From Marinifilum sp. D714 (GTDB taxonomy: Bacteria > Bacteroidota > Bacteroidia > Bacteroidales > Marinifilaceae): a stretch of DNA of 64,000 nt. The translations under genes and the position numbers were made by a program. The stretch spans positions 1-64,000 of the forward strand of contig NZ_JALPNU010000006.1 of the NCBI RefSeq assembly GCF_030851345.1, written 5' to 3'. This document shows positions 1 to 64,000 of the stretch, one piece after another; positions within the stretch are counted from its first letter, which is position 1, and the number at the start of each line of letters is the position of its first letter. The notes beneath the pieces were generated by a model. The model was given only the letters and a program-made list of their open reading frames with translations, was not told where the DNA came from and did not search any database.

Positions 1-100
1 GATATACTATCTACAAAAAGTGGCACAACTTAGACCGAAATCAGTGGCACACTTTGCTCCGATATGAGTGGCATAAGTTCGAGCGATTTATCCAAGTGAG
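1..100. mobile_element. One end of an IS21-like insertion sequence, cut by the window edge
   Basis: Three copies of the core AGTGGCA(C/T) start at 19, 43 and 67, exactly 24 bp apart, followed by AT-rich DNA that looks unrelated. IS21-family elements carry multiple short direct repeats inside their terminal inverted repeats, and Bacteroidota members often show GTGGCAC-type repeats. The body of the element (istA/istB transposase genes) would lie to the left of position 1 and is not visible, so the exact outer boundary and any target duplication cannot be placed. Assignment rests on the repeat pattern only. Confidence 0.6.
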
Positions 101-303
101 AACAATTTTGCGGAAGCATTTATTTAATGTTATAATTCTAAGTTTCTCTGAAACTATTCATTTGTGGAGTCAGCTTTATTTAAGATTTATATTCAAAAAT
201 TTGAAAAAACTTCATATTAACATATTTTTTTTAATCAAATACCTCTTCATGAATTTATTACTAGAATACTTTAATTAAATTCGACAGGTTAGAAAAAAGT
301 TTC
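101..303. other. AT-rich intergenic stretch, no gene seen
   Basis: Between the insertion-sequence end and the terminator of the first SusCD operon there is very AT-rich sequence. A short open frame across it has a low-complexity F/L/I/N-rich translation and overlaps the element end, so I do not treat it as a gene. Confidence 0.5.
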
Positions 304-338
304 AAAAAAAAGTCTCCAGGGAATATACCCTGAAGACT
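304..338 (-). terminator. Rho-independent terminator of the first SusCD operon
   Basis: The arms AGTCTCCAGGG and CCCTGAAGACT (311-321 and 328-338) form a hairpin with one mismatch. On the minus strand it is followed by a run of eight T. It lies about 50 bp past the stop codon of the last gene of the operon. Confidence 0.8.
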
Positions 339-389
339 ATTGATTTTTATTTAATAAAAACAATCAATAACGATTATTTAAATTAACGG

Positions 390-1193
390 CTAATCATTTC
401 TCGTAAACAAGAAATTATAGGTTCCAAATGATCCTTCATCCACACTAATCTTAAATTGCATCTCGAAAGAACCATCACAAGACTTATACAGACCTCCACC
501 AGGACCATAATAGTAGTTTGTGTAAGCCCCCCAAGGAGCACTTGAACCAAGAAGCGAAGTTACAACATCTACTTTAAATGAATTAGGATCAATGTTTAAT
601 TCAAGTAAATTATCATTTGCAGCTCCACCTTCCATTTCATAAATACCAGATACAAAAATTTTGAACGGATCATTAGGATCTGCTGTAAATTCAACATCGC
701 CTGCAACCTCCCAATCTTCAGATACAACATGGTAGCTACCAACTGCCATAGCAGGAGTAAATTCACAAGTTACAAATACATTTAATGCAGCTGTCGATCT
801 CGATGTAACATCACCTGAAGTAGTAACAACATGAAATAAAAACGAATCATCTACTTTAATATCACTTTCGGATAAACCTAAAACACCAATTACATCTAAA
901 GCTGGTAAAGTAATAGTTGCCGGAAATGAAGCAATTTCTTGTACAACAGCAGTAGTGCCTTTATAAGTTACCTGTACTTCAGCAGCATCAACCTGTTCTC
1001 CTTCTGGTAAATCAACAACAAATTCCACATAAGAATTTGCTAAATCTGATGTATAAAAGGCTGGATTAACATCTGTAATTACCGGTATAATCGATAAACC
1101 ACGAGATCCTACAAGATTCTCGTTCGTGTCATCACATCCACTAATAAAAAGTGAAAGTGCAACAAATAAACTTAATAATCTATATAATTTCAT
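390..1193 (-). CDS. Outer-membrane lipoprotein in a SusCD operon
   Basis: A 267-residue lipoprotein with a lipobox ending LFISGC (Cys20) directly after a hydrophobic leader, followed by the Asp-Asp typical of surface lipoproteins in this phylum. It is the last gene of a three-gene unit, 29 bp after the SusD-like gene. Third genes of SusCD operons are often SusE/SusF-like surface binding proteins. Here residues 45-140 read like an immunoglobulin-type beta domain and the last 100 residues like a separate beta-rich domain with many aromatic residues. I cannot assign a family. The role as an accessory ligand-binding lipoprotein is inferred from position and lipidation. Confidence 0.75.
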   Translation of the reverse strand: MKLYRLLSLFVALSLFISGCDDTNENLVGSRGLSIIPVITDVNPAFYTSDLANSYVEFVVDLPEGEQVDAAEVQVTYKGTTAVVQEIASFPATITLPALDVIGVLGLSESDIKVDDSFLFHVVTTSGDVTSRSTAALNVFVTCEFTPAMAVGSYHVVSEDWEVAGDVEFTADPNDPFKIFVSGIYEMEGGAANDNLLELNIDPNSFKVDVVTSLLGSSAPWGAYTNYYYGPGGGLYKSCDGSFEMQFKISVDEGSFGTYNFLFTRND

Positions 1194-1222
1194 TCCTTTT
1201 TCGTTTTTGTTTAGTTATAACA

Positions 1223-2680
1223 TTATCTGGATCCTCCAGCCCACCATACATTCTCAGAATAAACGTAACTTCCATCACCATATGCTTCACGAACATTTGC
1301 ATTAGTAGTTACATCTTCAGATCCGTATGAAAATCTTAATGGAAATTGATTAGTATTCAAAGGATTATCCAATTGAATAAAATCTTCGCCCATAGCTCTT
1401 AATCGTCTAATATCATTATATGCTTCAATTGCTTCTTCTTCAAAAAAGGCAATATATTTCTGAACCATGATCTCTTTCAAAGTTGTGTTCTGATCTAATA
1501 ATTTAGGCTCCACCTCATCAGTAAAATAAGTTTCAGCATCAGCTTGTGAAATACCAATATTAGATTTTGCACATGCTGCTACTATTGCTTTTTTAAGAGC
1601 TGCAGTCGCATTTACAAGATCACTTTGTCTAGCATATGCTTCAGCTTTTAAAAACTCAACCTCATGATAACTCATTAAATAAGTTGGTGCAGTTAGAGAA
1701 CTAATTGCAGAAATTCCATAGCGCCCTTGTTCTTGACTTGGTGTTCCATTTGGAGCAAATTCCAAAGTACCTCCATCTGCGTAAGGCTTAAAGAAAATGG
1801 CATCTCGTGGATCGTTTCTAGAAGTAAGTTTGTTGTGTAAACTTGTACTTGCACCAAAATAATCACGATCTAAGAAAAATTGTTGAAAAGGACTTTTCGA
1901 AGAAGAACCATTGTAATTAAATTGACATTGTTCATCAGCATTAGCAAAAGATTGATTTGCAAAAGAAATTACATCAGTATAATTTGCATTGCGCAATGAT
2001 AATCTCATTGTATACCTTGCTTTTAAACCGTAAGCAAATTTTATCCAATTATCAATACTATCTTCGTCTCCGTCATAAAGGAAATCCTGATTTCCTAAAT
2101 TTGGAAAAGTTGTTTCCTTTCCTAAATTCTCAATAGCATTATTTAAAAAGCTAAATATTTCAGTATAGATCGATTCTTGAGAATCTAATACAGGGGTAAA
2201 AATTACACCAGGTTGCAATGCTTCAGTCCAAGGTACATCACCCATAACATCTGTTAATATCGCCAAATTATATGCAGATAAAATTTGTGCAATCCCTAAC
2301 GTATGATAATTACCCTCTTCAGATCCACCTTCGGAACATTTAGCAATCACATCATTAAGATTCAATAAGGTCTGATAAATTGAATTCCATGAATTATTAT
2401 AAGTAGTACTACTTGTAGGTTCATTCGATCTAATCTCTGCATTATACATCTGATTGTAAACACCCACATTATGCTCAACATAACATGAAGAATAAAAAGC
2501 CAAATCAGATCCTGTCACACTAAATGCTGTACTTGTCATTACATCCGTAATAATCAAGTTTGATGCTACATTTGCAGGATCATTCACGTTCTTATTGATA
2601 TTGTCCATCAAATCTTCAGAACATGAACTAACCATAAAAGCAAATAAAACAATGGTTATATTATAAAATATTTTTTTCAT
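1223..2680 (-). CDS. SusD/RagB-like nutrient-binding lipoprotein (SusD-like_2 type)
   Basis: A 485-residue lipoprotein with lipobox FMVSSC (Cys20). The helical TPR-like core of SusD-like proteins is recognisable, including the segment YNLAILTDVMGDVPWTEAL at about residues 137-155, which is typical of the SusD-like_2 branch. These proteins sit on top of the SusC barrel as a lid and capture the ligand. The gene starts 19 bp after the stop of the SusC gene, so the two are surely cotranscribed and their products should form one SusCD transporter. There is no glycoside hydrolase, peptidase or regulator next to it that would reveal the substrate. Confidence 0.93.
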   Translation of the reverse strand: MKKIFYNITIVLFAFMVSSCSEDLMDNINKNVNDPANVASNLIITDVMTSTAFSVTGSDLAFYSSCYVEHNVGVYNQMYNAEIRSNEPTSSTTYNNSWNSIYQTLLNLNDVIAKCSEGGSEEGNYHTLGIAQILSAYNLAILTDVMGDVPWTEALQPGVIFTPVLDSQESIYTEIFSFLNNAIENLGKETTFPNLGNQDFLYDGDEDSIDNWIKFAYGLKARYTMRLSLRNANYTDVISFANQSFANADEQCQFNYNGSSSKSPFQQFFLDRDYFGASTSLHNKLTSRNDPRDAIFFKPYADGGTLEFAPNGTPSQEQGRYGISAISSLTAPTYLMSYHEVEFLKAEAYARQSDLVNATAALKKAIVAACAKSNIGISQADAETYFTDEVEPKLLDQNTTLKEIMVQKYIAFFEEEAIEAYNDIRRLRAMGEDFIQLDNPLNTNQFPLRFSYGSEDVTTNANVREAYGDGSYVYSENVWWAGGSR

Positions 2681-2699
2681 AATTGTCCTTTCTTAATAA

Positions 2700-5600
2700 T
2701 TAGAATTTAACATCTATACTAAATCCATAACTTGTTGCCTGAGGAAGAGAAAATCTCTCAAAACCTCCAGCCATATTATTATTTCCCTGAGAAGATTCAG
2801 GATCAAAATTATCTAGCTCTGTCCAAAGCAAGATATTTCGTGCAAAGGCAGAAACAGAAAGATCTACATTAGGAATTAAAGTCTTACCAAAATTATATTT
2901 TAATGATAATTCTCTAAGTTTCACAAAAGAATTACCATGTATATAATACTCATCAATATTAGTTAATACATCTGAGTATAATGTCTGGTATGCACCAACG
3001 TCATTAGCACCACCTCTTGCAATATCGTTTTTCGATCCATCTGCCTTATAACCTTCAAATATAAATGTAGATTCTCTGTCTTCTGTTCTTTCAGACATAC
3101 CGTATAGATCAAGAAGTCCATTAGAGCCAGAATACATCTGTCCACCATCTTTCCATTCGAAAGTAGCACCAAGAGACCATTTCTTATATCTTAAGTTAGT
3201 AGAAACACCTACAATAAAATCAGGAGAAACAGAACCTATTACGCCAGGATCACCAGCCATTGGCATACCGTAACCGTCAGCGTTAGGATCTTCATTAACA
3301 AGGATTCTTCCCATTTCATCACGCTTATACTGAGATCCATAAATTACAGGATAAGTATCTCCAATTCCAGCTCTAACTTGAGGAGTTGTAAAACCACCTA
3401 AGAAAATACTCTCCACACCTGGGGCCAATTTATCGACAACATTCTCAATTTTTGAATAATTAACATTCAAATCCCAAGTAAAATCGTTTGTAGAGATAGG
3501 GGTAAAGTATAAAACAACCTCATGACCATTAGTATGTACCTCTCCTCCATTCATAGTTAAACTACTAGCTCCTGTAGAACCAGCAAGAGGTACCGAGAAA
3601 ATTTGATCTTCAACATTTTGTCTTGAATATGTATAATCAACTCCTATTCTGTTGTTTAAGAATTTCAAGTTAATCCCTAACTCATAAGATTTTGTATTCT
3701 GTGGTTTTAATGCTGGATCGTACAAAACATTATTAGGAATATAAGAACTTGTACCATCTAACGGATATATGATAGGTTCATCAGTCCAGAATCCACCGCC
3801 ATAATTAGGTTTTGCATAATAATTTTCTCTATATGTTCCAGCTTGTCCAACTTCCGCATAAGAACCTCTAATTTTAGCAAACGAAATCCATTTTGCATTC
3901 TTAATAAAATCAAGTTCCGAGGCTACAAATCCTAAAGAAACAGAAGGGTAAAAGAATGATCTGTTATCACGAGGCATTGAAGATGCAACGTCATTACGTC
4001 CAGTCATATTCAAGAATAACATATTTTTCCATGAAAGTGAAACACTTGAAAATACACCAACGGTTCTGTCTTTATATTGTGCCTCATCAGAAGTTACTGT
4101 ATTCGCATTGTTAACATGATTCCATCCTCCAAAATTGAACTCCTGACCAAACTGATCATAAGTTTTCGTTTCGTTATGATTTAATTCATTACCAACAATA
4201 ACATTCAATTGGAAATCATCATTTATTTTCCAATCAAAATTAGCTGTTAACAAAGAGTTATAGGTTACGTCAGTTACTCCGTAATTATTAATAGAACCTG
4301 TCTTTCCTTTACTTCCAAAACCAAAAATATCCTGATAGTGAGTAGTATAAGAATCAATACCCAATTGATATTTCACAGTTAAGTTCATATCTGCTGTTAA
4401 CTCTTTAGAATATTGAATATATCCATTTCCGAAAAAACGATTTGTTTGTTCATTAAACTCATTATTATGCTCAATCCAATATGGATTGTCAAAAGTTAAT
4501 GAACGATAATAAATCTGAGTATATGGATCGCCAGGAACATGATAAGGTATGCCTTTTAGGTTATAACTACTTGGAGCAGATAATACACCTGCCAAAGAAG
4601 CATCATTAGCTCCCGACAATTTATCAACTTCAGTTTTTGCAAAGTTTGTAGAAAATCCAACTGTAAAATTTTCATTAAGTTTTCTTTCAGCTGCAGCCTT
4701 TGCATTCCATCTTTCCATTCCAGTATTTAAAGCAATACCGTCTTGATCTGTATAACCAATTCCCACTGAGAAATTACCATTTTCTGTAGCTTGGCTAACA
4801 TTAATTCCCGTAGTTGATGTATAACCAGTTTGGTAATAATCATCCCAATTGTTATATACCTGAGGAGTAACCCAAGGATCAAGACCTGCATCCTCTAACT
4901 GAGGAACCCTATACATTCCATCATGACCATTTCCATTACCACCATAAGTTGGATCATTAGGTAATTCTGAAATTTTACTACCCCATGACATTGATGTTCT
5001 TGGACTATACGCACCAGCATATCCTTGAGCCCAGGTTTTTTGATAGTCTGGAGTTCTGGAAACCATATCAAAACTTGTTGTGTGGTTAATTGAAACTATA
5101 GGTTTTCCTTTTACTCCTCCTTTTCCACTCTTGGTAGTAATAATAACAACACCATTCGAGGCTCTAAGCCCATATAATGCTGCTGCTGCCTGACCTTTTA
5201 GTACATTAATACTTTCAATATCATTAGGATTCAAATCTAATGCTCTATTAGAAATATCGGCTCCTGTAACACTACTACCAGTACTAAATGCAGCTGTACT
5301 TGCGATAGGCATTCCGTCTACTACATACAATGGAGTATTATTTCCTGTAAACGAACGCGATCCTCTAATAACAATTTGAGAAGAAGCACCAGGCATACCG
5401 CTTGACATTTTAATATCAACCCCAGCTACCTTCCCTTGCAGCGCTTTTGCCAAATCTGGCGTTCCTGTTTTCTTAAGATCTTCAGCTTTTACGTCCTGTA
5501 CTGCATATCCAAGAGCTTTCTTTTCTCTTTTAATACCCAATGCAGTAACAACAACTTCATCAACCCCTATTGATTCAGCTTCCATAACAACATCAATTAC

Positions 5601-5867
5601 AGTTTTATTTCCTACTGTAATTTCTTGTGGGACCATTCCCACGAAGCTAAACATTAAAACATCGTTTGGTGAAGCTTCTAATGTATATTTTCCATCAATA
5701 TCAGTACTAGATCCTATTGTAGTACCTTTAATAACAACAGATACTCCAGGCATGCCCAGACCATCCTCAGCACTCGTTACCGTACCGGTAACTTGCTTGC
5801 TTTGCGCATTCACTATTTGTAAGCCCATTAACATGAGACACACAAATAGTCCAATCATTTTTTTCAT
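2700..5867 (-). CDS. SusC/RagA-like TonB-dependent outer-membrane transporter
   Basis: A 1055-residue protein: signal peptide to about residue 21 (IVNAQ), a carboxypeptidase-regulatory-like domain (about 25-100, with the GTTIGSSTDIDGKY segment), a plug domain (about 110-240, with LQGKVAGVD and VVIITTKSG), then a large beta-barrel ending in an aromatic-terminated strand (IDVKF). This is the standard SusC architecture and length. It imports its ligand with energy from TonB. It is the first gene of the operon, upstream of the SusD and lipoprotein genes. The first roughly 105 residues and the upstream DNA are nearly identical to the second SusC gene at 8356-11547, while plug and barrel differ strongly. 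Confidence 0.95.
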   Translation of the reverse strand: MKKMIGLFVCLMLMGLQIVNAQSKQVTGTVTSAEDGLGMPGVSVVIKGTTIGSSTDIDGKYTLEASPNDVLMFSFVGMVPQEITVGNKTVIDVVMEAESIGVDEVVVTALGIKREKKALGYAVQDVKAEDLKKTGTPDLAKALQGKVAGVDIKMSSGMPGASSQIVIRGSRSFTGNNTPLYVVDGMPIASTAAFSTGSSVTGADISNRALDLNPNDIESINVLKGQAAAALYGLRASNGVVIITTKSGKGGVKGKPIVSINHTTSFDMVSRTPDYQKTWAQGYAGAYSPRTSMSWGSKISELPNDPTYGGNGNGHDGMYRVPQLEDAGLDPWVTPQVYNNWDDYYQTGYTSTTGINVSQATENGNFSVGIGYTDQDGIALNTGMERWNAKAAAERKLNENFTVGFSTNFAKTEVDKLSGANDASLAGVLSAPSSYNLKGIPYHVPGDPYTQIYYRSLTFDNPYWIEHNNEFNEQTNRFFGNGYIQYSKELTADMNLTVKYQLGIDSYTTHYQDIFGFGSKGKTGSINNYGVTDVTYNSLLTANFDWKINDDFQLNVIVGNELNHNETKTYDQFGQEFNFGGWNHVNNANTVTSDEAQYKDRTVGVFSSVSLSWKNMLFLNMTGRNDVASSMPRDNRSFFYPSVSLGFVASELDFIKNAKWISFAKIRGSYAEVGQAGTYRENYYAKPNYGGGFWTDEPIIYPLDGTSSYIPNNVLYDPALKPQNTKSYELGINLKFLNNRIGVDYTYSRQNVEDQIFSVPLAGSTGASSLTMNGGEVHTNGHEVVLYFTPISTNDFTWDLNVNYSKIENVVDKLAPGVESIFLGGFTTPQVRAGIGDTYPVIYGSQYKRDEMGRILVNEDPNADGYGMPMAGDPGVIGSVSPDFIVGVSTNLRYKKWSLGATFEWKDGGQMYSGSNGLLDLYGMSERTEDRESTFIFEGYKADGSKNDIARGGANDVGAYQTLYSDVLTNIDEYYIHGNSFVKLRELSLKYNFGKTLIPNVDLSVSAFARNILLWTELDNFDPESSQGNNNMAGGFERFSLPQATSYGFSIDVKF

Positions 5868-5903
5868 AAAAAAACTTTTTAGTTAGTAATTAAGTAATGC
5901 AAA

Positions 5904-5919
5904 ATGGTTAATGGTAATT
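5904..5919 (-). promoter_or_regulatory. 16-bp motif shared by both SusC upstream regions
   Basis: The minus-strand sequence AATTACCATTAACCAT lies 37 bp upstream of the SusC start codon. An identical copy lies 42 bp upstream of the second SusC gene (11589-11604). It contains an internal direct repeat, ACCATTA/ACCAT. It lies within a longer similar leader. It may be a promoter element or operator, or just part of a recent duplication. Confidence 0.4.
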
Positions 5920-6121
5920 AGGTAGGTAAAAATAGTATTTTAATTGGTTTTAACAAACATTAACATTTACAAACACCAGAAAATATAATCATTCTAGCAA
6001 AAAATAATTAACCATACAATAAGGCAAAAGTCTTAAACATGCACTTCACCACAACACAATATTTTATGACCTCATGATCTTATTATATTCATTTAATGAA
6101 AATTACACACCCCACAACACA

Positions 6122-6157
6122 ACGAAGAGCTAACATCAAAATATGCTAGCTCTTCGT
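6122..6157. terminator. Hairpin, possible terminator
   Basis: Perfect 11-bp arms ACGAAGAGCTA and TAGCTCTTCGT (6122-6132, 6147-6157), with T-rich sequence on the plus-strand side. No plus-strand gene precedes it. On the minus strand it lies downstream of the gene remnant at 6253-6657 but has no T run there. Confidence 0.45.
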
Positions 6158-6252
6158 TTTATATTTATCTATGTATAAATCTATTCAAGAAAAAATCAGA
6201 TTAAATATTTCATTCAAATTCCTATTTTCCCTATTAGCGTGTTCATAGAATG

Positions 6253-6657
6253 CTAAAACAAACTGTTATAGTGATTAAAAACTTTAATCAAATCATCTTC
6301 TTTACCAATCTTCAATTTATTCTTTTTTATTAAAGTTTGAACATACTCCCTTTTATCTTCTAGTAATTGTAAAATCGATTTTTTATTCACTTTAATGAGT
6401 TCAGCAACTTCATTACTCCTTCTTATATAGTATTCTTTCTTCAACACATAACGATCAGGATCTGGTGCAGAATAAGAACTAACATCTCTCCCTTTTATGA
6501 AACGACAGGTATAATATCTTAACAATTGCACCTTCTTACCTCCACCAAGCAATTCCATAAAATCATCTCTTACCTTATTTCCGTACAACAGTTTTCCATA
6601 GATAAAAGTGTGATTGTTAACAATAATAGAATCCATCGTTTGAGGATTTAAGAACCT
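6253..6657 (-). pseudogene. N-terminally truncated Bacteroidota hypothetical protein
   Basis: The ATG-started open frame gives 127 residues, but the frame stays open upstream of that ATG to a TAG at about 6658-6660, adding VFLRFLNPQT just before MDSIIVNNHTF. The C-terminal part (a Lys-rich stretch, then IKKNKLKIGKEDDLIKVFNHY) matches the tail I recall from a common Bacteroidota family of about 230-residue exported proteins. Those begin with a signal peptide and a longer N-terminal domain, both missing here. No start codon with a usable context is visible for the extended frame. I read it as a decayed gene that has lost its 5' half, though expression from the internal ATG at 6636 cannot be excluded. 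Confidence 0.55.
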
Positions 6658-6789
6658 TAAGAATACCTATTCAAAGTCAATTTGAGACAACCTCTTTTAA
6701 AAAAACATTCTATTTTAGTTGAATTACATAATGATTATTTTATCATCTTTTAGAGTATTAAAAGCTAGACCTAAGATGTGTCCTAAATA

Positions 6790-6830
6790 TAAAAAACCGT
6801 CTCAAAAAATTATTCTGAGACGGTCTCTTT
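6790..6830 (-). terminator. Terminator of the second SusCD operon
   Basis: The 9-bp arms ACCGTCTCA and TGAGACGGT (6796-6804, 6816-6824) are flanked by a minus-strand T run and by CTCTTTTTATTT on the plus strand, so the hairpin could work in both directions. It lies 26 bp past the stop of the SusD gene. Confidence 0.85.
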
Positions 6831-6849
6831 TTATTTATAATATACTTTT

Positions 6850-8346
6850 TTAAGGATTTTGATCATCAGGAGTAATTTCTGGATTATTATTAATCTCAGA
6901 ATCCGGAATCATTAAAAGAATATCTTTATGATTATATGGCATATCTGGCAATAAATAACCATGATTAGATCCTGTATAATCTCTTATAATAGTTTTCTTA
7001 AATCTCTTTTTATAATATAATGCACGGCCTTCTCCCCATAATTCAATTCTTGCTTGCATATAGATTTCCTGAAGCAGTGCATCTCCAGAAAGAGAAGCTA
7101 CATTATAAGGATCCGTATTATTACATCTTGCATTTATAAGATCTAACAATACTGTTTTAGCTTCACCATCTTTTCCTTGACGAGCCAAGGCCTCAGCTTC
7201 AATTAAGTACATCTCAGAAACTCTCATCAACACATAATCAGAAACCCAATCAAGCTCTTTTCCTGCTTCATTATAAAACTTATTTTGCCAAGCATCACCA
7301 TAAGCAGCTCTATTGTCAGCATCTTGATTATAAAATGTGTTATAACGATAATCATTCTCGTCAATATGACTAAACAATTCTGCATCCATGATTTTATACA
7401 TGTTAAATGGCGTATAACCGTCATCAACACTACTTACATGCGAGAAAAATGAATCATAGCTATTATTCGTCTCTGTAGTAACATCAATACCCCAAATCCA
7501 TTCATCGTTATTAATATCATTAAATCCACTTTGATACTTTGATTCTGTCATGAAAGAATAACCTACTTTAGCTTTTTTAGCTTCTACTTCTGCTTTCTCA
7601 TAATCGCCCATAAATAAAGCAACTTGTGCATAAATAGCAGATAGTGCATTTTCATTAAAATCGCGTACTCCCAAAGAAGCGACATCTTTCACATTAAATG
7701 CAATCTGCGCAGAATCTAAATCATTAACAATTTGTGTATATACTTCACCAACACTATTTCGTCCCTTAGGAGCATCATTAACAGATGTTGTATATACAGG
7801 TACTCCTGGTGCATTCATATCATCAAGATATGGGTGCTGAAGCATATTAATTAATTTGAAATAACAATATCCTCTTAAACCACGAGCTTGTGCATAAATT
7901 GATGCTAATTTAGGATCCTCAGGGACTGTTGGCATCGTTTCTATAATTCCATTCAAAGAATAAATTAAACTATAAAATGTTCTCCAATAATACGTAGGAC
8001 GCGAATAAGTTGGACTATGAACTTGTAGGGTATATTCCCACCAGTACCATCCATATCCTTGGGCCGTCATAACCATATCTCCTGAAAATAAATCGGAAAC
8101 AAGATCATATGACTTCTGCCCTGAATAAGGCTCACGATTGCTAACAGCTTCATTAATTAATAAAGTACTATAAACACCCTTTAATTTGCCTTCGATAACT
8201 CCAGCTAACTTTGATGCTGGTAAATCTGCTAATTGTTCTGGCGTAACCTGGGCTTCAGGTTCTGCCTCTAAAAAATCATCTGAACATCCGATAAATGTTA
8301 AAATGAAGATTCCTAATATAATATATTTAAATTTCATCATTTTCAT
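6850..8346 (-). CDS. SusD/RagB-like nutrient-binding lipoprotein
   Basis: A 498-residue lipoprotein (lipobox LTFIGC, followed by SDDFLE, a very typical SusD N-terminus). Helical repeats run through the protein, including RGLRGYCYFKLI and the C-terminal ARIELWGEGRALYYKKRF, the classic SusD-family RxxELxxEGxRxxxxxR motif. It starts 9 bp after the SusC stop codon. It belongs to a different SusD branch from the protein at 1223-2680, so the two operons probably import different ligands. No enzyme in the neighbourhood reveals the substrate. Confidence 0.94.
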   Translation of the reverse strand: MKMMKFKYIILGIFILTFIGCSDDFLEAEPEAQVTPEQLADLPASKLAGVIEGKLKGVYSTLLINEAVSNREPYSGQKSYDLVSDLFSGDMVMTAQGYGWYWWEYTLQVHSPTYSRPTYYWRTFYSLIYSLNGIIETMPTVPEDPKLASIYAQARGLRGYCYFKLINMLQHPYLDDMNAPGVPVYTTSVNDAPKGRNSVGEVYTQIVNDLDSAQIAFNVKDVASLGVRDFNENALSAIYAQVALFMGDYEKAEVEAKKAKVGYSFMTESKYQSGFNDINNDEWIWGIDVTTETNNSYDSFFSHVSSVDDGYTPFNMYKIMDAELFSHIDENDYRYNTFYNQDADNRAAYGDAWQNKFYNEAGKELDWVSDYVLMRVSEMYLIEAEALARQGKDGEAKTVLLDLINARCNNTDPYNVASLSGDALLQEIYMQARIELWGEGRALYYKKRFKKTIIRDYTGSNHGYLLPDMPYNHKDILLMIPDSEINNNPEITPDDQNP

Positions 8347-8355
8347 CTATTTCAA

Positions 8356-11300
8356 TTAAAACGTTACTTTTACACCTAATGTTACTGCACTCATTGGAGT
8401 ATACCTATACTCATCAGAACTACCTGTAGTAGAAGTATTAGGATAAAAACCTTTTCTTTTTGTAAAAGTATATAAATTATTACCTGAAGCATATACACTT
8501 AATGCATCAACATTTAATTTATCACAAATTTCATTTGAGAAAGTATAGCCTAACCTAACATTAGATAGTCCAAGGAAAGAAGCATCTGTTAACCAGCGGT
8601 CAGATCTTGAACTAATATTCTTGTCTAAATCATTTGTTAATCTTGGAATGTCTGTAGTAGTATTTCCAGGGGTCCATCTATTCAATATATCCTTGTGATA
8701 AACTCCTTTACCAACAGCTCTGGCCGAATTCATAAGATCTGCATAAATACCATCATATGCTTTTCCACCAATTTGATAAATACATCTCACATCTAAGTCA
8801 AAACCTTTGTATCTATAATAAAACGAGAATCCACCTTGTAAATCAGGAATTGCAGTATTTCCAGTAAATACACGTGTAGCTTCATCATAATCTGTTGTCT
8901 TTTCCCAGGTATAATCACCAAGGTTTTCCTCGGTTGACTTATTAATATCTGCAATAGCTCCATCTTCATTTACAGCAACCCACCATTGAGCTTGACCCGT
9001 TGCAGAATCAACCCCGGCATATCTTTGAAGGTAACGATCATAGATAGAACGTCCTTTTTCATATCCAAATGTTCCATTACGAATGAATTCTGAAGGCTTA
9101 CCTGTTGCAGGATCAGCTGGCATTTTTGTAATCTCATTTTTATAATGTGCTCCATTCAAATTAATAGTTAATTCATGATCATCATTACTTACAGGAGTAT
9201 ATGAGAAACTAAATTCAAATCCTGAATTACGCATATCTAAATCATTCACAAAAATAGAAGAATATCCCAATGAGCCAGCTACATCACGTGAATATAACAT
9301 ATCCTTAGTATCTCGAACATAATACTCTAATGAACCTGACAGCTTTCTGTTCCATAAGTCAAATTCAACACCAACATTAAAATTGGTATTAGACTCCCAA
9401 GTCAAATTAGGATTACCTTTTGAATCAAACTCCAAAGCCATTTGATCGTTAAGGTTAGCAATGTTATACAAGTCAAATGCAGGGTAAGATGATGTAATAT
9501 TTTCGTTACCTGAAACACCATAACTAGCTTTAAATTTTAATAAATCAATAAAACTATAATCTGCTAAGAAATCTTCATCACTAGCTTTCCATGATCCACC
9601 AATTGACCAAAAATCACCCCATCTATCATTAGGGAATCTTGAACTACCATCTCTACGGTAGGAACCTTTAAGGAAATATTTACTTTTATAATCATAAATA
9701 ACTTGACCAAAGTAACTTTCCATAGAACGACTATATGTATCTGAATTCAATGTCTCTAACTTAATGGCATTACTAAATTCAGGTACATGCTCTTTCAAAG
9801 TTCCAGTCTTATAACCATACTGATACTTTCTCTCATAGTCGTAAACCTCATGTCCAACCATAGCTGAAATAGTATGGTCATCAAATTGCTTATTCCAATT
9901 TAAAATCTGGTTCCATGTATAGGTAAGTCTGTTATTAGTAGTTCGTGAAACAGAACCTTTTCCTTTACCATCTCCATACAATGAATTTTGCTGTCTTGCT
10001 GACAATGAGCTTTGATATGTTACACCAATTCTAGTTGAAAATTTAAAATTATCTAAGAATGTAGCCTCTAAATAAGAATTCGCAGTAACTTCATGAATCT
10101 CAGTAAATCTTTCGTCTAACTCATAACTTCTCGCTGGATTAATAAAATTACCAAATCTTCTTTCCAAACCAGGAGCTGATCCATCAGAGTAGTCATACAA
10201 ATAATCATCATTTTCATCAAAAACTCTGTTATAATCCTCATCATAAACAAATACTGGATAAATAGGAGGGATATTATTAATAAAATAAAATGCATTATTC
10301 GCTGCACTACTATCCTCACTAACAGGATTAGTCATTTTTGAATATGTATAACTTAACTTATTTGACGTTTTCAACCAAGATTTAACCTGATGATCCAAAT
10401 TTATTACAGAACTTAAACGATCAAAACTAGACTCTTTAACATACCCTTCATCATTCATATAATTAACTGACGAATAATAAGTTGTTCTATCTTTACCCCC
10501 TCTAAAACTTACACCAATAGATTTGCGAAGACCTGTCCTCATCATTTCATCTTCCCAATCGTCATTAATCATTCGTTGGGCACTCTGATTAAATACACCA
10601 TCTACTCCTACTAGTTGATCATCCGCAACATTATACAAATTATAACCACCTAACTCACTTACTAAGTTTTGTGATGCCCACGCATTTGCAGCATTTAAAT
10701 CCAAGGCCCCTGCAGGTGCATATAGTTTAGCATTTCTTAATGCTTCCCAAGATAGCTCATAGTACTCCTCAGGACTATCAGTAGTTTCATAATATGGTAA
10801 CAATCTAAAGCTAGTACCTAAATCTATATTTACATCAATTTTGGATTTTCCTTGTTTACCTTTCTTGGTTTCAATCAAAACTACACCATTAGCTGCTCTG
10901 GAACCATACAAAGCCGCTGCTGAAGCATCTTTCAAAACAGTAAAAGATTCAATATCTCTTGTATCAATAGAGCTTAAATCTCCACCAAATGGGATACCAT
11001 CCAACACATAAAGAGGCTCTGATGAAGCATTTAAAGAGCCAATACCTCTAATTCTAATCTGTGCCGTCTCACCTGGCTGACCTGAAGAATTGATAACCTG
11101 AACACCAGCTACCTCTCCTTCTAAAGCTTTTGTAATCTCTGTAGTCTTTCTCTTTTCTAATTTATCTGCTTTTACTACAGTTGCAGAACCAGTAAATGAT
11201 GATCTTTTAGCTGTCCCGTACGCAACAACCATTACCTCATCAACACCAATGGATTCGTTTTCCATTACTACATTAATTACAGTTTGATTTCCTACTGTAA

Positions 11301-11547
11301 CTTCTTGAGAAACCATACCAACAAAACTAAACATCAAAACATCTGATGCTTCCGCTTTAAGGGTGTATTTCCCATCAATATCAGTACTAGCCCCAATCGT
11401 AGTACCTTTAATCACAACAGATACTCCTGGCATTCCCAGTCCGTCCTCGGCACTAGTTACTGTACCAGTAATCTGTTTACTTTGTGCATTTACTATTTGT
11501 ACACCTATAAGAAATAGATACACAAATAGTCCAATCATTTTTTTCAT
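8356..11547 (-). CDS. SusC/RagA-like TonB-dependent outer-membrane transporter
   Basis: A 1063-residue SusC-type transporter: signal peptide (IVNAQ at about residue 21), carboxypeptidase-regulatory-like domain, plug (about 110-235, with LEGEVAGVQVINSSG and RIRGIGSLN), and a barrel ending in a C-terminal aromatic strand (LGVKVTF). It is the first gene of a two-gene operon with the SusD gene at 6850-8346. Its first roughly 105 residues match those of the first SusC with few changes, after which the proteins diverge. This points to duplication or gene conversion of the 5' part. It is transcribed divergently from pepD. Confidence 0.95.
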   Translation of the reverse strand: MKKMIGLFVYLFLIGVQIVNAQSKQITGTVTSAEDGLGMPGVSVVIKGTTIGASTDIDGKYTLKAEASDVLMFSFVGMVSQEVTVGNQTVINVVMENESIGVDEVMVVAYGTAKRSSFTGSATVVKADKLEKRKTTEITKALEGEVAGVQVINSSGQPGETAQIRIRGIGSLNASSEPLYVLDGIPFGGDLSSIDTRDIESFTVLKDASAAALYGSRAANGVVLIETKKGKQGKSKIDVNIDLGTSFRLLPYYETTDSPEEYYELSWEALRNAKLYAPAGALDLNAANAWASQNLVSELGGYNLYNVADDQLVGVDGVFNQSAQRMINDDWEDEMMRTGLRKSIGVSFRGGKDRTTYYSSVNYMNDEGYVKESSFDRLSSVINLDHQVKSWLKTSNKLSYTYSKMTNPVSEDSSAANNAFYFINNIPPIYPVFVYDEDYNRVFDENDDYLYDYSDGSAPGLERRFGNFINPARSYELDERFTEIHEVTANSYLEATFLDNFKFSTRIGVTYQSSLSARQQNSLYGDGKGKGSVSRTTNNRLTYTWNQILNWNKQFDDHTISAMVGHEVYDYERKYQYGYKTGTLKEHVPEFSNAIKLETLNSDTYSRSMESYFGQVIYDYKSKYFLKGSYRRDGSSRFPNDRWGDFWSIGGSWKASDEDFLADYSFIDLLKFKASYGVSGNENITSSYPAFDLYNIANLNDQMALEFDSKGNPNLTWESNTNFNVGVEFDLWNRKLSGSLEYYVRDTKDMLYSRDVAGSLGYSSIFVNDLDMRNSGFEFSFSYTPVSNDDHELTINLNGAHYKNEITKMPADPATGKPSEFIRNGTFGYEKGRSIYDRYLQRYAGVDSATGQAQWWVAVNEDGAIADINKSTEENLGDYTWEKTTDYDEATRVFTGNTAIPDLQGGFSFYYRYKGFDLDVRCIYQIGGKAYDGIYADLMNSARAVGKGVYHKDILNRWTPGNTTTDIPRLTNDLDKNISSRSDRWLTDASFLGLSNVRLGYTFSNEICDKLNVDALSVYASGNNLYTFTKRKGFYPNTSTTGSSDEYRYTPMSAVTLGVKVTF

Positions 11548-11926
11548 AAAAAAACTTTTTTAGTTAGTAATTAAGTAAAGATTCTAATATGGTTAATGGT
11601 AATTTTAGATCCTAAATATAATATTTTAAATTTATTTAACAAATTTTAACAAACTCCTCCTGCTACTCATTTTTTTATGACTTTCATCATAGTTTACAAC
11701 CAATTTTTCAGCACAATAGTTAAACTACAAATAAGCTAATTTTTCACGAGTACGCCCTATTAAAGCATCACTATAAAGATTTTTAACATTTGAATAGAAA
11801 CAATATTTATCTATTAACTTTTTGTTGAATTATCACCAAGTACTTTTGATGAATACCCAAATATTTATTACTAAATATTATAATCCCGAGCCTAATTATT
11901 ACATTTGAAAAAAAATTTAAACAACA
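11548..11926. other. Divergent intergenic region between SusC and pepD
   Basis: It holds the copy of the shared SusC upstream motif at 11589-11604 and, at the other end, a good -7 box TACATTTG (11900-11907, consensus TAnnTTTG) 20 bp before the pepD start. No convincing -33 partner is visible for it. Nothing else is recognisable. Confidence 0.5.
11589..11604 (-). promoter_or_regulatory. Second copy of the SusC upstream motif
   Basis: Identical to the 16-bp motif at 5904-5919 and similarly placed, 42 bp upstream of the SusC start codon. The DNA between motif and ATG (poly-A stretch, AGTTAGTAATTAAGTAA on the plus strand) is also nearly the same in both. Confidence 0.4.
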
Positions 11927-13390
11927 ATGGAAAATATATTAAGCAAATTAGAACCTAAGGAAGTTTGGAAACACTTTGAAGACATCTGTCAGGTCCCTCG
12001 CCCTTCTAAAAAGGAAGAAAAAATAATTGAGTTTTTAATTGAGTTTGGAAAGAAGAACAATTTAGAAACTAAAAGAGATGAGATTGGTAATGTGTTGATT
12101 AAAAAACCTGCTACTCCAGGCAAAGAAAACCTGAAAACAGTGGTTCTACAATCGCATATGGATATGGTTTGCGAAAAAAACAATGATACAACTCACAATT
12201 TTGACACCGATCCAATTACACCATGGATTGACAACGGCTGGGTAAAAGCAAAAGGAACCACTCTGGGCGCTGATGATGGTATTGGTATGGCTGCAGAAAT
12301 GGCTCTTCTAACATCTAATAATATTGAACATGGTCCTATAGAATGTCTTTTTACTGTAGATGAAGAAACAGGCTTATCAGGTGCTTTCGCTCTACAACCA
12401 GGTTTTTTCGATGGTAAGATTCTATTGAATTTAGACTCAGAAGACGAAGGGGAGATATTTATAGGATGTGCTGGAGGAATTGACACTTTAGCCAATATGG
12501 AATATCAAAAAGAGGAGGTTCCTAACGGACATTTCGCCATTAGAATTGATGTTAAGGGATTACTTGGCGGTCACTCTGGAGACGAAATCAACAAAGGACG
12601 TGGAAATTCGAATAAAATACTGAATAGATTTCTTTGGCAAATCAACAAGAAGTACAATATCCGAATTAACGAATTTAATGGTGGTAACCTTAGAAATGCA
12701 ATTCCTCGTGAAGCATATGCTATAATAACCTTACCTTCAGAATTTAAGGAAAATGTTAGAGCAGACCTGAACATTTACGCTTCAGAAATGGAGCATGTTT
12801 GGGAAATTTACGAGCCAAAACTTAAGATCACATTAGAGTCAGTTGAAAAACCTGCATTTGTTATTGATGTCAATACTAGTAATAATTTAATGGATGCTAT
12901 TTACGCTTGTCCGCACGGAGTTTTTTCCATGAGTTCAAGAATGCCTGGTATGGTTGAAACATCAACCAATTTAGCTTCTGTTAAATTTACCAATGATAAC
13001 AAAATACAAATCACAACTTCACAACGTAGCGATGTGGACAGCGAAAAATACAACATTGCTCAAATGGTTGGCAGCTCATTAACTTTGGCTGGTGCTCAAA
13101 TCGAACATACCGATGGTTATCCTGGATGGGCACCAAACCCTAATTCAGAAATTTTAACTGTTGCTGTAGATTCTTACAAAAAACTTTTTGGAAAAGAGCC
13201 TGTAGTCAGATCTATCCATGCAGGATTAGAGTGTGGTTTATTCCTGGAAAAATATCCAGAAATGGACATGATTTCATTTGGACCTACTTTAAGAGATGTA
13301 CATTCTCCTGATGAAAGAATTAATATCGAAACTGTAGAAAAGTTTTGGCAACATCTGGTAGATATCATTCAAAACATGCCAGCCAACTAA
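11927..13390 (+). CDS. pepD: Aminoacyl-histidine dipeptidase (peptidase D)
   Basis: A 487-residue cytosolic M20-family metallopeptidase of the PepD (carnosinase-like) type, which hydrolyses dipeptides such as Xaa-His. The metal-site motifs are visible: SHMDMV (His77, Asp79), GADDGIG (Asp116/117) and DEETGL (Glu146/147). The length matches the family (about 485). It is a single gene with a -7 promoter box just upstream and a terminator directly behind it. Its divergence from a SusCD operon invites the idea of peptide uptake followed by hydrolysis, but nothing in the sequence proves a link. Confidence 0.95.
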   Translation: MENILSKLEPKEVWKHFEDICQVPRPSKKEEKIIEFLIEFGKKNNLETKRDEIGNVLIKKPATPGKENLKTVVLQSHMDMVCEKNNDTTHNFDTDPITPWIDNGWVKAKGTTLGADDGIGMAAEMALLTSNNIEHGPIECLFTVDEETGLSGAFALQPGFFDGKILLNLDSEDEGEIFIGCAGGIDTLANMEYQKEEVPNGHFAIRIDVKGLLGGHSGDEINKGRGNSNKILNRFLWQINKKYNIRINEFNGGNLRNAIPREAYAIITLPSEFKENVRADLNIYASEMEHVWEIYEPKLKITLESVEKPAFVIDVNTSNNLMDAIYACPHGVFSMSSRMPGMVETSTNLASVKFTNDNKIQITTSQRSDVDSEKYNIAQMVGSSLTLAGAQIEHTDGYPGWAPNPNSEILTVAVDSYKKLFGKEPVVRSIHAGLECGLFLEKYPEMDMISFGPTLRDVHSPDERINIETVEKFWQHLVDIIQNMPAN

Positions 13391-13402
13391 AAAATAGAAT
13401 TT

Positions 13403-13436
13403 AAAAAATGCGATCAATAATTGATCGCATTTTTTC
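13403..13436 (+). terminator. Terminator of pepD
   Basis: A-rich left arm AAAAATGCGATCAA pairs with TTGATCGCATTTTT, followed by T. It sits just behind the pepD stop codon. Confidence 0.88.
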
Positions 13437-13593
13437 TATCTCCAATCGTAAAAATTTAAGTATTGAACCAATGGATAAAGCCTCTTGTCATAAAACATGA
13501 ACATTGGTCAAATCCTTATCAATTCAACCGTACAAATACTTTCCGCTTTTATAGAAAAGATGTAGTTTTGCGTGCTATTTTAACACATACATC

Positions 13594-14373
13594 TTGAATC
13601 AAGAAATTTACCAAAATATTGAATCCTGGTTTGAAATATACTCAAACAGTTTTTCAAGCGAGAACGAGGAAATCAGCCTGAATTTTGACCTAAAAAGAAT
13701 TCATTCTTGTAATACGGTTGAGATCATTACAGAACTTTCATCAGAATGTGAATTAAATGATGAACAGTTATTAATTTCCAAAACAATTGCTCTCCTGCAT
13801 GATGTTGGAAGATTCGAGCAATTATTGAAACACGAAACTTTCTCGGATAACGAACAGGATAATCATATCGATTTAGGAATCGATGTTTTAAAATCGGAAA
13901 ATGTACTTGGTAAACTAGAAGAGGATACCGTACAAATCATTTTCGAATGTATTCGTTATCACGACATCGACATTTTACCTAAATCAGTAAATAAGGACGC
14001 TCTGACATTCCTTAAGCTACTTAGAGATGCTGATAGAATAGATATTCTAAACATTCTTTCAAAGTACTATACAGAATATAAAACTGGCTCTAATAAAAGA
14101 TTAGAAATGGAGCTGGCAGATAAACCAGAAATCTCGAAAATGGTTTATAAATCGGTTATGGACGAAAAGGTGGTTAGCAAAAAGGATATTCTTACACTTA
14201 ATGAACAAAAGATTCATCAAATGTCATGGGTTTACGATTTAAACTTTAAAAAGAGCTTTAAAGTAGTAAGCGAAAAGAACTATCTAAAAAAAATCTACGA
14301 ATCATTACCTAAAAAAGATGAGGTAATAGATATGTACAGACAGATGAAAATCTATCTTGAAAACAACTTATAA
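13594..14373 (+). CDS. HD-domain phosphohydrolase-like protein
   Basis: A 259-residue protein with an HD superfamily signature: His37, the paired HD at residues 69-70 in LLHDVGRFEQ, and RYHDIDILP further on. These are metal ligands of HD phosphohydrolases, which act on nucleotides and related phosphates. The substrate cannot be told. The start codon is TTG at 13594. There is no in-frame ATG before the HD motif that would keep the fold complete, so the TTG start is well supported. It is a single gene between pepD and the BFD-type protein. Confidence 0.82.
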   Translation: MNQEIYQNIESWFEIYSNSFSSENEEISLNFDLKRIHSCNTVEIITELSSECELNDEQLLISKTIALLHDVGRFEQLLKHETFSDNEQDNHIDLGIDVLKSENVLGKLEEDTVQIIFECIRYHDIDILPKSVNKDALTFLKLLRDADRIDILNILSKYYTEYKTGSNKRLEMELADKPEISKMVYKSVMDEKVVSKKDILTLNEQKIHQMSWVYDLNFKKSFKVVSEKNYLKKIYESLPKKDEVIDMYRQMKIYLENNL

Positions 14374-14486
14374 TCAACACTTTGAATCTTTATTTAGATT
14401 TATTTTAAATTAATTACCTTATTTCTCTGATATCAATCGAAGAATATATATATTTACATCAGAATTATATATTAATTGAGATTAAC

Positions 14487-14711
14487 ATGAGAGACATAGT
14501 TTGCAACTGTCAAATGGTAGACAGAAACACAATAGATAAAGCAATTCACGATAAAAATGCCACTACAATAGAAGAAATTAGACGATACACAGGAGCTAAC
14601 ACAGGATGCGGAAAGTGTATGTCGTATATCAATAGTATTTTAGATGTAGAAGTTCCTAAAATAGTTAAAAAGGAAGAAAGCACTCAAGGTAGTAGATTTA
14701 AACTATGGTAA
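14487..14711 (+). CDS. BFD-like [2Fe-2S]-binding protein
   Basis: A 74-residue protein with the four cysteines of the BFD-like [2Fe-2S] fold: Cys6-x-Cys8 and Cys41-x-x-Cys44 (TGCGKC). The fold is found in bacterioferritin-associated ferredoxin and as a domain of nitrite reductase and NifU-like proteins. Bfd releases iron from bacterioferritin by delivering electrons, but no bacterioferritin gene is present here, so the partner is unknown. It is an independent gene closed by a strong terminator. The C-terminal 20 residues are charged and probably disordered. Confidence 0.85.
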   Translation: MRDIVCNCQMVDRNTIDKAIHDKNATTIEEIRRYTGANTGCGKCMSYINSILDVEVPKIVKKEESTQGSRFKLW

Positions 14712-14714
14712 CAT

Positions 14715-14743
14715 AAAGCTTCGATTTTTCGAAGCTTTTTTTA
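14715..14743 (+). terminator. Terminator of the BFD-like gene
   Basis: Arms AAAGCTTCGA and TCGAAGCTTT, followed by seven T, immediately after the stop codon. Confidence 0.9.
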
Positions 14744-14895
14744 TTTCTACAAATTCACAAAAACAGAAACAGGAGAAACGAAAAAACCATATCCTTCTCG
14801 CCTCTCCCATTAAAACCATTTTTACATCTGATATAATTAGTTGTTATAAATATATAACATCCAATCAATATAAAAAAATCAGATATTTGGAAAGA

Positions 14896-15058
14896 TTATA
14901 CCTTCTGAAAGCCTCGCAATACATACTTATTGTTCCAATAGATAAACTCTAAACCCGAAAGCAAGGCCATGGCAAGATGAATAGGTTCCCAGACCTATAA
15001 GAAGCATGGGAGCTATTCCAAATACGATGAAAATCGTTACATATCCGATAAGAACCAT
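14896..15058 (-). pseudogene. Small membrane protein gene, apparently frameshifted
   Basis: On the minus strand an ATG at 15058 opens a hydrophobic frame beginning MVLIGYVTIFIVFGIAPMLL, which ends in-frame at 14927 with a poor tail. Deleting one G in the GGG at 14988-14990 joins it to a second frame reading EPIHLAMALLSGLEFIYW and NNKYVLRGFQKV, with a stop at 14896. That gives a plausible protein of about 53 residues with two membrane segments. It lies directly behind the terminator of mmdB on the same strand. It may be a broken gene, a sequencing error, or a programmed shift. No family is recognised. Confidence 0.35.
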
Positions 15059-15059
15059 A

Positions 15060-15091
15060 AAAAGGGCTGTTGATTACTCAACAACCCTTTT
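15060..15091 (-). terminator. Terminator of the methylmalonyl-CoA decarboxylase operon
   Basis: Arms AAAAGGGCTGTTGA and TCAACAACCCTTTT with one G-U type mismatch and a 3-4 base loop, ending in a short T run on the minus strand, 25 bp past the mmdB stop. Confidence 0.85.
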
Positions 15092-15115
15092 GATATATTA
15101 ACTATAGATGTTTGG

Positions 15116-16750
15116 CTACATTAAGAAGCTCAATAAGATACCTGCACCTACTGCCGAGCCAATAACCCCAGATACGTTAGGAGCCATTGCATGCATCAAT
15201 AAGTGGTTAGATGGATCGTTTTGTAATCCCATATTCTGAACTACACGAGCACTATCTGGTACAGCTGATACACCTGCAGCACCAATCATTGGGTTGATTG
15301 GACGATCTTTTGGCGAGAACCAGTTCATGATTTTAGCGAAAATTACACCTCCGGCAGTTGCTACAATAAATGAAGCAGCACCAAGACCGAAAATCATGAT
15401 AGAGTCAGCAGTTAAAAACACGTCAGCCTGGGTAGAAGCACCAACAGTAACACCTAACAAGATTGTAATGGTGTTAATCAATGCATTACTTGCAGTATCT
15501 GCCAAACGGTTAGTAACAGTTGATTCCTTTAACAAGTTACCAAAGAACAACATACCTAATAGAGGTAGAGCTGTTGGTGAAATGTATGCAGTTAACAACA
15601 TACCTACAATAGGGAAAATTATCTTCTCAAGACGAGTAACAGCGCGTGGTGGCTTCATCTTAATCTTTCTTTCCTTCTTAGTTGTAAGCAAGTTGATAAT
15701 CGGAGGCTGAATTACAGGTACCAATGCCATGTATGAATAAGCAGCAATCGCAATAGGACCAATCAAGTTCTTCACAGTCTCACCATTGGCCATTACATTC
15801 ATACCATTCGCCAATTTCGATGAAAGGAAGATAGCTGTTGGACCATCAGCACCACCAATGATACCAATTGCACCTGCTTCTGGCGGAGCAAATCCCAACC
15901 AAAGAGCACCTAGGAAAGTAGCAAAAATACCAATCTGAGCTGCTGCTCCCAATACCATCAATCTTGGATTCGAGATCAAGGATGAGAAGTCGGTCATTGC
16001 ACCAATTCCCAAGAATATCAATGGCGGATACCATCCATTCACAACCCCGGAGTATAGAATATTCATTACTGAACCTGGCTCGTAGATACCCAACTTCAAG
16101 TTGAAGTCAACCGCCTGGAACATTGGAATATTACCAATAATAATACCTGTACCAATAGGAATCAACAATAATGGCTCATAATCATATCTAATCGCTAAGA
16201 AAATGAATACCAACCCAATTAAAACCATTAATAAGTTTCCTGCGGTAACGTTTGCAAATCCGGTAAATTCATAAAAGTTTTTCAACCCAACTACGGCACT
16301 TGAATTGTGCTCGCTATCTAACACAGGGTTTCCAAAGTTTAGGAAGTCACCTTCAATTTTTGCATTTCGTTCAGCAATTTGAAGAACTTCTGAAGTTGTA
16401 ACGTATGCATTTGAACCTGAATTAGGGTCAGTATTCTTATGCAAGTGAGTAACTTTTTTAGGATTAAAGGTCATTGTTAAGTTAGTACCATTTAGCACCC
16501 AATGCCCCGTAAATCTCTGCTTAATAGAGTCCATTGTAAAGGTATTATCCTTCTTGAACTCAATAGTTTTGTAACGTTTTACCGTTGTTTTCGATTCACC
16601 AATAGGATTTGGAATATAACCATCAGCGTGGTTAACCCATTTTCCGCTTGTTAGTTTAGCTGTTGCATCCCCTTGATCTTGAGCAATAGAGTTTATTGCA
16701 AACCCCATTATCAAAATCATCGAGAATACCAATGTATAAAGTTTTCTCAT
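15116..16750 (-). CDS. mmdB: Na+-pumping methylmalonyl-CoA decarboxylase beta subunit with extra N-terminal domain
   Basis: The C-terminal 375 residues are the OadB/GcdB/MmdB integral membrane subunit, which decarboxylates carboxybiotin and exports Na+. Visible signatures are YDYEPLLLIPIG (about 189-200), GGADGPTAIF (299-308) and GAAGVSAVPDSARVVQ near the end. Family members are usually about 375-430 residues. This protein has 544, because a signal peptide (to about residue 23) and a roughly 130-residue lipocalin-like domain (GKWVNH, GHWVLNGTNLTMTF) precede the membrane part. With a cleaved signal the extra domain would face the periplasm. It is the last gene of the operon, 33 bp after the biotin protein. 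The core assignment is firm; the role of the extra domain is unknown. Confidence 0.93.
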   Translation of the reverse strand: MRKLYTLVFSMILIMGFAINSIAQDQGDATAKLTSGKWVNHADGYIPNPIGESKTTVKRYKTIEFKKDNTFTMDSIKQRFTGHWVLNGTNLTMTFNPKKVTHLHKNTDPNSGSNAYVTTSEVLQIAERNAKIEGDFLNFGNPVLDSEHNSSAVVGLKNFYEFTGFANVTAGNLLMVLIGLVFIFLAIRYDYEPLLLIPIGTGIIIGNIPMFQAVDFNLKLGIYEPGSVMNILYSGVVNGWYPPLIFLGIGAMTDFSSLISNPRLMVLGAAAQIGIFATFLGALWLGFAPPEAGAIGIIGGADGPTAIFLSSKLANGMNVMANGETVKNLIGPIAIAAYSYMALVPVIQPPIINLLTTKKERKIKMKPPRAVTRLEKIIFPIVGMLLTAYISPTALPLLGMLFFGNLLKESTVTNRLADTASNALINTITILLGVTVGASTQADVFLTADSIMIFGLGAASFIVATAGGVIFAKIMNWFSPKDRPINPMIGAAGVSAVPDSARVVQNMGLQNDPSNHLLMHAMAPNVSGVIGSAVGAGILLSFLM

Positions 16751-16783
16751 TGTGTCAGTTCTTTGACTTTAAATTCAAAAATG

Positions 16784-17206
16784 TTATGCAATTTCAACAA
16801 GAACATCGTCCTGAAGTACGCTATCGCCTACTGCAACCTTAACGGCTTTAACAGTACCACCCTTTTCAGCCATAACATTGTTTTCCATCTTCATTGCTTC
16901 CATTACCAACAAAGTATCACCTGGGTTAATGGTATCACCAACAGCAACGTTGATTTTAATAATGCTACCTGGAAGTGGAGCCTTAACAGTGATTGCACCA
17001 GCACCACCTTTTTGAATTTTTCCTTCGCCTGGCTTATTAACAACAGGCTTGCGAACTAGTGTAGGAGTTTTAGTTGCTTTTTCTTCAACATGTACATCTA
17101 CATCATAGCTAGTTCCGTTCACTTCAATTTTGGCATTCGATCCTTCAAAATCCTTGATTTCTACATCGTATTCCTGCCCTCTTATCGTAAATTTGAACTT
17201 CTTCAT
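16784..17206 (-). CDS. mmdC: Biotin carrier subunit of methylmalonyl-CoA decarboxylase
   Basis: A 140-residue protein with a C-terminal biotinyl domain: the motif EAMKM (Lys106 is the biotinylation site) lies at the usual distance of about 35 residues from the end. The N-terminal part is a small beta domain, followed by a Pro/Lys/Gly linker (about 45-70). The biotin arm shuttles CO2 between the carboxyltransferase MmdA and the membrane subunit MmdB. Its place between the OadG-like and OadB-like genes supports this complex rather than the carboxylase at 48-51 kb, which has its own carrier. Confidence 0.93.
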   Translation of the reverse strand: MKKFKFTIRGQEYDVEIKDFEGSNAKIEVNGTSYDVDVHVEEKATKTPTLVRKPVVNKPGEGKIQKGGAGAITVKAPLPGSIIKINVAVGDTINPGDTLLVMEAMKMENNVMAEKGGTVKAVKVAVGDSVLQDDVLVEIA

Positions 17207-17210
17207 TTTT

Positions 17211-17561
17211 TTATCTTGGTTGATTATTTACTCCATAAATCTTAGAACTCCACGGAGAATAATTCTTAGTAACTTTTTTAATTGTGATGATATTGCTTTC
17301 TTCATCGTGCAATTGATTGAAGTGCATATGCAAAGCCATTGCAATAGCTGCATTCACGTTTCCTTCAACTGTTAAATCATCAACTTCTGCGCAAGGTTTA
17401 CCTTCTTTTACAAGCTTCTTTCTTAAATTAAGCTGCAGAAGTTTAGGCAAATTGGTGAAAACAATAACCAAAAGTACCAATGCAACAAATACAATTGAGT
17501 ACCCCACTAATGCTACTGTCCATCCTCCTTGACTTCCTATAGATAATAAATTCATCATCAT
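17211..17561 (-). CDS. mmdD: OadG-like small membrane subunit of the decarboxylase
   Basis: A 116-residue protein with one transmembrane segment near the N-terminus (about residues 13-38) and a soluble tail, the pattern of the OadG/MmdD subunit that anchors the decarboxylase and helps assembly. The tail carries a conserved stretch with NVNAAIAMALHMHF typical of Bacteroidota members. It lies between mmdA (11 bp) and mmdC (4 bp). The start could be any of three consecutive Met codons. Confidence 0.85.
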   Translation of the reverse strand: MMMNLLSIGSQGGWTVALVGYSIVFVALVLLVIVFTNLPKLLQLNLRKKLVKEGKPCAEVDDLTVEGNVNAAIAMALHMHFNQLHDEESNIITIKKVTKNYSPWSSKIYGVNNQPR

Positions 17562-17572
17562 AGTGCTATTTT

Positions 17573-19129
17573 TTACAATGGAATATTAGAGTGCTTCTTC
17601 GGTGGATTCACCAATTTCTTAGTCTGTAGAGACTGGAATGCGCGAATCACACGGAAACGAGTATTTCTTGGCTCGATTACATCATCGATATAACCGTAAG
17701 AAGCAGCATTGTAAGGATTAGCAAATGCCTCATTGTACTCAACTTCTTTTTCTTCAATGAACTTCACTTTTTCATCATCGCTTAGTTCAGCAAGCTTTCT
17801 ACCGTGAAGTACTTCAATCGCTCCTTTAGCACCCATTACTGCAATTTCAGCAGTTGGCCAAGCGTAGTTCAAGTCACCACGAAGCTGCTTAGAAGACATT
17901 ACATCGTGAGCTCCACCGTAAGATTTTCTAAGAGTAATCGTTACTTTTGGTACCGTAGCTTCACCATAAGCGAACATTAATTTCGCACCATGAGTAATGA
18001 TACCACCGAATTCTTGTCCTGATCCAGGAAGGAAGCCAGGAACATCAACCAATGTTAAAATCGGAATATTGAAACAGTCACAGAAACGGATAAATCTAGC
18101 CGCTTTTCTAGATGATTCAATATCAAGAACACCAGCAAGGAAGTTTGGTTGATTAGCAACCACACCTACTGACATTCCGCCCATACGAGTAAAACCAACG
18201 ATGATATTCTTAGCATAGTGACGGTGAACTTCCAGGAATTCCGCATCGTCAGCAATTGCATAAATAACATCCTTCATATCGTAAGGCATGTTAGGATTGT
18301 CAGGAATAATATCATTAAGAACATCCTCCATTCTATCAATTGGGTCGTTACTCGCTACGATTGGAGCTTCTTCCAAGTTGTTTGAAGGCATGTAAGATAA
18401 TAGCTTACGGATAATAGCGATACCTTCTTCCTCATCTTCCAACATGAAGTGAGAAACACCTGATTTAGAAGCGTGCATTTTAGCACCACCAAGATCCTCT
18501 ACTGTAATATCTTCACCTGTTACAGTTTTTACAACTTTAGGACCAGTAACAAACATATATGATTTCTCTTCAGTCATCATGATAAAGTCAGTCAACGCTG
18601 GAGAATACACAGCACCACCTGCACAAGGACCAAAAATTGCAGAAATTTGAGGAATAACCCCAGAAGCAAGAATATTTCTTTCGAAGATTTCAGCATATCC
18701 TGCCAAAGCAGTAACACCTTCCTGAATACGAGCTCCACCTGAATCGTTCAAACCGATAACTGGTGCACCCATTTTCATTGCCATATCCATGATTTTGCAA
18801 ATCTTCTGTGCAAAAGTTTCTGACAAAGAACCTCCAAAAACAGTAAAATCTTGAGAGAATACGAATACCAATCGTCCATCGATTGTACCTTGTCCTGTAA
18901 CAACACCATCACCTAAGAATTTGGTTTTTTCCATACCAAAGTTAGTACAACGGTGAGTCACGAACATGTCGAATTCTTCAAAACTTCCTTCATCAAGAAG
19001 CATGTCGATTCTTTCGCGAGCTGTATACTTGCCTTTCTTGTGTTGAGAGACGATTCTTTTCTCTCCTCCACCAAGCTTAGCCTCTGCTCTTAAATCAATT
19101 AGTTTTTTAATCTTATCCTGACTAGCCAT
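17573..19129 (-). CDS. mmdA: Methylmalonyl-CoA decarboxylase alpha subunit (carboxyltransferase)
   Basis: A 518-residue acyl-CoA carboxyltransferase. Both crotonase-like halves are present, with [10 protein letters not shown] and [16 protein letters not shown] in the N-terminal half and [22 protein letters not shown] in the C-terminal half. It moves the carboxyl group from methylmalonyl-CoA to biotin. The sequence alone cannot separate decarboxylase alpha subunits from propionyl-CoA carboxylase beta subunits. Operon company (epimerase, OadG-, biotin- and OadB-like subunits) makes it MmdA. A close paralogue sits at 50136-51671 with a biotin carboxylase and is assigned the opposite reaction; both end in NPPKKH-x-NIPL. 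Confidence 0.93.
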
Positions 19130-19185
19130 AACTTTATTGAGTTGTTATATATATAATTATTGAGTTTTTATGTAATTATGAGTTT

Positions 19186-19590
19186 TTATTTGTCTCCACA
19201 AAGCTCAGTCAATACTCTCATTGTTGATTTTGGATGCAAGAATCCAATTTTCAATCCTTCAGCACCACCACGAGGAGCTTTATCGATTACCTGGCAACCA
19301 GCTTCCTGAACATCATTCAATGCTTCCTGTACGTCTTCAACAGCAAAAGCCAAGTGGTGCATTCCACCTCCTGTTTTCTCTACAAACTTTCCAATTGGAC
19401 CTTCTGGATCTGTAGACTCCAACAACTCGATTTTTACGTCTCCAACTTTAAAAAAAGCAGTCTTCACCTTCTGATCAACAACTTCTTCAATTGCGTAACA
19501 CTCCAATCCCAATACTTTTTCATAAAATGGAATTGCTTCTTCTAAGCTTTTTACAGCGATACCGATATGTTCAATATGCGTTGGTTTCAT
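19186..19590 (-). CDS. mce: Methylmalonyl-CoA epimerase
   Basis: A 134-residue vicinal-oxygen-chelate protein of typical length. Metal ligands expected for the family are visible: His8 in IEHIGIAV, His78/79 in GGGMHHLAF and Glu129 in VLTEL. It interconverts (R)- and (S)-methylmalonyl-CoA, linking the B12-dependent mutase to the decarboxylase. It is the first gene of the operon (mce-mmdA-mmdD-mmdC-mmdB), 56 bp before mmdA, and has a recognisable Bacteroidota promoter upstream. The mutase genes are not in this window. Confidence 0.95.
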   Translation of the reverse strand: MKPTHIEHIGIAVKSLEEAIPFYEKVLGLECYAIEEVVDQKVKTAFFKVGDVKIELLESTDPEGPIGKFVEKTGGGMHHLAFAVEDVQEALNDVQEAGCQVIDKAPRGGAEGLKIGFLHPKSTMRVLTELCGDK

Positions 19591-19620
19591 ACTAGTTTAT
19601 TTTTAAAAATTTATTTTGGA

Positions 19621-19651
19621 CAAAAATATCTAATCAAAAATTTTTGATCAA
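19621..19651 (-). promoter_or_regulatory. Promoter of the mce-mmd operon with a palindrome inside
   Basis: On the minus strand a TTG (complement of 19649-19651) is followed after 20 bp by TATTTTTG (complement of 19621-19628), matching the Bacteroidota -33/-7 consensus TTG and TAnnTTTG. A perfect 16-bp palindrome ATCAAAAATTTTTGAT (19633-19648) fills the spacer. It could be an operator for a repressor that blocks the polymerase, but AT-rich palindromes also occur by chance. Confidence 0.55.
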
Positions 19652-19773
19652 TGATCTTGAACATTATTAAAGTTGTTCTTCAACATGTTCTTGATTCACT
19701 GCAAAAAAGTTTTCTATCTATTGAATTTCAATAATATAACATTTAAATTCAAGTATTACGGTAACGATTTCAC

Positions 19774-19926
19774 ATGTTTTTTTCGAAAACCTTTGCAGAA
19801 TTAAACGTCATTTTGAATTGCACTCCAAAGGAAAATGTTTTTTTCAAATTAAATGACAAAAAATTTACTATTACAAAACATATCTCTGCAGCATATAAAA
19901 GAGCTAAAACTCCAGTTCTATTTTAA
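19774..19926 (+). CDS. Possible small protein of 50 residues
   Basis: An ATG-to-TAA frame of 51 codons begins MFFSKTFAELNVILN and ends KHISAAYKRAKTPVLF. Its amino-acid mix (balanced charged and hydrophobic residues, Pro, Cys, Gly-free) looks more like a protein than translated AT-rich spacer. It stands alone, 175 bp before purL on the same strand. I recognise no family and see no ribosome-binding site, which is normal in this phylum. It could be chance. Confidence 0.35.
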   Translation: MFFSKTFAELNVILNCTPKENVFFKLNDKKFTITKHISAAYKRAKTPVLF

Positions 19927-20101
19927 CAATTTATTGTGCGAGAACACCTACAATATCTATTTGCTTGCTATGCGGAAAATTATTCTTGATTATTCAAATA
20001 AATCAGCATATAAATAAAAGCAATAATGCAAGTCTTTTATTTATATTTGCACTTTGAAACAACATTCAACCAGTTTTATAAATTTATAAGTTGACTTTAA
20101 G

Positions 20102-23100
20102 ATGATTTTATTCTTCAAAAAAGACGAAGTACACTTTGTTGTTCAGGCAACAAACCAATTGAATGGATTAGATCTTAACAAGCTATCGTGGCTGTTTGGT
20201 AATGCGGAAAAATTAGATCAAGACACACTTGATGGAATTTTTGTGGGTCCAAGAAAAGAAATGATTACTCCTTGGAGTACAAATGCTGTAGAAATTACTC
20301 AAAACATGGGAATTGATGGCTTGCTAAGAATAGAGCAATACATACTCGTTGATTCCGACAAAGCTGATTTTGATCCTATGCTTCAGTCGATGTACAAAGG
20401 CCTTGATCAGGAAGTTTATACAATTGACAAACAACCAGATCCAATTGTTTACATTGACAATATTGAAGAATACAATCAACAAGAAGGTTTAGCATTAAGT
20501 GCTGATGAAATTTCTTACTTGAATGATGTTTCAGAAAAAATAGGCAGAAAATTAACAGATTCTGAGGTATTTGGTTTTTCTCAAGTAAACTCAGAACACT
20601 GTCGTCATAAAATCTTCAACGGTACCTTTATTATAGATGGTGAAGAAAAAGAATCTTCATTATTCCAATTAATTAAAAAGACATCAAAAGAAAACCACAA
20701 TAGAATTGTATCTGCATACAAAGACAATTGTGCTTTCCTTGGTGGACCTAAAGCTGAGCAATTTGCTCCGTACTCACACGACAAAGCAGACTTTTTCTAT
20801 ACAAAGGATATCGAAACTGTGATCTCGCTTAAAGCGGAAACTCACAACTTCCCTACTACAGTTGAGCCATTTAATGGTGCTGCAACTGGTACTGGTGGTG
20901 AAATTCGTGATAGAATAGCTGGTGGTAAAGCTGCAATTCCAATGGCAGGTACAGCAGTTTACATGACTTCTTACCCAAGATTGGAAGCTTCTCGAAAATG
21001 GGAAAGCGCAACTGAAGCAAGAGAGTGGTTGTATCAAACTCCTGAAGAGATCCTTATTAAAGCATCAAATGGAGCTTCTGACTTTGGCAACAAATTCGGA
21101 CAACCTCTTATTGTAGGTTCGGTTCTTACATTCGAACATTTTGAAAACAACAAGAAGTATGGTTACGACAAGGTGATCATGCAAGCTGGAGGTATTGGTT
21201 ACGGTCGTTTGGAGCAAGCTCAGAAAGATGTTCCTGAAAAAGGAGATAAAGTGGTTCTTCTTGGTGGTGATAACTACCGTATCGGAATGGGTGGGGGTGC
21301 CGTTTCATCGGTTGCTACTGGTGAGTACGACAACTCTATTGAATTGAATGCGGTTCAGCGTTCGAATCCTGAAATGCAGAAACGTGTATGTAATGCGATT
21401 CGTGCGATGGCTGAAGCTGATGAGAACCCAATCATCTCTATCCACGACCACGGTGCAGGTGGACACTTGAATTGTCTGTCGGAGTTGGTTGAAGAAACCG
21501 GAGGAAAGATTGACTTGAATGCCCTTCCTGTTGGTGATCCTACCCTATCTGCAAAAGAGATTGTAGGTAATGAGTCTCAGGAAAGAATGGGATTGGTAAT
21601 GAAGGAAAAAGATGTTGAGCTTTTGACTAAGATTGCCGAGAGAGAAAGAGCTCCTATCTATCAGATTGGTGAAACAACTGGTGATATGAGATTTACTTTT
21701 GAAGATAAAAAGACAGGTGAAAATCCTATTGATCTTGGACTTTCTGAAATGTTTGGTAAACCACCAAAAACTATCATGAACGACAAGACAGTTAACGAAG
21801 GATTCGAAGCTGTTTCATATGATATTAACAAATTCGAAGAATATTTAGAGAATGTTCTTCAGTTAGAGGCAGTAGCTTGTAAGGACTGGTTGACAAACAA
21901 AGTTGACCGTTCGGTAACAGGTAAAATTGCAATGCAGCAATGTGCTGGTCCACTGCAATTGCCTTTGAATAACCTTGGTGCGGTTGCTATCGACTTCCAA
22001 GGTGAAAAAGGGATTGCAACATCCATTGGACACACTCCTGTAGCTGCTTTGGTTGATTCAAAGAACGGTAGTCGCTTATCGGTTGCTGAATCGTTAACCA
22101 ATATGGTATGGGCGCCAATTGAGAAAGGTTTGAAAGGAATTTCACTTTCTGCAAACTGGATGTGGCCATGTAAAAACGAAGGTGAAGATGCGCGTTTATA
22201 CAATGCCGTTGAATCGATTAGTGATTTTGCAATTAAATTAGGAATAAACATTCCAACTGGTAAGGATTCACTTTCCATGACTCAAAAGTATGGACAAGAT
22301 GATGTTGTTTACTCTCCGGGAACTGTTATCATTTCAACTGTAGGTGAGATTATCGATATCAAAAAGATGATTTCTCCGGTAATGAAAAATGATGCAAACT
22401 CTCACTTGGTATATCTTGATTTCTCTAAAGATGATTTCCAACTGGGTGGTAGTAGTTTTGCTCAAATCGTTAACAAACTAGGTAAGCAAACTCCTGATGT
22501 TACCGATGCAGATTACTTTGTGAAGGCATTTGAAACACTGCAGCAATTAATCCTTGATGGAAAAGTATTGGCTGGGCACGATATTTCTGCCGGTGGTATG
22601 ATTACAGCATTGTTGGAAATGTGTTTTGCCGATAACAAACTAGGTGCGAACATCGATTTAAGCTCAATTGAAGAGAAAGACTTAATTAAGGTACTTTTCA
22701 GCGAGAATCCAGGTGTTATTTTCCAGGTTGCTGACAAGGATGCTGTTAGCAAAACTCTTGCTGATAATGGTCTTCGTTTCCACTTTATTGGTTCTCCTGC
22801 TGAAGCTGGAAAACTCACAATTGCTAAAAATGATCAGTCATTCAATTTAGATATTGCAAGTTTACGTGACCTTTGGTACAAGACTTCTTACCTATTAGAT
22901 CGCAACCAATCAGGTAAAGATCTTGCTTTGGAAAGATTCGAAAGCTACAAGAAGAATGAATTGACCTACAAGTTCCCTGAGAACTTCACTGGTAAATTCG
23001 CTCAATACGGAATCGATCCGAAGAGAAAAAACTTATCAGGCGTTAAAGCTGCTATCATACGCGAAAAAGGTGTGAATGGCGATAGAGAAATGGCATGGAT

Positions 23101-23791
23101 CATGCACTTGGCTGGCATGGATGTGAAAGACATTCACATGACAGACCTGATCGCTGGCCGTGAAGATTTGAGCGACGTTAACATGATTGTTTTCGTTGGT
23201 GGTTTCTCTAACTCAGATGTTCTTGGATCGGCAAAAGGTTGGGCCGGAGCATTCCTTTACAATGAAAAAGCAAAAGCTGCTTTAGACAACTTCTACAACA
23301 GACCTGACACCTTGAGTCTAGGTGTATGTAATGGTTGTCAGCTAGTTTCTGAACTTGGGTTAATTTATCCTGAGCACGAAAAACATCCTAAGTTGATTCA
23401 CAATGAATCTCACAAATTTGAATCTGGTTTCGTAAGTGTTGAAGTACCTGAAAATAACTCGGTAATGCTTTCTTCGCTTGCAGGAAGTAAATTAGGAATC
23501 TGGGTTGCTCACGGAGAAGGAAAATTCGATCTTCCATTCGGAGAAGAGGAGTACAATATACCAATGAAGTATGCTTACGATCAGTACCCTGCTAATCCAA
23601 ATGGTTCGCCATTTGCAACTGCTGCTATTTCTTCTAAAGATGGTCGTCATTTAGCGATGATGCCTCACTTGGAGCGTGCTACTTATCCTTGGAACTGGGC
23701 ATATTATGATGAAAATCGCATGGAAGATGAATTGACTCCATGGGTTGAAGCCTTTGTAAATGCTAAAAACTGGATTATTGAAAATAAATAA
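20102..23791 (+). CDS. purL: Phosphoribosylformylglycinamidine synthase
   Basis: A 1229-residue large-type PurL, the fourth step of purine synthesis: FGAR plus glutamine and ATP gives FGAM. The synthetase part carries SQVNSEHCRHKIFNG (about 156-170) and ETHNFPT (about 246), and the C-terminal glutaminase domain has GVCNGCQ with the nucleophile Cys1076 and the terminal PHLERATYPWNW. This is the long single-chain form of about 1200-1300 residues, not the split PurS/PurQ/PurL form. Single gene with its own terminator. A few residues of the N-terminus are less certain. Confidence 0.97.
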   Translation: MILFFKKDEVHFVVQATNQLNGLDLNKLSWLFGNAEKLDQDTLDGIFVGPRKEMITPWSTNAVEITQNMGIDGLLRIEQYILVDSDKADFDPMLQSMYKGLDQEVYTIDKQPDPIVYIDNIEEYNQQEGLALSADEISYLNDVSEKIGRKLTDSEVFGFSQVNSEHCRHKIFNGTFIIDGEEKESSLFQLIKKTSKENHNRIVSAYKDNCAFLGGPKAEQFAPYSHDKADFFYTKDIETVISLKAETHNFPTTVEPFNGAATGTGGEIRDRIAGGKAAIPMAGTAVYMTSYPRLEASRKWESATEAREWLYQTPEEILIKASNGASDFGNKFGQPLIVGSVLTFEHFENNKKYGYDKVIMQAGGIGYGRLEQAQKDVPEKGDKVVLLGGDNYRIGMGGGAVSSVATGEYDNSIELNAVQRSNPEMQKRVCNAIRAMAEADENPIISIHDHGAGGHLNCLSELVEETGGKIDLNALPVGDPTLSAKEIVGNESQERMGLVMKEKDVELLTKIAERERAPIYQIGETTGDMRFTFEDKKTGENPIDLGLSEMFGKPPKTIMNDKTVNEGFEAVSYDINKFEEYLENVLQLEAVACKDWLTNKVDRSVTGKIAMQQCAGPLQLPLNNLGAVAIDFQGEKGIATSIGHTPVAALVDSKNGSRLSVAESLTNMVWAPIEKGLKGISLSANWMWPCKNEGEDARLYNAVESISDFAIKLGINIPTGKDSLSMTQKYGQDDVVYSPGTVIISTVGEIIDIKKMISPVMKNDANSHLVYLDFSKDDFQLGGSSFAQIVNKLGKQTPDVTDADYFVKAFETLQQLILDGKVLAGHDISAGGMITALLEMCFADNKLGANIDLSSIEEKDLIKVLFSENPGVIFQVADKDAVSKTLADNGLRFHFIGSPAEAGKLTIAKNDQSFNLDIASLRDLWYKTSYLLDRNQSGKDLALERFESYKKNELTYKFPENFTGKFAQYGIDPKRKNLSGVKAAIIREKGVNGDREMAWIMHLAGMDVKDIHMTDLIAGREDLSDVNMIVFVGGFSNSDVLGSAKGWAGAFLYNEKAKAALDNFYNRPDTLSLGVCNGCQLVSELGLIYPEHEKHPKLIHNESHKFESGFVSVEVPENNSVMLSSLAGSKLGIWVAHGEGKFDLPFGEEEYNIPMKYAYDQYPANPNGSPFATAAISSKDGRHLAMMPHLERATYPWNWAYYDENRMEDELTPWVEAFVNAKNWIIENK

Positions 23792-23810
23792 TCTCATTTT
23801 AAAATATTCA

Positions 23811-23842
23811 AAAAAGCCTCTGCAATTGTAGAGGCTTTTTTT
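23811..23842 (+). terminator. Terminator of purL
   Basis: Arms AAAAAGCCTCT and AGAGGCTTTTT around a short loop, ending in a T run, 20 bp after the purL stop codon. Confidence 0.9.
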
Positions 23843-24068
23843 CTGAAAATCTTGAAAAATAGAATAGTTTTAAAGTTCAAAGACTTCCCCAAATTAACAT
23901 TTGGTAATTAAAAGTAATTCTATTTCCAAATATTCAAAATCACACAAGAACAAATACTTTCATAAATGTCGGTGATTCTTATTTCATCATGAAATTTTTT
24001 ATATGTAAATCATAGATCGTAATATTTTTTTCATAACTTGGGCTCTGCTAACTAAAATCACAAATAAT

Positions 24069-24467
24069 ATGAAAAAAATTCTACCTATTATCGCATTAGC
24101 GATCTATGCCATGGCTTGTGCCCCACCCAAAATGGCAAATGAAAATAATGTTCCAAAAAACATTAATCAACATGATAAAAATGTTGATCGAGACAAACAA
24201 GTTGCACCTGGAACTTGTTCTCTAATAATTACTGATTGTATTGTTATATCGAAAGATGGCTCCTACAAGCTTAAAGGCAAAGTACAATCCGTAATAGCCT
24301 ATGGAGCAGGCTTTAATCGCACCTTGTCAAAAAACGATGAGATTACAATTCTAATTTCAAAATCTCAAGCTCAATCTATTAAAAACATGGAAAAAATTTC
24401 ATGTAATATTTTGAGAAAAGAAGGTCGCTACGAATCGGCTGTTTTGGAACTTAATAAAGTCAATTAA
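24069..24467 (+). CDS. Small lipoprotein, first half of duplicated secreted-protein module
   Basis: A 132-residue lipoprotein (lipobox AMAC, Cys17). After a Asn/Lys/Asp-rich linker comes a roughly 80-residue beta-rich domain starting at VAPGTCSLIITDC and containing KISCNILRK. Its paralogue at 29726-30121 shares the plan and the motifs IAPATC and TISCVI, so the two cysteines are conserved. Each lipoprotein precedes a giant T9SS beta-propeller protein (here by 22 bp), which suggests a shared function such as anchoring or assisting the secreted partner. I know no family for it and assign no activity. Confidence 0.75.
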   Translation: MKKILPIIALAIYAMACAPPKMANENNVPKNINQHDKNVDRDKQVAPGTCSLIITDCIVISKDGSYKLKGKVQSVIAYGAGFNRTLSKNDEITILISKSQAQSIKNMEKISCNILRKEGRYESAVLELNKVN

Positions 24468-24489
24468 CAAACAATTATCACCATTTACT

Positions 24490-27400
24490 ATGAAAAATAT
24501 ATTTATGGTTTGTGTAGCTCTGATAGTTTCACTTACTATTTGTGCTCAAACACCATTTAAAACAAAAAAAGAAAACAATACACAAAGTAAAAGTATTGTT
24601 ATTACTGAGAATACATATAACAATTTAACCAGCCAAATACCTAACTTAAGAAAATTATCTAAAATTTCGGATAAGAAAAACGGTGTCTTAAGAAAACCTG
24701 ATGATCCAAATGCAAGAGTAAACTATGCAACTAGAATGTTGATTGATCCAACTACTGGAAAAGTTCCTAATAATATTAGAGAACAAGAATTGAAGTTTGC
24801 TCTATCTCCACAGTCTGGATTAAGAAGGTTCACAAAAGCAGGTGGCTTGAACTTCTACAGCGCAGGTCCCAAAAATGTTGGAGGTAGAACAAGAGCTCTT
24901 GCAATAGACATTGCAAATGACAATACCATACTTGCTGGTGGAGTTTCAGGTGGTTTATGGAAGTCGACAGATAATGGCTCTAGCTGGAATAAAGTTACAG
25001 AACTTAACAATCTTCAGAGTATTACCGCCATTGCTCAAGATCCACGTGAAGGAAATCGTAACACCTGGTATTACGCTACTGGAGAACTTCGTGGGAATAG
25101 TGCTAGTTCTGATGGGGCTCCATTTCGTGGAGATGGCATATTCAAATCAACCAATAATGGAGAAACTTGGCAAGTTCTAGCATCCACAGTTTCCAATACT
25201 CCACAAACGTATGATCCATTCGATTACAGTTGGAATATCTGCATAGATCCTACCAATGGAAATGTATATGTAGCTACAGCTAATGGGATCAGGAGATCAA
25301 CTGATGGTGGAAATAGCTGGGAAGTGGTTATAGATTCAGATTCTTATTACAGTGATATTATTTGTACTCCTTCTGGAGTATTGTATGCGGCATTAAGTGA
25401 CGATGGTAATCTGAAAGGAATATTCAGATCAGAAAGTGGAGCAAGTGGTTCATGGACAAACATTACACCTGATCAATTTCCAGTCAATTTTAATAGAATT
25501 GTACTGTCTTATGCTCCTTCAAATGAAAAGTCAGTTTACGTATTAGCTGCTACCCCAGATGGAGGTTTTGAAAATCACAGTCTGTGGAAACTTGAATATG
25601 AAACCAGTTCAAATTACAAATGGTCAGATAGATCTAATAACATACCTGCAGCCGCTGGAGATGTGGGTGGATACAACTCTCAAGGATCTTATAATATGCT
25701 TATTAAAGTGGCTCCAGATAATGAAAACATCGTATTCATTGGAGGAACAAACCTTCATCGTTCAGATGATGGTTTTGCAACGAATAATAATACATACTGG
25801 ATTGGAGGATATTCCACTAAAAACAATGTTTCTCAATATGAAAATCATCACCCAGACATTCATTCAATGGCGTTTAAATCAGATAATGCAGGCATGATAT
25901 GTGGTCATGATGGCGGATTAAGTTTAACTAGTAACTACAAACAAACAGAAGATACTGATGCTTCAGACGGCATTGAAGAACCAGTAGATTGGATAGATTT
26001 GAATAATGGTTATCTAACAACCCAAGCATATACGGTTGCTATTGATCATGATATTTTCGCAAATAAATCCATGGTAGCAGGATTTCAAGATAATGGAACC
26101 TGGAATACAAACGATGCTACATCGGGTGGCAATTGGAGTGAAGCATTATCTGGCGATGGAAGCTACTGTGCTATAACCGATCAAGGGAAAGCTCAAATCG
26201 TTTCATGGCAAAATGGTGGTATGTATTTATTATATACCAATGGAGATTGGACCAGAATTAATCCCGAGGAAGCAGAAGGTCAATTATTTATCAACCCATT
26301 TATTGTTGATGCGAATAACAGTGAAATAGTCTATTCTGTTGGAGGTAACTACATTTGGAGAAATTCAAATATCTTTGATATTCCTTTATATTCTAATTCT
26401 TCTACAACCATTAATTGGGAAAAAATGGAAGAATCAAAAGCAAGTGGCACTATAACTACCTTTGCCTCATCTACGTACCCAAGTCACATTTTATATTATG
26501 GCTCATCAAACGGGAAAGTATATAAGATGGAAAACTCTCACTCGACAGATGCTAAAAAAATAGATATTACCGGCAATGGTATGCCAACAAATGCTTATGT
26601 GAGTTCTATTTCAGTTAACCCTTTAAACGCAGATGAAGTATTGGTTGCTTTCTCAAACTATAAGGTTGAAAGTATATTCTACTCTTCCAATGGAGGGACC
26701 TCATGGATGGCTGTTAGTGGTAATTTAGAAGAGAATGGAAACGTTATGGGAAGTGGACCTTCGGTAAGAACAGTTTCGATACTAGTCTCCCCTTCAGATA
26801 CCACTTACTTTGCCGGTACAAGTACTGGATTATATAGTACAACAAAATTAAATGGAAGCTCTACTGTATGGACTCAAGAAGCTGCTAATACCATTGGAAA
26901 TAGTGTAGTATCTATGATAAAAAATAGAGGCGATGGCTTTATTGGGGTTGGAACTCATGCAAATGGAATTTATTATGCCGACGTTGATTACAGCAGTGCT
27001 ACTCCTGTTGCCAATATTGGTACAACCGCAGATACTATCTTTATAGGTGAAAAAGTAAATTTCAAAGATCGATCGATTGGAGAAGTAAATGCTTACCAGT
27101 GGACTTTTGAAGGAGCTGAAACAGCATCCAGTACTTCTCAACATCCAGAGGATATACTATATAATACAGCAGGGAAATTTAATGTTAGCTTGAAAGTTTC
27201 AAATGCCAATGGTGATGATACTAAAGTTCTTGAATCAGCAATTGTTGTAAAATCTGTACTCGCTGATTTTACAGCAAGTGCTACAACGGTTAATGTTGGT
27301 GATGAAGTAACCTTTACAGATAAATCTTCTGGTACAGTTAGTGCATGGGAATGGAATTTTGCTGGTGGTACCACCGATGATAATACCGTACAAAATCCTG

Positions 27401-29433
27401 TTGTAACATTTAGCCAATCAGGAGTTTACACCGTTACCTTAAAGATTACAGGATCAGGTAGTTTTACAGATACAGAAACGAAAGTTGACTATATAACAGT
27501 CATTAATCCTGCAGACAAAGAAGACGATATCTTATATAATGTTTTAGCAGAAGATGAAAGTAAATTATCTGTTTATAGCTTTAACGGTGAAACTTCGTGG
27601 GGATACGTAACAGGACATAACAGCTATAGCATGTCAGAATTTGCTGAAAAGTTTGAAATGATCAATACCAACCTTAATGTTGTAAGAAGTGTTCAACTAA
27701 ATCCTGTAATCATTGAATCAAAATCAAGCGATCCGAAAATTCAATTGAAAATATGGAATGGTACAGATGCTCCGGGCACAGAAGTATATTCTCAGAACAT
27801 ACCTTTGTCTCAATTGCAAACAAACCAGTTCAATGAAATAATTTTAGATGCTCCTGTTGAAGTAGAAAATGACTTCTTTGTTGGGTATAAAATCTTCTTT
27901 GAAAATCCAGTAGATACTTTCGCTGTATATCATTTACCACTTGACGGAGAAATTACTTGGAACAATAGTGCTTATCTAAAATACAACAATTCATGGTATC
28001 CATATTCTTCCCCTTCTATTTTTGATGCCAATTCAGCTTTAGCAATAAAAGTAAAAGTAGGATATGAAGATGCTGAATCATTATTGGTACCTGATTTTAC
28101 TGCTAGCTCAACATCTATTATTGCTGGTGAAAAAGTAAGTTTTACCGATCAGTCCACTGGAAATATTACTAGTTGGGAATGGACTTTTGAAGGAGGAACT
28201 ACAAATGACAACACTGTACAAAATCCTGTTGTCACCTATGATGTTCCTGGTGTTTATACTGTTACTCTAAAGATTAAAGGAGAAAATGGCACTTCTAATA
28301 CAGAAACAAAAATAAACTATATAACTGTATTAAACACTGAAGATAAAGAAGATGACCTTCTATATAATATTTCAGCAGAAGATGAAAATAAACTTTCTGT
28401 TTATAGCTTTAATGGAGAAACTTCATGGGGCTACGTAACAGGGCATAATAGCTATAGTATGCCTGAATTTGCTGAAAAATTTGAGATGATCAATCCAAAT
28501 TTAAATGTTGTAAGAAGTGTACAGTTGAATCCGGTAATTGTTGAATCAAAATCAGGCGATCCTAAAATTCAATTGAAGATATGGAATGGTACCGATGCGC
28601 CAGATACTGAATTATACTCAAAGGATATCCCTCTGTCTCAATTAAAAGTAAATCAGTTCAATGAAATAATTTTAGATACTCCTGTTGAAGTGGAAAATGA
28701 TTTCTTTGTAGGGTATAAAATCTTTTTTGAAAATCCAGTAGATACTTTTGCAGTATATCATCTACCACTTGACGGAGAAATTACTTGGAACAATAGTGCT
28801 TATCTAAAATACAACAATTCATGGTATCCATATTCTTCCCCTTCCACTTTTGAAGCAAATTCAGCTTTAGCCGTTAAGGTAAAAGTAGGATATGAGGATA
28901 TTAGTACAGCTATATCAGCTGATTTTACTGCTAGTTCTACAACTATTATCGCTGGTGAAGAAATTGTTTTTACAGATCAATCTAATGGTGAAATTGTAAG
29001 CTGGGAATGGATTGTACCTGGAGGAACAATTGCTGACAACACTGAACAAAATCCATCAGTTCAATATGAACAAACTGGAACATTTAGTGTTACACTTAAA
29101 GTTTCAGATGTTAACGGAGTTACAGCTTCAAAAACAAAAACAGATTATATAATTGTTGATGTAGCTACAGCTATTGATGATTTTGATGAAGATAATAACA
29201 GGCTTCTTATTTATCCAAACCCAATGGTAGATAAAGTCAACGTTAAATTTCCAAATCAAACCAATCAAAAATATCGTTTGGTAGTTGTTGACGCAAATGG
29301 TAAAGTTGTTCGAATTATTGAAAACATTACCAATGATAATATTATCATTAACCGTGAACAGTTAAAACCGGGAGTTCATATCATAAATCTTTCTGGAGAG
29401 AAAATTTATAAAGCAAAGCTTTTGGTTAAATAA
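24490..29433 (+). CDS. Very large secreted beta-propeller/PKD protein with T9SS sorting domain
   Basis: 1647 residues. A signal peptide (to about 20) is followed by a conserved N-terminal segment and then a large BNR/Asp-box propeller (about 115-830) with repeats such as STDNGSSW, STNNGETW, STDGGNSW and SSNGGTSW. Next come four PKD-type domains (about 836-922, 923-1011, 1198-1287, 1476-1557), two nearly identical modules of about 184 residues (about 1012-1195 and 1288-1471), and a type A T9SS sorting domain (about 1568-1647, starting IYPNPM and ending KLLVK). The protein should be exported and attached to, or released from, the cell surface. BNR propellers occur in sialidases, sortilins and xyloglucanases, but no catalytic signature is evident. 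Partner of the lipoprotein just upstream. Confidence 0.88.
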   Translation: MKNIFMVCVALIVSLTICAQTPFKTKKENNTQSKSIVITENTYNNLTSQIPNLRKLSKISDKKNGVLRKPDDPNARVNYATRMLIDPTTGKVPNNIREQELKFALSPQSGLRRFTKAGGLNFYSAGPKNVGGRTRALAIDIANDNTILAGGVSGGLWKSTDNGSSWNKVTELNNLQSITAIAQDPREGNRNTWYYATGELRGNSASSDGAPFRGDGIFKSTNNGETWQVLASTVSNTPQTYDPFDYSWNICIDPTNGNVYVATANGIRRSTDGGNSWEVVIDSDSYYSDIICTPSGVLYAALSDDGNLKGIFRSESGASGSWTNITPDQFPVNFNRIVLSYAPSNEKSVYVLAATPDGGFENHSLWKLEYETSSNYKWSDRSNNIPAAAGDVGGYNSQGSYNMLIKVAPDNENIVFIGGTNLHRSDDGFATNNNTYWIGGYSTKNNVSQYENHHPDIHSMAFKSDNAGMICGHDGGLSLTSNYKQTEDTDASDGIEEPVDWIDLNNGYLTTQAYTVAIDHDIFANKSMVAGFQDNGTWNTNDATSGGNWSEALSGDGSYCAITDQGKAQIVSWQNGGMYLLYTNGDWTRINPEEAEGQLFINPFIVDANNSEIVYSVGGNYIWRNSNIFDIPLYSNSSTTINWEKMEESKASGTITTFASSTYPSHILYYGSSNGKVYKMENSHSTDAKKIDITGNGMPTNAYVSSISVNPLNADEVLVAFSNYKVESIFYSSNGGTSWMAVSGNLEENGNVMGSGPSVRTVSILVSPSDTTYFAGTSTGLYSTTKLNGSSTVWTQEAANTIGNSVVSMIKNRGDGFIGVGTHANGIYYADVDYSSATPVANIGTTADTIFIGEKVNFKDRSIGEVNAYQWTFEGAETASSTSQHPEDILYNTAGKFNVSLKVSNANGDDTKVLESAIVVKSVLADFTASATTVNVGDEVTFTDKSSGTVSAWEWNFAGGTTDDNTVQNPVVTFSQSGVYTVTLKITGSGSFTDTETKVDYITVINPADKEDDILYNVLAEDESKLSVYSFNGETSWGYVTGHNSYSMSEFAEKFEMINTNLNVVRSVQLNPVIIESKSSDPKIQLKIWNGTDAPGTEVYSQNIPLSQLQTNQFNEIILDAPVEVENDFFVGYKIFFENPVDTFAVYHLPLDGEITWNNSAYLKYNNSWYPYSSPSIFDANSALAIKVKVGYEDAESLLVPDFTASSTSIIAGEKVSFTDQSTGNITSWEWTFEGGTTNDNTVQNPVVTYDVPGVYTVTLKIKGENGTSNTETKINYITVLNTEDKEDDLLYNISAEDENKLSVYSFNGETSWGYVTGHNSYSMPEFAEKFEMINPNLNVVRSVQLNPVIVESKSGDPKIQLKIWNGTDAPDTELYSKDIPLSQLKVNQFNEIILDTPVEVENDFFVGYKIFFENPVDTFAVYHLPLDGEITWNNSAYLKYNNSWYPYSSPSTFEANSALAVKVKVGYEDISTAISADFTASSTTIIAGEEIVFTDQSNGEIVSWEWIVPGGTIADNTEQNPSVQYEQTGTFSVTLKVSDVNGVTASKTKTDYIIVDVATAIDDFDEDNNRLLIYPNPMVDKVNVKFPNQTNQKYRLVVVDANGKVVRIIENITNDNIIINREQLKPGVHIINLSGEKIYKAKLLVK
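27259..28898 (+). repeat. Internal 828-bp tandem repeat (PKD plus 184-residue module)
   Basis: Corresponding positions (for example AAAGAAGACGAT at 27517 and AAAGAAGATGAC at 28345) are offset by exactly 828 bp, or 276 codons. The similarity is very high at the DNA level in places, notably the last part of each module around 27945-28020 and 28773-28848. This indicates a recent in-frame tandem duplication that lengthened the protein. Confidence 0.85.
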
Positions 29434-29453
29434 GAAAATCACACTTTACATAT

Positions 29454-29487
29454 AAAAAAAGCTTGTCTTTAAAGACAAGCTTTTTTT
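29454..29487 (+). terminator. Terminator of the first lipoprotein/propeller module
   Basis: Perfect arms AAAAAAAGCTTGTCTTT and AAAGACAAGCTTTTTTT, 20 bp after the stop codon. Confidence 0.92.
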
Positions 29488-29725
29488 ATTCTTATTTTAT
29501 TATTTATTAATCCTTTTTACTTCAATTAATAATCTAGTTCTCTTGATATTAAAAAAATAGATCATTTTAATATTATCAATTTAAGTTATCCTAAACAGCA
29601 ATCAATTTGAAAGTAATCACACATCATTCTTAAACTTCACATTGCTAAATCTATATTCCAAACACTTTTCTTATTTAATGCAATCTTTTTTGTAACTTAT
29701 ATCAATTCAGTCTAATAAATCAGTT

Positions 29726-30121
29726 ATGAAGAATTTATATTGTATCTTTTTATTTGCAATTATTTTTTTAGGATGTAATACTGCTAAACAAACATCAAAT
29801 CCTAAACCTCAGGCTCCTATATCCAACCATGACAAAAAAGACAAAAAGGCTCAACAAATTGCACCCGCTACTTGTTTATTAACTGTCACAATCATTAAGA
29901 ATTCTTTTGATACCAAAACCATAAAAGCAAAAGTCGTTAAAATACACGGTTATGGTTCAGGATTTATACGCTCTTTTAGTGCCAATCAGGAAATTGTATT
30001 GAAATTATCAGATAAACATTTAAAAGAAATTAAAAATTACAAAACCATTTCATGTGTCATTTCACAAGTAACAACAATGAATAATAATTCGCATTTAAAG
30101 CTCATTGAAATCAAACAATAA
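29726..30121 (+). CDS. Small lipoprotein, paralogue heading the second module
   Basis: A 131-residue lipoprotein (lipobox IFLGC, Cys17) with a Lys/Pro/Asn-rich linker and a C-terminal domain beginning IAPATCLLTVT. The domain aligns end to end with that of the protein at 24069-24467, including both cysteines and the segment YGSGFIRSFSANQEI, which corresponds to YGAGFNRTLSKNDEI. It stands 128 bp before the second propeller gene. Divergence between the two lipoproteins is clear, so the duplication is not very recent. Function unknown; the repeated pairing is the best clue. Confidence 0.75.
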   Translation: MKNLYCIFLFAIIFLGCNTAKQTSNPKPQAPISNHDKKDKKAQQIAPATCLLTVTIIKNSFDTKTIKAKVVKIHGYGSGFIRSFSANQEIVLKLSDKHLKEIKNYKTISCVISQVTTMNNNSHLKLIEIKQ

Positions 30122-30249
30122 TTTTACCAATTAAAATATCCTACTACTCCTCTTACACTTTCTTAGACAAGCTGTTTTTGATAAGTAATACTAATATTTA
30201 AAAATTGAACCGCATCTAATTGTTTAGTGCTGAACAAACACTGCAAAAA

Positions 30250-33200
30250 ATGAAGAATTTATTAGTCGCTATAACGATCTCTATATTCAGTTGTACTTTA
30301 CTTGCTCAAAACACCCCAAAACCGTCAGAAGATAAAGTAAAATCTGAAGTGAAAAACATTATCATCACGGAGAAAACATTCCAAAACCTTACCAATAGAA
30401 ATGTAAACAAAAGCAAATTATCTAAAATTGCTGATCGTAAAGCTGGTAAATACAATTTTGCAGATGATCCCATAAGAAGACGAGAGTTTGAATTTAATCA
30501 ACTCAAAAACCCTTTAACAGGAAAAATCCCCAATAACATCAAGCTCTTGGAAAAAAGATATGTGCTTTCTGCAGAATCAAAATTACGAAGCAATCTTAAA
30601 GCCGATGAAGTTACCTATCAAATTAGTGGACCACGTAATGTTGGAGGTAGAACAAGAGCTTTGGCAATTGATATCAGCGATGCATCTGGCAATACAATAT
30701 TGGCAGGTGGAGTTACTGGTGGAATGTGGAAATCGACTAACAGAGGTATTTCATGGGTCAGGACAACAGGTTTGGATGAACACCCAAGCGTTACAGCCAT
30801 TGCTCAGGATCCAAGAACAGGTTCACAAAACATTTGGTACTATACTACGGGAGAATATTTAGGTAGTGCAAGCGAAGATGGAGCATTCTATGCTGGAAAC
30901 GGAATATTTAAATCTACAAATAATGGCGATAGTTGGGAACTTTTACCAAATACTGCCGAAAATACTTTTGCTTCATTCGATCGTTTTTTCGATATCTGTT
31001 GGAATATATGTGTAGACCCTAATAATGGAGATGTATATGTTGCTACATATGGGGCCATTTATGTTTCGAAGAATGGGGGTACCACATGGACTCGTGAACT
31101 AGAGTCGTTTAATGCTACCGATCCTAACTATGCTCCATACACTGATGTGATTTGCACTCCTGATGGCACCAAATACGCAAGTATTAGTTCTGGAGGAGAT
31201 AAAAATGGAGGCATCTGGAGAAAACCAAATGGTTCTGCAAATTGGGAAAACATAAGCCCCGAGAATTTTCCTACATCCTATGATCGAATTGTTTTGGCAC
31301 ATGCCCCTAGCAACACAACCAAGGATATTGTTTATTTACTGGCCAGAACAAGCGGTGATGGCTTTCAAGACCATAGTTTTTGGAAATTGACTTATGATGT
31401 TTCTGCAACAAATCCTGCAAGTTGGGAAGATCGTTCGCAAAATTTACCTGAAAGAGATGAAGGCGATCGCGACGTAAATGGCTACAATTCGCAAAACTCC
31501 TACAACATGGTGATTATAGTGTCGCCAACCAATGAGAATGTTGTATTTATTGGTGGAACCAACCTTTTTCGTTCTGATGATGCATTTAAAACAAAGGCTT
31601 CTCCTGTCAGCGATGGCATCACCAACAATTCAAACACTTATTGGATTGGTGGATACGCGACTGAAAATGATGTGAGTCAATACGACAATCATCATGCTGA
31701 TTTACACGCTTTAACCTTTATTGATGATAATACACTGCTATGTGGTCATGATGGTGGTATTAGTATTACCAATAACTTTATGCAGACCAATGATTCTGGG
31801 ATTGAAGATGACAATGAAAATACACCTAAAAATAATAAGCCAGTGGATTGGGAATTGCTAAACAATGGATACTTAACCACTCAATCGTACACCATTGCAA
31901 TTGATCATGACAATGTTGACAGAACCTCTCTTATTTCGGGATTTCAGGATAATGGAACCTGGGTAGCAGAGAATGCCAATGCAACAACAGATTGGATAAG
32001 ATGGGGATCTGGAGATGGAAGTTTCTGCAGTATAACCAACAATGGCAATACAATTATCTCCTCATCGCAAAACGGAACAACATACTTAGAAAATAATGTA
32101 TACAATGAAGAGAGCTATTACTTTACAAGAGTAGATCCTGACGGAGCAGAAGGACAATTATTTATTAATCCTTTTGTGATTGATGCCAATAATCATAAAC
32201 TAATGTATTATGCTGCAGGTCAATTTATCTGGAGAAACCTTAATATTTTTGAAATCCCCAAGTTAAGTAACGATAAAGCCACAGTGAATTGGGAGAAATT
32301 AGATATTTCAGAGGTTACAGGAACAGTCAGTGCGCTTTCCACATCAACCTACCCGGCCAATATACTCTACTATGGTACCAGTAATGGGAAAGTATATAGA
32401 ATTGACAATGCCAATTCAACAAATGCAGAAAGAGTAGAAATTACAGACTCTAATATGCCTGAAGGTAATGTAATATCTATAGCTGTAAATCCTTTAAACG
32501 GTGATGAAGTGATTGTAGCATTCTCCAATTACAAGATAGAAAGTATATATTATTCCACTGACAAAGGAGCTAGTTGGACAACAGTAAGTGGAAATTTGGA
32601 AGAAAATGGAGATCCACAAGGTGATGGGCCTTCGGTACGTTCCGTATCCATCATGCCTACACCAACTACAACAATTTATTTTGCTGGTACAAGTACTGGT
32701 CTGTACAAAACTGATAATCTAAGTTCTAACTCAACAATTTGGAATCAAGAGGCGGGAAATTTAATTGGAACAACAATATCGGCAATGGTTAAAAGTAGGC
32801 GAGATGGTTTTATAGCGATAGGAACACATGGCAATGGTGCTTTTACCGGCAATATTGATTTCAGCAGCAATACTCCCAAAGCACTCATTGGAATTGAAAA
32901 CAATCAGCTTCAAATAAATGAATCTACCAGTTTTACAAGCCGATCAATTGGTGATGGAATTAACAGCTGGAATTGGAATTTCGAAGGAGGAACACCTTCA
33001 AATTCAACAGAGAAAAATCCAACAAATATAAGCTACAGCCAGGAAGGAACATATAGTGTTAGCCTAACCGTTGCAAATCCTATTGGAGAAGATACACAGA
33101 CCATTACGGCAGCCATAAATGTAGGAGGACAGCCAGTAGGTATTGAAGACGACATCGCTAACAATATTATTCAGGATTTACGAATCTATCCTAATCCCAT

Positions 33201-33408
33201 GTTTGATAAAAGCAAGGTGGAATTTCCCAATCAGAGCAATCAACAGTACCGATTAATTGTTATTGATGCCAGTGGTAAAGTAGTGCGCATTATCGAAAAT
33301 ATAACAGGAAATAATGTGACTATTAATCGAGAACAATTGAAACCAGGAGTTCATATCATTAACCTTTCTGGTGAGAAAATTTATAAAGGAAAGCTTTTAG
33401 TGAAGTAG
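30250..33408 (+). CDS. Large secreted beta-propeller/PKD protein with T9SS sorting domain
   Basis: 1052 residues from the ATG at 30250. A TTG ten codons earlier is in frame, but the ATG gives a clean signal peptide ending TLLAQ. It parallels the 1647-residue protein: conserved N-terminus (SGPRNVGGRTRALAIDI), BNR-type propeller (about 130-860) with STNNGDSW and STDKGASW repeats, one PKD domain (about 872-957) and a T9SS type A tail (about 975-1052), nearly identical to its paralogue. The two 184-residue modules and extra PKD domains are absent. No catalytic residues can be named. A surface role in binding or degrading polymers is possible but only inferred. Confidence 0.88.
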   Translation: MKNLLVAITISIFSCTLLAQNTPKPSEDKVKSEVKNIIITEKTFQNLTNRNVNKSKLSKIADRKAGKYNFADDPIRRREFEFNQLKNPLTGKIPNNIKLLEKRYVLSAESKLRSNLKADEVTYQISGPRNVGGRTRALAIDISDASGNTILAGGVTGGMWKSTNRGISWVRTTGLDEHPSVTAIAQDPRTGSQNIWYYTTGEYLGSASEDGAFYAGNGIFKSTNNGDSWELLPNTAENTFASFDRFFDICWNICVDPNNGDVYVATYGAIYVSKNGGTTWTRELESFNATDPNYAPYTDVICTPDGTKYASISSGGDKNGGIWRKPNGSANWENISPENFPTSYDRIVLAHAPSNTTKDIVYLLARTSGDGFQDHSFWKLTYDVSATNPASWEDRSQNLPERDEGDRDVNGYNSQNSYNMVIIVSPTNENVVFIGGTNLFRSDDAFKTKASPVSDGITNNSNTYWIGGYATENDVSQYDNHHADLHALTFIDDNTLLCGHDGGISITNNFMQTNDSGIEDDNENTPKNNKPVDWELLNNGYLTTQSYTIAIDHDNVDRTSLISGFQDNGTWVAENANATTDWIRWGSGDGSFCSITNNGNTIISSSQNGTTYLENNVYNEESYYFTRVDPDGAEGQLFINPFVIDANNHKLMYYAAGQFIWRNLNIFEIPKLSNDKATVNWEKLDISEVTGTVSALSTSTYPANILYYGTSNGKVYRIDNANSTNAERVEITDSNMPEGNVISIAVNPLNGDEVIVAFSNYKIESIYYSTDKGASWTTVSGNLEENGDPQGDGPSVRSVSIMPTPTTTIYFAGTSTGLYKTDNLSSNSTIWNQEAGNLIGTTISAMVKSRRDGFIAIGTHGNGAFTGNIDFSSNTPKALIGIENNQLQINESTSFTSRSIGDGINSWNWNFEGGTPSNSTEKNPTNISYSQEGTYSVSLTVANPIGEDTQTITAAINVGGQPVGIEDDIANNIIQDLRIYPNPMFDKSKVEFPNQSNQQYRLIVIDASGKVVRIIENITGNNVTINREQLKPGVHIINLSGEKIYKGKLLVK

Positions 33409-33441
33409 AAAAACTGACTACAACAGGCCCAACAATGAAAA

Positions 33442-33485
33442 AACAAACAGCATCAGGTCATTAATCCGACCAGATGCTGTTTGTT
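33442..33485. terminator. Bidirectional terminator between convergent genes
   Basis: Long arms AACAAACAGCATC-A-GGTC and GACC-A-GATGCTGTTTGTT. It lies between the plus-strand propeller gene and the minus-strand GH15 gene. The better T run is on the minus-strand side. Confidence 0.85.
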
Positions 33486-33503
33486 CTATAAATTCTTTCT
33501 TTA

Positions 33504-35315
33504 TTAACTTGTCAACTGATCAAGCAAATTCTCCTCTTCATCAACCTTAAAGTTTGAAAAGTTGAGAGCTGTTTCTATGATAGCCAAATGTGAATACGCC
33601 TGAGGAAAGTTTCCTAACATTCGCTTGGTTGCAAAATCAATATCTTCGGCAAATAAACCCAAATGATTTGAATATGTTAGGAGTTTATCGAATTTTTCCT
33701 GTGCCTCTTTTTTCCGTCCGATTTTGAACAAACTATTAATCAACCAAAAAGAACAAATGGTAAAGGCCGATTTTGGCGTTCCAAAATCATCCTGATTTTT
33801 GTATCGATACATTAAACCATCGTGTTCGAGCTCTTTTTGAATGGTAAGAACCGTTGATTTAAATTTAGGATCCTTCGCATCGATAAATCCATAAGTTTCC
33901 ATTAACAAAACCGAAGCATCCATATCTGATGAGCCATAATGTTGAGTAAAAGCTTTTTTCTCCCTGCTCCAAGCTTTCTTTAAAATATCATCCTTAACCG
34001 AATGTCTCAACATTTTCCATTTAGCCACATAATAATCACGCTGTAGTAGTTCTGCTATTTTAACAGCTCTATCAAAAGCCACCCAACACATCACCTTGCT
34101 AAAGGTAAAGTGTAAACTTCTCCCTCGGATTTCCCAAATCCCTCTGTCAGGCTTTTTCCAGTTAGCTTCAACAACTTTAACAATACTTCTAACAATTGTC
34201 CATAAGCCCTCGCTATTTTCCAATGAGTTCTCGAAAGTCTCAAACTGCTGATGAATCAGATCCAATAAAATACCATAAATATCATTTTGCTTCTGCTTAT
34301 AGGCTGCATTCCCAACTCGTACCGGCTTTGAATTCTCATATCCAGAAAGGTGTTCCAATTCATATTCTGTCAGCTTTTTTTCTCCATTTATTCCATACAT
34401 GATTTGAATCTTCTCATTCTTTTCAGGTATGATATCCATAATGAATTTCAGGTAACGTTTGGCAACATTATAATGTCCCAATTGAGTTAAAATCTTTACT
34501 ACCATAGAGCCATCTCGTATCCAACAAAATCGGTAATCCCAATTGCGAACTTCTCCAATGGTTTCTGGAAGCGAAGTTGTAAGAGCAGCTAACACTGCCC
34601 CGCTTTTCTGATAACTTAGCAATTTCAACACCAATGCGCTTCTGGTAACTTGTTCATTGTATTCCGGTAGTATTTTTGTTTTCTCACTCCAGTTCAGCCA
34701 ATAGGTTTTTGTACGTTGTAATTTTAAATAAACGCGCTCAATATCTTGCTCTAAAAGTTTCTGATCATAACTTATCAAGCAAAATTCATTTTTTTCCAGG
34801 TGAATTAATTCCCTATCCAGTATATCTTTATTCTTAAAACTAGAATACAAATAAAGCGAATCATAATTCCCTTTTGTAGTGTATGACTTTATGAATCCTT
34901 CCCCAGAAATAATGCTTTCGGTATGATTACGAGCATAATCAAGCTTTGGATTATACTTGATTCTAAATGATGGCTTTCCATATACTAATCGAAAAAAACG
35001 AACAACATCTGGTGGCGCGTAGTACTGCTTATCATCTGTCAGATATCTTGGCATAAAATCCAAAACCTCAAACACCCCATCAATACATTCAAATCGGGTT
35101 TTCAATATATTGGTTTTAGATCGATACTCTTGCTTTATTTCAGACAGATTTTCTGGAATAATTTCAAAACTCCCTCCTTTTTCCTTATCCAAAATCTTAG
35201 CAAATGCCGATGAAGAATCGAATTGTGGCAAACAAACCCAATCCAAAGATCCTTGCTCTGATATTAAAGCAGCACTTCGACAATTACCAATTATTCCATA
35301 ATTTAAATTCTTCAT
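33504..35315 (-). CDS. Glycoside hydrolase family 15 protein (glucoamylase/trehalase-like)
   Basis: A 603-residue protein with the N-terminal beta domain (GIIGNCRSAALISEQGSLDWVCLP) and (alpha/alpha)6 barrel of bacterial GH15 enzymes, including WDYRFCWIRDGSM at about 259-271. There is no signal peptide, so it acts in the cytosol. Some GH15 proteins of this type are trehalases, others cleave alpha-glucans. The divergent neighbour is a trehalose-6-phosphate synthase/phosphatase, which favours a role in trehalose turnover. That is context-based, and the substrate cannot be read from sequence. Confidence 0.9.
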   Translation of the reverse strand: MKNLNYGIIGNCRSAALISEQGSLDWVCLPQFDSSSAFAKILDKEKGGSFEIIPENLSEIKQEYRSKTNILKTRFECIDGVFEVLDFMPRYLTDDKQYYAPPDVVRFFRLVYGKPSFRIKYNPKLDYARNHTESIISGEGFIKSYTTKGNYDSLYLYSSFKNKDILDRELIHLEKNEFCLISYDQKLLEQDIERVYLKLQRTKTYWLNWSEKTKILPEYNEQVTRSALVLKLLSYQKSGAVLAALTTSLPETIGEVRNWDYRFCWIRDGSMVVKILTQLGHYNVAKRYLKFIMDIIPEKNEKIQIMYGINGEKKLTEYELEHLSGYENSKPVRVGNAAYKQKQNDIYGILLDLIHQQFETFENSLENSEGLWTIVRSIVKVVEANWKKPDRGIWEIRGRSLHFTFSKVMCWVAFDRAVKIAELLQRDYYVAKWKMLRHSVKDDILKKAWSREKKAFTQHYGSSDMDASVLLMETYGFIDAKDPKFKSTVLTIQKELEHDGLMYRYKNQDDFGTPKSAFTICSFWLINSLFKIGRKKEAQEKFDKLLTYSNHLGLFAEDIDFATKRMLGNFPQAYSHLAIIETALNFSNFKVDEEENLLDQLTS

Positions 35316-35560
35316 AAAAATTCACTATTTTAGAGCTTAACAAAATACGGTCCGCCAAGCCTTTTTAGTTTTGACAGATCCACAACAACACCAAACACAC
35401 AAACAATCAAACGCTTAAGGAAAGAAAATTGATATCATAGAAATAATATCAAGATTAAGTAATTGTTAAATTTTAATTATTTGCGTTAGATATGATTCGG
35501 AAAATAGAGATTTTTCACGAATATTAATAACATTTCTACCAAAATTAAAAACCACATTTT

Positions 35561-37765
35561 ATGAATAGAATTCACATTGTCTCCAACAGACTTCCTGTAA
35601 GTATAAACGTAGAAAATGACAAAATTGATCTTATTCCCAGCGTAGGTGGCCTCGCCACTGGTATGAGATCGGTGTACAAAGAATATAATGGCAAGTGGAT
35701 TGGTTGGCCTGGATTACCAAATGATGATTTAAATGATGAGCTTAAAGCTGATATTGATGAAAAGCTTAAGGAGGAGGATTGTGTTTCCGTTCATCTGTCG
35801 AAAGAAGATATTGACTTGTACTACGATGGTTTTAGCAACAGAACGATTTGGCCATTATTTCATTACTTTGCGCAATATATCGATTATGAACCAGAACTTT
35901 GGGAGGCCTTTGTTAAGGTAAATCAAAAGTTTGCAGATAAAGCCTTGGAAACTCTTGAGGAAGGAGACACCATTTGGATTCACGACTATCAACTCCTTCT
36001 GGTTCCAGAAATGATTAAATCGAAAAAACCAGGAGTCACAGTTGGTTTTTTCCTACACATTCCGTTCCCTTCTTTCGAAGTTTTCAGAATTCTTCCATGG
36101 AGAAAAGAATTGATTCAGGGAATGTTGGGTGCAGATTTAATTGGTTTTCATACATTCGATTATCAGCGACACTTCTTTAGTTGTGTACGCAGATTAATGG
36201 GTTATGAGATCTCTTTTAATGAAATTCACATTGAAGATAGAATCATATTGGTTGATTCATTTCCAATGGGAATAGACTATGATAAATTTAGAGATGCTGC
36301 CACCCAAACTTTTCAGAAACCTTTGCAAGAGAAGTCAAAGCTGCATCGAGAATTAGAAAAGTACTTCCTTGTTTCTCCGAACAGAAAACTGATATTGTCA
36401 ATCGATAGGCTGGATTATTCAAAAGGAATTCCTAACCGTCTGCAGGCATTTGCCAAGTTTTTGGAAGAGTATCCCGAATTTATTGGCAAAGTTACTTTAA
36501 TCATGCTGGCTGTTCCTTCGAGAGGTACGGTAGAACATTACATCAACTTAAAACGTGAGGTTGACGAATTGGTAGGTAATGTAAATGGTAGATTTGGTAG
36601 CATTAACTACACTCCTGTTTGGTATTTTTATCGTTCCATGCCATTCGAAAATCTTATTGAACTTTATAGCTCCTGCGATGTAGCATTGGTTACTCCTGTA
36701 AGGGATGGAATGAATTTGGTAGCAAAGGAATACGTTGCATCGAGAACAAACAGAACAGGAGTTATTATATTGAGTGAAATGGCTGGCGTATCCAAAGAAA
36801 TGGGAGAAGCTCTAATGATCAATCCGAACAATACGGGAGAAATTGCTCAAAGTATATATCAAGCCTTAACCATGCCGCTTGATGAACAACGTGAGCGAAT
36901 GATTTACCTTCAAGATAGAATCAAGCGTTATGATGTTTTCAAATGGTCCTCGGAATTTGTAAAATCACTACGAAAAGTTGAGAAATTACAAAGTTCAATA
37001 TATGCTAAAAAAGTTAGTACTTCCATTTTAGAGAAAATAAAAAACGAATATGTAGATGCGAAAAAAAGATCAATTTTCCTTGACTACGACGGAACCTTGA
37101 CCGGATTTAAGAAAAATCCTAACGATGCAAAACCTGATGAAGAATTGCACAACATTTTAAATAAACTGGAAGAAGATCCTAAAAATGCAATCACAATTAT
37201 TAGTGGACGCGATAGAGAAAGTTTGGAGTCTTGGTTTGAAGGCCACAAAATTAACTTGATTGTTGAACATGGTGTTTGGATTAAAAAACATGGCAAAGAA
37301 TGGAAAATGCTAGCCAATGCAAATGACACCTGGAAACCAAGTATTCGACCTATTCTTGAAACTTTTGTGGACAGAACTCCTGGTTCATTTATTGAAGAGA
37401 AGAATTATTCTTTGGTTTGGCATTTTAGAAAAGCAGAACCTGAACAAGGTGAATTGAGAGCGAATGAGCTAAAAGATGAATTAACAACCATGATTGCCAA
37501 TCACAACCTTGAAATATTGGAAGGTAACAAAGTGATTGAAGTAAAAAGTGGTGGCATCAATAAAGGAATGGCATCTTTGCAATTTCTACAAAATCAGAAT
37601 TTTGATTTTGTTTTGGCAATTGGCGATGATTGGACAGATGAATACATGTTTAGAGAACTGCCAGAATCATCGGTTACCATTAAAGTAGGCTTAAAACATA
37701 CAGCAGCCAGGTATAAAGTAGATTCTGTAGCTAAAGTTCGTAGTTTACTTTCCGAATTGAATTAA
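35561..37765 (+). CDS. otsAB: Bifunctional trehalose-6-phosphate synthase/phosphatase
   Basis: A 734-residue fusion. Residues 1 to about 465 are a GT20 OtsA synthase (SNRLPVS near the start, GGLATGM, RLDYSKGI, and the donor-site segment GMNLVAKEY). Residues about 500-734 are a HAD-type OtsB phosphatase with the nucleophile motif DYDGTLT (Asp508, Asp510), SGRD and the GDDWTDEYMF metal site. It makes trehalose from UDP-glucose and glucose-6-phosphate in one chain, usually for osmotic or desiccation protection. It is divergent from the GH15 gene over a 245-bp shared upstream region. Confidence 0.95.
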   Translation: MNRIHIVSNRLPVSINVENDKIDLIPSVGGLATGMRSVYKEYNGKWIGWPGLPNDDLNDELKADIDEKLKEEDCVSVHLSKEDIDLYYDGFSNRTIWPLFHYFAQYIDYEPELWEAFVKVNQKFADKALETLEEGDTIWIHDYQLLLVPEMIKSKKPGVTVGFFLHIPFPSFEVFRILPWRKELIQGMLGADLIGFHTFDYQRHFFSCVRRLMGYEISFNEIHIEDRIILVDSFPMGIDYDKFRDAATQTFQKPLQEKSKLHRELEKYFLVSPNRKLILSIDRLDYSKGIPNRLQAFAKFLEEYPEFIGKVTLIMLAVPSRGTVEHYINLKREVDELVGNVNGRFGSINYTPVWYFYRSMPFENLIELYSSCDVALVTPVRDGMNLVAKEYVASRTNRTGVIILSEMAGVSKEMGEALMINPNNTGEIAQSIYQALTMPLDEQRERMIYLQDRIKRYDVFKWSSEFVKSLRKVEKLQSSIYAKKVSTSILEKIKNEYVDAKKRSIFLDYDGTLTGFKKNPNDAKPDEELHNILNKLEEDPKNAITIISGRDRESLESWFEGHKINLIVEHGVWIKKHGKEWKMLANANDTWKPSIRPILETFVDRTPGSFIEEKNYSLVWHFRKAEPEQGELRANELKDELTTMIANHNLEILEGNKVIEVKSGGINKGMASLQFLQNQNFDFVLAIGDDWTDEYMFRELPESSVTIKVGLKHTAARYKVDSVAKVRSLLSELN

Positions 37766-37786
37766 TTACTTGTAAAGATTAAAACT

Positions 37787-37813
37787 AAGGTGGCAATATT
37801 GTCACCTTTTTTT
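37787..37813 (+). terminator. Terminator of the trehalose gene
   Basis: Arms AAGGTGGCAATATTGTCACCTT fold on themselves with one mismatch and end in seven T, 22 bp after the stop codon. Confidence 0.85.
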
Positions 37814-37916
37814 CTGATATTCAATTAGAATTAATATTCTCGCAGTATTTTTTCTCCAATTTTATAACTGATAGCAGGAAAATAGCTATTTTCGCACGAA
37901 CCAAGATTTTTCTAAA

Positions 37917-39494
37917 ATGTTACACGAACAATTCGATTTCTTAATAATCGGAAGTGGACTTGCAGGATTGTATTCAGCATTCGAAGCCTCGAAATATGGC
38001 TCTGTTGCTATCGTAACCAAATCTAAATTAGATGTTAGTAATTCATACTATGCTCAAGGAGGAATAGCTGCGGTAACCGATTCTGAGGATAATCCTCAAT
38101 TGCACCTGGAGGATACACTTACTGCCGGCAGAGGTTTGTGTGATTATACCCCTGTTGATATATTGGTGAATGAAGGCCCAGATCGAATCAAGGATTTGAT
38201 TAATCTTGGAATGCAGTTCGATACAGAAAATGGTGAACTCTCCCTTGCTTTAGAAGGTGGTCATCACAAAAGAAGAGTTTTGCATGCAGGTGGCGATTCA
38301 ACAGGAAAAGAATTGGTAAGATTTCTGATCCAGAAAGTTTTAAATACGTCGTCAATTACAATATTTGAAAATCAAATGGTTTATGAACTTTTGGTTGAAG
38401 AACAAAAATGCTTGGGAGCGAAAAGTTTTAATCTAAATGACAATTCGAATCTTTGTATTCAAGCAAAATCTACCCTATTAACTTTAGGAGGAGCTTCCGC
38501 GGTATATCAGAGAACTACCAATCCGGAAACTACAGTTGGAGATGGAATTGCTTTAGCTTATAATGCTGGTGCAGAAATTACTGATATGGAATTTATTCAG
38601 TTTCATCCAAGTTCGTTTTATTCTAAAGATGGACATACTTTTTTAATTAGTGAAGCTGTTAGAGGTGAAGGTGCTCATTTAGTTAATTCTAAAGGAGAAC
38701 GATTTATGCCTAAAATTCATGAACTGGCAGAACTGGCCCCCCGCGATATTGTTGCACGTTCCATTTTTAATGAAATGCAGAAGTATGGCGATAAATATGT
38801 AACGCTAAGCTTGAAACACCTGGATAGTGAAAAACTTAAAAATCGATTCCCTTCGATATATGCTAAATGTAAAAAATCGGGAGCTGATTTTTTTGATCAA
38901 ATTCCTATTGCTCCTGCAGCTCACTATACGGTTGGTGGAATTAAAACAGATAATAAGGGAAAAACAAATATTAATAATCTCTATGCTTGTGGTGAAATAG
39001 CTTCAACAGGTGTTATGGGTGCTAATCGTTTGGCATCAAATTCGCTTTTAGAATGTTTGGTGTTTGGTAAACGAGCCATTCAACATGCACAAAAAAATAC
39101 CAGCATTACTCCATCAAAAACAAATCAAGAAGGCATATCTGTTGACAATAATTTATCTAGCTTGTTCTTAAATCATGTTAATGAAATCGCCAAAGCAATG
39201 AATACAAAGGTTGGGATTGTAAGAACAGCTCAACATTTGCAAGAAGTTTTGGATTTGCTGGAGGAAATAAAATCTAAATTTCCTTTTAAAACGAATGAAT
39301 ACTTCAGCATTCGTATGCAAAACCTATTAAGTGTTTGTTATTTAATTACAAGTGCAGCTTTGGCTCGAAAAGAAAGTCGTGGAGGTCATTATCGAGAAGA
39401 TTTTAATACCGAAAATGAAGACTTTCTTGCTCACTCGGTGCAACAATTAAATAAAGAGCTTACTTTTGTGCCAGTAGAAATAAAATCAGAATAA
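37917..39494 (+). CDS. nadB: L-aspartate oxidase
   Basis: A 525-residue FAD enzyme, first step of de novo NAD synthesis (aspartate to iminoaspartate). The FAD-binding GSGLAG motif is at residues 12-17. Family hallmarks follow: SYYAQGGIAAV, EGGHHKRRVLHAGGDSTG, PRDIVARSI, AAHYTVGG and ESRGGHYREDF. Length is normal. It is the first gene of nadB-nadC-nadA, with 15 bp to nadC. A weak -7-like box TATTTTCG at 37887-37894 precedes it. Confidence 0.97.
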   Translation: MLHEQFDFLIIGSGLAGLYSAFEASKYGSVAIVTKSKLDVSNSYYAQGGIAAVTDSEDNPQLHLEDTLTAGRGLCDYTPVDILVNEGPDRIKDLINLGMQFDTENGELSLALEGGHHKRRVLHAGGDSTGKELVRFLIQKVLNTSSITIFENQMVYELLVEEQKCLGAKSFNLNDNSNLCIQAKSTLLTLGGASAVYQRTTNPETTVGDGIALAYNAGAEITDMEFIQFHPSSFYSKDGHTFLISEAVRGEGAHLVNSKGERFMPKIHELAELAPRDIVARSIFNEMQKYGDKYVTLSLKHLDSEKLKNRFPSIYAKCKKSGADFFDQIPIAPAAHYTVGGIKTDNKGKTNINNLYACGEIASTGVMGANRLASNSLLECLVFGKRAIQHAQKNTSITPSKTNQEGISVDNNLSSLFLNHVNEIAKAMNTKVGIVRTAQHLQEVLDLLEEIKSKFPFKTNEYFSIRMQNLLSVCYLITSAALARKESRGGHYREDFNTENEDFLAHSVQQLNKELTFVPVEIKSE

Positions 39495-39509
39495 TATCAT
39501 TTCATTCAA

Positions 39510-40358
39510 ATGGAAGAAACAGGATTGAATATTCAGGAATTAGAATATATAATCGAACACGCTTTTCGCGAAGATATTGGCGATGGCGATATCACAACCA
39601 ATAACTTGGTGCCCGAGAATTCGGCCGCTAAAGCAAGTATGACTGCAAAAGCAGATGGTGTAATTGCAGGATTACCAATCGCTGAAAAAGTTTTCAAAAA
39701 ATTAGACCCAAACTTAATTTGGAAACCATTGGTACAAGATGGTGATACCATTGAAAAAGGACAGGTGATTGTTGAAATGCAAGGAAGTTTTAGAGCATTG
39801 CTTACAGGTGAAAGATTAGCGCTGAACTTGATGCAAAGAATGTCGGGCATTGCTAGTGAAACAGCAAAGTATGTTGCCGAAGTAAAACACACCAGTGTTC
39901 AAATTTTAGACACAAGAAAAACGGTACCAGGACTTCGAACTTTAGACAAATATTCTGTAAAAACAGGTGGTGGAACCAATCACAGAATAGGATTGTACGA
40001 TTTGGTAATGATCAAAGACAACCATATTAAAGTTGCTGGAGGAATTGCTCCTGCGGTTGAACAAATTAGAAAGTCAATACCAAATCATATTAAAATTGAG
40101 GTAGAAACTACCAATATTGAAGAGGTAAAAGAAGCTTTAAGCGCAGGTGCTGACATAATCATGCTCGACAATATGAGCAATGAAGCTATGACAGAAGCCG
40201 TACAGCTTGTAGATGGTAAAGCCAAAACAGAAGCTTCTGGAAATATGAGTTTGGAAAGATTAAAAGGTGTTGCTGAAACAGGTGTAGATTTTATATCAAT
40301 TGGCGCACTAACACATTCAGTAACAGCACTGGATATCAGTCAAAATATTATTCTATAG
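39510..40358 (+). CDS. nadC: Nicotinate-nucleotide pyrophosphorylase (carboxylating)
   Basis: A 282-residue quinolinate phosphoribosyltransferase converting quinolinate and PRPP to nicotinate mononucleotide. Motifs: FREDIGDGDITTNNLVP near the N-terminus, LNLMQRMSGIAS, DTRKTVPGLR, GGGTNHRIGLYD and IMLDNMS. Normal length. It is the middle gene of the NAD operon, so all three enzymes needed from aspartate to nicotinate mononucleotide are encoded together. Confidence 0.97.
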   Translation: MEETGLNIQELEYIIEHAFREDIGDGDITTNNLVPENSAAKASMTAKADGVIAGLPIAEKVFKKLDPNLIWKPLVQDGDTIEKGQVIVEMQGSFRALLTGERLALNLMQRMSGIASETAKYVAEVKHTSVQILDTRKTVPGLRTLDKYSVKTGGGTNHRIGLYDLVMIKDNHIKVAGGIAPAVEQIRKSIPNHIKIEVETTNIEEVKEALSAGADIIMLDNMSNEAMTEAVQLVDGKAKTEASGNMSLERLKGVAETGVDFISIGALTHSVTALDISQNIIL

Positions 40359-40383
40359 TTTAATTAGTAAGGGGTTTCCTAAG

Positions 40384-41310
40384 ATGGAAAATAAAGAAAT
40401 CATAAAACAGATTGAGGAGTTAAAAAAGGCAAAAAATGCAATTGTTCTTGCTCATTATTATACACATCCTGAAGTACAAGATATAGCAGACTATATTGGT
40501 GATTCATTGGGCTTAGCTCGTGAAGCTGGAAATACCACGGCAGATATTATAGTGTTTTGTGGAGTACATTTTATGGCAGAAACAGCATCTGTAATATCTC
40601 CCAATAAGAAAGTTCTAATTCCAGCTCAAAAGTGTGGATGTTCGCTTGCTGAAAGTATTACTGGTAAAGACATTCAAGATTGGAAAGCTAAAAACCCTGA
40701 TGGATTAGTAGTGTCATATGTAAACACCACTGCAGAAGTAAAAGCTGAAACCGATTATTGCTGTACCTCATCCAATGCAATTCAGGTAGTAGAACATTTA
40801 GGAAAAGGCCAAAAAATCTTCTTTACTCCTGATAAGAACCTTGGTGCTTATATTGTAAAGAAAACCGGAATTGAGATGGATTTGTGGGATGGTGATTGTT
40901 GCGTTCATGAAAGAATTGACAGCAAAATGATTGTTGATAAGGCGAATCAATATCCTGAAGCAGATATTTTAATTCATCCGGAAAGCAATTGTGCCAATGA
41001 TGATGAGATTTTAAACATGCCAAATGCATATTTTTATTCTACTGCTGGAATTATCAAGCATGCAGCAGAATCAAACAAAAAGCAGTTTATCATTGCAACC
41101 GAATTAGGTACTCTACATCAATTAGAAAAAGCAAACCCAGATAAAGAATTTATTCTTATTCATCCAAAAACCATTTGTGGTTCTATGAAAAGGGTAAAAC
41201 TACAAGGAGTATTGGAAGCATTACAGGAAGATAAATATGAAGTAAAAGTTCCTGAAGAAATATCAAAAAAGGCAATCACATCCATTCAGAGGATGCTCGA
41301 AATTGGCTAA
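40384..41310 (+). CDS. nadA: Quinolinate synthase
   Basis: A 308-residue [4Fe-4S] enzyme condensing iminoaspartate with dihydroxyacetone phosphate. The three cluster cysteines can be placed at Cys84 (KCGC), Cys172 or 173 (GDCCVHE) and Cys265 (TICGSMKR). The substrate motifs AHYYTHPEVQD and FCGVHFMAETA are present. It is of the short type typical of Bacteroidota and Thermotoga. Last gene of the operon, followed by a strong terminator. Confidence 0.97.
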   Translation: MENKEIIKQIEELKKAKNAIVLAHYYTHPEVQDIADYIGDSLGLAREAGNTTADIIVFCGVHFMAETASVISPNKKVLIPAQKCGCSLAESITGKDIQDWKAKNPDGLVVSYVNTTAEVKAETDYCCTSSNAIQVVEHLGKGQKIFFTPDKNLGAYIVKKTGIEMDLWDGDCCVHERIDSKMIVDKANQYPEADILIHPESNCANDDEILNMPNAYFYSTAGIIKHAAESNKKQFIIATELGTLHQLEKANPDKEFILIHPKTICGSMKRVKLQGVLEALQEDKYEVKVPEEISKKAITSIQRMLEIG

Positions 41311-41318
41311 CAACATTA

Positions 41319-41354
41319 AAAACCTTTCTGTATTATTTTAGAAAGGTTTTTTTT
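41319..41354 (+). terminator. Terminator of nadBCA
   Basis: Arms AAAACCTTTCT and AGAAAGGTTTT, then a T run, 8 bp after the nadA stop codon. Confidence 0.92.
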
Positions 41355-41548
41355 ACGACCATCTTTAGCTTTTTTAATGTTAATATCTTGCAAGTAAGAA
41401 AAATATGGTATATTTAGCCATCAATAATTTGGCCATATACTATTCTAGTAATAACCAATCTAAATAAACAAAAACCAAATAACAAATTCTCTTTTATAAC
41501 GTACAACTAACACCAAACAGCTATTGTTAACGAACGATCTTTTATAAA

Positions 41549-43696
41549 ATGCAATTTCCCCTTAAACTTGTATTATTAATTTTCTGTCTATTCCCCTATA
41601 CCATTTTTGCACAAGAGAAAATCGATCAACTAAAAAAACAGTTGAAATTAGAACCGGATAGTAGCAAAACTATATTATTAATTAATATTTCCGGAAAATA
41701 TGCTGCAACTAACCTTGACAGTGCTTTTCTCTATGCCAACAAAGCATACAATTTTGCCAAAACCAATCAGGAAAAATCAGATTTAGTTAAAGCGGGTTTA
41801 AATTTGGCTAACAGATATTCTCAACTTGGGCAATCTAAAAAATCATATAAATATCTTTTGGAAGCAAAAGATTTAGCTCATTCTATAAAAGATACGGCAC
41901 TATTAGCAAGGGTGTATCAATATTTCGGCTACCACTTTTCTGACAAAAGCGAATATGATCAGGCTATTGAAAAATTTAATAAAGCAATTGAATTCTGTAA
42001 AATATCAAAAAAAAATAGGATACATGCTAGTATTTTGAATGGATTGGGAATCATTTACTGGGAACGTGGCAATTCAGAAGTAGCCTTAAAAAAATACTTG
42101 GAAGCATATGATATTTTTGAGGAACTAAAAGATACTAATTTACAATTGGTATTGCTGCTCAATATAGCCAATATATATGCCGATGAAAGTAGAAATGATG
42201 TAGCACTTGAATACTACCAGAAAATTCTTGATTTGGCAATCAAAGACAAAAATCTAGATTCTCAAGCTGTAGTATATAATAATATTGCAATCTTACACCA
42301 AGAAAATAAAGATTATGGAAAAGCTTTAGAGTTCTTTAAAAAAACGCTAAACATCTATAATCAAATTGGTAACGAAGCCGGAGAAGCTCTAGCTATGAAT
42401 AATATTGGCGAAAACTATTTCAAGACTGGGAATATCCGAGAAGCTATATTTTATATCGATAATTCTCTTGCCATAAACAGAAAATTAAAGTTAGAAACTG
42501 AAATTGTTTATAACCTGGAATCTCTATCGAAAGTATATTTATTTACAGGAAAACTACAAAAGGCCTATGATATTATAAATGAAGGCCTGCAATTATGCAA
42601 GAAACTTAAGATAAAAACGATGGAACGTAGTTTCTTGCAACTTAAATCGGAATACTACTATTCGACAGGAAATTATAAAAAAGCTTACAAAACTCACGAA
42701 AGATTTAACAAACTCAAAGACAGCTTAATAGAAGCTAGTAAATCTGATAAAATTGCACATCTGCAAATGCAATTTGAAACAGAAAAAAAAGAAAAAGAAA
42801 ATGAGATATTAAGGGTAAAGAATGAATTAACACAAGAAAACCTAGAGAAAGAAAAGGCATTCACCAATTTCCTAATTGTGTTTTTTGTTATCACCATGTC
42901 TTTATTAATACTGGTTTACTTTTTATATAAATCGAAAACAAAAGTCAACCAAAGAATCAATAAGATTAATGGCATGTTGGAGGAATCAAATCAAAAACTA
43001 AAAGTAACAAATGCTACAAAGGATAGGTTCTTCTCCATTATTGCTCATGATTTACGTTCTCCATTCAACTCAATTCTAGGATTTTCAGAGTTGATCAAAA
43101 GCGAATTAAAGGAAGGCAAAAATCTAAATTTGATTGAAGAATACAATGCAAATATTAATGAATCTTCACACAGCTTGTTTACATTGCTTGAAAACTTATT
43201 ACAGTGGGCAAAGAGCCAACGCGGTGAACTGGAATTTAATCCGGTGCAATTTGATCTTCACCACTTGGTTCAATCAAATCTCATTATTTTCAAGCTGAAA
43301 GCTGCTGATAAAGCAATAAAACTAAGTTCTGACATCGCTCCTCATACAGAAGCTTATGGCGACATTAACATGGTGAGTACAATTCTTAGAAACCTAATTA
43401 GTAATGCTCTAAAATTCACTGAACCCAATGGAGATATAAATATCTCTGCGGAGATACAAGATGAATTTGTATTCTTAAAAGTTAAAGATTCAGGGATTGG
43501 TATTAGTAAAGAAAACCAAGAGAAACTATTTAAACTAGACTGTAATTATACAACAGTTGGTACAGCTGATGAAACTGGTAGTGGTCTGGGATTAATTCTT
43601 TGTAAAGAATTCGCAGAACGAAATGGTGGTGATATTTGGGTAGAAAGCGAAGAAAATAAAGGAAGTGAATTTATACTGAGTTTAAAAATAGCTTAA
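41549..43696 (+). CDS. TPR-containing membrane sensor histidine kinase
   Basis: A 715-residue protein: signal peptide (ending IFAQ), a periplasmic run of TPR repeats (about 30-395) with typical segments such as GNIREAIFYIDNSLAINRKL, a coiled coil rich in Glu/Lys, and one transmembrane helix (about 437-460). A cytoplasmic kinase core follows, with HisKA motif IIAHDLRSPFNSILGF (phospho-acceptor His500) and an HATPase domain with NLISNALKFT, KDSGIGI and GSGLGL. The TPR part probably senses a protein or peptide outside the cytosol. No response regulator is adjacent, so the partner must be elsewhere. Single gene. Confidence 0.93.
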   Translation: MQFPLKLVLLIFCLFPYTIFAQEKIDQLKKQLKLEPDSSKTILLINISGKYAATNLDSAFLYANKAYNFAKTNQEKSDLVKAGLNLANRYSQLGQSKKSYKYLLEAKDLAHSIKDTALLARVYQYFGYHFSDKSEYDQAIEKFNKAIEFCKISKKNRIHASILNGLGIIYWERGNSEVALKKYLEAYDIFEELKDTNLQLVLLLNIANIYADESRNDVALEYYQKILDLAIKDKNLDSQAVVYNNIAILHQENKDYGKALEFFKKTLNIYNQIGNEAGEALAMNNIGENYFKTGNIREAIFYIDNSLAINRKLKLETEIVYNLESLSKVYLFTGKLQKAYDIINEGLQLCKKLKIKTMERSFLQLKSEYYYSTGNYKKAYKTHERFNKLKDSLIEASKSDKIAHLQMQFETEKKEKENEILRVKNELTQENLEKEKAFTNFLIVFFVITMSLLILVYFLYKSKTKVNQRINKINGMLEESNQKLKVTNATKDRFFSIIAHDLRSPFNSILGFSELIKSELKEGKNLNLIEEYNANINESSHSLFTLLENLLQWAKSQRGELEFNPVQFDLHHLVQSNLIIFKLKAADKAIKLSSDIAPHTEAYGDINMVSTILRNLISNALKFTEPNGDINISAEIQDEFVFLKVKDSGIGISKENQEKLFKLDCNYTTVGTADETGSGLGLILCKEFAERNGGDIWVESEENKGSEFILSLKIA

Positions 43697-43716
43697 ACAA
43701 AATCTAAATAAATATC

Positions 43717-43750
43717 AAGCGATCTCTTTTTGAGAATCGCTTTTTTTTTG
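43717..43750 (+). terminator. Terminator of the histidine kinase gene
   Basis: Arms AAGCGATCTC and GAGAATCGCTT with one bulged A, followed by a nine-T run, 21 bp after the stop codon. Confidence 0.85.
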
Positions 43751-43774
43751 CTTTAATATTTCCTCTTATATTTG
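43747..43774 (+). promoter_or_regulatory. Candidate promoter of mntP
   Basis: A TTTG at 43747-43750 and a TATATTTG at 43767-43774 match the -33 and -7 Bacteroidota consensus, though the 16-bp spacing is shorter than the usual 19-21 bp. The -7 box lies 19 bp upstream of the mntP start codon. Confidence 0.4.
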
Positions 43775-43793
43775 CCGTCCAATCTAATAAAAC

Positions 43794-44354
43794 ATGGAAC
43801 TAATTAGTATTTTTCTTATCGCCACAGGGCTTTCGGTAGATTCATTTGCAGCTTCGGTATGCAGTGGTTTAGCAATTAAAGGTATTAGATTTCTTCAGGC
43901 TGTTAAAATTGCCTTTTTTCTAGCTTTATTTCAAGGAGGAATGCCTGTTATTGGTTGGTTTATTGGATGGGAAATCAACGAGTTTATAAAAGATTTTGAT
44001 CATTGGATTGCTTTTATTCTTTTAGCTGGCCTAGGTAGCAAAATGATTTATGAAAGTTTAACCCAGCAGGAAGAGGATTGCTCCTTTAACCCTCTTAAAT
44101 TAACAGTTCTAATTGGTATATCGATCGCAACAAGCATTGATGCACTTGTTATTGGTTTTAGTATGGCACTAATTGATGTAATTATTTGGTGGCCTGCAGT
44201 AATAATTGGAGTTGTAACCTTTATTGCATCTATGCTTGGAATGCTGCTTGGTAAAAAAATTGGAAGTCAAACCAGCAAAAGATTCGAAGTATTTGGTGGA
44301 ATTGTGTTAATTCTGATTGGTCTTCGAATCTTAATTGAACACTTGCTATTTTAA
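43794..44354 (+). CDS. mntP: Manganese efflux pump MntP
   Basis: A 186-residue inner-membrane protein with six predicted helices. The MntP signatures are the repeated Asp-containing helices ATGLSVDSFAASVCSGL (near residue 12) and ATSIDALVIGFSM (near residue 112). It exports Mn2+. No manganese riboswitch is possible in the short upstream gap, most of which is occupied by the preceding terminator. Its stop codon overlaps that of the convergent FMN-binding gene. Confidence 0.95.
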   Translation: MELISIFLIATGLSVDSFAASVCSGLAIKGIRFLQAVKIAFFLALFQGGMPVIGWFIGWEINEFIKDFDHWIAFILLAGLGSKMIYESLTQQEEDCSFNPLKLTVLIGISIATSIDALVIGFSMALIDVIIWWPAVIIGVVTFIASMLGMLLGKKIGSQTSKRFEVFGGIVLILIGLRILIEHLLF

Positions 44355-44890
44355 ATCTTTCCTTCCTCTTTTAAATGCACCATTAATAAACTAAGAGATT
44401 TTATTCCTGTAGTAATGGCTGGAGCAGATATGGTTGCACCTGAAATTGAATCAATATCTTTATTGAATTCAAGTTGTTCTCCGTTATACTTTCCTTCGAA
44501 CTGCTTTAACCAATATTTGGCCATTATTTCACCACCATAGGATGAACGATACACAAGAATTACAACTTTCTTAATGGTCATTGACTCCTCAAACAGCACC
44601 AAATAATCAAACAGATCGTTTTTACCTTTTGAACTGGCAAAACCAGCTAAGCCAATTGCCTTTCCTTCATTCATTAATTTGCTAATGGACACTTTCTCAA
44701 TACCTGGAAAGCTGGCAAAATCATACGATACTTCAGGTAAATCAACAAACTTTACCCCCTCAGCATCAAACGCATTTTTTATTGCTTTATCAATTCTTTT
44801 TTGAATTGGCTTGGGATAATTTTTAGCATTTACTTCTCCGCAAATCAACACAATTGATGCAATAATTAATATTTGTAATAATCTCTTCAT
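44351..44890 (-). CDS. Exported FMN-binding domain protein
   Basis: A 179-residue protein from the ATG at 44890; a longer frame from 44938 would place 16 unlikely residues before the signal peptide. It has a signal sequence (to about residue 22) and an FMN_bind domain ending in DSISGAT (147-153), the motif D-x-x-(S/T)-G-A-T in which Thr153 is covalently flavinylated by ApbE. Similar domains occur in NqrC, RnfG and extracytosolic electron-transfer proteins. It follows the porin gene in the same direction and probably shares its transcript. Redox partner unknown. Confidence 0.83.
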   Translation of the reverse strand: MKRLLQILIIASIVLICGEVNAKNYPKPIQKRIDKAIKNAFDAEGVKFVDLPEVSYDFASFPGIEKVSISKLMNEGKAIGLAGFASSKGKNDLFDYLVLFEESMTIKKVVILVYRSSYGGEIMAKYWLKQFEGKYNGEQLEFNKDIDSISGATISAPAITTGIKSLSLLMVHLKEEGKI

Positions 44891-44971
44891 AGTAAGTTTT
44901 AAATAACAGAAAACTGCAAAGCAGGTATTTACACCCACCTTGCAGCATTATAATTTGTTAAGAATTTCGGA

Positions 44972-46141
44972 TTAGAACCAAACTCCAACTCCGCAATTGA
45001 TAAAGTTCTTTTTCACATCATTACCATCTTTAAATCTTTGGTAATCTACTTTTACAACTGCACCTTTTGCCAAGTGATAGCTTAATCCAACAAACCAATC
45101 TTCACGATCGTAAGCTTTGTTAGCTGTAATACCATCAACTTTGTGGTGAGTGTTATAGTTTTCGTAACGTACGAAAGGAACTAAAGATTGTTCTTTACCA
45201 TGTAGCAAATCGTAACCTGCTTCAAGGTAATAACCTCTCATTTGCTTTCCTAAATCTTTTCCAGTCTTATCGTTATACTCCTTTACATCGTTAATGTAAG
45301 AATGAATGTATTGCCCTTTAAGCTGGAATGCATCTAGCTTGTAACGCAAGTCAAGACCTAACATGCTAATTCCAACACGAGTTGAATCTGCAACAGCTTC
45401 TGCAAAATCATCATCTTTGTCTAAGCCATTAAATTCTGATGATTGAGTTTTACCAAAATATCCTGATAAACCTAGATTAAGCCCTTTAATTCCATAATAA
45501 TCAACTTTAGCTGATACTGAAGGAGATGTAAATGTAGATTCAGCACCTTTCTGACGACCTTTTCTTAATCCATCTGATCCTCTTAATTTACCGCTACCAT
45601 CAAATCCATTAAATCCATTCATAACGTACAATTGGTACTTCAAAGGAGCATTTGCTAATCTACCTGTAACACCTACTCCAATTTCTCTCCATGTAGTTGG
45701 AACAATGTACTTATCAACGCTAGGACGCTCAACACCATTAAAATTAGTTGGCTCGTGATATTCATTAGTAATACCCATTGGCACCAACATCAAACCTCCA
45801 CGAATACTTGTATTTGGCTTGATATTGTAATTTAAGAATGCTTGCTCTACATACAATTCTTTAACGTGTTCATACTCAATTTCAGTTACAAAAGATGTCT
45901 TTTCGTTGAATTGATATCCAAAGAATAAAACCATTCTGTGTACATCCATTTTACCATTATATCTTTCATTACCGCTAATTTGCTGATTGTAGTGTACCTC
46001 GCCGTAACCACCAATACTTAGTTTTTCACTCTTAACTTTCTCTAAAATAGTTGATCCAATACTTTGTGGTTCTTTCTGATCTTGTGCATTAGTAACACCA
46101 AACGCAAAACAGATTGCTAATAGTAGTAATACTTTTTTCAT
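44972..46141 (-). CDS. Outer-membrane porin
   Basis: A 389-residue beta-barrel protein with a signal peptide (ending TNAQ), alternating polar/aromatic strands throughout and a C-terminal aromatic residue (GVGVWF). The pattern, with GGYGEVHYN at the start of the barrel, fits the phosphate-selective porin O/P-like group. The group name does not prove phosphate specificity. A -7 box TAATTTTG (complement of 46195-46202) lies about 55 bp upstream. It is followed by the flavinylated protein gene and is divergent from the metal permease gene, so transport of a metal or redox-active compound is a reasonable guess. Confidence 0.85.
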   Translation of the reverse strand: MKKVLLLLAICFAFGVTNAQDQKEPQSIGSTILEKVKSEKLSIGGYGEVHYNQQISGNERYNGKMDVHRMVLFFGYQFNEKTSFVTEIEYEHVKELYVEQAFLNYNIKPNTSIRGGLMLVPMGITNEYHEPTNFNGVERPSVDKYIVPTTWREIGVGVTGRLANAPLKYQLYVMNGFNGFDGSGKLRGSDGLRKGRQKGAESTFTSPSVSAKVDYYGIKGLNLGLSGYFGKTQSSEFNGLDKDDDFAEAVADSTRVGISMLGLDLRYKLDAFQLKGQYIHSYINDVKEYNDKTGKDLGKQMRGYYLEAGYDLLHGKEQSLVPFVRYENYNTHHKVDGITANKAYDREDWFVGLSYHLAKGAVVKVDYQRFKDGNDVKKNFINCGVGVWF

Positions 46142-46343
46142 TTCGTTTTTTCTTAGGTTTTAATTCTGATAATCCTCAGTGTAATTATCTGCGACAAAAT
46201 TAGATTCAGTCTTAATAAATAAAAATACCTACATGTTGGTATTTTTTAACTTCAGAGCAGATTTCTTCGTATATAAACATTAAAGCATACAGATATTTTA
46301 ATACTTTTGAATCAAAATAATTTGCGCAAACAGAAAGAAAAAA

Positions 46344-47657
46344 ATGGAGTACCTGAACCAATTTATAATAGATTTTATTGAGATACTAAATGAAATGTCT
46401 CCCTATTTAATGCTGGGATTTTTATTTGCCGGAATACTTAAAGTAGCTTTTCCACAACGTTATATAGACAAATACCTGGGACAAAAAAATAGTAAATCAG
46501 TATCGAATGCTTCACTAATTGGGATCCCATTACCCCTGTGTTCATGCGGAGTTATCCCAACAGGAATTTCATTTTATAAAAGTGGAGCCACCAAAGGTTC
46601 TTCTGTTTCTTTCCTAATATCAACTCCTCAAACAGGCGTTGATTCCATTTTGGTAACCTATTCCTTATTGGGCTTACCTTTTGCTATCATTAGACCAATC
46701 ATTGCTTTGGCTACAGGATATTTAGGAGGTATTTTAACCAATAGAATAGATGATTCTGATGAAATTAAAACTTTCAAAACTTCTGACAGTTCTTGTGCTA
46801 CTGAAGGAAAAGACAATTGTGGTTGCGAAACAAATGACACAAAACAAAAATCAAAATTGTATACACTTTTCCATTATGCCTTTGTAGAGTTCCTGCAGGA
46901 TATTTCGAAGTGGCTAATCATTGGTTTAGTTTTAGCAGCAGTAATTTCAGTTCTAATTCCTGATGATTTCTTTAGTAGTTTTATTGGCAACGACTTAATT
47001 GGAATGTTTGTAATATTAATCGCATCAATTCCTTTGTATATCTGTGCAACTTCATCAGTTCCTGTAGCTGCAGTTTTAATGATGAAAGGTTTATCTCCTG
47101 GAGCTGCCCTAGTATTTTTAATGGCTGGACCAGCCACCAATGCAGCAACCATAACCGTATTGAACAAAGTGCTTGGAAAAAAAACAATGTGGGCATACCT
47201 TATCTCAATAATTAGCGGTGCCATTGTTTTCGGATTACTAATCGACAACTTTCTTCCAAGAGAATGGTTTACATTTGGTGGATTACATCATCACATGTCA
47301 GGACATGAAGGACATTGGGAACTTCCCAATTGGCTAAAATGGGGAAGTAGTATAAGTTTATCCTTACTAATACTTAATGGTTACATTCAAAAGTATATAT
47401 CCTCAAAAAAGGAAATTAAAAGCATTGAACAAGAAATTCAAAAAGAGGAAAAACTAGTGAGTGTATATGGCATGAGCTGTAACCATTGTAAAAATAGTGT
47501 TGAAAAACACATTGGTGCTTTGCAAAACATTGAAGTTGCAGAAGTTAACCTTGAACAGAAAATTTTACGAATGGTTGGTACATCTATTAATTTATCTCAC
47601 ATTAAAAAAGAAATAGAAAGTTTGGGTTTTGAATTTGATGAAAATGTAAAAAACTAA
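46344..47657 (+). CDS. SO_0444-type Cu/Zn efflux permease with C-terminal HMA domain
   Basis: A 437-residue membrane protein of the DUF318/ArsP-like permease family (SO_0444 group). The hallmark IPLPLCSCGVIPTG places Cys66 and Cys68 in the membrane path, and STPQTG follows. A second half-repeat contains YICATSSVPVAA and MAGPATNA. A Cys/His-rich cytosolic loop (about 150-165) and a C-terminal heavy-metal-associated domain with GMSCNHC (about 376-382) would bind the metal. The family is linked to copper or zinc export; the exact ion cannot be read. It is divergent from the porin gene. Confidence 0.9.
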   Translation: MEYLNQFIIDFIEILNEMSPYLMLGFLFAGILKVAFPQRYIDKYLGQKNSKSVSNASLIGIPLPLCSCGVIPTGISFYKSGATKGSSVSFLISTPQTGVDSILVTYSLLGLPFAIIRPIIALATGYLGGILTNRIDDSDEIKTFKTSDSSCATEGKDNCGCETNDTKQKSKLYTLFHYAFVEFLQDISKWLIIGLVLAAVISVLIPDDFFSSFIGNDLIGMFVILIASIPLYICATSSVPVAAVLMMKGLSPGAALVFLMAGPATNAATITVLNKVLGKKTMWAYLISIISGAIVFGLLIDNFLPREWFTFGGLHHHMSGHEGHWELPNWLKWGSSISLSLLILNGYIQKYISSKKEIKSIEQEIQKEEKLVSVYGMSCNHCKNSVEKHIGALQNIEVAEVNLEQKILRMVGTSINLSHIKKEIESLGFEFDENVKN

Positions 47658-48017
47658 AAAAATATATTTTAACACAACCAACTTAAACAATAATCTCATA
47701 CACTGTTAGTTCTGCCTTGTGTGCATATAATTAGTCTACCCTAGAAAAGCTATACAAACAACCTCTTATTTTTATTAAGAATCTTTCTAAACCAAGCGTT
47801 TTGCATGATATTTATCATATTTTTATGTCAAATCGCATTGATACATGTTCATATTTAATTACTTGGAAACTTCGATTTTTTAATTATTTTTGAGATGCTG
47901 TACAACATATTTATGCTGTATATTATCTTTTTTTTGGGAAACTATTCCTAATCTAATGGTAAATAATTGACTTAAAACAAGGCTTTTATAAAGTCTAATT
48001 AACAATTAACCAAAACT
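47658..48017. other. Intergenic region upstream of the carboxylase operon
   Basis: AT-rich and without a recognisable gene. It contains a good promoter at 47863-47892 and a short direct repeat of GCTGTA near 47896 and 47914. That promoter would give a leader of roughly 120 bases, long enough for regulation, but no known riboswitch is visible. Confidence 0.5.
47863..47892 (+). promoter_or_regulatory. Promoter of the acyl-CoA carboxylase operon
   Basis: TTG at 47863-47865 and TATTTTTG at 47885-47892 are separated by 19 bp, a close fit to the Bacteroidota -33/-7 consensus. The start codon of the first gene lies about 125 bp downstream. Confidence 0.55.
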
Positions 48018-49541
48018 ATGATTACGAAGATTTCAAAAGTCCTCGTTGCTAATCGAGGAGAAATTGCTCTGCGCGTAATGCGATCGTGTAGAGAATTAGG
48101 GATTAAATCCGTTGCGGTATATTCCGATGTAGATAGAACATCTATGCACGTTCGATATGCCGATCAGGCATTTCATATTGGTCCTGCAGCATCTGCTGAA
48201 AGTTACCTGAACATTGAAAAAATTATTGAAGTAGCTAAAAAATCCAAAGCGGATGCCATTCATCCAGGCTATGGATTTTTAAGTGAAAATGCAGAATTCT
48301 CAAAGAGATGTCAGCAAGAAGGCATCATATTTATTGGGCCCACTCCCGAAGTTATTTCAACAATGGGTGATAAAATTACCGCCCGTCAAACCATGATAGA
48401 TGGAGGAGTTCCTGTAGTTCCCGGCACAAAGGAGAATCTTGATGATGATGAAACCGCCCTTAAAGTGATCAGAAAAATAGGACTTCCTGTAATGATTAAA
48501 GCTTCTGCTGGTGGTGGTGGAAAAGGAATGCGAATGGTTGATAAGGAAGAAAATATTCTTAGTGCTTTAAGAGCTGCCAAATCAGAAGCCAGATCCGCAT
48601 TTGGAGATGACTCAGTTTATGTGGAAAAATACATCTCTTCTCCTCATCATATCGAGTTTCAAATCTTGGGTGATCAACATGGAAATGTAATTCACCTTTG
48701 TGAACGTGAATGTTCCGTTCAACGTCGACATCAGAAAGTTGTGGAGGAAACACCGTCCCCACTTTTAACTCCTGAACTTAGAGAAAAAATGGGTGAAGCT
48801 GCTGTAGCAGCCGCTAAAGCAGTGAATTATTATGGCGCTGGCACCATCGAATTCTTAGCAGATAACGATCACAATTTCTATTTCCTAGAGATGAATACAC
48901 GTTTGCAAGTGGAACATCCAATTACGGAAAGGACTACAGGCTACGATCTTGTTAAGCAGCAAATTCTTATCGCTGAAGGACAGAAGTTGAATATCAAACA
49001 AGAAGAAGTATTTCAGTTTGGACATGCAATTGAGTGCAGAATTTATGCCGAAGACACCGATAATAACTTCATGCCAAGTCCTGGTTTAATAACTCATATT
49101 ACGGAACCAATGGGATTAGGCGTTAGAACCGATGGATACGTTTATGAAGGATATGAAATTCCTATTCATTATGACCCGATGATCTCCAAGTTAATTATTT
49201 GGGCACGTACTCGCGAAGAAGCCATAGAAAGAATGCGTCGTGCGCTATATGAATACAAAATTACCGGAGTTAAAACCTCAATAAAATTCTTGGAAAGAAT
49301 TATGGATTGTCGTGATTTTAGAGATGGAAATTACGATACTCACTTTATACAGAACAATGAAGAATTTTTGCTTGCCAATGATGAAGCCAAGCAACAATTT
49401 GAAGATCTGGCCATAGTTACTGCCTTTTTAGATTATCATCACAAATTAAAGAATGCTCAAGTGAGTCAAGAAATTTCTAAATCAAGCCGATGGAAAGATT
49501 TCGGTAGACGTAGAGGTGTTTACAGAGCAAGTGAAAATTAA
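48018..49541 (+). CDS. accC: Biotin carboxylase subunit of acyl-CoA carboxylase
   Basis: A 507-residue AccC-type ATP-grasp enzyme that carboxylates biotin with bicarbonate and ATP. Visible motifs: VANRGEIALRVMRSC at the N-terminus, KASAGGGGKGMR (ATP-binding glycine loop), CERECSVQRRHQKVVEE, EMNTRLQVEHPITE and the C-terminal SKLIIWARTREEAI. The C-terminus extends about 50 residues beyond the usual AccC length. It begins a three-gene operon with a biotin carrier and a carboxyltransferase, so it belongs to a propionyl- or acetyl-CoA carboxylase rather than to a pyruvate carboxylase. Confidence 0.95.
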   Translation: MITKISKVLVANRGEIALRVMRSCRELGIKSVAVYSDVDRTSMHVRYADQAFHIGPAASAESYLNIEKIIEVAKKSKADAIHPGYGFLSENAEFSKRCQQEGIIFIGPTPEVISTMGDKITARQTMIDGGVPVVPGTKENLDDDETALKVIRKIGLPVMIKASAGGGGKGMRMVDKEENILSALRAAKSEARSAFGDDSVYVEKYISSPHHIEFQILGDQHGNVIHLCERECSVQRRHQKVVEETPSPLLTPELREKMGEAAVAAAKAVNYYGAGTIEFLADNDHNFYFLEMNTRLQVEHPITERTTGYDLVKQQILIAEGQKLNIKQEEVFQFGHAIECRIYAEDTDNNFMPSPGLITHITEPMGLGVRTDGYVYEGYEIPIHYDPMISKLIIWARTREEAIERMRRALYEYKITGVKTSIKFLERIMDCRDFRDGNYDTHFIQNNEEFLLANDEAKQQFEDLAIVTAFLDYHHKLKNAQVSQEISKSSRWKDFGRRRGVYRASEN

Positions 49542-49567
49542 AATGGTTCAACTTCAAAAAAAAAATT

Positions 49568-50077
49568 ATGGCATTAGAAATTAAATTAGATGACCGAGTT
49601 GCTAAGGTTGAACTTCTTGCTGAAGATGGCAACCATGTTAAAATCATAGTAGACGACAGGGAATATGACTTGGACATGCAGCAGGTTGAAAATGGAGTTT
49701 ACTCCGTGATGTACAAAGGACGTTCATTCAATGTTGAGTTAATTGAAAAAGGAAATCCTAAAAAATACACTGTCAACACATTTTATCACTCGTACGATGC
49801 TGAAATAATTGATGCTGAAACAAAGTATTTGCAAACGAGAAATGCAGGTAACCTTGAAGCAGCAGAAAGTACAATATCATCTCCTATGCCTGGAAAGGTT
49901 GTTAAAATTCCCGTTGAACTAGGCTCGGAAGTGAAAAAGGGAGATACTGTAATCATTATTTCGGCAATGAAAATGGAAAGCGAATACAAAGCAATGAAAG
50001 ATGGAGTTGTGAAAGAAATCTTTGTAAAAGAAGATGATACTATTGATGGCAATCAACCTCTTGTATTCATTGATTAA
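49568..50077 (+). CDS. Biotin carrier subunit of acyl-CoA carboxylase
   Basis: A 169-residue protein with a C-terminal biotinyl domain. SAMKME (Lys135 biotinylated) lies 35 residues from the end, and SPMPGKVVKI forms the conserved first hairpin. The first 95 residues form a separate beta-rich domain. It lies 26 bp after the biotin carboxylase gene and 58 bp before the carboxyltransferase gene. It is distinct from the carrier of the decarboxylase (16784-17206), so the two machines need not share a biotin arm. Confidence 0.93.
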   Translation: MALEIKLDDRVAKVELLAEDGNHVKIIVDDREYDLDMQQVENGVYSVMYKGRSFNVELIEKGNPKKYTVNTFYHSYDAEIIDAETKYLQTRNAGNLEAAESTISSPMPGKVVKIPVELGSEVKKGDTVIIISAMKMESEYKAMKDGVVKEIFVKEDDTIDGNQPLVFID

Positions 50078-50135
50078 AATCGAATTGTTTACACAATTTG
50101 AAGTTCGCAATTAATAATTTGTAATAAAATAAGAC

Positions 50136-51671
50136 ATGTTGACAATAGAAGATAAAATCAAAAAGTTTGAAGAACTAAATAAAGCTGCTGAACTTGGTGG
50201 CGGACAAGAAAGAATTGACAAACATCATGCAGCCGGAAAAAAAACGGCTCGTGAAAGAATTAATGATCTGCTAGACCCAGAAACATTTGTTGAAGTTGAC
50301 AAAATGGTTACACATAGGTCAACGGATTTTGGAATGGAAAAGAACAAAATTCCAGGTGATGGAGTTGTCTGTGGATATGGAAAAGTGGATGGTCGATTGG
50401 TTTATGTCTTTGCACAGGATTTTACAGTTTTCGGTGGTTCTCTAAGTAGAGCTAATGCCGATAAAATTGTGAAGATCACCAAACTGGCAATGAAAATGGG
50501 AGCTCCAATCATTGGTTTGAATGATTCTGGTGGAGCTAGAATTCAGGAAGGAGTTCAAAGTTTAGCTGGCTATGCCGATATATTCTATCAAAATGTTCGT
50601 GGATCTGGAGTAATTCCCCAGATTTCAGCAATTATGGGTCCTTGTGCCGGTGGTGCCGTATACTCTCCTGCCCTAACCGATTTCATCATGATGGTGAAGG
50701 ATACAAGCTACATGTTTGTTACTGGCCCGGATGTTATCAAAACTGTAACACACGAAGAGGTAACAAAAGAAGAACTGGGTGGTGCCATTACCCACAATTC
50801 AAAAAGTGGTGTAGCTCACTTTACTGCGGATAATGATGAGCAAGCAATGATGATGCTAAGGGAATTAATTGGATTCTTGCCTTCAAATAACATGGAAGAT
50901 CCACCGATAAAACCATGCACCGATAACATTCATCGCGAAGATGAAAAACTACAGACCATGGTTCCAGTGGATCCTAACAAGCCATATGATATGAAAGAAA
51001 TCATTGAAACGGTGGTTGATGATCACAATTTCTTTGAAGTGATGCCTTTGTACGCACAGAATATCACCATTGGTTTTGCACGATTGGCAGGTAGACCCGT
51101 AGGAATTGTAGCCAACAACCCAGCTTTCCTTGCTGGTGTTTTAGATATTAACAGTTCTATTAAAGCAGCACGCTTTGTTCGTTTCTGTGATGCTTTTAAT
51201 ATTCCATTGGTAACTTTTGTTGATGTTCCAGGTTTCTTACCAGGTACGGCGCAAGAATATGGTGGCATTATTAAACATGGTGCTAAATTGTTGTATGCCT
51301 TTGCAGAAGCAACCGTGCCTAAAATTACAATGATTACACGTAAGGCTTATGGTGGTGCTTATGATGTAATGGCATCGAAGCATATTGGTGCCGACATTAA
51401 TTACTCGTTCCCAACAGGGGAAATTGCAGTTATGGGTGCCGAAGGTGCAGTAAATATTATGCACAAAGGTTTGACAGAATCGGAAAGAGCTGATGCTATT
51501 GAAGATTACAGAGATAAATTTGCCCACCCATACAAAGCTGCCGAATTAGGATATGTTGACGAGGTTATACAGCCTAAAGAAAGCAGATACAAGTTGATAC
51601 AAGCTTTAGAAATGTGCGCCAATAAGAGCGAACAAAATCCTCCTAAAAAACACGGAAATATTCCTTTATAG
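50136..51671 (+). CDS. pccB: Carboxyltransferase subunit, probably propionyl-CoA carboxylase beta
   Basis: A 511-residue carboxyltransferase closely resembling MmdA at 17573-19129 across its length, with [26 protein letters not shown] and [22 protein letters not shown]. Operon partners (biotin carboxylase and carrier) mean it works in the ATP-driven carboxylating direction, most likely propionyl-CoA to methylmalonyl-CoA. Acetyl-CoA as substrate cannot be excluded; actinobacterial-type acyl-CoA carboxylases take both. The operon ends with a strong terminator 15 bp behind the stop codon. Confidence 0.9.
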
Positions 51672-51685
51672 ATCAGATTAAATAC

Positions 51686-51722
51686 AAAAGAAGCATGGCT
51701 TAAAAGTCATGCTTCTTTTTTT
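51686..51722 (+). terminator. Terminator of the carboxylase operon
   Basis: Arms AAAAGAAGCATG and CATGCTTCTTTT around a short loop, ending in T. It lies between convergent genes and may serve both. Confidence 0.9.
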
Positions 51723-51734
51723 ATGATGTTGTTT

Positions 51735-52817
51735 TTAAAATCGATAGCCAGCTTTCTGAATATCTTTAAAAGTATTTATAGGTTTGTTGGGTTTTAATTG
51801 CTTTGCCAAAAACTTATAAATCTTTACACGAATTTCCTTAGCCTTTTTAGTATCCATTCTATCAAAAGAGTGTCCTCCTGGAACCGCTTGATAGATTTCA
51901 TATTCAAATGTTTTACCATCTGCTTTTAGCGATTTAATTAAATGCTCTACTTCCAAAACATTTACATCATCGTCGTTGGTATTGGTATGAATTAATAAGG
52001 GTGAATTCTTAAATTTATGAGTATTCCAAGCTGGTGATCGTCTTCGATATTCAGCCAAATTATCATTGGCTGTTTTGCCAATATGGTAGTCAGCCGAATA
52101 CAAATCACGATATGATTGCGTCATATATCCCATTCGGGCAACCAAATCGCTTACAGGAACTCCTGCAAATCCAACTTTGTAATCCTTTGGGTGGTTAAAC
52201 AGATTGAAGAGCGTAATCATTCCGCCATGACTCCACCCCATAATTCCTATTCTGTTCTCATCAACAAAATCGTAATTTTCAATCATATAATTGCGGCTGG
52301 CATAAACATCTTCATTCTCTAATCCACCGTAATCAATTTTCTCGTAATGACCTTTTCCATATCCTGTGCTACCACGATATTCAGCAGCAACCACTATATA
52401 TTCCTGAGCAATAAGTTCACGAACAATATGGGTATAATAGGTTGTGAAATCGCCATGTACTCCACCGTGCGGTAATACCATTAAAGGGTATTTTTTATTG
52501 ACATCTAAGTTTTTTGGGAAAAAGGCATAGGTCCAAAACTTTACAGGATTACCTGCCCCTTTTGCCGTTGGATTTTTCTCTTTCCACTTTGGTGGTCCGT
52601 AAATGTATAATTTATCGATATGAGCAACATCTCCTACTCTCTCGAACCAAATGATATCATCTACCATTTTTTGAAGACGATCCAATCGGTGGTCTAAATT
52701 TTCATTGTAATTTTTAAGTTCTTCAATCTCACTTTTCATTTCTTGAGATTGCGCAAATCCTGAAAGCGAAATCAGGCTTAACATGAGAATGACTAAGCTG
52801 TGTTTTAGTTTTATCAT
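51735..52817 (-). CDS. Exported S9-type serine hydrolase
   Basis: A 360-residue alpha/beta hydrolase of the prolyl oligopeptidase (S9) type with a signal peptide (ending SGFAQ). The nucleophile elbow is GWSHGG (Ser196), the acid probably lies in the NTNDDDVNV stretch and the catalytic His is in PGGHSFD near the end. The N-terminal propeller of full S9 enzymes is missing and replaced by a short coiled coil (about 26-55), so it is a catalytic domain on its own. Peptidase or esterase activity cannot be told apart. It is transcribed alone, with the inverted-repeat element in its upstream region. Confidence 0.87.
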   Translation of the reverse strand: MIKLKHSLVILMLSLISLSGFAQSQEMKSEIEELKNYNENLDHRLDRLQKMVDDIIWFERVGDVAHIDKLYIYGPPKWKEKNPTAKGAGNPVKFWTYAFFPKNLDVNKKYPLMVLPHGGVHGDFTTYYTHIVRELIAQEYIVVAAEYRGSTGYGKGHYEKIDYGGLENEDVYASRNYMIENYDFVDENRIGIMGWSHGGMITLFNLFNHPKDYKVGFAGVPVSDLVARMGYMTQSYRDLYSADYHIGKTANDNLAEYRRRSPAWNTHKFKNSPLLIHTNTNDDDVNVLEVEHLIKSLKADGKTFEYEIYQAVPGGHSFDRMDTKKAKEIRVKIYKFLAKQLKPNKPINTFKDIQKAGYRF

Positions 52818-52897
52818 TTTGTGAGTTATTAATGGTTGGTTGTTATAAACTTCGACTAAGTTATAAAATAATATAGCAGATCATCACAGCCTTACGA

Positions 52898-53062
52898 AAT
52901 ATTACGGTGCGCTGCACCTTAGGTAAAACAAACCATATCGTTCTATAAATATTAAGGTACTCTTTACCGATTCATATAATCATGTAATTCAAGCAACAGA
53001 GATGCGTAATATTTATAGAAAATAATAGGCATGAAAGTTTAGGTGCAGCGCACCGTAATATT
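52898..53062. repeat. Nested inverted-repeat element of 165 bp
   Basis: A perfect 22-bp inverted repeat (52898-52919 and 53041-53062, core TTACGGTGCGCTGCACC) encloses a second perfect 14-bp inverted repeat (52941-52954 and 53017-53030, TTCTATAAATATTA and its complement). Between them is a small GGTA/TACC hairpin near 52956-52968. The GC-rich outer arm stands out from the AT-rich surroundings. The whole could fold into one long cruciform or RNA stem. It resembles a miniature inverted-repeat element or a structured RNA; no target duplication is obvious. Confidence 0.75.
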
Positions 53063-53070
53063 ACCAGATT

Positions 53071-54393
53071 CTACTTCAACTCCAATTTAAATATTTTGGT
53101 AGTTGTAGCAGTAATCTTAAATCGATCATCTAAACGATAACCAACAACCCAGGCAATTCTATCGCCAGAAATCAATAACCAGGTATTTTCCTTATCCTGC
53201 AACGAAAACTTTTGATCGATAAAGAAATCAGATATCTTCTTGTTTCCCTTCATACCTATCGGACGGAAACTATCTCCCTTTTGCCATTTACGCAGCTTCA
53301 ACGGAAACTTCAATTTACTGGCATCCAAACAAGCCATTTCCGGATTGGTTGGGAATTTAAAGTTTGCTGTTCTATCAATAAATGATGCCTCCATTTCTAT
53401 TGGGAACTCAATCAATCCCGATTTTTCCTCCAACAAGTATTCGCTGGAATCATTTTCTTTCAATTCAGATAAAATCAAATACTTTCTATCTCTTAAAATC
53501 TGGTGTGTGGATGAAAAGAACCTTTTGCCAGAAATGGAATCTATTGATTTGGCAATCATTCTTACATCACGATGATGAAATCCGTAAGGTGATAATATTT
53601 CGAACAAATGAGATGATGGGGAAGGCAATTCTTGCAATCGTGCAATGGAGATTAACAATTGATTCTCTCTTTGGAAAACCAAATGCAAACGATTCTCTTC
53701 GATTACATCATTGTAAATCTGTTCAACCTCTTTAAATCGTTGAACATTTTCACTCATGGTTTTTCTAATGGCTGGATTGATCTGTTCCAAAACCGGAATT
53801 ACCTGGTGGCGAATTTTATTTCGTACAAAGTCGGTTTCTCGGTTGGTTGAATCTTCGCGGTAGTTTAAACCTTCCCTTTCGGCAAACTCTTCTAACTCTT
53901 TTCGGGTGAAAGGAAGCAGTGGTCTAATAATCTTGCCCAACTTCGGTTTTATTCCTGTTAAGCCATGAATTCCAGTCCCTCTTACCAAGTTAATCAATAC
54001 CGTTTCCGCAACATCATCGGCATGATGACCAACGGCAATGTATTGGTAATTCTCCAATTCCAGAATTTTATTGAACCACTCGTACCTCAGTTCCCGAGCT
54101 GCCATTTCAATAGAAAGCTTATTGCTATCGGCATAAGCCTTAGTATCAAAATCTTTAGAATAAAAAGGTAGATTGTATTGCTTGCCCAGATTTTTTACCA
54201 ATTCGAAATCGCCATCCGATTCATCGCCTCGCAAATGAAAATTGCAATGTGCAATTGCGCAGTTTACTTCCATTTTTAAAAGCATATGAAGCAAAACAAC
54301 AGAATCGATTCCTCCGCTTACCGCAACCAAAACTTTTTCATCACGATAAAACAGATTTTCTTCTTCTACAAAGCGAACTAACTTACGAAACAC
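53071..54393 (-). CDS. tilS: tRNA(Ile)-lysidine synthase
   Basis: A 440-residue N-type ATP pyrophosphatase. The PP-loop SGGIDS is at residues 26-31 and is followed by the typical AHCNFHLRGDESDGD, GHHADDVAETVLINLVRG and NKIRHQVIPVL segments. The C-terminal TilS domain (about 360-440, with WQKGDSFRPIGMKGNKKISDFF) is present. It converts the wobble cytidine of tRNA-Ile(CAU) to lysidine and is essential. It lies 51 bp downstream of pabB on the same strand, so the two may be cotranscribed. Confidence 0.96.
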   Translation of the reverse strand: MFRKLVRFVEEENLFYRDEKVLVAVSGGIDSVVLLHMLLKMEVNCAIAHCNFHLRGDESDGDFELVKNLGKQYNLPFYSKDFDTKAYADSNKLSIEMAARELRYEWFNKILELENYQYIAVGHHADDVAETVLINLVRGTGIHGLTGIKPKLGKIIRPLLPFTRKELEEFAEREGLNYREDSTNRETDFVRNKIRHQVIPVLEQINPAIRKTMSENVQRFKEVEQIYNDVIEENRLHLVFQRENQLLISIARLQELPSPSSHLFEILSPYGFHHRDVRMIAKSIDSISGKRFFSSTHQILRDRKYLILSELKENDSSEYLLEEKSGLIEFPIEMEASFIDRTANFKFPTNPEMACLDASKLKFPLKLRKWQKGDSFRPIGMKGNKKISDFFIDQKFSLQDKENTWLLISGDRIAWVVGYRLDDRFKITATTTKIFKLELK

Positions 54394-54444
54394 GATAGTA
54401 ATTTATAATTAGTAATTAATAATGAGTAATAAGTCTAATCAATT

Positions 54445-55758
54445 TTACTCATTCTTTAGTACTCTCATAATGGCTTGGGCTTTTAGTAAACACTCTTCAT
54501 ATTCTTTCTCAGCCTCTGCCTGCATGGTAATGGCCCCGCCAACCATAAACGAAAGATAATGATTTCTTGCATTATAAAGTATGCTACGAATTACGACATT
54601 AAAATCAAAATCTCCATCAGGTGTAATGTATCCTACAGCCCCAGAAAACAATCCTCTTTTGGTTGTTTCGTACTTTTCAATCAGTTTCATGGCACGAACC
54701 TTTGGAGCGCCGGTCATCGATCCCATTGGAAAACATTGGCGAATGGCTTCAATAAAGTGCACCCCATCTTTAAGCTCCGAAACAACAGTCGAAATCATTT
54801 GGTGCACCTGAGGAAAAGAATAAATTCCACACAATTCTTCTACGATTACCGATCCTTTTTCTGCTGTTCTCGATAAGTCGTTTCTTACCAAATCTACAAT
54901 CATGATATTCTCAGCTCTCTCCTTCGGATCATTAAATAAAGTCTCCTTTATTTGCTTGTCTTCAACTTCGCTTGCTCCTCGCTTGGCGGTTCCTTTTATG
55001 GGTTGAGAAATAATTTGCTTTCCAACTTTCTTGATAAATCGCTCGGGACTGGCCGACAACAAATACTGCTCTCCCATTTGATAAAAGCCCGAATACGGTG
55101 TAGGCGAAACTTCGGTTAGTTTCTGATAGGTGCCGCGGGGTTTAATGTAGCAATCTTCGGCATAAAATTCCTGACAGAAATTCACCTCGTAAATATCTCC
55201 TCTTCGAATATGATCTTTCAGTTGATTAACAGCCTCCAAATACTCATCTCGAGAGATTCTTGAATGAACCTGATCCACAGAAATGGATTTTTCATTAGGC
55301 AATTCCATATCTTGAAGATTTTGAACCAAAGAATGTACCTCATCTTCCGTAAATTCCTCATTGTAATAATGTACAATTAGCGTATCTACATCCAAAAGGA
55401 AGACCCAACGTGGTCGGAAAAAATTCATTTCTGGAAAACCCAATCCATCATGATTTTCGGACTTTAGCACTTCAATCTCATTCTTTAAATCATAGCCCAT
55501 ATAGCCAAACCACCAATCATTCGATTTTTCTATGGTCTCTTTCAAATGATGAAAACAATCCTGTTTTGGTTCGATAATCTGAAGTGCATCAACACCGGCA
55601 ACCAATTCGTAGGTATTGTATTCGGCCTTCGAATTTACTTTCTGATTCACCTCATGACTATCAAGTATACTAACATACTCGAACTTCTTGCTCCAAAATA
55701 GAAGTTGCTCCTTAAATCTGTTCGGGTTAGTGATATGAAATGTAAGCTGTTTTCGCAT
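54445..55758 (-). CDS. pabB: Aminodeoxychorismate synthase component I
   Basis: A 437-residue chorismate-binding enzyme. Signatures: RRGDIYEVNFCQEF (about 185), PERFI, PIKGTAKRG, MIVDLVRNDLSR and GSMTGAPKVRAM, typical of the PabB/TrpE/MenF superfamily. PabB is preferred over TrpE because there is no trp operon around it and because such stand-alone genes in this phylum are usually annotated as component I of p-aminobenzoate synthesis; TrpE cannot be fully excluded. It precedes tilS on the minus strand. Its upstream region holds the unusual 21-bp periodic array. Confidence 0.88.
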   Translation of the reverse strand: MRKQLTFHITNPNRFKEQLLFWSKKFEYVSILDSHEVNQKVNSKAEYNTYELVAGVDALQIIEPKQDCFHHLKETIEKSNDWWFGYMGYDLKNEIEVLKSENHDGLGFPEMNFFRPRWVFLLDVDTLIVHYYNEEFTEDEVHSLVQNLQDMELPNEKSISVDQVHSRISRDEYLEAVNQLKDHIRRGDIYEVNFCQEFYAEDCYIKPRGTYQKLTEVSPTPYSGFYQMGEQYLLSASPERFIKKVGKQIISQPIKGTAKRGASEVEDKQIKETLFNDPKERAENIMIVDLVRNDLSRTAEKGSVIVEELCGIYSFPQVHQMISTVVSELKDGVHFIEAIRQCFPMGSMTGAPKVRAMKLIEKYETTKRGLFSGAVGYITPDGDFDFNVVIRSILYNARNHYLSFMVGGAITMQAEAEKEYEECLLKAQAIMRVLKNE

Positions 55759-56317
55759 GCCGCAAATTTAAACAAAAGATGCTTTGATTTGCTTTCTGAA
55801 GGTAATAACCTGATGTGAAATCAGGATTAAATGTATGATGAGATTATATTAACATTCGAATTGCATACAAATGATCTTTCTCATGGGTGTGAATTAAATC
55901 ATTCCCAGGTATTGGTTGATATGTTTGTACGTTTAGCTAATCCAAATGCACAAAAATCTGTTCCTGACCTAGGTTTAGCTCATATTTTCCTAGAAAAACT
56001 TGTTCTAAACACATATTTCCCTGTCATAAACATACGTCAGTGTCTACTTTTTGCACAAAAAATAGACTCAAAACATGTTTATATGACATTCACCCTAGGA
56101 AAATATGAAATATTCCTACGATTGGTTCAGATATTTCCACAAAAACCTCATCTAAACATACGTTCGAATAATATTATCCTACGTCAGGATCATTCCAACC
56201 TAGGTTGAAATTATTTATTCCTACGAAAATGTTACATATCCATACGTCAAGACGAAGCATTTGCACGTAGAGTTCATTTCATCATTCGTCTACATTAATA
56301 TTCACGACATGTAATAC
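55759..56317. other. Long intergenic region upstream of pabB, mostly the 21-bp array
   Basis: This 559-bp gap between the DUF6265-like gene and pabB (both minus strand) is occupied from about 55863 to 56303 by the periodic repeat described separately. No convincing gene is present: every frame I followed across the whole array is broken by stop codons. Confidence 0.7.
55863..56303. repeat. Degenerate repeat array with an exact 21-bp period
   Basis: A six-base core of the form (C/T)N(C/T)A(C/G)G, usually CCTAGG, CCTACG, CATACG or TGCACG, starts at 55926, 55968, 56031, 56094, 56115, 56157, 56178, 56199, 56220, 56241 and 56262. All spacings are multiples of 21. Phase positions in between hold weaker versions (TGCACA, CCTAGA, TCCACA). 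From 55926 to 56303 there are 18 units; three weaker ones may precede. The other 15 bases of a unit vary and are AT-rich. Bases that would be third codon positions are conserved and stop codons interrupt the frames, so spaced DNA sites are more likely than a coding repeat. 21 bp equals two turns of the helix. Confidence 0.8.
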
Positions 56318-56761
56318 TCAATCAGATAAACGATTCATCACAAATGAAAAACTTTGCTCATTGTCTCCGAAAACATTCACCATTATTCGTGTTCCATCTA
56401 TTTTCTGATATTGTATTTTCTTGGGAAAATCGTGCTCTAGATTTTCAAATGAATAATAGCCAGAAATAGACTCATTTAAAGGAAAAGAAATTGTAGCTCC
56501 CTGGTTTTGATTGAATACAGTTGCCTGATAAACCAGTTTTCCTTCAATTTCTTTAATAGCCAAATGTTCCAAAACCTTCTGCTTTCCATCAATCAACTGG
56601 TATCCTATTCCAATCAATTCATTACCCTTTACCTCCCACTTTTCGAACTGTTGCTTTCCTTCAACCTGCCAAGTTCCTTCCAAAAAGTGTAGGGATTGAA
56701 TATCCTGAGTAGAACAGGAGTAGACACAAATCGAGAAAAGAATTAAAATCAGATACTTCAT
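56318..56761 (-). CDS. DUF6265-like lipoprotein
   Basis: A 147-residue lipoprotein from the ATG at 56761 (a longer frame from 56821 would add 20 residues in front of the signal peptide and run into the preceding terminator). Lipobox VYSC gives Cys16. The mature part begins FLEGTWQVEG and continues EKWEVKGNELIGIGYQLIDGK, then DFPKKIQYQKIDG, a small beta-barrel pattern matching the DUF6265-type domain. Function unknown. It sits between the YhdH-type gene and the repeat array, apparently as a single gene. Confidence 0.75.
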   Translation of the reverse strand: MKYLILILFSICVYSCSTQDIQSLHFLEGTWQVEGKQQFEKWEVKGNELIGIGYQLIDGKQKVLEHLAIKEIEGKLVYQATVFNQNQGATISFPLNESISGYYSFENLEHDFPKKIQYQKIDGTRIMVNVFGDNEQSFSFVMNRLSD

Positions 56762-56805
56762 TGGATTAGTTTTGACTGATTTGAAAATACTAAAATTCCA
56801 TAAAG

Positions 56806-56831
56806 CAAAAAAGGCAGCCAACCGGCTGCCT
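56806..56831 (-). terminator. Terminator of the YhdH-type gene
   Basis: Arms AGGCAGCC and GGCTGCCT around a 4-base loop, followed on the minus strand by six T, 19 bp past the stop codon. Confidence 0.9.
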
Positions 56832-56849
56832 CAAACTATAAATGAAACC

Positions 56850-57842
56850 TTAGAGTTTCACAATTACTCTTCCCCTACTTTTCTTTTGTAACATCAAATC
56901 GATATAAGTATCCAATTCTTCTAAAGAAGATTCAATTACCTGTTCCTTATTCTTGTATACATTCCATTCAGCAGCCAATTTGTCCCAAACTTTTTGTCTT
57001 AACTCCATTGGACAGTTCTGAGAATCGATACCAATCAGGCTAATGCCATTTAAAATAAAAGGATAAACAGTCATCGGTAAATCTCCTGAGCCTACATTTC
57101 CGCAACAGGTTACGCTACCCATAGGCTTACACGCTTTCAATAATGTATGTAAGGTGTTTCCACCAATCACATCAATGGCTCCAGCCCAAAGTGGTCTTAA
57201 CAAAGGTCTTCCCGACTGATCATCAGTAATGTCCTTTGAAATACGGCTACTAGCCCCCAGCTCTTTTAAAACCTCTTCATCTCCGGTTGAATCAAAAGTT
57301 GCTGCAATCACCTCGAAACCTATAGATGACAAAATACTAATGGCAATGCTACCTACTCCACCTAAAGCTCCTGTAACTACAACTGGTCCCATTTCTGGTG
57401 TTTGACCCGATGCCAGTAGTTTGTATACAGAAAGTGCTGCTGTAAAACCTGCAGTTCCGTAAATCATAGCATCGCGAAAGCTTAATTCTTTTGGCAATGC
57501 CACAACCCAATTGGCAGGAACGCGAATATAATCGGCAAAACCTCCATCGGTATTCATTCCCAAATCATAGCTGGTAACGATTACTTCATCGCCCACTTTA
57601 AATTTATCACTTGATGATTCTTCTACTACACCGGCAGCATCAATTCCAGGAGTGTGGGGATAGTTTCTGGTTACTCCTTTATTTCCCGATACCGACAAGG
57701 CATCCTTGTAGTTTAATGATGAGTAACGTACACGAATTAAAACTTCCCCTTCAGGTAAATCCTCAATCTTTCTGCTTACAATCTCTCTTTTGTATTCTCC
57801 ATTTTCTTCGCGAATGCGAAGTGCTTTAAATTTTTTATCCAT
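56850..57842 (-). CDS. yhdH: YhdH/YhfP-type quinone oxidoreductase (acryloyl-CoA reductase-like)
   Basis: A 330-residue zinc-independent MDR-superfamily NADPH reductase. N-terminal VRYSSLNYKDALSVSGNKG and PGIDAAGVV are hallmarks of the YhdH/AcuI group, and the nucleotide-binding motif is GALGGVGSIAI at about 160. Characterised members reduce acryloyl-CoA to propionyl-CoA or quinones; the real substrate here is unknown, although the propionyl-CoA link would suit the metabolism of this window. It is divergent from an HxlR regulator over a 136-bp gap, which suggests regulation by it. Confidence 0.9.
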   Translation of the reverse strand: MDKKFKALRIREENGEYKREIVSRKIEDLPEGEVLIRVRYSSLNYKDALSVSGNKGVTRNYPHTPGIDAAGVVEESSSDKFKVGDEVIVTSYDLGMNTDGGFADYIRVPANWVVALPKELSFRDAMIYGTAGFTAALSVYKLLASGQTPEMGPVVVTGALGGVGSIAISILSSIGFEVIAATFDSTGDEEVLKELGASSRISKDITDDQSGRPLLRPLWAGAIDVIGGNTLHTLLKACKPMGSVTCCGNVGSGDLPMTVYPFILNGISLIGIDSQNCPMELRQKVWDKLAAEWNVYKNKEQVIESSLEELDTYIDLMLQKKSRGRVIVKL

Positions 57843-57978
57843 AACGGTTCTGTTATTTATTCTTATCTTGCAACAAAATTACAAGCATTTAATCTACAAA
57901 TCAAGAACTTACAATTGCATCACATACTAACATTTTATTCTGATTTACTGATTATCAAGCCATAAAAAATTTTAAAAA

Positions 57979-58296
57979 TTGGAAAAAGGAGTTTGTCCCA
58001 TCGATACATTTATTAATTACGTAAAAGGAAAGCGTAAGGCAACGATCATTTTACACCTGAAACAAGGCACAAAACGATACTCCGAATTGGTGAAATTGAT
58101 TCCTGATGTTAGTGATCGAATGCTTAGCAAAAATCTGAAAGAGTTAGAGGAATCTGGCTTTATCGAAAAGAAAATATACCCGGAAGTCCCGCCAAGGGTG
58201 GAATATAGCCTAAGCCAATTGGGGAATGAAATACATCCGGTATTGGTTGCGATGTATCGAGGAGGAAAAATATTGGAGAAAAAACTAAATAAATGA
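57979..58296 (+). CDS. HxlR-family transcriptional regulator
   Basis: A 105-residue winged-helix protein with the HxlR layout: a conserved Cys-Pro near the N-terminus (Cys6), KRKATIILHLKQGTKRYSELVKLI, then the recognition helix region SDRMLSKNLKELEESGFIEKK and the wing VPPRVEYSLSQLG. The start is TTG at 57979; no ATG occurs before Cys6. HxlR regulators often sense aldehydes or electrophiles by that cysteine and control divergent reductases, which fits the YhdH-type neighbour. This regulatory link is inference. Confidence 0.88.
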   Translation: MEKGVCPIDTFINYVKGKRKATIILHLKQGTKRYSELVKLIPDVSDRMLSKNLKELEESGFIEKKIYPEVPPRVEYSLSQLGNEIHPVLVAMYRGGKILEKKLNK

Positions 58297-58323
58297 AATT
58301 CTGAGCAAATCAGTTTAAACCAG

Positions 58324-58347
58324 AAAGGCAGCCCATCAGCTGCCTTT
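58324..58347. terminator. Bidirectional terminator between HxlR gene and alcohol dehydrogenase
   Basis: Arms AAAGGCAG and CTGCCTTT around a loop, followed by T-rich DNA, between two convergent genes. Confidence 0.8.
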
Positions 58348-58366
58348 TATTGATATTAAAAATTCC

Positions 58367-59371
58367 CTAATTTTTTAATACAACTCTGTATCGTGCCTTC
58401 CCTTCTTCCAGATGTTGGAGTGCTTGATTGACCTGTGACATCGGAAATTCTTCAACGGTAGGATAAATTTCATGCCTCACACAAAAATCGAGCATGGTTC
58501 TTGTCAATGCAGGACTTCCCAGCGGACTTCCACCTACTGATTTCTCACCCATAATTAAACTAAAAGCGGGTATTTGCATTGGCTCTAACACTGCACCTAC
58601 CGTATGAAGCTTACCTTTTGGAGCAAGTGTAGAAAGATATGAATCCCAATCGAGTGTTACATTGGTTGTGTTGAGAATAAAATCCAATTTCCCTCTAATA
58701 CTATCCAAATCATCAGGCTTACGCGAATTGATCACCTTACTGGCTCCCATTTTTAAAATGGCATCTTTTTTAGATGGATTCGAACTAAAGGCATACACTT
58801 CGCACCCCCAATACTTAAGGAATCTTAGTGCCATATGTCCTAAACCTCCTATGCCAATTACACCAACTCTATCGGTTGGTTTTACACCTGATAAAACAAT
58901 GGGATTAAATACGGTTATGCCACCACACAACAGTGGACCTACCTTACTAATATCCATTTCTGCAGGAATTGGAATTGCCCAGGACCAATGTGCCCTTACC
59001 TTATCGGCAAATCCTCCATGCCTTCCTACAATGGTCTGCTCTAGTGAAGAACACAAATGGTGACTACCATCCATACACTCATGACAGTGCATGCAAGAGC
59101 CTGACATCCATCCTAAACCTACCTTATCACCAACTTTTAAATTTTCAACTGCCTTTCCAATGGCAATTATCTCTCCTACAATTTCATGTCCGGGAACAAA
59201 AGGATATTGGGTCATTCCCCATTCATTGTTTAACATGCTCAAATCTGAGTGGCAAATACCACAATATTCCACTTTAATATCAACCTGTTCGTCTTCCAAA
59301 TTAGGAAGCTGATAATGATATTCTTCTAACTTACCTCCAGCCTCAAGGGCTGCAAAAGCTTTTACATCCAT
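58367..59371 (-). CDS. Zinc-dependent NAD(P)-alcohol dehydrogenase
   Basis: A 334-residue MDR zinc alcohol dehydrogenase of the cinnamyl-alcohol/YahK-like group, which mostly reduces aldehydes with NADPH. Catalytic zinc ligands are Cys37 (EYCGICHSD) and His62/Glu63 (PGHEIVG). The structural zinc site is Cys93, Cys96, Cys99 and Cys107. The coenzyme motif GIGGLGHMA lies near residue 173. It is a single gene whose 3' end faces the HxlR gene. Natural substrate not known. Confidence 0.93.
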   Translation of the reverse strand: MDVKAFAALEAGGKLEEYHYQLPNLEDEQVDIKVEYCGICHSDLSMLNNEWGMTQYPFVPGHEIVGEIIAIGKAVENLKVGDKVGLGWMSGSCMHCHECMDGSHHLCSSLEQTIVGRHGGFADKVRAHWSWAIPIPAEMDISKVGPLLCGGITVFNPIVLSGVKPTDRVGVIGIGGLGHMALRFLKYWGCEVYAFSSNPSKKDAILKMGASKVINSRKPDDLDSIRGKLDFILNTTNVTLDWDSYLSTLAPKGKLHTVGAVLEPMQIPAFSLIMGEKSVGGSPLGSPALTRTMLDFCVRHEIYPTVEEFPMSQVNQALQHLEEGKARYRVVLKN

Positions 59372-59606
59372 AATTCAATTTATTTAAAGGTTGTTTCCAT
59401 TGGGATATTTATTCTGCATCAATTCGGTAATAATTTTGATGCAGATGATCTACCTATTGAATATGATATAACATCAATCAGGTCTATTAAAGTTAAGGAA
59501 TATTCATAAAACCTCTACTATAAACACCTATTCCACTTCACCTTACAAGAGCATCAAATAGGAGTAAAATCATAAAATTCATCACTATGAAGTGGTTTTT
59601 AAGAAA

Positions 59607-59633
59607 CAAAAAAAGGCAACCATACGACTGCCT
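59607..59633 (-). terminator. Terminator of pepT
   Basis: Arms AGGCA and TGCCT with extended partial pairing around an inner loop; the minus strand continues with a run of seven T. It lies 24 bp past the pepT stop codon. Confidence 0.75.
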
Positions 59634-59656
59634 CTTCTGTTTATATTTAAATTGTT

Positions 59657-60883
59657 TTATCTTTTCGAAATCAAGTCAACAACCTTTAAGATTACCTCAA
59701 CTGCTTTCTCCATTGATTGAACCGGAACATATTCGAATCGACCATGGAAATTGTGTCCTCCTGCAAAAATATTAGGACAAGGCAAGCCCATGTATGATAA
59801 TCTACTGCCGTCTGTTCCTCCTCGAATTGGAATAACCATAGGGGTAACGCCTACTTCTTTCATTGCTTCTTCGGCAATATCCACAATATATTTTACTGGT
59901 TCAACCTTTTCTCGCATGTTATAATATTGGTTGGTCATTTCAAGAGTAACGGTACCTTGTCCATACTTTTCATTATAATCGGTACACAAATCTTCAATCA
60001 ACTTCTTGCGAGTCTCGTAATTGTTCATGTCAAAATCACGAATGATATACTGAAGTGTAGTACTTTCCACACCCCCATTTATTGCAATCAAATGATAAAA
60101 ACCTTGGTATCCTTCAGTCTTTTCTGGAACCTCATCCTTAGGCAAACGGGCAGCAAATTCATTCGCGATAGTCATAGAATTAATCATCTTGTCTTTTGCC
60201 ATTCCCGGATGAACATTACGTCCTTTAAAAGTGATTTTGGCGAATGCTGCATTGAAATTTTCGTACTGTAACTCACCTATTTCTCCACCATCAAGAGTAT
60301 AAGCAAAGTCTGCTCCAAACTTCTTAACATCAAAAAAGTCCGCTCCTTTTCCGATTTCTTCATCTGGAGTAAAACCAACATGCACAGGACCATGTTTAAT
60401 CTCAGGATTTTTAGCCAAATATTCTACTGCAGTAATAATTTCGGCAACACCTGCTTTATCATCGGCACCCAATAATGTTGTTCCATCTGTTGTAATTAAG
60501 GTTTGACCTTTATATTTAGTCAGTTCAGGAAAATCCGAAACTTTCATTACAATATCCTGCTCCTTATTTAGGACGATATCCATTCCGTTGTAATCTTCCA
60601 GAATTTGTGGTTTTACATTCTTTCCAGAAAAATCAGGACTTGTATCCATATGAGCAACGAAACCCACTTTCGGAACTTCCTTATCCATATTCGAAGGGAG
60701 AACACCCATTACGTATCCATTCTCATCAAGGCTTACATTTTCCAATCCAATTTCTTCCAATTCCCTTGCTAGTTCTTTTGCAAGAACCATTTGACCAGGT
60801 GTACTCGGTGTTAAACCTGTTTCTGTATCCGATTCAGTATCGAATTTTACGTATTTTAAAAATTTATCTACTACAGTATTCAT
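59657..60883 (-). CDS. pepT: Peptidase T (tripeptide aminopeptidase)
   Basis: A 408-residue M20B metallopeptidase that removes the N-terminal residue of tripeptides in the cytosol. Metal-site motifs: AHMDTSPDF (His78, Asp80), [10 protein letters not shown] (bridging Asp near 141), DEEIGKG (general base Glu) and the C-terminal [13 protein letters not shown]. Length matches the family (about 410). It works in the same general pathway as PepD at the other end of the window but is not linked to it. Confidence 0.96.
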
Positions 60884-60924
60884 TGTTGTGTATTGTTAAA
60901 AGTTCAAGTCTTACCCTCAGGTAA

Positions 60925-60951
60925 AATAAAACGCTTCAAGAAATTGAAGCG
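60925..60951 (-). terminator. Terminator of the hypothetical gene at 61013
   Basis: Arms CGCTTCAA and TTGAAGCG around GAAA, with T-rich sequence following on the minus strand, about 60 bp past the stop codon. Confidence 0.75.
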
Positions 60952-61012
60952 CCTACAATATTAATAAATTGATTGCAAATAGAACCAATTAAATTATTCA
61001 TTTGTGATTGAT

Positions 61013-61696
61013 TTACACGTCATCCGATTTAAACTGAAATCCCAATCTTTTACCTGTTTGGATTCTTGCATTCTGAATTTTTTCAAAAATTTGTGCTACC
61101 GACATAATCTTAACATTATCATATGGGGGAACCAACAAGTCGAAATTCAAAGAGTAATTGATCGCCGTTTCTACAATTCTACGTAAACTTTCTTTAGTCG
61201 CCATACTGGCTGACAAATCTGTTTGCAAGAGTCCCATTTGTCTCTTCCCTTCTACGATATAGTGTTTTTCTCGATTGATGAATATACGGGCCACCAGATA
61301 GCCTAAATCATCATAGCGAGTATATTTAAACGAATCGTAAAGAAAATTGTAAATATTTATGATACCTGAGTATGCATTATCGGGATTCGTTCTTACATAG
61401 TCTTGCTCCCAGACGTTATGATCCCTGTTAAATTGAAAGACATTGGTATGCAAACTAAATACCAAAATATCAGAGGCAACTTTTATTTGAAACTCAAATT
61501 CTCCTCTATCTTCATATTCCAAAAGAACTTTCTCGTCTTCACCCTTTAGCTCCGCATTATACTCTATTACCAAGCTTTCCAAAACATCTCTTAAATCTTC
61601 AAATATCTCTTTTGTATTCTGATACACTTGTTGCTTTAAGGTAGCTTTTTCGCGAATCGTATTTAAAATGGCTGTTTTAGTATTCAGTATATTCAT
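61013..61696 (-). CDS. Conserved-looking hypothetical protein
   Basis: A 227-residue soluble protein with no signal peptide or membrane segment. An N-terminal helical stretch (about 5-50) is followed by a beta-rich middle part (LLEYEDRGEFEFQIKVASDILVFSLHTN) and a helical C-terminus with many Tyr and Asn. I recognise the type as a protein seen in many Bacteroidota genomes without assigned role but cannot name a domain. It lies between proS and pepT on the same strand, each with its own terminator, so it is a single gene. Confidence 0.75.
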   Translation of the reverse strand: MNILNTKTAILNTIREKATLKQQVYQNTKEIFEDLRDVLESLVIEYNAELKGEDEKVLLEYEDRGEFEFQIKVASDILVFSLHTNVFQFNRDHNVWEQDYVRTNPDNAYSGIINIYNFLYDSFKYTRYDDLGYLVARIFINREKHYIVEGKRQMGLLQTDLSASMATKESLRRIVETAINYSLNFDLLVPPYDNVKIMSVAQIFEKIQNARIQTGKRLGFQFKSDDV

Positions 61697-61730
61697 TGTA
61701 TAGTTGTTTAAGGTAATTGTTAAATATACA

Positions 61731-61765
61731 AAAAAACAGTCACCGAAATTTCGATGACTGTTTTT
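61731..61765 (-). terminator. Terminator of proS
   Basis: Arms AAAACAGTCACCGAAA and TTTCGATGACTGTTTT with one mismatch, followed on the minus strand by T. It is 25 bp past the proS stop codon. Confidence 0.9.
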
Positions 61766-61789
61766 ATTATGATTGTATTGTATACTTTC

Positions 61790-63265
61790 TTAGTACGCTT
61801 TCGCAAAAACAACACGTCTTTTTGAAGGCTTTCCTGTAACCATACATACCCCTTCTTCCTCTTCTGCATCGAAAGGAATACAACGAATGGTTGCTTTGGT
61901 TTCATTTTTAATTTGCTCTTCTGTTTCAGCTGTTCCATCCCAGTGAGCAAGGAAAAATCCTGTTTTTGTTTCCAACAACTCTTTGAATTCGTCATACGAA
62001 TCAACCTTGGTTGTTTTCTCAGCTCTAAAATCAAGTGCTTTCTGAAAAATATTAGCTTGAATTTCTTCTAGTAATTTCTCAATCACTTCTTCGATTCCTT
62101 CAATTGGAAGAGTTTCCTTTGATAAAGTATCACGACGAGCCAATTCTATTGTTCCATTTTCCAAATCACGATTTCCGATTGCCAAACGCACAGGTACACC
62201 TTTTAATTCGTACTCAGCAAATTTCCATCCTGGTTTGCGGTTATCGCTGTCATCAAATTTCACAGAAATTCCCATTGATTTAAGTTTCTCAACAATTGGA
62301 TCTATTTTAGCAGCAATCTTTTCTAACTCTTCTGCCTTTCTGTAAATTGGAACAATAACCACCTGAATTGGAGCCAATTTTGGAGGTAAAACCAAACCGT
62401 TATCATCGGAGTGAGCCATAATTAATGCACCCATCAAACGAGTTGAAACTCCCCAAGATGTAGCCCAAACGTAATCCTCTTTTCCTTCTTTGTTGGCAAA
62501 TTTTACATCAAATGCTTTTGCAAAATTCTGCCCCAGGAAGTGAGAAGTTCCTGCCTGTAATGCCTTTCCATCTTGCATCAATGCTTCAATACAATAGGTA
62601 TCCAAAGCACCAGCAAATCTTTCCGATTCTGTCTTATGACCTTTTAATACAGGAACTGCCATGAAATTCTCAGCAAAATCGCCATAAATATTTATCATTT
62701 GTTCTGTTTCCTGCAATGCTTCTTCCTTTGTAGCATGAGCAGTATGCCCTTCTTGCCATAAGAATTCTGCAGTACGTAAGAATAAACGAGTACGCATTTC
62801 CCAACGCATTACATTTGCCCATTGGTTACAAAGAATAGGAAGATCTCTGTAAGACTGAATCCAATTTCTATATGTGTTCCAAATAATGGTCTCCGAAGTA
62901 GGTCGGATAATTAATTCTTCTTCTAATTGAGCATCAGGATCAACAACTACACCGCGCCCATTGGGGTCATTTTTTAGACGATAATGGGTTACAACTGCAC
63001 ATTCTTTTGCAAATCCTTCTACGTGATCTGCTTCTTTACTCAAGAATGATTTTGGGATCAATAATGGAAAATATGCATTTTGGTGACCTGTATCCTTGAA
63101 CATCTTGTCCAATTCTGCCTGCATGTTTTCCCAGATTGCATAACCGTAAGGCTTAATAATCATACATCCTCTCACAGCAGAATTCTCTGCTAGATCTGCT
63201 TTCATTACCAGATCATTATACCACTGCGAATAATTTTCGCTTCTGCTAGTTAAAACTTTTGCCAT
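61790..63265 (-). CDS. proS: Prolyl-tRNA synthetase (short, archaeal/eukaryotic-like type)
   Basis: A 491-residue class II synthetase that charges tRNA-Pro. Class II motifs are visible as [17 protein letters not shown] (motif 1), [25 protein letters not shown] (motif 2) and a C-terminal [14 protein letters not shown] (motif 3). There is no YbaK-like editing insertion, and the C-terminus ends in KAY, as in the archaeal/eukaryotic-like form with its zinc-type tail. This form is normal in Bacteroidota. A -7-like box TACTTTTG (complement of 63320-63327) lies about 55 bp upstream. Confidence 0.96.
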
Positions 63266-63353
63266 TCGATATAGTTTTGGTATAGTATTTGCTACTTTTA
63301 GGCTGAATAAAATTCAATACAAAAGTATAAAATTATCTTATATATTCATTATT

Positions 63354-63358
63354 GGAGG
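63354..63358 (+). promoter_or_regulatory. Shine-Dalgarno sequence of the right-edge lipoprotein gene
   Basis: GGAGG lies 7 bp before the ATG at 63366. I saw few comparable matches before other starts in the window. It supports this start codon. Confidence 0.6.
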
Positions 63359-63365
63359 ACTTACG

Positions 63366-64000
63366 ATGAAAACCTATTTTAAAATTCTATTAATTTCCGC
63401 CCTGTTTGCAACAGGATGTTCGCCTTCATACATGGGAGCTTCCCTTTATGATGACGATATTTATTATGACCCAAGCGATGCACCATTGATAGTGCAACAA
63501 GCAGAAAGTAAAACTGTGATTGCTAAAAAAGACAATCCACTAGCACCTGCTCAGGACAATAAGACAAAAGTAGTACCAGAAACAAAATCAAGTATTGCAC
63601 CAGCTGACAATCGTGATTTTTCTGAAATTCAAAAACAATACGCTGCAATTCTTCAGAACGATTCGATTGGCAGCGTGGACACATTGGTTTATCAGGCTGA
63701 AGAAACGGGTTATTATTATGGTGGTTTCACAGGATCTGAAAGCGACCGTGAAGAAGCTGAACGTTTAAGAGAAATGTATCCTCAAGGCTTTGGTTATTAC
63801 GATGGTAGTGGTTATAGCTTAGCAATGTGGTTAGCTGGAGATTCTGATTGGAATGTTTATGTGGATGGTGATAACGTTTGGTGGACACCAACATGGACCA
63901 ACTATCGTTATTACAATTCCTACAATTTCCATACTATGAGATATGGTAATTACTTTGCATACAATTATCCTTATGGATATTATTATCCAAGTTGGGGAAT
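63366..64000 (+). CDS. Lipoprotein, Tyr/Trp-rich, cut by the window edge
   Basis: An ATG at 63366 opens a frame that stays open to the end of the window (211 complete codons), so the gene is partial at its 3' end. Lipobox FATGC gives Cys18. After a Lys/Pro/Asp-rich linker the C-terminal half is dominated by Tyr, Trp, Gly and Asn (YNYPYGYYYP), the style of surface-attached low-complexity proteins of this phylum. A GGAGG sequence 8 bp before the ATG (63354-63358) is a true Shine-Dalgarno match, unusual here. Divergent from proS. Function unknown; similar Tyr-rich lipoproteins occur near gliding or T9SS genes but nothing here proves that. Confidence 0.75.
   Translation, partial: MKTYFKILLISALFATGCSPSYMGASLYDDDIYYDPSDAPLIVQQAESKTVIAKKDNPLAPAQDNKTKVVPETKSSIAPADNRDFSEIQKQYAAILQNDSIGSVDTLVYQAEETGYYYGGFTGSESDREEAERLREMYPQGFGYYDGSGYSLAMWLAGDSDWNVYVDGDNVWWTPTWTNYRYYNSYNFHTMRYGNYFAYNYPYGYYYPSWG

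Follow-up and report, generated by a model that had tools for sequence, protein, structure and literature searches.

Between a pabB-like gene and a DUF6265 gene of Marinifilum sp. D714, we found an array of 21-bp units in which the letters drift between species and the spacing stays. The array lies in a stretch of 64,000 nucleotides, the whole of which is referred to as the window, behind the DUF6265 gene and before the pabB-like gene, and both neighbours are co-directional on the minus strand (Table 1). It has an exact period, a dyad-symmetric unit, tracts phased with the helix, high predicted curvature, a family of sister arrays, counterparts in the same intergenic slot of relatives and very few indels. 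We read it, with a confidence just short of even, as an intergenic non-coding element of DNA shape, in which the helical register is kept while the sequence is not.

Table 1. Features of the array locus (positions in the window)
Feature	Position	Strand	Remarks
Array proper	55926..56303	.	18 units of 21 bp, exactly in register; consensus with dyad symmetry, core CCTACG/CCTAGG, T-N-A half a unit off
Weak first units	55863..55925	.	partly out of register; by eye
Predicted-curvature peak	55923..56072	.	222 degrees per 150 bp; wedge model, approximate values
Chance ORF, 125 aa, spanning the array	55831..56208	+	without a Pfam match; broken by stops in Marinifilum sp. D737 (by eye)
pabB-like gene (chorismate-binding enzyme)	54445..55758	-	Pfam; start 105-167 bp from array
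DUF6265 gene	56318..56761	-	Pfam; end 15 bp from array

A sequence-only reading of this region had proposed an array of about 18-21 degenerate units with an exact 21-bp period, and the period proved real. Over positions 55863-56303, the autocorrelation gave identities of 0.381, 0.424 and 0.426 at lags of 21, 42 and 63, respectively, against ~0.28 in dinucleotide-preserving shuffles, none of which (0/2000) reached the observed value at any of the three lags. Column information in the same interval stood at z 17.1 for period 21 and z 11.6 for period 42, and at most at 4.04 for other periods from 5 to 44. No other place in the 64-kb window is as strongly periodic as the array (378-bp windows, periods 10-40; z 7.7); elsewhere in the window, positions 41770-43470 show a weaker periodicity of the helical type (periods 10, 20 and 40; z 4-6) across more than 1 kb. 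As for the extent proposed, eighteen units are exact, but the rows in front of them are weak and partly off register. The proposed core Y-N-Y-A-S-G is well supported across the units, with A in 16 of 18 at column 4, C or G in 17 at column 5 and G in 12 at column 6. Two further columns had escaped the earlier reading, namely column 13, where 15 of 18 units have T, and column 15, where 13 of 18 have A; both are near the second dyad described below. The array is absent from the output of Tandem Repeats Finder at score 30, which indicates that its units are too dissimilar for a simple minisatellite, as had been supposed.

Around each of two axes, spaced 10.5 bp apart, the column profile of the unit is similar to its reverse complement; one axis lies in the CCTACG core, between T and A, and the other in the T-N-A half a unit away. 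The dyad score was 0.80 in the window's genome (hereafter G000; 0/5000 column permutations) and 0.76 in Marinifilum sp. D737 (0.0002). The same test detected dyad symmetry in the sister arrays L046 (0.78), L044 (0.91), L054 (0.93), L080 (0.86) and L074 (0.77), and none in L055, L067, L070, L082 and L091. A second statistic, based on a sliding region, agrees for the window array, L046, L054, L080 and L074. For L044, the score of 0.91 with a fixed register stands against z 0.0 in the sliding region, probably because the register of this array shifts midway.

The corresponding slot of Marinifilum sp. D737 carries the array in register; over 397 aligned bases there are 84 substitutions, and the 18 units show no net length change. 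Substitutions are spread evenly over the 21 phases (22/108 in the core columns and 57/268 in the others), which disfavours constraint on some sites with free sites between them. The earlier claim that a short site is kept while the 15 bases between are free thus holds only as a column average within one genome. The substitution rate of the array, 0.21, is close to that at four-fold sites of four neighbouring genes (88/336 = 0.26) and twice that of other intergenic DNA (0.100). At sites differing between the two genomes, agreement with the other units was 0.315 ± 0.018 against a neutral expectation of 0.321, albeit this test by itself would be compatible with constraint on some sites among free ones. 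Nine further comparisons of this kind, one of them being the central part of the window array, gave values from -0.38 to +0.17, where 1 means kept. The letters of the array drift as expected without selection.

Such figures would equally suit a functionless tandem repeat, derived from an old 21-bp unit and now decaying, in which the curvature is incidental to the ancestral unit and the core only looks conserved because that unit is still visible. We consider this the main alternative and a distinct possibility, and the even substitutions, the neutral agreement and the rate near that of four-fold sites are all in its favour. What it leaves unexplained is a roughly ten-fold shortage of indels. 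The window array differs from its counterpart in D737 by 2 indels per 84 substitutions, of +2 and -2, eight bases apart and cancelling each other. Seven further comparisons in four arrays gave 0/58, 0/28, 0/38, 0/74, 1/32, 1/45 and 0/29, and the total of 4 indels per 388 substitutions, over eight partly overlapping comparisons in five arrays, compares with an expectation of 41 (p 1.8e-13). Ordinary intergenic DNA hence has about ten times as many indels per substitution as the arrays; the rest of the intergenic DNA of the window shows 57 gap events per 537 substitutions against D737 and 70 per 558 against a further Marinifilum genome (G001), and this background comes from those two genome pairs only, whereas the array comparisons also draw on M. 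fragile JCM 15579 and the MAG McD1.5. Coding DNA of the window has 42 gap events per 4637 substitutions against D737 and 44 per 4800 against G001.

Because the arrays were detected in G000, unbroken register is favoured on that branch, and we therefore repeated the count with half the branch, which lowers the expectation to 20.6 (p 1.1e-5). The shortage persists with one comparison per array (4/293, p 1.4e-9; half branch 0.0006) and with the window array excluded (2/209, p 6e-8; half branch 0.001), and for the window array alone p is 0.007; all of these values concern arrays for which orthologs were fetched, a non-random set. Against it counts that the L044 array has lost ~215 bp in D737; D737 was left out of the covariation count for L044 given below.

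The sequence-only reading had placed the cores on one face of the helix, at two turns per unit, and the runs of A and T bear out this phasing. AAA/TTT runs have their best period at 10.50 bp, with a power of 22.9 in the window array, 22.7 in its D737 counterpart, 27.1 in L046 and 33.6 in L044; no such phasing was seen in, for example, L055, L067 and L075. Among 28,527 windows across the 864 kb of G000 that were scanned (overlaps merged), the window array ranks third, and the two places above it, L044 and L046, are arrays too. In 400 kb of other Bacteroidota, tract phasing reaches 7.8, compared with 10.6 here. With A- and T-tracts on one helix face and pyrimidine-purine cores on the other, the DNA would be intrinsically curved.

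Curvature was predicted by a wedge model with approximate wedge values. With the full model, the peak of the window array (Table 1) is the highest of the 864 kb, and with AA/TT wedges alone it lies at the 99.98 percentile. This and the spacing kept while the letters drift speak for the structural DNA element that had been suggested as one possibility. Eleven of the 19 scored arrays peak above the 99th percentile in both wedge models, the percentile being somewhat inflated because it is taken as the maximum over the array length. Seven of the 19 (L055, L070, L072, L075, L076, L082 and L085) peak below the 97th and L067 lies at 98.2, and therefore curvature is not common to the whole array family. 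Peaks above 150 degrees number 52 in all, of which 27 fall within coding sequence as called; the window array is itself counted among the 27 because of the chance ORF. The predicted curvature of the slot is 205 in Marinifilum sp. D737 and 190 in Labilibaculum OB13, both at the 99.99 percentile of G000.

Whether this curvature exceeds what decay would leave depends on the ancestor assumed. In simulated drift from a perfect consensus array, mean curvature fell to 91 ± 26 at 0.5 substitutions per site and to 68 ± 22 at 0.7, two values that bracket the present similarity of the units, whereas today's mean is 147, which was reached by 15/1000 and 1/1000 runs, respectively. With the most curved extant unit as the ancestor, 420/1000 (0.5) and 59/1000 (0.7) neutral runs reached today's curvature. 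As decay from the most curved unit can leave today's value, the predicted excess of curvature over decay is suggestive only: it counts against the decaying repeat with a consensus ancestor and not with the most curved one. When all 84 substitutions were added randomly to one species, mean curvature was 91 ± 18 against a real value of 164 (0/1000), and context-matched addition gave 103 ± 18 (0/300); as a null, however, random addition is unfair, since two lineages decaying from a better ancestor stay equal. The tracts themselves are substituted at 12/87 against 72/310 in the remainder, which is lower but not significant (p 0.07), and no avoidance of the phase extremes was seen for exchanges between A/T and G/C (0.617 vs 0.637).

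The slot between the two genes was followed into relatives. In M. fragile and G001, a different 21-bp unit forms a fresh and almost perfect array there (by eye), which speaks for a functionless repeat, and in the MAG McD1.5 about one unit remains (by eye). Counted over five Marinifilum genomes, two have a different array in the slot that is much less curved (percentiles 96.4 and 97.8), a point against the shape reading. In another Marinifilum, sp. N1E240 (L094), the units resemble those of M. fragile (by eye). Labilibaculum OB13 (L091) has a window-theme array in the same slot, with 36.2 bits against a cyclic profile of the window array. In the 864 kb of G000, scores above 10 with this profile are confined to the window array, L046 (90) and L054 (13.5), and the best score in 400 kb of other Bacteroidota is -5.4. 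Six loci bear the label Labilibaculum; at least four are without a window-theme array, which is present in OB13 alone, and L090, L093, L095, L096 and L097 score between -25 and -33. Between the window array and that of OB13 there is no alignable similarity (identity 0.636; one shuffle gave 0.664), and four-fold sites of pabB differ by 0.635 between the two loci. Recurrence in one slot across two genera is a further point that sits poorly with a decaying functionless repeat.

A second slot, at L074, also differs between genomes: its theme is 42 bp long in G000 and 21 bp long in D737, G001 and M. fragile, and the MAG McD1.5 has no periodic place there. Around other pabB genes, two Bacteroidales MAGs each have a period-35 place ~0.8 kb ahead of the pabB match (L110:4222 and L125:4187). 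At L101:4510-4880, a near-perfect 21-bp array (TTAGCTGTCAGTTGTCATTTC) with a masked or unknown run inside lies between pabB and tilS, and an IS200-type transposase-like ORF, so named from its sequence, is located 0.4 kb behind tilS.

Other arrays occur in the same genome. The 864 kb of G000 contain 36 periodic places, 21 of which we judged to be non-coding arrays, with periods of 21-22 or 41-44. The 15 places left out comprise 14 judged coding, in which one frame stays open for 92-102 of 102 codons (L078 has five, L036 two, and there is one each in L080:6945, L073, L074:246, L082:5160, L077:4719, L076:13644 and L053), and L074:19650, with period 23 and a frame open over 49. L082:2619, L081, L054 and L072 were kept despite long open frames (93-101), as they lie within gaps between called genes. 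One of the coding look-alikes, L036:500-900, is a serine/arginine-rich open frame (by eye) with a 21-bp period. Apart from the exception at period 23, the periods fall mostly near 21 and 42, which a decaying repeat does not account for. The window array belongs to this family, which is abundant in Marinifilum.

Curvature was scored for 19 of the 21 arrays (all except L048 and L084). Gene orientation was scored for 17, as called ORFs hid the window array and L044:800. The gaps bearing these 17 arrays are convergent in 9 cases, tandem in 5 and divergent in 3, and 14 of the arrays lie behind at least one gene. All neighbouring gene pairs, defined with the same simple caller (ORFs ≥90 aa), comprise 71 convergent, 474 tandem and 72 divergent pairs (617). 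The convergent excess, 9/17 against 62 of the other 600 pairs, has a p of 2.5e-5.

Used as a query against its own genome, the window array found only itself at E 0.001. With the window profile, a second array scores 90 bits (L046:15640-15985, i.e., about 55640-55985 of G000:C28); it has a curvature of 213 degrees per 150 bp and co-directional neighbours. Other arrays group by other themes. A 42-bp palindromic theme, CTTTGCATGCTTGCAAAG, occurs at eight loci in four Marinifilum genomes (L074:4565-4860 and L257-L263), some of them orthologs. The TTTTAACGTTAAAA theme occurs at L044:12290-12680 and four more loci (L269-L272); by eye, it has two arms of 21-bp units with a divider of ~50 bp, and the predicted fold of L044 is, for the most part, a single long hairpin. 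Period-44 arrays were seen at L085:5620-5940, L075:9650-9870 and L283:2990, that of L085 being nearly perfect and self-complementary (CCAACCTnnTAAAnTAGGTTGG); neither L085 nor L075 is curved.

Beyond the genus, no non-coding array was found in 400 kb from 14 other Bacteroidota genomes, in which all 14 periodic places are open in one frame for 101 or more of 102 codons, with every period divisible by three. Scans of 100 kb apiece in G001, G012, G030 and G031 gave 1, 1, 3 and 2 periodic places, respectively. Two of these, from G001 and G031, share a period of 41 and are array-like; others are a place of period 15 in G012 and a second one of period 21 in G031. We rejected a transposase-driven, REP-like spread of the arrays, as Y1_Tnp genes are few and mostly not beside arrays (four matches in G000, none of them on the window's contig and one, L283, with an array within 1.5 kb).

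If the array is an element of DNA shape, selection may act on its helical register. An indel would put everything on one side of it out of phase with the other, and a single substitution would alter only ~1/40 of the bend; free letters and rare indels would then fit together, provided that register is what counts. The bend might serve to position a supercoil apex, gyrase or a nucleoid protein at the gene junction. As to origin, a 21-bp unit may have been tandemly amplified, perhaps before the split from Labilibaculum, with substitution drift thereafter. A wider version of this reading, which we offer tentatively and hold to be doubtful as a whole, is that Marinifilum and its relatives possess a genome-wide class of such elements, a curved, dyad-symmetric 'spacing code' in which selection keeps only the register and the letters turn over. 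The elements of this class would sit at gene ends, and the sequence themes of a slot would be exchanged while the period is inherited.

Another reading is that the array is transcribed and folds into long imperfect hairpins, so that the fold of the RNA, or of single-stranded DNA, is what matters. The predicted fold is indeed strong against dinucleotide shuffles (z -4.8 and -5.5 in G000, -4.6 and -4.9 in D737) and still stands out against shuffles within columns (z -2.6 to -4.0). Shuffling whole units leaves a difference of only z -1.1 to -2.4, so that most of the folding follows from the symmetry of the unit. Compensatory changes give no clear support: two-sided changes affect 3 of 95 pairs in the consensus fold of the G000 and D737 arrays (-44.6) and 3 of 121 in the L044 array, with 70/500 shuffles as good for the latter. 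Arrays of the 42-bp theme do have unit-by-unit stems, and between G000 and the MAG McD1.5 three two-sided pair changes were kept at one dyad and one at the other, against 0 in slid controls, which lends slight support from one 42-bp array. Counts of compensatory pairs among the 42-bp arrays were 3/98 and 1/84, and a second 42-bp set gave no clear excess. Neither was there a consistent excess of G.T over A.C, and the four Rfam matches all fell far below gathering scores. We regard this reading as unlikely.

The sequence-only reading had suggested a row of phased binding sites for a protein. The dyad-symmetric consensus would suit a dimer, pairing inside the cores exceeds column shuffles in G000 (z 4.3), and L046 matches the profile of the window array. 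Nevertheless, core pairing is not significant in D737 (z 1.2), most other arrays carry other cores (by eye), and, above all, the core columns are no better conserved between the species than the rest, as counted above. This makes protein sites with a conserved core very improbable. The partition or retron locus also suggested found no backing in a Pfam scan, as no such function was detected among the five neighbouring genes. Finally, heptad-repeat protein sequence or its remnant, for which one could cite the seven codons per 21 bp, the 125-aa open frame and an indel rate per substitution (0.010) as low as that of coding DNA (0.009), is hardly credible and was discarded, given a stop inside the array in G000 and stops in D737 (by eye), substitutions without codon-position bias (27/126, 30/125 and 22/125), sister arrays of period 22, 41 and 44, and no Pfam match.

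Whether DNA shape is under selection apart from sequence in bacteria is an old open question about phased A-tracts. Near-synonymous substitution together with few indels would be a natural experiment on such selection, in a genus with named isolates such as M. fragile. The preference of the arrays for convergent gene ends points to a measurable connection with supercoiling or transcription ends. Among open-licence papers on Marinifilum or Marinifilaceae and on 21-bp, palindromic or intergenic repeats, we found no description of these arrays in titles or the beginnings of abstracts.

Several known systems resemble the array in part. Kinetoplast-type bent DNA has phased tracts over some hundred base pairs; its origin and cell type are different, and in the Marinifilum array A- and T-tracts alternate. 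Minisatellites or VNTRs likewise consist of an intergenic tandem unit of ~20 bp, but the units here are too dissimilar, the length shows no net change between G000 and D737, though the MAG McD1.5 keeps about one unit and L044 has shortened in D737, and the periods lie mostly near two or four helical turns. REP/BIME sequences, in which a single palindrome bearing a GTAG or CGTC tag is present in many copies, share with the arrays their palindromic units, extragenic position and dispersal (PMC3733652). Unlike them, the arrays differ in sequence between loci and keep their units in exact register, and the tyrosine transposase that accompanies such repeats is not found beside the window array. The array also resembles intrinsically curved DNA with phased A-tracts and the clusters of A-tracts in bacterial nucleoids (Tolstorukov et al., as cited in PMC4060949; see also PMC3940949, PMC3431218 and PMC3372288). 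Curvature in intergenic DNA near promoters and terminators has been described by Bolshoy and co-workers (cited in PMC4060949). A/T tracts at the helical repeat, a predicted bend and an intergenic excess that includes terminator regions are common to both, and the window array has the tract spacing of curved DNA as well as extreme curvature, the latter as predicted by the wedge model. What sets the Marinifilum arrays apart is that the tracts are built into a dyad-symmetric tandem unit, which extends over some 400 bp, recurs in many arrays and accumulates few indels.
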